A DNA stretch of 27,936 nucleotides from a virus. Within the stretch, counting starts at the first letter, position 1. Every line of letters begins with the position of its first letter. Below, one piece after another: positions 1-27,936 of this stretch. Made by a program: the position numbers and the translations under genes. The notes beneath the pieces were generated by a model. That model was not told the DNA's origin. It did not search any database and was given only the letters and a program-made list of their open reading frames with translations. Location of the stretch: the IMG/VR virus record IMGVR_UViG_3300031565_000281, positions 1 to 27,936 of that record; one strand, 5' to 3'.

Positions 1-343
1 CTGGATTGCCGATGATCCCCACCAGCGACACGGGGCGCACCCACACGCGCTCGACAAACCCACCGATCACCCCCAACGCCGTAGGGTCGAACACCGTCAG
101 AAGGTTGGGCGTGCTCTGCGCCAAGTTCATCAACAGCCGCGCAAACTGAACTGTACCAGCCGGCCACACCGCCAGGTTGGTGGTGTCGTTTGGAGCGTCG
201 TCACTACCGATGATCTCGCCCTTGGTGATAGCGCTCTGGAGCGACACGCCATCGCGTGTTGGACCCGCTGCGCCATTGGGCTGAACCTCCACACTGCCAG
301 GTGACGTGTTCTCTCTGCTGGATCGACCTTGGACGTTGCCCAC
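1..343 (-). CDS. Partial tail-region protein, N-terminal 114 residues only
   Basis: An open frame starts at a GTG immediately after the TAA of the upstream fibre gene (TAAGTG) and stays open to the window edge, so the C-terminus is missing. A GGAGG lies about 11 nt before the GTG. The visible residues are Gly/Ser/Asn-rich at the start, then hydrophobic around VWPAGTVQFARLLMNLAQ and VWVRPVSLVGIIG. I recognise no family. As the most distal gene of the fibre cluster it is probably a fibre, chaperone or decoration protein, but that rests on position only. Confidence 0.6.
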   Translation of the reverse strand, partial: MGNVQGRSSRENTSPGSVEVQPNGAAGPTRDGVSLQSAITKGEIIGSDDAPNDTTNLAVWPAGTVQFARLLMNLAQSTPNLLTVFDPTALGVIGGFVERVWVRPVSLVGIIGNP

Positions 344-1258
344 TTACTCGACCACCCTCCCGAGCACGATGGCCTCGATGTCGTAGGTGGTCGCCACGGC
401 TGAGACGGACAGATTGACCCTAATCTCCCCACCACCAGCCGCAGCTTCCGGTACGTTGACGCCAGACGCCACGCGCTCCGTGCGCACCTGATTAGCTCCA
501 GTGAAGCTCAGCGCGGTCGCAGGGATCTGATCATCGTAGTTAGGGTTGTTCGTGCCGACGCTGAGCGTGGGGTGCGACGCAAGGCCCGTGACGCTCACCG
601 CGCGGAACACCACGCGAGCCGACCAAGCCCCAAGCTGAGGCGCGGTCGGTGCAATCACCAGGAACGTGGTTGGCGCTACCGTCGCGTCGATTGCGATGCG
701 GGCAAGCTCAATCTCGGCGTCAAGCTCCAGCCCAACGTCTACACGATCCGCGCCGGGGTTATCGGTCACCTTCCATCGCGTGCCGGCTGCGGTTTGCAAG
801 TTCAGAGTCTCTCGCTCCGAGTACTGCGCGCCGTCTACAAGAAACCCAACACCCCCCGGAGCGGTGTGCGCTCGCCCTGGGGTCGGCCTACCTTGAATGT
901 TTCCCACGCGGTCTACTCCTGCAAGGGGGATCTGACTGGACTGCGGAGGCCCGCCCTGCTGCGGAGGGACCGCCACCCCAAACTGGCCGCTTGTCGCTTG
1001 AGGTGGACCTCCTTGCTGGGGCGGAACGCTCGCACCGAACAGAGCGGACGAGGCTTGAGGCGGTCCGCCTTGCTGGGGCGGAACAGCCGCGCCGTACAGG
1101 CCGCTCGTCGCCTGTGGCGGTCCGCCTTGAGAAACAGGAACGGACGGCGCGTAAAACACGTACAGCGCCTGGGCAGGGCCTCCGCCAGACGCGTCCGGCG
1201 GGAGCAGGCCGGGTAGCCCGCCCAGTAGCGGTGATGCTGGCGGCGCGTTCTGACTCAC
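344..1258 (-). CDS. Tail fibre-like protein with Pro/Gln/Gly tandem repeats
   Basis: The 304-aa protein begins at a GTG. Residues 40-115 hold four copies of a 19-residue unit with the core VPPQQGGPPQ followed by a Ser/Ala/Gly-rich tail, a low-complexity extended or collagen-like stalk. After it, residues ~133-175 (FLVDG...ERETLN...WKVTDNP) resemble the short beta unit common in phage fibres, where a 'vDG...r..lnf..g..vtDd' pattern precedes a C-terminal beta domain. The rest (~176-304) is beta-rich without Cys. The gene starts 4 nt after the propeller adhesin gene stops, so the two are probably co-translated. A fibre or surface appendage is the best guess; the receptor is unknown. Confidence 0.6.
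   Translation of the reverse strand: MSQNAPPASPLLGGLPGLLPPDASGGGPAQALYVFYAPSVPVSQGGPPQATSGLYGAAVPPQQGGPPQASSALFGASVPPQQGGPPQATSGQFGVAVPPQQGGPPQSSQIPLAGVDRVGNIQGRPTPGRAHTAPGGVGFLVDGAQYSERETLNLQTAAGTRWKVTDNPGADRVDVGLELDAEIELARIAIDATVAPTTFLVIAPTAPQLGAWSARVVFRAVSVTGLASHPTLSVGTNNPNYDDQIPATALSFTGANQVRTERVASGVNVPEAAAGGGEIRVNLSVSAVATTYDIEAIVLGRVVE
914..1141 (-). repeat. Four tandem 57-bp coding repeats
   Basis: These encode residues 40-115 of the Pro/Gln/Gly-rich fibre. Each unit is 57 bp (19 codons). The first three end in variants of the S-G/A-L/Q-F/Y-G-A/V tail and the fourth is degenerate after GGPPQ. The nucleotide repeats are close enough (a shared GGTCCGCCTTG/CTGGGGCGGAAC block on the plus strand) that copy-number change by slippage or recombination is plausible, always keeping frame. 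Confidence 0.85.
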
Positions 1259-1262
1259 TGAT

Positions 1263-3008
1263 CTATGGGCTCACGATCTCGACGAACTGCGTCAGCCGCG
1301 ATCCGTCAGGCACGAACTGCGCGAGCAGGGCGAGCCGGACCTTGTAGGTCGTGACCCCGTTGTCCACCTTGACCTTGGTCAGTTCGTTTGCAGCGATAAC
1401 CGCCTGCCCGCCAACCGGTCCGTTGAGTCCTGGGTCGGCCAGGGTCGTCTGGACCAGCGCAGCCTGCTCGGTGACCGAATGTCGCAAGCGAACGGTCTTC
1501 AGCGTCCGATAGGCGCTGAGGATCACCTTGTTAGGACCGGCTTGCACGGCAAACAACGTAGTGCCGGTCATGGCTCCAGTGTCGTAGTCGATGGTTGCAC
1601 CACCTGATACGTCGCCGACCAGCCCGCCAACGCCGTCGTCCGTGATCTGCCGCGCCAGGACCCCGGTATCCGTGTAGTCGATCACCACAGTTCCGGGTTC
1701 GATAGGCACCTTACCGACCGGGGTTGTCGCCAGGTTGAAGGCAACGCCTGCGCCCGCGCCTAGCGACTCAGCCGCCTCGTCACCGTTGCCATAGAACTGC
1801 AAGCTCGCCACGACGCCGCCAGCCACGCCAAGCTGGGGCGGGACGATCCGCCCCCAGGTCTCGTTCGCCCGGAAGACCCCCGTGCTCCCGCCGCGAAGTC
1901 GAGTGAACATGCTCGGCATGTAGGCATGGAAGTCGCTCGACCCGAGATCCGTCCAGGGAGTCCCAGGCGCGACAAACTCATACAGTATGCTGGTCTGCCC
2001 CTGGAACCCGTAGCACATGAGGATCAAGTATCGCACAGTCCCCAGCGGGTCCTCCTGGTCCACGATCACCGACGGTCGCCATTGCTCCTCCAGCGTTCCG
2101 GTCGCGTTTGAAACGCGCATTGGGGCCGGAAGGTCGGACGTGCGATCAGTCACGACGTAGGTGTCTAGGTTGACCTCCGCCAAGCGCCATTTGTCTCCGA
2201 CCGTTTCCAGATACGCGATCATGGCGACATTACCGGCTGGGAAGGATAGGTGGCTGCCGTTGTCTGACCAGGTTGCGAGGACTGTGTTCGAGCCTGGCAA
2301 CGTCGCGACCGTGGACCAGAAGCCTCCACCGAACACCATGAGAATGCCTGCCGTAGCGTTCGTCTGGCTCAGATAGAGCTTGTTCTTGGCAACCCAGAAT
2401 TTCGTATTCTGGGATCCAGCAGCGTAGCCGGCAGGGACCGAGGGGGTCGTGTTCGTGACGACCAATGTGACCGGGTCAACGAAACGTACCTGGAGCTGGC
2501 TGTTATCCTGGAGCACAAGCTGATTGCGGAACATGCAGCCTGAGAGAGCGCCGCCCGAGAACGCGTTTGGTCCCAAGCCAATATCGGTCCACGTATCGGT
2601 GGCGTAGACGTACTTCAGCACGTAGAGGTAGCCAATAGCGTTCGTGCGGTATGCCATAATAAGGCCGAAGTCGGCGCTGCCTGGGTCCTCCCAGTATTGA
2701 AGCCCACCAGCGCCGGTGAACTGCTGCGGACCTGCCGCTGTGTATTGAATTGGGGTGACAAGTACGTGGACGACAGACCACGTATCAAGCGCCTTGTCGT
2801 ATTCGAGGACGCTGTCGTACTGCACCCAGAAGATCCGGTCTCCAACCTGCGCGATTCGCTCCTGGTCGGCTGCCGCAAGCCCGGCGAACGTCGGCTCGCT
2901 CGTCACGACAGGAGGAGTGCCGAACGGGACGAGAACAGTCCCGTTCAACAGCAACCGTGGCGTAGGACTGCCGCCGCGGTTGTTGACGCACATGAGCGGG
3001 CTGGGCAT
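1263..3008 (-). CDS. Propeller-like tail adhesin with shared C-terminal beta domain
   Basis: A 581-aa protein with ATG preceded by GAGGAGG at 7-nt spacing. Residues ~40-410 show recurring aromatic beta-strand units (for example RIFWVQYDSVLEYDKALDTW and YVLKYVYATDTWTDIG) of the kind seen in Kelch/beta-propeller repeats. Residues 438-501 (PGTVVIDYTDTG...DDGVGG...ATIDYDTGAMTGTT) are a copy of the domain repeated in the sheath and baseplate J of this phage. The C-terminus (~502-581) is a separate beta segment. Position among fibre genes suggests a receptor-binding or baseplate-periphery protein. The propeller call is by pattern; no catalytic motif is visible. It stops with TAG. Confidence 0.6.
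   Translation of the reverse strand: MPSPLMCVNNRGGSPTPRLLLNGTVLVPFGTPPVVTSEPTFAGLAAADQERIAQVGDRIFWVQYDSVLEYDKALDTWSVVHVLVTPIQYTAAGPQQFTGAGGLQYWEDPGSADFGLIMAYRTNAIGYLYVLKYVYATDTWTDIGLGPNAFSGGALSGCMFRNQLVLQDNSQLQVRFVDPVTLVVTNTTPSVPAGYAAGSQNTKFWVAKNKLYLSQTNATAGILMVFGGGFWSTVATLPGSNTVLATWSDNGSHLSFPAGNVAMIAYLETVGDKWRLAEVNLDTYVVTDRTSDLPAPMRVSNATGTLEEQWRPSVIVDQEDPLGTVRYLILMCYGFQGQTSILYEFVAPGTPWTDLGSSDFHAYMPSMFTRLRGGSTGVFRANETWGRIVPPQLGVAGGVVASLQFYGNGDEAAESLGAGAGVAFNLATTPVGKVPIEPGTVVIDYTDTGVLARQITDDGVGGLVGDVSGGATIDYDTGAMTGTTLFAVQAGPNKVILSAYRTLKTVRLRHSVTEQAALVQTTLADPGLNGPVGGQAVIAANELTKVKVDNGVTTYKVRLALLAQFVPDGSRLTQFVEIVSP
1506..1697 (-). repeat. Shared tail beta domain, copy in propeller adhesin
   Basis: Residues 438-501 of the 581-aa adhesin fit the pattern P-G-x-V-x-x, D-D-G-x-G, G-x-I-x-Y-x-x-G, then a strand ending A-x-Y. 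The same pattern occurs in three other tail proteins of the window. Confidence 0.7.
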
Positions 3009-3010
3009 AG

Positions 3011-3184
3011 CTAGACCTCCTCGACCGAGACAACCTCGGACGGACCGAGGATCACGTTGAGCCGCATGTCGCCGGGCACGAGCGCCGAGACCGCGCAGGG
3101 CGGCCCGTTCGTCCGCTGGACGACGAGTGCAGGATCAGGAAATTCCTCGGTGCAGCCGTTCATGTAGGTCACCAGGGTTGTCAT
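3011..3184 (-). CDS. 57-aa small protein between two adhesin genes
   Basis: A complete small frame from ATG to TAG, 57 codons, with a strong GGAGG five nucleotides before the ATG. It starts 12 nt after the stop of the 511-aa adhesin and ends 2 nt before the ATG of the next, fitting the operon exactly. The protein begins MTTLVTYMNGCTEEFPDP, has two Cys (11 and 30), and ends in a beta-type stretch NVILGPSEVVSVEEV. I recognise no family. It could be a small fibre-attachment or chaperone protein. The ribosome site and tiling make it very likely real. Confidence 0.75.
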   Translation of the reverse strand: MTTLVTYMNGCTEEFPDPALVVQRTNGPPCAVSALVPGDMRLNVILGPSEVVSVEEV

Positions 3185-3196
3185 GTCAGCCTCCGA

Positions 3197-4732
3197 TCAG
3201 GGGATTGTAGCGATAGTGACCCGTGGGCGTGTTCCTGTCGGCGCACCATCCACGAGCCAGTTCCAGGTCAGTGTGTGTAGTGGCGCAGGGCTCCCGCCTC
3301 CGCCTCCGTCTCCGCTCACGACTCCCGTGACCCACTTGTTCGGAATGTCGAGAGTGCCGCCGCTGGCAGCCGTCAAGGTCATGCGGTTGGTAGGCAAGCC
3401 GAAGATGGTGACGTTCGGACTCTCGGCCCGCCAGAAGCCAGCGATCTTGTAAGGGCCTGGTCCGGCGTCGTATATCCGGTAACCCAACGTGAGCGTCCCG
3501 TCTCCGTTGTCCAACTCGGACTCAATCATCGGCTTCGGAACAAACGCCTTGTGTAGATGTGACCCGTCCCAAGTGTCCGGTCGATGAACCTGTCCCAGAT
3601 AGGCAGCACCGAACGTCCCACTAAGCGGAGTCGGGTCTCCAATCGTCGAGCGCGACACGAAGGTCATTATCGTGCCCGGCCCGTTGTAGGCATAGATCGC
3701 CACCAGGCCGCCCACCTTGTGAACCCAGAGCGCGTTGCCGATAGACGCCGTGCTCAATTCGACGCCTTCGACGGCTGCTGCGAACCAATCGTTTACATGA
3801 CCAAGGCCAGGTCCAGGATAAGCCTCCGACTCAACCAAGGTCCCACCGCCGTAGACGGCACTCGTGATCTCGGCAACAACGACTGGCCCGCCCGGCGTCG
3901 AGCTTCCCGGCGTGATGCGGAACGCGCGCCAGCCGGTTCCGCCCCCGTCCGAGGAGTTGAAGAACACGGCGATCTCGCCCGGTGCGGGCAGTACAGCGAA
4001 GTCGCCTGACGCTGGAGCCATTGACATGGTCGCCATGTCCGCGACGTGCAAGAGAAACGCCCCGCGAAATTCGTAGACTGAGAGTATGTTTGAGGCGCTT
4101 ACGGCGATGTACCAGATCCTGCCCGTGTGCTCGACAACCCTCGCGTTGATCCCGCCGTTCCCACCGCTGTCGTATGCCCAGCACTCGTCGGTGACAGGGT
4201 CGTAGACGTGCAGTCCTCGGTTGCTCCCGGCGTAGAGCCGGCCCCGGATCGCGCACGCGGTAGTGTAGTTCGGTGACACAATCGAGTGCGGCCCGAGCCG
4301 GGTGCAAGCGCCGCTGCTCCAGGTCCCCAGGAGCAAGTCCAACTTTACGAAGCACGCGCCGCCGCCCAGCCCGCCAGCGTCCTGGTAGAGCCCACAAACG
4401 TAGGGTCGCCCGTCGCGCCCCCACACGAACTGCAAGGACGTGTGCGTCTCACTGACACCCATGCTGGCGCAGGTGTGGGTCGCCGCCCAACCGCCCGCGT
4501 TCCGGTAGATTTTGTCCTCCTGCCAAGCGAAGAAGCCGACGCCGCCCAGTGCAGCATTCGGCGAGAAGGGCTGGATCAGCGAGCCGTAACGGATTTTCGT
4601 GGTCTCAGCGCCAGCCGGGAGCGTCCCGAACAGCGGGTCGTAGCCGGTCCCGTTCAGCTTGTAGTAGCCGGTGTCGAGAACGCTGTTCGGCACCGCCGCT
4701 CGGTTGTTGCTTGTCAGCCACTCGGCGGTCAC
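3197..4732 (-). CDS. Propeller-like tail adhesin (putative receptor-binding protein)
   Basis: A 511-aa protein starting at GTG, overlapping the preceding 54-codon gene by GTGA. It is dominated by strand units with aromatic and Gly-Asp turns (KIYRNAGGWAATHTC, RLYAGSNRGLHVYDPVTDECW, RIWYIAVSASNILSVYEF), the rhythm of a beta-propeller built of Kelch-like blades. A glycine linker (GDGGGGGSP) near residue 475 separates a short C-terminal beta segment. Its neighbour at 1263-3008 has similar architecture, so the two may be diverged paralogues. A role in host surface recognition is inferred from fold pattern and location; no enzyme active site is apparent. Confidence 0.55.
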   Translation of the reverse strand: MTAEWLTSNNRAAVPNSVLDTGYYKLNGTGYDPLFGTLPAGAETTKIRYGSLIQPFSPNAALGGVGFFAWQEDKIYRNAGGWAATHTCASMGVSETHTSLQFVWGRDGRPYVCGLYQDAGGLGGGACFVKLDLLLGTWSSGACTRLGPHSIVSPNYTTACAIRGRLYAGSNRGLHVYDPVTDECWAYDSGGNGGINARVVEHTGRIWYIAVSASNILSVYEFRGAFLLHVADMATMSMAPASGDFAVLPAPGEIAVFFNSSDGGGTGWRAFRITPGSSTPGGPVVVAEITSAVYGGGTLVESEAYPGPGLGHVNDWFAAAVEGVELSTASIGNALWVHKVGGLVAIYAYNGPGTIMTFVSRSTIGDPTPLSGTFGAAYLGQVHRPDTWDGSHLHKAFVPKPMIESELDNGDGTLTLGYRIYDAGPGPYKIAGFWRAESPNVTIFGLPTNRMTLTAASGGTLDIPNKWVTGVVSGDGGGGGSPAPLHTLTWNWLVDGAPTGTRPRVTIATIP

Positions 4733-4893
4733 CAGGCCGCCTCCCTCGTCACGTCAGCCCCACAGCGGTCGCACGTCCAGGCAATGAGCGCGCCCTCCTT
4801 GCCGATCCCACGCCCAACGCAGGTCAGGCCCTCGATGCTGCCCAGACAGTTGAGGCGAATCCATAGCCAGAGGTGTCGCGCTCGCTCGATCAC
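4729..4893 (-). CDS. 54-aa Cys-rich mini-protein, zinc-ribbon-like
   Basis: A 54-codon frame from GTG to TGA filling the gap between two fibre-region genes. It overlaps the upstream stop (GTGA at 4890-4893) and the downstream start (GTGA at 4729-4732), so translation of the three is probably coupled. Residues begin with a hydrophobic Arg/Trp stretch (RARHLWLWIRLNC). Four cysteines (16, 25, 41, 44) end in WTCDRCGADVTREA, a CxxC knuckle typical of small zinc ribbons. Metal binding is inferred from Cys spacing. The function is unknown; the location suggests fibre assembly or a virion component. Confidence 0.7.
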   Translation of the reverse strand: MIERARHLWLWIRLNCLGSIEGLTCVGRGIGKEGALIAWTCDRCGADVTREAAW

Positions 4894-5447
4894 TTGACCT
4901 CGGTTCGCTGAGCCGGGAACATCAGCACATACGCCAGCGCCTCGCCCGCACCCGTGTAGGTGAGCTTCCCGACTAGGGTGCCCACGCGCTGCACCGACAC
5001 CCCAACGCCAGAGGGGGCTACGTTGGTCCCCCTGCCTGGGGTGGCTGCGCTGAGGTAGATGTCCTGCCCAGTGATGAGCGTCAACCCGATGACCAACAGC
5101 ACACGGACAGGACCCGCGAAAGCCATCGTCCCGATCCCACCACCAGACGCCACACCGCCGGACTCCGTCACAACTCCGAGCACGTTGGCTGCTATCACGC
5201 TGATGTCGGCTGCGGTAGCGAGTTGCGCGTCAAGATCCCCACCAAACGCGGCGTCGGCACCACCTGGGGCGATTAGTGCCCCCTCAGGGAACGCCCCTCC
5301 AGTAGCGTTGACGCATGTTCCCGTGATGATGGGGGAACTGATACCTGGAATCCCACCATGATTCAAGATGGCGTGAGCCTCAGGAGTCAACGCGAACCCG
5401 ACAGGGGCCGGATCGCCGTCTGGAACCATCGCGGTGCGTGCAACCAT
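4890..5447 (-). CDS. Putative decoration/fibre-associated beta protein
   Basis: A 185-aa protein with AGGAG six nucleotides before its ATG. The sequence is Gly/Ala/Val-rich with no Cys after residue 45. The C-terminal half has a pattern (GQDIYLSAATPGRGTN...GVSVQRVGTLVGKL) resembling small beta-barrel surface proteins of phages, in which 'VYLS..tpG..t...P...g...q.vG' recurs. That resemblance is from pattern memory and is weak. It sits between the P2_I/fibre genes and the adhesins, so it may decorate or cap a fibre. Confidence 0.45.
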   Translation of the reverse strand: MVARTAMVPDGDPAPVGFALTPEAHAILNHGGIPGISSPIITGTCVNATGGAFPEGALIAPGGADAAFGGDLDAQLATAADISVIAANVLGVVTESGGVASGGGIGTMAFAGPVRVLLVIGLTLITGQDIYLSAATPGRGTNVAPSGVGVSVQRVGTLVGKLTYTGAGEALAYVLMFPAQRTEVK

Positions 5448-5455
5448 GCTTGCTC

Positions 5456-6304
5456 CTACCCGACCAGGATCAAGAACCCGGCCGTGGGTACTTGATGAGT
5501 TACGATGACGCGGTTCACCGTTGGGTTGGCGATTGCATAACCACCGACCGCGGTGATGTCGGCGTACACGTCCAGCGCGCCGCCGGTTGCCGTGGCGGCG
5601 AAATTGGTCTCTACCAGAAGCGTGTCACCCCCGACAAACACGTTGTTGCCGGTGACAGGGTTACCCGGCAGCACGGCGCCCAAGCCGGATGCGACAACCG
5701 GGATGTCTCCACCAGTCATCGGCCCGCCCGCGCCAGACAGCGTAAACTGGAGCGAGCCTGTAGGAGTGCCAGAGACGCCCTCGGCGCACACGGCGCGCGT
5801 GGCTGTGATAGCGCCCCCACTGCCTGGAAGCACAAAGGCGGCGCGCAACGTCTCAACACCCGCGCGCGTGAGCAACACCGCTGCGGGAACGTGCCCCAAG
5901 TACAGTGGAGCGCTGGCAACGCCAGTAGGGAGGCTGTTGAAACTGGCGTCAAACACCTGCACCAAGGGCTGCGACCCCAGGTTGTGGTCGACCGTCCACG
6001 TCAGAGATGGAACCGCGAACTGAACAATCTGCTTGACGGGTACGGCTACCCCAAGCTGGATGTTCTGAAGCAGAGTGCGCCACTGAAGCGGCGCACCGAC
6101 AAACACCTCCAACTTGATGTTGCTTGGATCCACCGCGCTGATTCGGAGCATCCCAATCCGCGGGGCGTTAGGATACGCGGCACTGGACGTGTAGTTGGTC
6201 TGCGCCAACGCCGTGAACATCTCACGTACGAGACGTGCGTCCACGACGGCGCGCTCAAGCGGACGGTCGAACTGAAACAACTGTCCGGGCTCAATAGTAG
6301 CCAT
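5456..6304 (-). CDS. Tail fibre-like / baseplate-proximal protein
   Basis: A 282-aa protein with GGAG upstream of the ATG. It overlaps the end of the gpI-like gene by 14 nt and ends in TAG. Residues ~102-120 (TWTVDHNLGSQPLVQVFDA) match the 'W.v.HnLg..P.vqv.D' signature found in many tail fibre and baseplate-attached proteins. The remainder is Gly/Ala-rich beta sequence ending in a strand pair (NRVIVTHQVPTAGFLILVG). As the first gene after gpI it occupies the place of P2 gpH. The fibre role is likely; specificity cannot be read from the sequence. Confidence 0.6.
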   Translation of the reverse strand: MATIEPGQLFQFDRPLERAVVDARLVREMFTALAQTNYTSSAAYPNAPRIGMLRISAVDPSNIKLEVFVGAPLQWRTLLQNIQLGVAVPVKQIVQFAVPSLTWTVDHNLGSQPLVQVFDASFNSLPTGVASAPLYLGHVPAAVLLTRAGVETLRAAFVLPGSGGAITATRAVCAEGVSGTPTGSLQFTLSGAGGPMTGGDIPVVASGLGAVLPGNPVTGNNVFVGGDTLLVETNFAATATGGALDVYADITAVGGYAIANPTVNRVIVTHQVPTAGFLILVG

Positions 6305-7586
6305 CTGCTCCGCTCACTCCCCCGGTGTCGATGACCAGGACATCCAGCAACGGGCACACGAACCCCGTGCGGTCCTCTAGCTCTTGACGGTATACGGTTG
6401 TCACCCCCGCAACGCGCTCCTCGATGGAAAGGCTGCTGTCCTCGGCCGCCGGGCCCTGGTCGAGCATGTAGGTAGTGTTCGACCCCGGCATGGCTCCGTA
6501 ACCATCGCGCGTGTCCTTGAGTATCTGTGCGCAGGCTGTAGCGTCAGACGCAACGGGAGACATGCCATCGGGAATCTCAAACGCCAACGTGATGACCCGC
6601 AGTAGGACATGGATAGGTCGAACCTCATCCATGCGCGTCAAGATGTCCCCCAACACTTCGGCGTCCGTGATGGGTATCACCATCCCGCCCGGGTTCATCA
6701 GGATCTCGACGTCAAGCCTGGCCGCGTGGTAAGGCCATTCCTCCACGATTTGCGCGTAGTCGGCTGAGACAGCCCCAACAGCAGGGGCACCCAGATCGAA
6801 CCTGACGGCGCCCGTCAGGTAATTTATCGTCCCAACCGACCCCGCCGCCGTGATGATCTCCCCCGCGGAGGACTCAACCAGTCCCTCCCCCGCGTGCGAC
6901 GACGGAAGATCGCGCGCGACTACGGTACCCCCATCGGCGAATCGCACCGTCCCCGGCTTGATGGGTGGCGCTGAGAGATTGGTCAGGAAGGCTTGCGTCC
7001 CGGCAAGCCCAACAGGCTCGGCGGTAACGGGTATCGTGTCGTACCGCTCGCGGCTGTAGTCGCCGCGACCCTCGATGACGTTCTTCTTCCACAGCGGGAA
7101 CGTGCGGAGAACCTCGAACCCGATCATGCGGTAGAACGCTTTGAACCCGTTGAATTGGCCCAGGCTCTTGTACGCGTGAAACAACCCGGCCACGATCATC
7201 CGCTTCGCGGCCTCGTCCACCCCCTGCTTCAGCCGGTAGCCGAACGATGCTGCGATGTCGTGGAGCAACGACTCGGGGCACTCCCACGGATCGACCAACG
7301 ACTCCAAGCTCTCCAGTACGTCTAGCTCCTCACCCTCCAAGGTCTCCAGAACGTAGAACAAGGTCTGCCACACCGGCTGAAGGCCAATGGCGTTCCACAC
7401 CGAGTTGAGGTCGCCGCTATTCCACGCGGCATCCGGATCGTTCCAATGGAGCACCGAACCGATGTGCGACGACGCCTGATCCTCATCCTGAAGCTGAGGG
7501 ATCAACATCCTGTAGAGGTCGACACGCAGGTTGTTGCCTGGTCCAAACCTCCTCTCGCGGTTGTCGTTCGGCTGTGGTTCTGCCAC
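6291..7586 (-). CDS. P2 gpI-like baseplate protein with extra C-terminal beta domain
   Basis: A 431-aa protein starting at GTG that overlaps the baseplate J stop (TAGTG). Residues ~73-165 (FYVLETLEGEELDVLESL...DPWECPESLLHDIAASFGY...RMIVAGLFHAYKSLGQFNGFKAFYRMIGFEV) show the helical core of the P2 tail protein I family: a D-x-W-x-C-P-x-x-x-L segment, an aromatic-rich helix, then a G-T/Q-type turn before the C-terminal helix. P2 gpI is about 176 aa, so this one is more than twice as long. The extension holds one copy of the shared beta domain (211-279) and a C-terminal region. In P2-like phages gpI joins gpJ at the baseplate periphery where fibres attach, which fits its place between J and the fibre genes. 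Confidence 0.75.
   Translation of the reverse strand: MAEPQPNDNRERRFGPGNNLRVDLYRMLIPQLQDEDQASSHIGSVLHWNDPDAAWNSGDLNSVWNAIGLQPVWQTLFYVLETLEGEELDVLESLESLVDPWECPESLLHDIAASFGYRLKQGVDEAAKRMIVAGLFHAYKSLGQFNGFKAFYRMIGFEVLRTFPLWKKNVIEGRGDYSRERYDTIPVTAEPVGLAGTQAFLTNLSAPPIKPGTVRFADGGTVVARDLPSSHAGEGLVESSAGEIITAAGSVGTINYLTGAVRFDLGAPAVGAVSADYAQIVEEWPYHAARLDVEILMNPGGMVIPITDAEVLGDILTRMDEVRPIHVLLRVITLAFEIPDGMSPVASDATACAQILKDTRDGYGAMPGSNTTYMLDQGPAAEDSSLSIEERVAGVTTVYRQELEDRTGFVCPLLDVLVIDTGGVSGADGYY
6750..6956 (-). repeat. Shared tail beta domain, copy in gpI-like protein
   Basis: Residues 211-279 (PGTVRFADGG...EIITAAGSVGTINYLTGAVRFDL...VSADY) follow the same P-G-T-V, G-T-I-N-Y-x-T-G-A, A-x-Y pattern as the copies in J, sheath and adhesin. 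The D-D-G-x-G part is degenerate. Confidence 0.65.
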
Positions 7587-10500
7587 TAGCGCTCGCCCGT
7601 CGTCAAGAAGGTTTCAGGGGCCTTCTCAATCATGCTGACTCGACCCAACGCAGCTACCTGCTGCCCGCTCAACGGGATGTCCCGTGCCGGCGGGACGCCG
7701 GTCAACGCATCGTAAGTGAGGAGAAGCTCACGGCCAGCAGAGATTGGGGCGCCTGCAAGTTGCGCGATGAAGCGCCCGCGTAGGTGGTCCAACCTGTTGG
7801 CTGGGAACGGGTTGGCGGCTTGACCCCAGAGGCGCCCGTTGTTGTCGGCGAACAGGAACTTGTCAAGGCCAGGCCCTCCGGGGCTCTTGACCCGGAACAC
7901 CCACCCCGAATACATGAACGTCCCTACGCTGGTGACCCACACGTCGAAGTCGCGCGTCGTGCCGGCGGCGGGGGCGACTGCGAACGTGACCGTCCCGTTC
8001 GCGGTCAAGTTGATGCCGGACGGCGAGTAAAGCAGGTTGTTGACGCCCTCGGAATCGATGGTGTTTCCGTCGATTCCGCCCTGCCAGTTGTCGTAGGCGT
8101 CCTCGAACGTCACGCCAGCGGTAGACAGGTCAGAGAACTGGCACCGAGTACGACCCTCCCCACCGTCTGCCGTGCGCGAGAGGTTGACAGGGCTGCCGCC
8201 ACCGCTTGGCGCAGTGAACACGTCAAAGGCAAAGGTCCGCAGCACACCATCCGGCGCCGCGCGCAAGTAACCGAAGCGCTGAAGCGGATACCCCCCAAAC
8301 GTGAACGGGGGCGGGTCTGTGTTCCAGGTGAAGGTGACACGGCCCGAGTCGTAGTTGACTAAACCGCCGGCCGCCACGTCGCCGACCATGTTCCCGGCAC
8401 CATCATCCTGCGCAGTTATCTCGACCCCGCCAGGCTGCGCCCCGTCGACCGAAAACCCACCCCAGAAGAACACGCGTCCCGGTACGAGCGGCAGAAACTC
8501 GGTAGGCAAGAGAACGTCGACAGTCCGCGTCACCCACGCGGCAGTCACCACGGCCGTTGCCAGCGGATTGACTAGGAAAGTGAAATTGATGGCGCCCGTG
8601 GAGTACCCCACCGTTCCGACTGGCGTGGCCCCGTCCAGCAGAACACCTACACCATTGTCGGAGATGATCTGCCCAGACACCGGCTCCGAGACGACGAGAG
8701 AACCAGGGATGATTCCAACAGGGAGCGCGCCGATGTACTGCGCCGACGCGCCGACGCGGAAGGCGTCGACCACCTTGACCTGATCGCTTGACCAGATGCC
8801 GCGTGGGGCACGCTTGAGGACGGGGAAGTAGGTGGTCGCGCCATCAACCTCCTGAACCGATCCGTCACTACCACCAAGGTTCTCGACCGTCGAGAAGAAG
8901 GTCTGGAGCTTCGCCTCCGCCGTGATGACGCGCCCGTTCGGCGGCGGTGTAGCAAACGTGACCGTGAACTCCCCGTTGCTGTAATCAACGACGTTCGTGC
9001 CGCTGATGTCGATGTCGCCCACAAACCCGCTGGCACCATCATCAACCATCTGCTGGACACCATCCGTCACGGCGACAGACTTGAAGACTACGGTCGTTCC
9101 TTCATCGAGCGTGAAGTTGCCAGAGAAGGCGGCGGTAACGCCATCTCCGCTCCCCAGCGTGAGTTGAGCCAGGCGCGCCCCGATCAGATCCTCGATCTCT
9201 GCGCGGGCGACCCCAGGCGTGTCTTCGATGGACGCGTAGAGGTTGCTTATCGACAGGTCCACGCCAGGCAGGACGAACGAGGAGTCGAAGAACCTCTGAA
9301 CGCTGGTCAGGACCGCATCAAACACAGCCTGCCGCACGTAGCCGCGCTCAAGCTCGACGAGCAGGTCCATGTCGATGAGGACCACTTCGCCGTCTTTCAT
9401 CTCGACGACCGTCGTGATGGTCCGCCGCGAATCGAGGTCACGCTTGATGCCCAGCTTGAGTGGCGTCCCTGCGGTAGACAGGCGACCGTTCTGGTCGCGC
9501 CCCCAGACAGCTACGCAGACCGTGTTCAACTCAGGGCTGTTCTGCTTCAGGAAAGCGTTGGCGTGCGAGGGGGCTCCGAACACAGGATCGACATAGGTCG
9601 CCGCGTAGGTGGTGAACCCTTCCTTAGTGACCGCGCGGCGGTTGTTCTTGGCGAACTTGGGCGCGAAGTAACGCGCATGATCTACGGTTTCCGGCGGCTC
9701 ACCACCAGAGCCAGGCTCACTGTTCCTGAGACGTACTGGCGTTCGCGCGCCGCTAGGGCGAACGCCCTGAATCGTCATGTCGATGGTGCCGGCAGGGATG
9801 TTGCCGCGTACTCCTCCGCCAATACGGTAGGTCGCGTCTATCTGCGACCCTGCGGGTGGGATGACGCCAAACACACCATCCCCGAACAGGAGGCGCCCGC
9901 GGTTCTCAGCATCGAGGATCAACTGATACCGCTTTTGCGCGCCCGCGATGAGGTACAAGACCTGAACAGTGTCGCCGTTTCCAGGCGCCGATCCGGCCGG
10001 CCCATTACCGAACAGAAGCGTAGTCAGACCGTCGGGGTCTTGGTCGATCACATACTCGCGCGGGCCTCCGGTAAACGCGGCGACCTGCAACCACCGTTGC
10101 GCGGCATCGCTGGCCGAGCCAAGCGGCACAACCATCACGATGACGCCGTCCTCATCCTCAACGCCTACGACCGCGTTGAGCAAAGACAGCGTGTACGACT
10201 GGCCGTTCAACCCCGTCCCGATGAACGTGTCACGACCTAGCTGATCGCCCTCGATGAATACCAGGCTGTCAACCTGCTCCCACTCCGCACCCGCTACAAG
10301 AACCACCAGGCTGCCGTCGATGACGCTCGGCTGGCTGAGGTCGAACGGCTGAAATTCGCTGCCATCGGAGAAGAACGAATCCCGAACGGTAGCTCCTTCG
10401 GACACGACCAGGAGGTCATCCGTCGTGCCATCCGGGAACGTGGCCACGCCGGCTGGGATGGTGAAGTCCTCGACCACCTCGAACGTCAGTTCTCCTACAG

Positions 10501-10858
10501 CGATCTGAGTGCCGGCCTTGATGGTGATCGGCACAGGTTGCGGCGGTGTGGGTGTGGCTTGCACGGCAACCGACGCCGACGTTGCAGGCCGCATGGTGTA
10601 GCCCTGCGCGCGTGTGAGAACGCGCATCGACTCGGTCGTGTCGGCCAAGATGAGCAGGCCGTTCAGGCGGCGCCTGTCGTAGTAGTGCGCGTTCTGCTCG
10701 TGAAACCAAGCCAGCACATCGATGACTGCCGGACCAATCCCGGCGCGGATGAAATCGTTGTACTCATAGTCGCCAAGGCGCAGCTTGGCCAGGTCCAGCC
10801 CACGCTGACGTATCACGTCGAACGTGCGGGCGAGATAGTCGATTGCCGGAGACGCCAT
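7586..10858 (-). CDS. Baseplate J-like wedge protein (gp6/gpJ family), large form
   Basis: A 1090-aa protein with perfect AGGAGG before the ATG and a TAG stop. The N-terminus (DYLARTFDVIRQRGLDLAKLRLGDYEYNDF...VLAWFHEQNAHYYDRRRLN) is typical of baseplate J/gp6 openings. Residues 321-357 carry the family beta core (GRLLFGDGVFGVIPPAG...DATYRIGGGVRGN). Residues ~380-425 (EPGSGGEPPETVDHARYFAPKFAKNNRRAVT) match the conserved J segment. Residues 586-857 contain three copies of the shared beta domain, and ~860-1090 forms another beta-rich region. P2 gpJ is ~300 aa and T4 gp6 ~660, so this is enlarged, mainly at the C-terminus. The family forms the inner baseplate ring that triggers sheath contraction. 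Confidence 0.85.
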   Translation of the reverse strand: MASPAIDYLARTFDVIRQRGLDLAKLRLGDYEYNDFIRAGIGPAVIDVLAWFHEQNAHYYDRRRLNGLLILADTTESMRVLTRAQGYTMRPATSASVAVQATPTPPQPVPITIKAGTQIAVGELTFEVVEDFTIPAGVATFPDGTTDDLLVVSEGATVRDSFFSDGSEFQPFDLSQPSVIDGSLVVLVAGAEWEQVDSLVFIEGDQLGRDTFIGTGLNGQSYTLSLLNAVVGVEDEDGVIVMVVPLGSASDAAQRWLQVAAFTGGPREYVIDQDPDGLTTLLFGNGPAGSAPGNGDTVQVLYLIAGAQKRYQLILDAENRGRLLFGDGVFGVIPPAGSQIDATYRIGGGVRGNIPAGTIDMTIQGVRPSGARTPVRLRNSEPGSGGEPPETVDHARYFAPKFAKNNRRAVTKEGFTTYAATYVDPVFGAPSHANAFLKQNSPELNTVCVAVWGRDQNGRLSTAGTPLKLGIKRDLDSRRTITTVVEMKDGEVVLIDMDLLVELERGYVRQAVFDAVLTSVQRFFDSSFVLPGVDLSISNLYASIEDTPGVARAEIEDLIGARLAQLTLGSGDGVTAAFSGNFTLDEGTTVVFKSVAVTDGVQQMVDDGASGFVGDIDISGTNVVDYSNGEFTVTFATPPPNGRVITAEAKLQTFFSTVENLGGSDGSVQEVDGATTYFPVLKRAPRGIWSSDQVKVVDAFRVGASAQYIGALPVGIIPGSLVVSEPVSGQIISDNGVGVLLDGATPVGTVGYSTGAINFTFLVNPLATAVVTAAWVTRTVDVLLPTEFLPLVPGRVFFWGGFSVDGAQPGGVEITAQDDGAGNMVGDVAAGGLVNYDSGRVTFTWNTDPPPFTFGGYPLQRFGYLRAAPDGVLRTFAFDVFTAPSGGGSPVNLSRTADGGEGRTRCQFSDLSTAGVTFEDAYDNWQGGIDGNTIDSEGVNNLLYSPSGINLTANGTVTFAVAPAAGTTRDFDVWVTSVGTFMYSGWVFRVKSPGGPGLDKFLFADNNGRLWGQAANPFPANRLDHLRGRFIAQLAGAPISAGRELLLTYDALTGVPPARDIPLSGQQVAALGRVSMIEKAPETFLTTGER
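8288..9103 (-). repeat. Three shared tail beta domains in baseplate J
   Basis: The copies are residues 586-650 (9103-8909), 718-776 (8707-8531) and 793-857 (8482-8288). Each has a strand opening near E/P-G-x-(V/L), a D-(D/N)-G-x-(G/S) turn, then N/G-x-x-Y-(S/D)-x-G. Copy one is preceded by G-D-G-V-T-A-A-F-S-G, a lead-in also seen near residue 690 of the sheath. Confidence 0.7.
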
Positions 10859-10866
10859 CGTTCCTC

Positions 10867-11358
10867 CTACGTTGACGAGGTCAGCCTGTACCCGATAGGA
10901 CCGCTGAACACCTGCCCGCCAGGATCGCCCACGATAGCCCAGGACACCTGCACGTTGACGCGATAGGGGTCGATCAGTTCGTCGAAGTCCGTCCTAACCG
11001 ACATGACGTTGACCCGCGGCTCGTGCTCTCCAAGATCCTTGATGACGTAGTGGCGGATGAGTGCTCGCGTCACTTCGTCGTTCGGCTCAAACACGAGGTT
11101 GGGAACCTCGCTGCCAAAATCCGGCGCCCATGGAAGCGTGCGCTTAGGTGTGGTCAGGATGTTCACCATCGACGTGAACAGCACCTCGATGTCCGTCTTA
11201 GGGCCCATCACACCGAAGATGGTATGTCGAAACGGGTAGGCAGGGCCTGTGAACCTGCCGATGCGAACGCGCTCAGTGGCGCGCGTTACACGCGCCCCCC
11301 TAGCGCGCGCAGCGCGCAGCGTCTCCCTAGCCAGCCCTGTCTGTGAGGTAGTAGCCAC
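10867..11358 (-). CDS. gp25-like baseplate wedge protein (gpW family)
   Basis: A 163-aa protein starting at GTG with GAGGAAG just upstream, ending in TAG. Residues ~60-125 match the gp25/gpW lysozyme-like wedge family: an N-terminal helix (EVLFTSMVNILTTPKRTLPW), a PDFGSEVPNLVFEPND segment with a following helix, and the family EPR tripeptide (GEHEPRVNV) before the final strands. T4 gp25 is 132 aa; here an Arg-rich N-terminal extension of ~35 residues (ARETLRAARARGARVTRATERV) precedes the core. The protein clamps sheath start to baseplate wedge. Its place between spike and J is the P2 V-W-J order. Confidence 0.87.
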   Translation of the reverse strand: MATTSQTGLARETLRAARARGARVTRATERVRIGRFTGPAYPFRHTIFGVMGPKTDIEVLFTSMVNILTTPKRTLPWAPDFGSEVPNLVFEPNDEVTRALIRHYVIKDLGEHEPRVNVMSVRTDFDELIDPYRVNVQVSWAIVGDPGGQVFSGPIGYRLTSST

Positions 11359-11364
11359 GCTTCC

Positions 11365-12534
11365 TCAGTCAGCCCTTACGTTGTTGGTGACCATCGTGTT
11401 CACGTCCAACGACACGTTGCCGGGCGGGACGCTCGTCAAGCCGCCGGCCCGTGGCGGCGACCCCGCCTGCGACGTGACCTGTAGTGTAGACGTACCCGTC
11501 GTCGCACCAGTTTCCGGATGCTGATGATTCTCCAGGACGAACAGCATGTCTTGCAGCAGGATCATCACCTGCTCGTGTGCCAGCCTGTACTTTAGGGCCG
11601 CTGCTGTTCCGAGAAGAATCGGCACTCCGGTCGTCACGAGAGCTACCGCGGCACCTGTGATCGTCACGCCAAGGGCTGTAAGCGCAAACAGCCCAGCGAT
11701 GGTGTAAGTGAGGGCCCCAGCAAAGATGTAGGTGGCTGCCCCGGCGAAGTTGCTGGTCAACGTACCGCCCCCAACCATCGAGGTCGGGGCTGCCCCAGTG
11801 CTTGTGAGCGATATGCCAAGGGCAGTGACGGCGGCAGCACCCGCAGCCACGGCTACGATCCCGCCGCCCGCTGTGGCGTTGATATTCCCGGGTGTGGTCA
11901 CGTTGATGTTCCCGGGTGGCGCGTCAAGCATCTCGATGGCTTGCGTAGGCGTCTTGATGCGCACGAACTCAGCGCCCGGCGCTAACTCGTCCAACACCAC
12001 CTCGCGCTGACCAGGCGTGCTGATCTCCGCGCGCTTGTTCGTGTCGTCGAGCAACGCCTGAAAGCCATCTGCCGTCCGAACACGAATGTAGGACTGCCCC
12101 GACTTCCACCGCATCTCGAACAGGTGCCCATTGGTCGTCCTGATAAGCCGCGTCTGCGGATCGGGGGCGTACGACGACACGAACTCGTCAGGCACATCGC
12201 CAGATCCGTAGAACCCACCGAACCACACCGGGTACTCAGGGTCGCCGCCCCAGAACATGACCCAGACTCCCGCGCCAAGTGGAGGCGCCCAGGGTGCGCC
12301 GCTCTTACTCCCGGTGGTTGAGAACGCCGGGCGCGCCCAAGGCAGGTCATCATCCTCGATCTTCTCCGACTCCACGGCAGCGCCGTAGAGTTGATCGACG
12401 CGCACCCTGACCTTGCCCTCCTTGTCGGGATCCTCTGCGCTAACGACAGTCCCTGGGTAACACCCAGGAACCGGGCCGTCCCAGCTACGGGTTGCACGCG
12501 GCTCTTGCAGGGCTAGTGGGAGTGACGGCGTCAC
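11365..12534 (-). CDS. Baseplate spike protein, gpV/gp5 OB-fold type
   Basis: A 389-aa protein starting at GTG, overlapping the hub stop (GTGA), with GAGGAG upstream. Residues ~24-115 are the N-terminal OB fold: YPGTVVSAEDPDKEGKVRVRV, an acidic loop, DLPWARPA, then GAGVWVMFWGGDPEYPVWFGGFYG. Residues ~205-315 are a low-complexity Gly/Ala/Thr repeat (PGNINVTTPGNINATAGG) consistent with a triple-stranded beta-helix needle. Residues 337-339 are H-Q-H followed by Pro; an HxH motif binds iron at the tip of the P2 gpV and phi92 gp138 spikes. Here ~50 residues follow it, so it is not at the extreme end. No T4-type lysozyme domain is visible. It caps the hub and pierces the membrane. Confidence 0.85.
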   Translation of the reverse strand: MTPSLPLALQEPRATRSWDGPVPGCYPGTVVSAEDPDKEGKVRVRVDQLYGAAVESEKIEDDDLPWARPAFSTTGSKSGAPWAPPLGAGVWVMFWGGDPEYPVWFGGFYGSGDVPDEFVSSYAPDPQTRLIRTTNGHLFEMRWKSGQSYIRVRTADGFQALLDDTNKRAEISTPGQREVVLDELAPGAEFVRIKTPTQAIEMLDAPPGNINVTTPGNINATAGGGIVAVAAGAAAVTALGISLTSTGAAPTSMVGGGTLTSNFAGAATYIFAGALTYTIAGLFALTALGVTITGAAVALVTTGVPILLGTAAALKYRLAHEQVMILLQDMLFVLENHQHPETGATTGTSTLQVTSQAGSPPRAGGLTSVPPGNVSLDVNTMVTNNVRAD

Positions 12535-13736
12535 ACCAACTCCTCGACCTTGATGACAGCCGTCTGCGTGGCCGCTGAATCGCCGCGGAACCTGTCGCGC
12601 GTCCGCACGTTGTCGGCCACCGCCCCGGTCGGTTGGTCCTCGCCTTCCCAGGCTTCACGCCTGAATCCAACAGCGGTCGTGCTCAACGTCCCGGCCTTGT
12701 AGTGATGCACGACCTCAAGGAGCAAGTACCTCCCCTGGAACACGGACTGCCGATTAGGGTCATCCGCAGCGACAATCTCGATGACCGCGTTGGGGCGCAG
12801 CACCACGTCGGGGCGCGTGTTGACGCGCAGCGAGAAATACCGCGGGCCCAGGTCTCCCCACAAGCTCCTGGTGGTTTCCTCTACAACAGCCTGGTCATCC
12901 TCGATGACTGGCATGGACCGAAGGCCGTCAGCTTGCCGACGCGGCACCCGCTTAGACAGCGCTTGATGCGCGCTGGCCGCCGCCGCGTCAACGTCGAACA
13001 CGATGCCGGCCTTCGCGCCATAATCGAATCCAACGCCACGCAACGTGGCTCCGCCAAGCCGGTCGACCTGCCTCCCGTGGTACTGAACAACGTAGTCGTT
13101 CAGGCGGTTCTCGATGGACAGCGTGTCATGCCTCCGTACAGACGACGCCTGAGACTGGACAGACACGAGTCGGAGCGTGCCCTCATCCATGTAGAGGAAC
13201 AAGTCGCCGCGACCATCTTGCGTGGCGGCTGCGCGGGTTAGACGGCGAAGAAAACTCCAGTCGTCCTCCCGAAGCTGTCGGCGCGTGCGCGTCCCTTTGG
13301 TTATCACGGCGTCGACGGTCAAGCCGTGGTCTCCAGCTACACGCGCCACAACGTCCGACACTTTGGCGTCTTTGAACGCGCGCAGCCTGGATCGCTGCAT
13401 CAGGTCAAGGCGTTTGTCGGCGCCGTGTACTTCGCATCGCATCGTGGGCTCAGCCGAAAACTTGGCTTTCGACCAGTCCGTGTAGGCGCGGCGCCATTCT
13501 GTCGTGCTCTCAACGCCTTGCTCTTGTTGCTTGAGTCGAAACCGAACCTCGGGCTTCTCTCGCCCAAGCATCAGGTTCCACCACTCGGTCCAGTAGTTCG
13601 TCTTGAGCTTGAGCGCCCAAGTGAAGCCACCACGCAGCAAGCTGTCAGTCCAGACGAACTCATCTAGCAGCGGGGTGATCTCGCGCGCCTCGTTGTTGAT
13701 GCGGATCTCAATTCCGACCGTTCCGGTGAGCGACAT
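12531..13736 (-). CDS. Baseplate hub protein (gp27 / gpD-like)
   Basis: A 401-aa protein whose ATG follows the LysM gene stop directly (TAGATG). The first ~110 residues form a tube-like domain (GTVGIEIRINNEAREITPLL, then a Trp-rich segment NYWTEWWNLML). Residues 159-190 (DWSFLRRLTRAAATQDGRGDLFLYMDEGTLRL) carry the D-W-x-F-L-x-R-L signature of the gp27/gpD/VgrG hub fold. It forms the trimeric hub linking the tail tube to the spike encoded immediately downstream. Confidence 0.82.
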   Translation of the reverse strand: MSLTGTVGIEIRINNEAREITPLLDEFVWTDSLLRGGFTWALKLKTNYWTEWWNLMLGREKPEVRFRLKQQEQGVESTTEWRRAYTDWSKAKFSAEPTMRCEVHGADKRLDLMQRSRLRAFKDAKVSDVVARVAGDHGLTVDAVITKGTRTRRQLREDDWSFLRRLTRAAATQDGRGDLFLYMDEGTLRLVSVQSQASSVRRHDTLSIENRLNDYVVQYHGRQVDRLGGATLRGVGFDYGAKAGIVFDVDAAAASAHQALSKRVPRRQADGLRSMPVIEDDQAVVEETTRSLWGDLGPRYFSLRVNTRPDVVLRPNAVIEIVAADDPNRQSVFQGRYLLLEVVHHYKAGTLSTTAVGFRREAWEGEDQPTGAVADNVRTRDRFRGDSAATQTAVIKVEELV

Positions 13737-14078
13737 CTACACAGCCCTCACACGCCCGCCAGCGGCCTGGAGCGCCGACCTGACGCCGTCGGGGTTGGGG
13801 ATGATGAGCGTCATACCGGCGATGACCTGTTCGTGCGGAAGGTCGATCTTGTTGGCGTGCGCGATGATCCTCCACAAGCGGCGGTCGCCGTAGAACTCGT
13901 CGGCTATCAGGTCGAGATGACCCTGCATCCCTTGCGGGACGGTGTACTCCTCCTCACTGCCGTCAAGCTCAGGGGTGACGGGGTTCCACAGCCCGAAGAA
14001 GGTTCGTCCAGCCTTGATGAAGATGGATGTCTGCTTGTAGGGATTGGTGAACTCAAGCTCGACCTCAGACGACGCCAT
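13737..14078 (-). CDS. LysM-domain baseplate protein (gpX / gp53-like)
   Basis: A 113-aa protein with ATG 2 nt after the TAG of the preceding frame. Residues ~45-95 are a LysM domain: YTVPQGMQGHLDLIADEFYGDRRLWRIIAHANKI, then GMTLIIPNP. The N-terminal ~40 residues are beta-rich (FTNPYKQTSIFIKAGRTFFGLWNP). In contractile systems short LysM proteins between tape measure and hub bind the tube-hub junction inside the baseplate (P2 gpX, T4 gp53 C-terminus), not peptidoglycan. The neighbours, a tube-initiator-like gene before it and the hub after it, support that role. Confidence 0.8.
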   Translation of the reverse strand: MASSEVELEFTNPYKQTSIFIKAGRTFFGLWNPVTPELDGSEEEYTVPQGMQGHLDLIADEFYGDRRLWRIIAHANKIDLPHEQVIAGMTLIIPNPDGVRSALQAAGGRVRAV

Positions 14079-14080
14079 GG

Positions 14081-14557
14081 CTAAAGCACCCGCGGCAAGC
14101 CGGGCGGCAGGCCCTTGGCAGCATTTGCCATATCTACGAGCGCTTGCGCCTTGATGGCTGCGTCAGTCTCCACTTGGGTACGGTTGAGCGCAGAAAGCGC
14201 CACACGGTTACGCGTCGTCTCCAGCGCCCTCTCTGCGTTCGCGTTGAGCGCGACCGTGCCAGACACATTCACGGGCGACTGCTCGGACCCGCCAGCGCTA
14301 TTGCGAATCGACTGCCACGTAGGGTAGTCAGCATCAAGCCGCTGAATGCTCATCGTGACCGCGCAGGCATACGGCCGCATCGTTTCAGGATGATAGGGCG
14401 GCTTCCACCTCAGAGAGATGTTGGCAAGGTAGCCGCGAATGATGAGGAAACTGCCGAATACGACCAGGAAGATCGGCGGGTCGTTTCGCACCTGCGAGCG
14501 GAGCGCCTTTTGAGTCGTGGCGCTAGGTGCGAACCCAGTCGTGGTTGCGCGCTGAAT
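14081..14557 (-). CDS. Tube-initiator-like protein, C-terminal half after in-frame TAG
   Basis: This is the in-frame continuation of the gene above a TAG at 14558-14560. The only standard start is a GTG at 14491 with no Shine-Dalgarno, giving 136 aa. The frame itself is open from the codon after the TAG. Residues RNDPPIFLVVFGSFLIIRGY followed by LANISLRW match the second half of the CIS tube/tube-initiator domain, where a 'PP...f.wGs..f.G.l..l' strand pair follows a DV...L helix. The remainder (ALETTRNRVALSALNRTQVET...) is helical. It ends in TAG two nt before the LysM gene. Most likely it is not a separate gene. Confidence 0.6.
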   Translation of the reverse strand: MQRATTTGFAPSATTQKALRSQVRNDPPIFLVVFGSFLIIRGYLANISLRWKPPYHPETMRPYACAVTMSIQRLDADYPTWQSIRNSAGGSEQSPVNVSGTVALNANAERALETTRNRVALSALNRTQVETDAAIKAQALVDMANAAKGLPPGLPRVL

Positions 14558-14560
14558 CTA
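14558..14560 (-). other. In-frame amber (TAG) codon inside tube-initiator gene
   Basis: The codons read GCG GAT CGG TAG ATT CAG CGC and the same frame stays open for 158 further codons to another TAG at 14081-14083. A single-base change from CAG, TGG, AAG, GAG, TAC or TAT would create it. About nine other genes in the window end in TAG at sensible positions, so TAG is a working stop here. Confidence 0.8.
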
Positions 14561-14977
14561 CCGATCCGCAAAAGCTCCCGCCGTCCTACGCAACGGGAAC
14601 CCAAGCGCCTCAAACCAGCGGATGCGCCGCTCCATGTCGACCAGGATGCCTTCAACGTCCGACGCCTTAATGTTCCTGGGATCGGCTCCAGCCGGAAGCA
14701 CGCCATCGGCCTGAAAGTTGAGGGTGAGGTTCATCGCGGACCAGTTGCCCCCGCGGTAGGCAGCGTACCCCGGTTGGGGCATTCGCTCCTTGGCGTACTC
14801 CTGGTACCCCGTGACGCCGTATGCCTCCTCGATCTCTTGCTCAAAGGACTGGAACGCCATCCGCCCGTCTACGCCAGTCGGCTGATCCTCCAACACGATG
14901 GCGCAGTTGGCCGTGTTGCGTGGGCCCATGCGGGCGCCTGGTGCGATGGCACGGCTTGTCTGACCGGCAACAGGCAT
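14558..14977 (-). CDS. Tube-initiator-like protein (CIS tube domain), N-terminal half
   Basis: A 139-aa frame whose ATG overlaps the tape measure stop (TGATG). It includes AFQSFEQEIEEAYGVTGYQEY, AYRGGNWSAMNLTLNFQADG and ASDVEGILVDMERRIRWFEALGFPLRR. The 'GG....l.l.l.F' strand followed by a D-V-x-x helix is the first half of the CIS tube domain (Afp7/PVC7-type, gp54-like tube initiator). The family usually continues with a second strand set, which here lies in the same frame after a TAG. Joined, the gene would be 298 sense codons plus the TAG. Position between tape measure and LysM protein suits a tube initiator. Confidence 0.6.
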   Translation of the reverse strand: MPVAGQTSRAIAPGARMGPRNTANCAIVLEDQPTGVDGRMAFQSFEQEIEEAYGVTGYQEYAKERMPQPGYAAYRGGNWSAMNLTLNFQADGVLPAGADPRNIKASDVEGILVDMERRIRWFEALGFPLRRTAGAFADR

Positions 14978-17331
14978 CAGATACCACCCATCCCTACCGC
15001 GCCGAGAAGGTCATCGGAGTACGATTGCTGCGCTTGCGATGCCGTCGAGCCGCCGTCACTGCCATCAACGTGCAGCGTGCCTCCGAGCCGCCGGTCGATT
15101 GACTCCAAAACTCTGAGCACTTGATCCAGGCCAGGGAGCGCCAAGCCATCCAACGCAGGCGCCAACGCAGCGCGGACGGCCTGCGGACGTAGCGGCAAAA
15201 TCAACTCCGGCCCAGCCTCGCCGACCACCGCCTGCACCCCACCGACGCCGACAGCTTGTTGGGTGGTGATGCCTCCGGCAGCTAGCGCCAGCTTAGGGAG
15301 AAAATCTATCCCTACAACGCTGCCAAGCCGCCCCGGCGGACCAGGAATGTCCCAGTTGAGAATGTCGTTGATCGTCTCGATGACGTAGTTGTTGATGAGG
15401 TTCTTGATCGTCGCAATCGGCGCCATAAGCGCCGAAATAGCCGCGCCTATGATGCCGCGGAACACGCCGCCTACCTCAGACAGACCAATCGCATCGAAGA
15501 TCGTCGCGATCACGCCGTCAAACCATGACAACACCCGCACGCCAATGCTCTGCACCCACATCCAGGTATCCTTCCAAAGCCTTGGGATGTCGTGCGAAAG
15601 GAACTTGACAATGCGCTCGAACACGGCGTCTACCATGCCCCCGATGGCCTTCGGGATGAAGGTGACCATCGGGATGATGATGTCCTCCTTGATGCCGCTA
15701 CCCGACCAGAAGTGCATCACGGCGTCATAAGCGGCTATGAGCCAACCGAACAACGCGTCGGACCAGCCGCCTACGGTCTCAAACAGGTCGTTGAGTCCTA
15801 TCTTGAACGCCTGAATGAACGTGTCAAACCCGCCAAGCTCCACCATCGCCCCGCTCAAGAACTCGGATAAAGCGTTAGCCAAATCCCCAATCCACCCGGC
15901 CAGCGTCGCGATGGGGGCGGTGAGCGCCTTCACCAATTCCAATATACCGATGAGCCCTGCGGCGATGAACGGCGCGGCGACTTGCAGCAGCGAGGCTACC
16001 AACGTGAGCAACGGCGGGATGAGCGGCTGCAAAGCGCCGAGCAGCCCGATGAACGTCTCGACAAGCAGCGGCCCGACCTGATCCCAAATTTTGCCGATCT
16101 CGCCGAGCACGACGAGCAGCGTGTCAGCGAGAAGCATCACGACAGTCGTAGCAATGGGAAGGAGCGCCGCAAACAGTTTGAGGAAAACCGGCAACACCTT
16201 GGCGACGATGCCAGAGAGCGCTTGCGCGAGGCTCATCACGAACGGCATAAGCTGCTGGACGACGCTAGCGAACATGCCTGCTAGCTCAGTGACTATCCCT
16301 ACTGCCGGGCCAGTGTCCAACATCGTCGAGAGCATCTGCCCGAACTGCGTGACGACGATTTCCAACACACCTACAAGCGGGACGATGAGCTTCGCGATTT
16401 TGGGGCCAAGGTCTTGCGCGATCATCTCCATGACCATCTGGAGCGGGCCAAGCGCGTTACTCAGGTGATCCATGATGCCCGTGACAAGCGGTTGAAAGAC
16501 GTTGGACAGGATGTTGATGATCGGACTCAAGAGCTTCATCAAACCTGAGAACGGACCTGCTACACCACCACCTGCCGCACCACCCGCTTTGGCCGCCTTC
16601 CCCACATCTTCCTGAGCGTCTTTCACTTCCAGAAGGCCCTGCACCATCTCGCCGATGCGTAGTGCTGATCCGGCTGCCTCTCGTCCCGCGGCAAACAGAC
16701 TCTTACCCACGTCGACAACACCAGCCTTCACGCTAGGCAGCATCTTAGCCAACGTGCCAAACCCAGACCAAACAGCATCCGCCACTACGCCAGCAGCGGT
16801 GCCGATCTGAGAGAACGAAAACTCGGTGTCGACCAGGAACGTCTTGACCGCACCCGCCGCACCCATGAGAGCGTTGGGGATGGTGTTGGTGAACGCGTCG
16901 TAGGTCTTGATCCCCATCTCCGCGATGGCTGCGTTGGCTGCTGAAAGCGCGTTAGGGATGGTGTTGGTGAACGTGTTGACGACTGCGTCTTTTACCGTAG
17001 CCGCCGCTGCTGACGCGTTCTCGCTGAGCACCGAGAACCCCTCACCAACGCGGTCCATCGTGGCGGCGCCGACGCCCCACGCGGTACCTAGTACGTCGCT
17101 GAACACATGGGAGAACGAACTGCCCACGACGCCCATGGCCGTGCCGACGGTAGCTCCAATTCCGCTGGTGACCTTCTCGATGGTGGTGGCGGCGCCGTCT
17201 AGGCTATCACCGATGCCAGCACTGGCTGCGGCTACGGCCTGAGCCGCCTGCGTCACAACCTGCGACGCAAGGTCTTGGGCGGAGAACATCCACCCCACGA
17301 CCTCGAACACGCCTCCGCCGGCTCCCGGCAT
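14977..17331 (-). CDS. Tape measure protein
   Basis: A 784-aa protein, long, Ala/Gly/Val-rich and helical, placed after tube and chaperone genes and before the baseplate genes. Residues ~15-250 are helical with repeated segments (TFTNTIPNALSAA at ~120 and AFTNTIPNALMGA at ~146). Residues ~262-475 form a long hydrophobic stretch with regularly spaced Pro (LLPIATTVVMLLADTLLVVL, PLIPPLLTLVASLLQVAAPF) like the membrane-active middle of tape measures. The C-terminus is Gly-rich with AGGITTQQAVGVGGVQAVVGEAGPELILP, a common tape measure ending. At ~0.15 nm per residue the tail would be near 115-120 nm. ATG 17331 lies 4 nt from the upstream stop; ATG 17289 (GAGG upstream) is an alternative. Confidence 0.88.
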   Translation of the reverse strand: MPGAGGGVFEVVGWMFSAQDLASQVVTQAAQAVAAASAGIGDSLDGAATTIEKVTSGIGATVGTAMGVVGSSFSHVFSDVLGTAWGVGAATMDRVGEGFSVLSENASAAAATVKDAVVNTFTNTIPNALSAANAAIAEMGIKTYDAFTNTIPNALMGAAGAVKTFLVDTEFSFSQIGTAAGVVADAVWSGFGTLAKMLPSVKAGVVDVGKSLFAAGREAAGSALRIGEMVQGLLEVKDAQEDVGKAAKAGGAAGGGVAGPFSGLMKLLSPIINILSNVFQPLVTGIMDHLSNALGPLQMVMEMIAQDLGPKIAKLIVPLVGVLEIVVTQFGQMLSTMLDTGPAVGIVTELAGMFASVVQQLMPFVMSLAQALSGIVAKVLPVFLKLFAALLPIATTVVMLLADTLLVVLGEIGKIWDQVGPLLVETFIGLLGALQPLIPPLLTLVASLLQVAAPFIAAGLIGILELVKALTAPIATLAGWIGDLANALSEFLSGAMVELGGFDTFIQAFKIGLNDLFETVGGWSDALFGWLIAAYDAVMHFWSGSGIKEDIIIPMVTFIPKAIGGMVDAVFERIVKFLSHDIPRLWKDTWMWVQSIGVRVLSWFDGVIATIFDAIGLSEVGGVFRGIIGAAISALMAPIATIKNLINNYVIETINDILNWDIPGPPGRLGSVVGIDFLPKLALAAGGITTQQAVGVGGVQAVVGEAGPELILPLRPQAVRAALAPALDGLALPGLDQVLRVLESIDRRLGGTLHVDGSDGGSTASQAQQSYSDDLLGAVGMGGI

Positions 17332-17334
17332 CCA

Positions 17335-17607
17335 TTACCCCAATCCAAGTAGTCGACCTACCACCAACCCGATAATCTCCTTCCAGCCACCCCGCTTCGC
17401 GCGGTCCATCGTCTGCTGCCGTTCCACCTGCCACCGCGCCAGATGATCCAGCCGCTGCCACCGCGCCATCACTCGCCAGTCCTGGTAGGACACTCCGCAC
17501 CTGGACATGAGGATGTACCGCTCTTGCCGGATGTCCTCCAGGTCAGGAACGGCCGCGACGAAAGAGGGATCCGTCCAGCGGGAGATCCGTACGGAACGAA
17601 TGCCCAC
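17335..17607 (-). CDS. Short +1-frame ORF before tape measure, probable frameshift extension
   Basis: This frame overlaps the end of the gp26-like gene by 65 nt in the +1 frame and ends in TAA, 4 nt before the tape measure ATG. From the GTG at 17607 it is 90 aa; from the ATG at 17508 it is 57 aa. Neither start has a Shine-Dalgarno. The likely real part begins near VPDLEDIRQERYILMSRCGVSYQDW, a helical stretch that in gp26-type proteins normally continues directly after the 'DLPLD.SFF' zinc-knuckle end. That makes it a C-terminal extension made by ribosomal shifting, or a gene fragment, more likely than an independent gene. The tail ends WKEIIGLVVGRLLGLG. Confidence 0.5.
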   Translation of the reverse strand: MGIRSVRISRWTDPSFVAAVPDLEDIRQERYILMSRCGVSYQDWRVMARWQRLDHLARWQVERQQTMDRAKRGGWKEIIGLVVGRLLGLG

Positions 17608-18619
17608 AGTGGGGGCACTTGAAACGCGGACGCATGTTGTAGCTGAACGACCTCCTTTCCATTTGCCGCCGCAGATCCGACAGCAGCGGGCTGGGCGTCT
17701 CCTTGACCCAGGCGTAAGCCTGGAGGAGCCCCGTCTTGTTGCCGTTGACCGAAGTGATCTGTAGTGCGAGGAGGATGTTGTTCAGCTTCGACCCGGCCTG
17801 AACGGCAGCGCTGCCGGTTCGCTGGGCGAACTCCTCGGCAACCACCATGTCCTTCATCCGCAAGTGCCGCCACGAAACGCGGTCGCCCGTTCCTGGCAGG
17901 GCAGGGCCGTTCCACTCCAACGGCTCAAGTGGGTCGGTCTGAAACGGCTCCCGCGCGCCGTCCTGCGAGACAACGGCCGCTACGGTGCCCATCGTCCCGC
18001 CGCCCATGATCTCCTCCAAGATCGCCAGGTCAGGGTCGGACGGCTCAGGCACGGGCCAGGTCGACTCCTCGCCTGGTCCAGCGAACCGAAGCTCTACACA
18101 CTCCATCTCGCCGAGGGTGCGGGTCTGGTCGCTCGGCTTTCCGCAGCCACGAGGTCGTGGGCAGGACGGTGCGAGGAACACGCGATCATCCCCAGCGCTG
18201 TAGGCCAGCAGGTGAAGGAGGACTGCCGGCCAGTCGAGGACGAGGATGTCCGGCAGGCCGATGCCGTTGAAGTCCACGACCTGCTCGGCTACATGGCGGA
18301 GCGCGGCCGACGCCGCAGCGCCTTCGCCCATCCCGGCGAGAACTTCCTCTTGCTCGCCGCGGGTCGGTGCGATGAAGATCGACCCGCCATGCCCTTCCGG
18401 GTACCACAAGCCTCCACTCGGGAGCCTGTAGTGACGGCTGAGCGGATCTCGCCCACCCCCGACATGCCCAGCGGCTGATCGCATCCGCGCGAGCGACTCC
18501 TCGTGTGCGCGAGCCATGTCTTGGGTCTGCGTTTGGAGAAGCGTCGACGGTTGCAGTTGCTCGACGGTCACTGGTTTGGGAACGCCTACTTCTGCTGAGG
18601 GACGGGGCTGGTTCGGCAC
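17543..18619 (-). CDS. T4 gp26-like baseplate/tail assembly protein with Cys knuckles
   Basis: A 358-aa protein from the GTG at 18619, chosen because AAGGAG is 7 nt upstream; the GTG at 18625 is only 1 nt from it. Residues ~67-90 (RLPSGGLWYPEGHGGSIFIAP) and the helical DILVLDWPAVLLHLLAYSAGDDRVF leading to SCPRPRGCGK match the T4 baseplate gp26 family layout (LPSGG..YP, then 'D...ll..lR...G', then a Cys knuckle). A second knuckle FKCPHCGHSF lies near the C-terminus, followed by RTDLPLDGSLF. It sits between tube and tape measure, the usual place of tail assembly chaperones. Its last codons overlap the +1 frame at 17335-17607. Confidence 0.6.
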   Translation of the reverse strand: MPNQPRPSAEVGVPKPVTVEQLQPSTLLQTQTQDMARAHEESLARMRSAAGHVGGGRDPLSRHYRLPSGGLWYPEGHGGSIFIAPTRGEQEEVLAGMGEGAAASAALRHVAEQVVDFNGIGLPDILVLDWPAVLLHLLAYSAGDDRVFLAPSCPRPRGCGKPSDQTRTLGEMECVELRFAGPGEESTWPVPEPSDPDLAILEEIMGGGTMGTVAAVVSQDGAREPFQTDPLEPLEWNGPALPGTGDRVSWRHLRMKDMVVAEEFAQRTGSAAVQAGSKLNNILLALQITSVNGNKTGLLQAYAWVKETPSPLLSDLRRQMERRSFSYNMRPRFKCPHCGHSFRTDLPLDGSLFRRGRS

Positions 18620-18659
18620 AGCCACGCTCCTTCCTACCTAGATGGTGTGGGGTTGAGGT

Positions 18660-19217
18660 TTACGGGTTGGACGGCGCCAGGAGGGTGGGATCCCAGATGA
18701 CGCAGTCGCAGGAGAACTCGATTGCCATCACCATGTGCTCGCCCTGACCGAAGTTGACCTGCACCTCAGGAGCCTTGGTAGGCCAGATCCCGATGAGGGT
18801 GGCGGACCGCTCCTGGGCTCCAAGGGAGTCGAACAGGACAAGATGCCCCGTTGTCTTGAGGAGGCCGGGCGGAAGCATGGTCCCCGAGACCTCGTCGTAG
18901 ACCTTCTGGAACCACTGATGGAGAACGCGCCGAGTCCCCTGCTCGGGGAAGTCCCGGAACGTCGCCTGGATGTTGCCGAGAGGTTCAGGGGCGGTCGGGT
19001 AGTGGATGCGGCCGTTGACGTACGGCAGGTTGGCCTTCCCAACCTCGCGCCCAGGAACGGTGAACTCCTGTAGCGAGAGGATGAGGATCTCCTTGCCGCC
19101 GGGGACCAACTGGTCGACCTGAAGCTCCAACATCCCCATGTTCTGCTTTTGGGGATTCCAGGTGCTCTGGGCTTGGGCCAGGTGCTTGCCGGCGTAACGG
19201 TACGGGCTAACAGGCAT
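18660..19217 (-). CDS. Tail tube protein (gp19-like)
   Basis: A 185-aa protein with AGAAGGAGAG before the ATG, immediately downstream of the sheath. It has the size and layout of gp19-type tube proteins: IHYPTAPEPLGNIQATFRDF for the inner strands, a helix VLHQWFQKVYDEVSGTM, then KTTGHLVLFDSLG, ERSATLIGIWPTKAPEVQVNF and a final strand MVMAIEFSCDCVIW. The W-(F/Y)-x-x-V-x-D/E-x-x-(T/S)-G helix and the G-I-W-P turn are family features. It stacks in hexameric rings inside the sheath. Confidence 0.85.
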   Translation of the reverse strand: MPVSPYRYAGKHLAQAQSTWNPQKQNMGMLELQVDQLVPGGKEILILSLQEFTVPGREVGKANLPYVNGRIHYPTAPEPLGNIQATFRDFPEQGTRRVLHQWFQKVYDEVSGTMLPPGLLKTTGHLVLFDSLGAQERSATLIGIWPTKAPEVQVNFGQGEHMVMAIEFSCDCVIWDPTLLAPSNP

Positions 19218-19240
19218 TGGGCTCTCCTTCTACTGCGGGC

Positions 19241-22200
19241 CTAGCCGGCGACCGCAACCTGGCTGAAATCGGTTCCGGTCGGGGTGAGGATCAGGTCGAA
19301 GTTCAGGAACTCAGCCGCGCGGGCGGGCTTGATGAACAGCTTGGCGTTGACCTGGAGCGCGTCGATGTCCGCGGCCGTGGTCGTGGTCTGATCGACGACC
19401 ACGTAGGCGTCTTGGAGGCCGCGCCGCTCGATGATCGGCTGGAGGATGTTGTTGAGTTGCGCCTCGATCTCTCGCCAGAGGATCGAATCGTTCAACTCGA
19501 ACACGAAATCCTGCGACCCGGCATCGATCTGGTTCTGGATGACGTTGACCGTCCATCGGACGTTGATCCGGTCAAGGGCGGTCGGACTACGCTGTGCCGT
19601 CCGCTGGCCTTGGAGCGTCGGGGCGCGGCCGACGCGCGCAACGATGCTGTTGAGGATTTCCGTCCGCATTCCGACCACGCCGTAGAGGAGGTTCCGATCC
19701 TCTTTGGGCGTCGAGTACTTGAGGCGGTCCGCCAAGACCTTGCCTCGCCGGTTCCCAGCGATGGGGAACCACGGAGCCGCGACCGAATCGGTGATGGCGA
19801 CCAGCGTCGCGATGTCGCCGTCAGGCGGCTCGACCACGTCCTGGTTGGTGTAGGCGTCGAAGTACTGGAGCCAGGGCGTGAACACGGCCAGGTTGCTGGA
19901 GTCGATCCCGACCAGCGGTGGGAAGGGGACGCGCGCGGACGCGACGGGGGACGGGGCGGCAGCGGCCTGGGATCCGTTGTACTGCCCGTTCACGAAGTTG
20001 CGGATCTCGAAGGCGGTCTCGCTCTCGGGGGTAGGGATGATCCCGATGCACCGTCGACCCTTCAACTCGCAAAGCTCCTGGAGCGCCGACACGACCTGCC
20101 GATGCCACTGGCCAGGGACCATGATCCAGTCCATCGGCACGACCTCGAAGTTGCGGAACAACTGGAGGCCAGTGGCTTGGTTGCCTACCCGCGTTCCGAC
20201 CACATCGGCGATGGTGAACGCTCCGCTCATCGCGAGCGACTGCGTCGCGTCGAGATCGGCCGGGAAGGTGAGCCCGTTGGGCTGGATGACCACCTCGACG
20301 TAGTCGGATCCCGTGGTGGGGTTGTTGACCTTGTCGGCGAGGGCATCGAGCCCTTCGGCTTGCCCGAACGACTCGATGACGACGCTGTTGAAGAACACCT
20401 GGAGGCGCATGGAGCCAGCCAGAGTCGGGTCGGGCGCGACCTCGGCGTAGAGCCCAGCGGTCATCACGGGTCGCTCATTGCCGATGTCGCCGGGGTACCG
20501 CGCTCGCAGGTGGGCGACCACGTCCTCGCGGACGATGAACACCGCCTCATCGAGGAGGGGGGCGCCAGTCCACTGGATGGACGTGATCCCCGTCGAGAAC
20601 ACGATGTAGTTGTCCGGGTCGCTGGCAAGCGCCACGTTCTCGGTCCATGCGGGACCGTCCGCCGGATCGATGAACGACCTCGCAATCTGCGGATCGCCCG
20701 TAGCAGCCACCGAAAGCTGGCCAGACTGGAAGGCCATGAGGCGCCCCGCCTCGACTCGGTGCGGCGCATTCGACATGGTGCCAACGAACACGGTCTCGGT
20801 GCCGTCGCCGAACCCGAAGATGTCGGCCGGCGCGTAGACGGCTGTGATCGCAGCCGCCTCCCGAAGGTTGAACGTCCGATCCCCGGTCGTCACGAGATCG
20901 AAACCGAAGGCGAACGCTCCGGTGACGTGGTCAAGCCAATCCGATCCGTTGTAGCTGTTCGCCGCCGCCGGAGCCGTGTCCTTGACGCCAGCCACGTTTG
21001 CGGTCACGTCGGCCTGGAATTGAGGGCCCGTCCCGCGCAGCGCTCGACGCGCTTGCTGGAACGGCTGGAACGTGTGCGCGATGTCCACCGTCGCGGCAGC
21101 GGCGACGGCAGCCCCCGGCGTGATGGTCCAGGTCCCGGCGACGTAGTCGATGGTCCCGGTCACCGCAACAGCGCGCGGGTTGCCCCTCGGAAGATCAAGC
21201 CACCCGCCGAGGCCATCATCATAGGCCGTGAACGGGCTACCACCCACATCCGAGATGTCGAGGCGGACCTCGCCGGGCGAGACCGGGCGGTTGGAAACGA
21301 GGATGGCGCCTCCATCGGTGTTGGCGACCGTCGCCCCTGCGGGTGCGGACGCCTGTAGGCGCTCCGTCTTGAGGGACGCGACCTGACCAGGGACAGCACC
21401 GCCGCCCATGTTGAGCAGGAGGATGTCGTACTGCGCCGCGATGATGGTCGTCCCGGCGGCGGGCATCAAGACGCCCCCGATGGGATCCCAGGTCGTGACG
21501 GTCCAGGCTCCGGTACGGTAGTTGATCGTCCCCGCCACAGGGTCGCCTTGACCACTGGGAAGGGTCCGCCAACCACCAAACCCGTCGTCGTAGATCGACG
21601 GCGGGACGGGGTCGGTGTCATGCTCGGCAGAGAGGACGACAGACCCAGGCATGACCCACCCGGCCAAGGTCTTGAGCAGGGCCTCACTTGACGCAGCGCC
21701 CGCAGCGCCCGCAGTCGCCGCCCCGGCTTGCTCATCCACCGAGACGAAGAACGCCGCCTTGTTGGCGGGGTAGAAGCCGGGCGCCAGCGGGAACTGACTC
21801 AGGTTGCCGGCATACGTCTCCTGCCCTGCGGAGGTCGATCCAACCGACTCTGACTCACCCTCGATCCAGATGGCATCGATGGTTCCAGTCAGGAAAGCCG
21901 TCGTGGCGGCTGGGGCGAGGGTCACGCCGTAGGCGCCCGTGCGGTAATCGATGAACCCGCGAACTCCGCCCGCACCCTCCAGAATGCCGAGGCCAGCACC
22001 CGTCGGTCCGTACGACTCATCGCCATCGTCGGACAGTTCGGCGTAGGTGGGGGCGACGGCCGTCTGGACGCGGATGGTGAAGGTGCCGGGAATGACCGGA
22101 GTTCCGACCGTTCCGTACAGCAGATCCTTGCCTGCCAGCGCCGCACCGATGGTGAGGAGGTTCTCGAACACGCGCTCGCCAGCCGTGGCATCGTAGGTGC

Positions 22201-22876
22201 CGTGGATCCGCTTGCCGGCCAACCCACCCGTGGACGAGTTGGCGCTGGCCGTCTGAGCGTGGACGCCGTCCTCTCCGCCGGAGAACAGCGCCGGCTCCAG
22301 AACCTGCGTGACCGTGTTGACGGTCGCAGCCGGGAAGGTGGTACCTACGCCCGGCAGAACCTCGACCTTCACGCGGCCAGACGTGTTGTTGATGATCGTC
22401 GCGATGGTGCCGTTGTCGAGTGAAAGGTACGTCGACTCGACCTGCTCCTTGTCGAAGAAAACCTGGACGTTGTAGCTCTCGGTCCCGTTGTGGGTGACCG
22501 CCACGCCAAGCAGGTCGTTGGCCCAGGACCCCTTGTTGTCGACGCCCTGCGTGGCTGCTGTGAACTTGAGGACAGCGGTCAGGCCATCCGCGGCGTAGAG
22601 CGTCACGGTGGCCGCTTTGAGGTCGACTCCCGCGATCCGCACGAACTTGGCCTGGTTGCCGCGCTTCAGGTAGCGGTTTAGCGCTCGCTGAGCGTACGTG
22701 CGGTCAGACGTGGGGCGGCCGTGGAAGCTGGTGAAGTTCCCCTCGTCGGTGAAGTCGTTGATCTCGTTCACCGGGCCCTTGGTGGCTGGTCCGATGCACC
22801 CCATGATCGCGTTGGTCGTCCTCGGCGCATAGAGCGTGAGGTCGAAGACGTTGATGTTGATTCCTGGTGCTGGCAT
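19241..22876 (-). CDS. Tail sheath protein, enlarged by inserted beta domains
   Basis: A 1211-aa protein with GGAGG 7 nt before the ATG and a TAG stop. The N-terminus (PGININVFDLTLYAPRTTNAIMGCIGPATKGP) is the usual sheath opening. Residues ~1055-1211 (YGVVGMRTEILNSIVARVGRAP, INVRWTVNVIQNQIDAG, FVFELNDSILWREIEAQLNNIL, AKLFIKPARAAEFLNFDLILTPTG) are the conserved C-terminal sheath domain that forms inter-subunit strands and the contraction mesh. Between them, residues 263-603 contain three copies of a ~70-residue domain shared with other tail proteins, and ~689-780 may hold a diverged fourth. Typical sheaths are 390-700 aa, so the extra mass should decorate the outer surface. Confidence 0.88.
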   Translation of the reverse strand: MPAPGININVFDLTLYAPRTTNAIMGCIGPATKGPVNEINDFTDEGNFTSFHGRPTSDRTYAQRALNRYLKRGNQAKFVRIAGVDLKAATVTLYAADGLTAVLKFTAATQGVDNKGSWANDLLGVAVTHNGTESYNVQVFFDKEQVESTYLSLDNGTIATIINNTSGRVKVEVLPGVGTTFPAATVNTVTQVLEPALFSGGEDGVHAQTASANSSTGGLAGKRIHGTYDATAGERVFENLLTIGAALAGKDLLYGTVGTPVIPGTFTIRVQTAVAPTYAELSDDGDESYGPTGAGLGILEGAGGVRGFIDYRTGAYGVTLAPAATTAFLTGTIDAIWIEGESESVGSTSAGQETYAGNLSQFPLAPGFYPANKAAFFVSVDEQAGAATAGAAGAASSEALLKTLAGWVMPGSVVLSAEHDTDPVPPSIYDDGFGGWRTLPSGQGDPVAGTINYRTGAWTVTTWDPIGGVLMPAAGTTIIAAQYDILLLNMGGGAVPGQVASLKTERLQASAPAGATVANTDGGAILVSNRPVSPGEVRLDISDVGGSPFTAYDDGLGGWLDLPRGNPRAVAVTGTIDYVAGTWTITPGAAVAAAATVDIAHTFQPFQQARRALRGTGPQFQADVTANVAGVKDTAPAAANSYNGSDWLDHVTGAFAFGFDLVTTGDRTFNLREAAAITAVYAPADIFGFGDGTETVFVGTMSNAPHRVEAGRLMAFQSGQLSVAATGDPQIARSFIDPADGPAWTENVALASDPDNYIVFSTGITSIQWTGAPLLDEAVFIVREDVVAHLRARYPGDIGNERPVMTAGLYAEVAPDPTLAGSMRLQVFFNSVVIESFGQAEGLDALADKVNNPTTGSDYVEVVIQPNGLTFPADLDATQSLAMSGAFTIADVVGTRVGNQATGLQLFRNFEVVPMDWIMVPGQWHRQVVSALQELCELKGRRCIGIIPTPESETAFEIRNFVNGQYNGSQAAAAPSPVASARVPFPPLVGIDSSNLAVFTPWLQYFDAYTNQDVVEPPDGDIATLVAITDSVAAPWFPIAGNRRGKVLADRLKYSTPKEDRNLLYGVVGMRTEILNSIVARVGRAPTLQGQRTAQRSPTALDRINVRWTVNVIQNQIDAGSQDFVFELNDSILWREIEAQLNNILQPIIERRGLQDAYVVVDQTTTTAADIDALQVNAKLFIKPARAAEFLNFDLILTPTGTDFSQVAVAG
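21068..22090 (-). repeat. Three shared tail beta domains inserted in the sheath
   Basis: The copies are residues 263-337 (22090-21866), 410-484 (21649-21425) and 534-603 (21277-21068). All start P-G-(T/S/E)-(F/V)-x-(I/L), have a D-D-G turn followed by G-G or G-x-(G/L), then G-(F/T)-I-(D/N)-Y-x-(T/A)-G-(A/T)-(W/Y), and close with a strand of the I-A-x-Y or D-I-A type. Confidence 0.75.
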
Positions 22877-22878
22877 CG

Positions 22879-23616
22879 TTAGTCCTCCGCGCCGAGGGTC
22901 ATCGCCTCAAGGATGGTGGGCGGGTCATCCGCCGCATTGAGAATTTCTACGTTGATCGTTCGCACGAGTCTAGCCTCCTCCGGTCGGTAAGGGATGAAGG
23001 CTTCCATTCGCCCATTCCACGTTCGGCGAACCTCTTTGGCGTTCTCACCGAACTCCAGGTCGGAGGAGTCCTCCCACCCGTCTGTGTAGAGTCGGAGCCG
23101 CGTACGACCCCAGTCCCGTGCGTGTTCCAAAACACTGAATGGTGGCTTGTACCACTTGTCAAGCGCCCAGTCGACGGGAAGTCCGACCATGTCGCCGGTC
23201 ACAAACCGTAGCTCGATCTGCGGTTCGATGCTCTGGGCGATCAAATGCCCTGCCTCCCCGCACCAGAGGTCGACCTGAACCTGCGCCTCAACCGGCCGTG
23301 GAAACCGCATCTTCTTCGCGGTGCCAGCCTTCAGGTCTTTAGCGTAGCCACGGATCGTGGCAGGGGTGTTCCAAATGGGGTGGAACTTGGGTGGCGCGAT
23401 CCACACCGACATGAACGGGCGCGGGGCGGGGGAGTCCTCCACCTGTTGGCGTGTGCGGCGTGCCGCGCTGGCGTCACCTTGTAGGCGTCGCTGCGTGATA
23501 CGAGTCAACTCCGCATGAGCACGATCAGGGCCGGCGAACACAACAGGCACGCCCTGCCCGGCCCACTTAACTTGCGCAAAGAACCCTTTGATAGCCATGA
23601 ACAGCGGGGCGTACAT
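22879..23616 (-). CDS. Putative tail terminator / neck-tail joining protein
   Basis: A 245-aa protein whose ATG overlaps the preceding stop (TGATG), ending TAA 3 nt before the sheath ATG. It opens with an aromatic helix (APLFMAIKGFFAQVKWAGQGVPVVF) and contains PRPVEAQVQVDLWCGEAGHLI followed by EPQIELRFV, a strand-helix-strand layout seen in tail terminators ('v.iq.d.w......') that cap the tube and sheath. The C-terminal region is beta-rich with several Trp and DDPPTILEAMTLGAED at the end. Position directly before the sheath supports terminator or joining protein over a capsid protein. Identification is by layout, not by a strict motif. Confidence 0.5.
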   Translation of the reverse strand: MYAPLFMAIKGFFAQVKWAGQGVPVVFAGPDRAHAELTRITQRRLQGDASAARRTRQQVEDSPAPRPFMSVWIAPPKFHPIWNTPATIRGYAKDLKAGTAKKMRFPRPVEAQVQVDLWCGEAGHLIAQSIEPQIELRFVTGDMVGLPVDWALDKWYKPPFSVLEHARDWGRTRLRLYTDGWEDSSDLEFGENAKEVRRTWNGRMEAFIPYRPEEARLVRTINVEILNAADDPPTILEAMTLGAED

Positions 23617-24230
23617 CAGGACGCCTCACGAAGCAGTTGCCGTAGGGCAGCCGCCCGGATGTTCGGTACCGCCAGCTTCAACTTGCGGAGCACAATCCGC
23701 CGCGTCGGCCGCCAGTGTGGTCGGGGTGGGATCTTCGCAGCAGCGCTACCCGCCTCCAGTATCCGTGCCAGCGCGATGAGCGGGAGTCCAGACGGTTCGT
23801 GGTTGCGGCTTTCCAAGCCAACGCCCCACGCCACACCAGCACCAGGTATCGTGGCCTTTCGCACCTCGATGCCGCGAATGTAGTCGCCCGTGGCGACGAG
23901 CGTCCTTCCATCCAGCCGCCGTGCAGCTTTCTCCACCACCCACTTGGCTGACAGCGGTGCGAGTGTGAACGACTTGCGTTCCGCGCTTGGAATGGGGCTG
24001 CGGCTAATGCGCCGTGGACGCCCTACAACGCTCCGAGCAGGAGCAGCCGGCTGCCCCGCCAGGATCTTGTCGATGATAAGCTCCCGGGTCTCCTCGGCAG
24101 CAACGCGCAACTGATTTGCCGTGGCCTCCATCACCACGCGCGGAAGCATCTGCATGATGCCCTTGATGGCCTTCAATGGCACACGTCTGCCACCTACCTG
24201 GACATGCCGCGTTGCCGTCACCCGGGCCAT
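23616..24230 (-). CDS. Putative tail-completion / HK97 gp10-like protein
   Basis: A 204-aa protein from the ATG at 24230, which has GGGGGAG upstream and overlaps the preceding gene by 13 nt. The longer frame to 24350 has no ribosome site and reads through its neighbour. The N-terminal third (GIMQMLPRVVMEATANQLRVAAEETRELIIDKILAG) is a long helix like that opening gp10-type tail completion proteins, followed by a Pro/Arg loop, a strand set (LVATGDYIRGIEVRK) and a basic C-terminus (PHWRPTRRIVLRKLK). Located between neck-like and terminator-like genes it fits a tail-completion or head-tail joining role. Confidence 0.5.
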   Translation of the reverse strand: MARVTATRHVQVGGRRVPLKAIKGIMQMLPRVVMEATANQLRVAAEETRELIIDKILAGQPAAPARSVVGRPRRISRSPIPSAERKSFTLAPLSAKWVVEKAARRLDGRTLVATGDYIRGIEVRKATIPGAGVAWGVGLESRNHEPSGLPLIALARILEAGSAAAKIPPRPHWRPTRRIVLRKLKLAVPNIRAAALRQLLREAS

Positions 24231-24886
24231 CGAAGCTCCCCCATTCCGACAGGCTGCGGCGGAACCGTTGACGGTGGAACAAGCGGAGACGGACGCCCCC
24301 AGATAGGGGATGTGGCGTCGTCCTTCAACTGACTCGCCGTCCCCTTCCACACCGAGGGAACATCTGTAGGTCCAAAGTGCTCCTGATCGGCCATCTGATG
24401 CACGATCAGATGAACCGCCTTGTACATGAACAGGTCGCCAGGTTGTGGGACGTAGATGAAGTCCCCGGGCGCAAACGGAGGATCCTCGGTACGCGCCTCC
24501 TCAAGTCGACCCTCGACATCGGACGCAATCCTGTAGACCAACCCCAAGCGAAGGCACTCGGCCCGGGACATCTCGATCTGAACTGTCCCTTCCGTGTCGA
24601 CTCGCCCCTTCTTCATCCCCTTCGCCTCACCCGCGTCATTCGCGTACAGGTGGACAGCCTGGGGATCGGCGTAGCGACGGTGGATGAGTGGTTGCTCGAA
24701 GTACGCCTCATCAGGCGCGGCCCCAGTGACACCCTCGTCTGGCGTAATCAGCCGCCAGAACCAGACGGGCGGGATGTGTCTGCGGTCACGCTTGGCCTGC
24801 ACGTCGAGCACGGTGCGCTCACGCGCAGCGTAGTTGAGCGGGAATACACCCACCCCCTCAGGACGGTAGTACCGCGGACTCGGCAT
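24218..24886 (-). CDS. Putative neck / head-closure protein
   Basis: This is 222 aa from the ATG at 24886 (GGGA about 9 nt upstream); a TTG at 24892 is an alternative. Residues ~137-185 (PFAPGDFIYVPQPGDLFMYKAVHLIVHQM...SVWKGTASQLKDD) resemble the 'GD.iy.p....lf.v..V' beta core of T4 gp14-like neck and head-closure proteins. The N-terminus is Tyr/Arg-rich (PSPRYYRPEGVGVFPLNY), and the last 30 residues are Pro/Ser-rich. It is the first minus-strand gene after the plus-strand island, so a promoter for the tail operon may lie just upstream. Confidence 0.5.
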   Translation of the reverse strand: MPSPRYYRPEGVGVFPLNYAARERTVLDVQAKRDRRHIPPVWFWRLITPDEGVTGAAPDEAYFEQPLIHRRYADPQAVHLYANDAGEAKGMKKGRVDTEGTVQIEMSRAECLRLGLVYRIASDVEGRLEEARTEDPPFAPGDFIYVPQPGDLFMYKAVHLIVHQMADQEHFGPTDVPSVWKGTASQLKDDATSPIWGRPSPLVPPSTVPPQPVGMGELRWPG

Positions 24887-24892
24887 CGACAA

Positions 24893-25047
24893 TCATCCCA
24901 GGCGCCGGCAGGGTCTATGGCCTCCCGTCTCGCCAGACCCCAGCGTAAGTGATCCGGTGATCCGGCGCAAGATGGCGCAGGCAGATGAGGTCCCTGCCTG
25001 GTGGTAAGCTAGCCCCATACGGTGAGCTAGCCCAGCAACGGGGTTAC
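24893..25047. promoter_or_regulatory. Divergent intergenic region with short repeats
   Basis: This gap separates the minus-strand tail operon from the plus-strand island and is the only sizeable non-coding stretch in the window. It holds a tandem 8-bp repeat GTGATCCG at 24949-24964 and two copies of AGCTAGCCC at 25007-25015 and 25025-25033, 18 bp apart, each containing the palindrome GCTAGC. The second pair lies just before the plus-strand ATG at 25048. No convincing sigma-70 -35/-10 pair was found on either strand. Promoter or operator function is inferred from divergence and repeats only. Confidence 0.4.
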
Positions 25048-25437
25048 ATGAACATCCTACTTGCACAGTCCGCAGAAACCGCCAAAGGATGGGTCAACAT
25101 CCTTGAGGTGCTCATCGCGGGTGGCGTACCTCTCATCTGCCTTGCGGTCGCCTGCGTCACTGGCGTAGCCTACTGGAAGCAGATGAAGCGCAACAACGAC
25201 CTTGAAACGGAATGGCGCAAGCAGGTCGCCGACGAAGCGAACGAGCGCTTGGTAGACCAGGAGCGTTTGCTGCGCGAGCAGCTAACGCGCGAGCGTGAAG
25301 GTCAAGATACAGTGACGGCTGCCGTACAGGCCATCGAAGGGTTCTCGCACACGCTACGCGAGCAGGGTGTGGAACTCAGAGAGTTGACGATCAACATCCG
25401 AGACCTTAGCTCGGCCATCAACGAGTCAAAGCAATAG
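25048..25437 (+). CDS. Single-pass membrane protein with cytoplasmic coiled coil
   Basis: A 129-aa protein from the ATG at 25048 (GGGG 4 nt upstream). A longer frame from 24985 adds 21 polar residues with a poorer context. Residues ~17-43 (VNILEVLIAGGVPLICLAVACVTGVAYW) form one transmembrane segment, followed by a positive cluster (KQMKRNN), then ~70 residues of charged heptad-like helix (DLETEWRKQVADEANERLVDQERLLREQLTRE...). The topology resembles inner-membrane spanins and some holin-associated proteins. I assign no function with confidence. It is followed 55 nt later by another plus-strand gene. Confidence 0.65.
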   Translation: MNILLAQSAETAKGWVNILEVLIAGGVPLICLAVACVTGVAYWKQMKRNNDLETEWRKQVADEANERLVDQERLLREQLTREREGQDTVTAAVQAIEGFSHTLREQGVELRELTINIRDLSSAINESKQ

Positions 25438-25492
25438 GGTGGTATTGCAGGACATCACTCATGGCCTGTGTTGAATATCTAGGGAGGGCTGT

Positions 25493-25894
25493 ATGAGTCT
25501 GCCGATCACCGACGTAGACAACCTTCGCAAGCAGTTGGAGACGGCCAGGGCTCGTAAAGGGACCGAATTGGACCGCCTCAAGGCGTGCGTCGAGGCGGCG
25601 TCAAAGGGAACCCCCGCTGACTCCAAGACATTCGCCATCCAACGCGCCGCATCGACCATCAACGGCGCTGCGTTCAACGCGCTAGACCCAGAGAAGAAGG
25701 TAGAGCTTCGGGAGGAACAGATAGAACAGGCGCGCGCCCTGCGGCAGAGCAGCATTGCCGCACTCAAACAGACGACGACGATGATGGCTAAAACCGTCCG
25801 CGAGACCTCGTTGTTCAGCCCTACCGAGCTAGATGCGAGGCTAGCAGACCTGCGAAACGCCAAGCCAACCGCAGGTCTGCCCCACCCGGCCTAA
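25493..25894 (+). CDS. Small helical protein, unknown function
   Basis: A 133-aa protein with AGGGAGG 5-6 nt before the ATG, which favours it over the 134-aa antisense frame at 25459-25863. It is almost entirely predicted helix: DVDNLRKQLETARARKGTELDRLKACVEAA, then KKVELREEQIEQARALRQSSIAALKQ, and a Pro-rich tail. There is no signal or membrane segment. The TAA overlaps the TAG of the convergent minus gene (shared CTAA). Being paired with the membrane coiled-coil gene suggests a common function, possibly lysis or virion-associated, but no family is recognised. Confidence 0.7.
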   Translation: MSLPITDVDNLRKQLETARARKGTELDRLKACVEAASKGTPADSKTFAIQRAASTINGAAFNALDPEKKVELREEQIEQARALRQSSIAALKQTTTMMAKTVRETSLFSPTELDARLADLRNAKPTAGLPHPA

Positions 25895-26220
25895 CCCTCT
25901 GGCGTTGACTCGCCAGAGAACGAAAACGCCCCCTGGTCGATCTTGTAGGCGAACTCGATCAGGTGCGGGACGAGCGCCTTCAAGATCGGGTCCACCATCC
26001 AGTCGGGGATCTTCGGGATGTCAACCTCGTCGATGACGAGGTTGAGAATCGCCACCGCGGTCTCCTTCTTCTCAGCGCCAGTCATCGCTTTGACCGCGCC
26101 TACCAACTCCATCACCTGCGGGACGATCACCAGCAGATCGGTCATCTGGAAGCCGTCATCGAACGTCTTCGCTACGACCTCTGCTCGGCTCTTGATCTCG
26201 TCGGCTGTCAACAACGCCAT
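25891..26220 (-). CDS. Small helical protein, unknown function
   Basis: A 109-aa protein with AGGAGG six nucleotides before the ATG. It opens ALLTADEIKSRAEVVAKTF and contains amphipathic helices (LLVIVPQVMELVGAVKAM, KKETAVAILNLVIDEVDI, DPILKALVPHLIEFAYKI) with conserved-looking Pro breaks (IPKIPDW). No transmembrane segment is certain. It lies directly downstream of the membrane protein gene and ends at the convergent junction. It may accompany lysis or holin functions by location, but I do not recognise the family. Confidence 0.65.
   Translation of the reverse strand: MALLTADEIKSRAEVVAKTFDDGFQMTDLLVIVPQVMELVGAVKAMTGAEKKETAVAILNLVIDEVDIPKIPDWMVDPILKALVPHLIEFAYKIDQGAFSFSGESTPEG
25897..25918. 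terminator. Hairpin at convergent gene ends, candidate bidirectional terminator
   Basis: A perfect 8-bp inverted repeat (CTCTGGCG, loop TTGACT, CGCCAGAG) starts 3 nt after the plus-strand TAA and lies within the last codons of the minus gene. There is no T-run on either side, so termination strength is uncertain. Placement exactly where two operons converge supports a transcript-end role. Confidence 0.5.
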
Positions 26221-26235
26221 CTCAACCTCCTGTGG

Positions 26236-26649
26236 TTAGGCGTCCATGCTACCCGCAGACGAATCTGTTGGCATGAGTTGAGGCCACCACATCGCACCAG
26301 CGACGAATCCAGCGACCCCAATCAGCAGGTTGGCGTAGTAGATGGTTGGCAATGGCGTGAAGACGTTGACCAGATCGCGAACCCCCACCACCACGCACGC
26401 ACCCACCAAGCGACCGAACTGCATGTTGCGCTCTGTTCCTGGCTTGTTCCAGAACAGATGACCCATGACGCCCATCAACATGAACGGCAAGATCCAAAAA
26501 CGGTGCGATAGATCGCGCAGTAGTTCGCTGATGGTGTCGCCTTTGCCATCATTATGCGCGACTGCGATGTCCCACAACAGCAAGATGCCAGCAAACACAC
26601 TCAACAGCACCGCAGTAGTTCGCCGGTTCGACTTCGTCTTCTCATCCAT
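26236..26649 (-). CDS. Four-helix membrane protein, candidate holin
   Basis: 137 aa from the ATG at 26649, which overlaps the previous stop (TGATG). The upstream extension in the same frame is a shadow of the neighbouring gene. After a charged start (MDEKTKSNRRTT) there are hydrophobic segments at ~13-31 (AVLLSVFAGILLLWDIAVA), ~51-66 (FWILPFMLMGVMGHLF), ~79-96 and ~103-122. Between the first two is a polar loop with GKGDTISELLRDL. Size and topology fit a holin or another lysis-accessory membrane protein, but no endolysin is present in the window to confirm it. Confidence 0.65.
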   Translation of the reverse strand: MDEKTKSNRRTTAVLLSVFAGILLLWDIAVAHNDGKGDTISELLRDLSHRFWILPFMLMGVMGHLFWNKPGTERNMQFGRLVGACVVVGVRDLVNVFTPLPTIYYANLLIGVAGFVAGAMWWPQLMPTDSSAGSMDA

Positions 26650-27452
26650 CACAGCGTCTTCGCCCTCGCGGTATCGAGCCGGATCGCGAGCTTCACGGCT
26701 GCCGCTCCGGTCTGGTGCAGGGTGAACACCCATTCCCAATGAGGGAGGATCTTCTTGCCCTTCACCGCCGCTGTCGGGGTCACGTCACCGGCACCGCCTG
26801 CTGGGTAGCGGTTCGCTTGCCGCGCGAGCGGGAGCGCGGCGTCGAACAGGTTGTAGCCTCCGGTCTGGGTGAGGTTCGGAGTGATCGACGGTGAGGCTGC
26901 TGGATCCCAGTCCCACCAACCGCTCGTGCCGCCCTCGTCAGGATCCCCCGCCGGTACCGGGCAGAGGCCGAGATTGATCTCGCCAGCCTCCATGGTCGCA
27001 CCGTCTACGTCCCAGTCGCCGTCGTTCCCAGGGGCGGGGACTATCACGTTGAAGGGTCCGACGCTGACCTTGTTCGCGTTCCCGTCGTGAGTCGTGGTGC
27101 GGTCCTCCGGGGCTGAGGCAGGAGCGCGGAGCAAGAGGCTGACCCAGTCCTGGTAGTCGGAGGCGTACGGGACGACCTGCCCGCCGAGGACGTAGACGTG
27201 GTCGAAGAAGCGACCGACTAGCTCGTGCTCGTCCCCGGGGGTTCCTCCGGTGAGGAGCGCGATCTGTGAGCCCTCTCCGCGCTTCGCTGTGGCGGTGTCG
27301 TCGAACGCGCCCGTGCCATAGAAGTAGTAGCCCGCCGGGATCACGTTCGGCTGGAACATCGGAGTCGGCTTCAACCCACTCGTCATCGGGAACGTAATCG
27401 CGCTCCCGTCCGGGTTCTGCATCAACATCGACATATTGGCGACGACCGGCAT
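26649..27452 (-). CDS. Putative virion structural protein, unknown family
   Basis: A 267-aa protein with GAGG before the ATG, starting just after the TAA of the upstream fibre-like gene. It is Gly/Pro/Asp-rich with few Cys, and includes FQPNVIPAGYYFYGTGAFDD, a VGRFFDHVYVLGGQVVPY segment and a Trp-rich patch SGWWDWDPAASPSITPN. The C-terminus (HWEWVFTLHQTGAAAVKLAIRLDTA) is beta-type. The composition suggests a secreted-type or virion beta protein such as a fibre or surface component. No specific family is recognised. Confidence 0.55.
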   Translation of the reverse strand: MPVVANMSMLMQNPDGSAITFPMTSGLKPTPMFQPNVIPAGYYFYGTGAFDDTATAKRGEGSQIALLTGGTPGDEHELVGRFFDHVYVLGGQVVPYASDYQDWVSLLLRAPASAPEDRTTTHDGNANKVSVGPFNVIVPAPGNDGDWDVDGATMEAGEINLGLCPVPAGDPDEGGTSGWWDWDPAASPSITPNLTQTGGYNLFDAALPLARQANRYPAGGAGDVTPTAAVKGKKILPHWEWVFTLHQTGAAAVKLAIRLDTARAKTL

Positions 27453-27453
27453 G

Positions 27454-27936
27454 TTAGACCTCGATTGCGGAGACGTAGATCAGCGCGGAAACCGGGTTCG
27501 ATAGCCCACCCGCCGTCGCGGGCAGATTCGTTCCGGTCCCGGACTCACGGCGCACGTAAACGAAGTCCGCACGAATCGCCGCCGTGACCGCGAGCTTGAG
27601 TGAGGCGCTGTCCTGCACGCACGCGAGCCAGTAGTAGCCCGTCGCGGGCACGACGTAATTCGACGTGAGCGCGAGCGTCTTGAACAGCCCATTGTCCGCA
27701 GCCGTTGAGCCCGCGTTCGTGGCCCTTACGAGATCCCGGGGGACTCCGGTCGTGCTCGTGGGTGTGGCCTGATCGTAGATCCCCATGCGGACACTACGTG
27801 CGCCCGTGCCTCCAGCGTCCACGAATACGCGCATTGAGGTGAAGGTGGTCTGAGCGACCATCCAGACGCGAACGTACTGGACTTCACCCGCCGTCGCGCC
27901 GCCCGACGCCGGGTAGTCGAGCAGGGTGCCCAGGAA
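27454..27936 (-). CDS. Partial jelly-roll, fibre-like protein (C-terminal 160 residues)
   Basis: The frame is open to the window edge; 25 codons upstream of the apparent ATG at 27861 are in frame and fit the domain, so the true start lies outside. Residues VQYVRVWMVAQTTFTSMRVF, then RSVRMGIYDQ and GYYWLACVQDSASLKLA follow the beta-sandwich pattern of carbohydrate-binding-like fibre modules ('gt.t.i...v......r.giYd...g.P..l', '...G.YWla'). It probably ends a tail fibre or other receptor-binding protein. It is separated from the tail fibre cluster by the whole tail operon, which suggests a second adhesin or a decoration protein. Confidence 0.6.
   Translation of the reverse strand, partial: FLGTLLDYPASGGATAGEVQYVRVWMVAQTTFTSMRVFVDAGGTGARSVRMGIYDQATPTSTTGVPRDLVRATNAGSTAADNGLFKTLALTSNYVVPATGYYWLACVQDSASLKLAVTAAIRADFVYVRRESGTGTNLPATAGGLSNPVSALIYVSAIEV

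What the first reader, a model, noticed from the sequence alone, without database searches (positions are those of the whole stretch)
14081..14977. In-frame TAG splits one tube-initiator domain into two frames
The 139-codon frame ending at 14558 and the 136-codon frame ending at 14081 are in the same reading frame, and every codon between them is sense. The two halves together rebuild a single CIS tube/tube-initiator domain: the 'GG...l.l.l.F' and D-V helix half lies before the TAG and the 'NDPPIF...FGSF' strand half after it. TAG ends about nine other genes here at sensible places, so global TAG recoding is unlikely. Remaining options are a fresh nonsense mutation, a sequencing/assembly error, suppression in a particular host, or regulated read-through giving short and long forms. 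The gene should be essential for tail assembly, which makes a plain loss surprising.
Basis: partly seen in the sequence, partly recalled or inferred. Interest (0 to 1): 0.75.

Follow-up and report, generated by a model that had tools for sequence, protein, structure and literature searches.

The report
One-off stop codon in tail gene
A single stop codon interrupts an otherwise normal phage tail-building gene in this one assembled sequence; 23 related viral contigs carry the gene uninterrupted, so this is most likely a chance mutation or a sequencing error, not a new kind of gene control.

Summary
On the minus strand, 14977..14081 reads as 139 codons, TAG (14560-14558), 158 sense codons, then TAG, all in one frame. 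The joined protein is a contractile-tail tube initiator: it lies between the tape measure and a LysM-like baseplate gene, and its model matches the tube initiators of extracellular injection systems and of cyanophage A-1(L), with the domain spanning the TAG. In 23 related viral contigs (20 distinct proteins) the gene is one uninterrupted frame; the two closest lineages have glutamine at the site. The stop falls in a variable-length insert. Nothing supports a programmed or split gene. The stop is not conserved. The only nearby internal start (GTG 14491) lacks a ribosome site and is not a start codon in the closest relatives. There is no notable RNA structure and no tRNA gene, and TAG is an ordinary terminator here. 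The downstream half shows the same purifying selection as the upstream half, so the interruption is very recent or not real. Near-identical contigs of this group differ at about 2.6e-4 per base, which predicts roughly 0.1 nonsense change per contig of this size. Verdict: an isolated nonsense allele or consensus error, which only reads can tell apart. Low interest.

The parts
14561..14977 (-). upstream part of the tube-initiator gene, 139 codons from ATG, with a plausible ribosome site
14558..14560 (-). in-frame TAG, codon 140; sense codon in every relative (glutamine in the two closest lineages)
14081..14557 (-). downstream part of the same frame, 158 codons plus terminal TAG; holds the RNDPP...FGSF strands and the C-terminal helix
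14489..14491 (-). first GTG after the stop, a possible but poorly supported internal start (no ribosome site; GTC in L003 and L032)
14977..17331 (-). tape measure protein, upstream neighbour; overlaps the initiator start codon by one base
13737..14078 (-). 113-aa baseplate wedge protein (phrog_7145), LysM/gp53-like, downstream neighbour
12531..13736 (-). baseplate hub (Phage_GPD)
11365..12534 (-). spike (Phage_base_V)
18660..19217 (-). tail tube (phrog_45)
19241..22876 (-). 1211-aa tail sheath (Phage_sheath_1C); ends in TAG where relatives end in TAA, TGA or TAG

Best explanation
The gene is an ordinary single-frame tube initiator of an uncultivated contractile-tailed phage. The TAG is an isolated single-codon change in this one assembled sequence: either a recent nonsense allele (a defective genome or prophage, or a minor variant caught in the consensus) or a consensus error. 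It has no regulatory role. Read as written, translation would stop at residue 139, halfway through the barrel domain, and no working tube initiator would be made from this copy. Shown: the interruption, its absence from 23 related contigs, and equal selection on both halves. Inferred: that it is non-functional. Allele versus error cannot be decided without the reads.
For: All 23 related contigs (20 distinct proteins) have one open frame across the site. The two closest lineages (L003, L032) read glutamine at the site and others read Val, Ile or Leu. The site lies in a variable insert that is much shorter in L025 and L026, in a predicted helix at 134-146. dN/dS against L003 is about 0.11 for the upstream half and 0.10 for the downstream core, with 6 versus 6 lineage-specific changes in that core, so there is no sign of long decay or relaxed selection. 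No other in-frame break was seen in true gene frames. Near-identical contig pairs differ 8 times in 30,830 bases and 5 of 8 changes are non-synonymous, i.e. not visibly filtered by selection. With 2.8% of random coding changes being nonsense, about 0.1 such stop per contig of this size is expected (own arithmetic).
Against: No reads and no second assembly of this virus over the site were available (one search found no other copy; L002 is identical to the window but covers only 19158-26072). The gene should be essential in a productive phage (established knowledge of contractile tails), so a fixed nonsense allele would need a defective genome, a prophage or suppression.
Confidence: 0.87

Rival explanations
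1. The TAG is real and is read through in the natural host, by a host or phage amber-suppressor tRNA or by leaky termination, giving full-length initiator.
For: The downstream codons are still under purifying selection, glutamine occupies the site in the closest relatives, and a full-length product should be needed for tail assembly. The record is a fragment, so a tRNA could lie elsewhere.
Against: No tRNA in the window. A tRNA search of 12 related records found one match, a tRNA-Leu, not a suppressor. TAG ends 8 of 24 genes here. Downstream RNA is not unusually structured (z -0.89). The stop is not conserved.
Confidence: 0.07
2. Gene fission: the two halves are made as separate polypeptides that assemble into one domain, the second starting at GTG 14491.
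For: The break lies in a variable insert between the two barrel halves, a tolerable place for a split, and a GTG stands just before the RNDPP strand.
Against: That GTG has no Shine-Dalgarno-like site (-2.6 kcal/mol against a gene mean of -6.9 and a background mean of -4.0). It is GTC in L003 and L032. It lies 66 bases beyond the stop. No relative has two genes.
Confidence: 0.04
3. The phage reads TAG as an amino acid throughout its genome (code 15-like).
For: One in-frame TAG in a structural gene; crAss-like and other phages do this (PMC9523058, PMC11210395).
Against: Only one internal TAG was seen in true gene frames. TAG-ended genes (sheath, 113-aa wedge protein, gp25) end within a few residues of relatives that use TGA or TAA. 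The initiator itself ends in TAG just before the next start codon. No suppressor tRNA was found.
Confidence: 0.01

Closest known systems
Tube initiators of extracellular contractile injection systems (chains 7aeb_M, 6j0n_b, 6rao_G, 9gtp_M, 7b5h_AK)
   Same: Barrel domain (model residues about 20-231) matches at Foldseek E 5e-5 to 3e-3 and VIA Z 7.6-8.5; the match runs across the TAG.
   Different: Here the LysM-like protein is a separate downstream gene; the protein has a long C-terminal helix and a helical insert where the TAG lies; sequence identity of the matches is only 10-16%.
Cyanophage A-1(L) tube initiator gp18 with LysM protein gp16 (PMC10966104; chains 8kea_P and 8kea_R)
   Same: Tube initiator of similar size (279-281 aa) with a separate LysM baseplate protein; structural match.
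   Different: Low sequence identity; A-1(L) is described with a second alpha/beta domain, which is not established in our moderate-confidence model.
TAG-recoding phages (crAss-like, code 15; PMC9523058, PMC11210395)
   Same: In-frame TAG in a structural gene where relatives have glutamine.
   Different: A single case among 24 genes; TAG is the ordinary terminator; no suppressor tRNA in the fragment.

Membership tests
Contractile-tail tube initiator | tube-type barrel fold shared with known initiators | tested here: met
   Foldseek best hits are eCIS and A-1(L) initiators; VIA Z about 8 over residues 20-231; the model is moderate (pLDDT 62.6).
Contractile-tail tube initiator | gene position between tape measure and the LysM wedge/hub genes, conserved in relatives | tested here: met
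Contractile-tail tube initiator | match to a curated tube family profile (PF19266 CIS_tube) | tested here: inconclusive
   5 of 15 family members match weakly (best E 1.9e-4) and the window protein does not; L038 scores below the curated cutoff.
Contractile-tail tube initiator | second alpha/beta domain as in eCIS and A-1(L) initiators | tested here: inconclusive
   The C-terminal region is modelled as one long helix at moderate confidence.
Phage stop-codon recoding (code 15) | in-frame TAG in several genes | tested here: not met
   Only one internal TAG in true gene frames.
Phage stop-codon recoding (code 15) | TAG avoided as terminator | tested here: not met
   8 of 24 genes end in TAG, at positions shared with relatives.
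Phage stop-codon recoding (code 15) | amber-suppressor tRNA | tested here: inconclusive
   None in the window, but the record is a fragment.
Programmed stop-codon read-through | stop conserved among relatives | tested here: not met
   0 of 23 related contigs.
Programmed stop-codon read-through | stimulatory RNA structure after the stop | tested here: not met
   z -0.89 in the window and +0.70 in L003; pseudoknots were not tested.

The most novel reading that the evidence does not exclude
The TAG is fixed in this virus and the tube initiator is made only by suppression or as two complementing fragments in its natural host, restricting tail assembly to certain hosts.
Probability: 0.06. Interest if true: 0.6.

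Novelty: new member of a known kind. Interest (0 to 1): 0.15.

Why it matters
As it stands it is a useful negative. An in-frame stop in an essential tail gene of a metagenomic contig can be explained by one unfiltered base change, and relatives are needed before read-through is proposed. If the stop were fixed and read through, it would be a single-gene, host-dependent control of phage tail assembly.

Tried and rejected
Global TAG recoding: rejected from gene ends in relatives. Separate genes with a start for the second half: no ribosome site, start not conserved. RNA signal: not significant. The all-frame stop scan was noisy because of shadow frames, and both it and one search were cut in print; only true gene frames were used. 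L039 is an unrelated match (it resembles a uracil-DNA glycosylase) and was dropped.

Full report
What is in the sequence. The window is one complete public virus record, a linear fragment of 27,936 bases. On the minus strand an ATG at 14977 opens 139 codons, closed by TAG at 14560-14558. The same frame then runs 158 sense codons to a TAG at 14083-14081, just before the next gene's ATG at 14078.

What the gene is. It lies between the tape measure gene (14977-17331) and a 113-aa baseplate wedge gene (phrog_7145; LysM-like by analogy with T4 gp53 and A-1(L) gp16), followed by hub, spike and gp25. Relatives keep this order. Neither half matches PHROGs or Pfam alone, but 5 of 15 family members match the CIS_tube Pfam family weakly. 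The AlphaFold model of the joined frame with 15 family members reaches a mean pLDDT of 62.6. Foldseek's best solved structures are the tube initiators of extracellular injection systems and cyanophage A-1(L), with VIA Z about 8 over residues 20-231, i.e. across the stop. A-1(L) also pairs a tube initiator with a separate LysM baseplate protein (PMC10966104).

Relatives. Searches anchored on the sheath and on the family alignment gave 23 viral contigs with the gene, encoding 20 distinct proteins from about 65% down to 27% identity. In every one the frame is open across the site; L022 is cut by its contig end after the site. The two closest lineages, L003 and L032/L033, have glutamine at the site and others have valine, isoleucine or leucine. 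The region around the stop is a variable insert, much shorter in L025 and L026, modelled as a helix at 134-146.

Is the downstream half still in use? Against L003, dN/dS is 0.185/1.75 (about 0.11) upstream and 0.202/2.09 (about 0.10) in the downstream core, and lineage-specific amino-acid changes there are 6 against 6. So the frame was selected as one protein until very recently. This fits a recent mutation, an error or efficient suppression equally; it excludes an old pseudogene.

Tests of functional explanations. Recoding: TAG ends 8 of 24 genes, and TAG-ended genes such as the sheath, the 113-aa wedge protein and gp25 stop within a few residues of relatives that use TGA or TAA. No other in-frame stop was seen in true gene frames. 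Suppressor tRNA: none in the window; in 12 related records the single tRNA found reads leucine. Split gene: the only GTG before the RNDPP strand has no ribosome site, and is GTC in L003 and L032. RNA signal: fold z-score -0.89.

How surprising is a one-off stop? Near-identical contig pairs in this group (L032/L033, L020/L021, L020/L022, L003/L004) differ at 8 positions in 30,830 aligned bases, 5 of them non-synonymous. Of random coding changes in this window 2.8% create a stop. Assigning half of the differences to each copy gives about 3.4 singletons and 0.1 nonsense codons per contig of this size (own arithmetic, rough). Across a scan of many windows such cases must occur. Essentiality is no strong objection, since a consensus error, a defective genome or a prophage is not under that constraint.

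Conclusion. The best reading is an isolated nonsense allele or consensus error in an ordinary tube initiator. Suppression in the natural host (about 7%) and functional fission (about 4%) are not excluded. The reads would decide.

Noticed in passing
17335-17607 and 17543-18625, minus strand: A 90-codon frame overlaps the end of the 360-aa gene by 65 bases in the +1 (or -2) frame; it has almost no ribosome site, and the same frame relation recurs in L003, L007, L009, L010, L011 and L014. Possible programmed frameshift or coupled overlap. The 360-aa family weakly matches T4_baseplate PF12322 in L003.
   Followed up: partly
19241-22876, minus strand: The sheath protein is unusually long (1211 aa); only the C-terminal third or so matches sheaths of isolated phages, so a large insertion is likely.
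   Followed up: no
19158-26072: L002 (IMG sample 3300031539) is 100% identical over 6,915 bases, so the same virus was assembled in a second record that does not reach the stop.
   Followed up: yes
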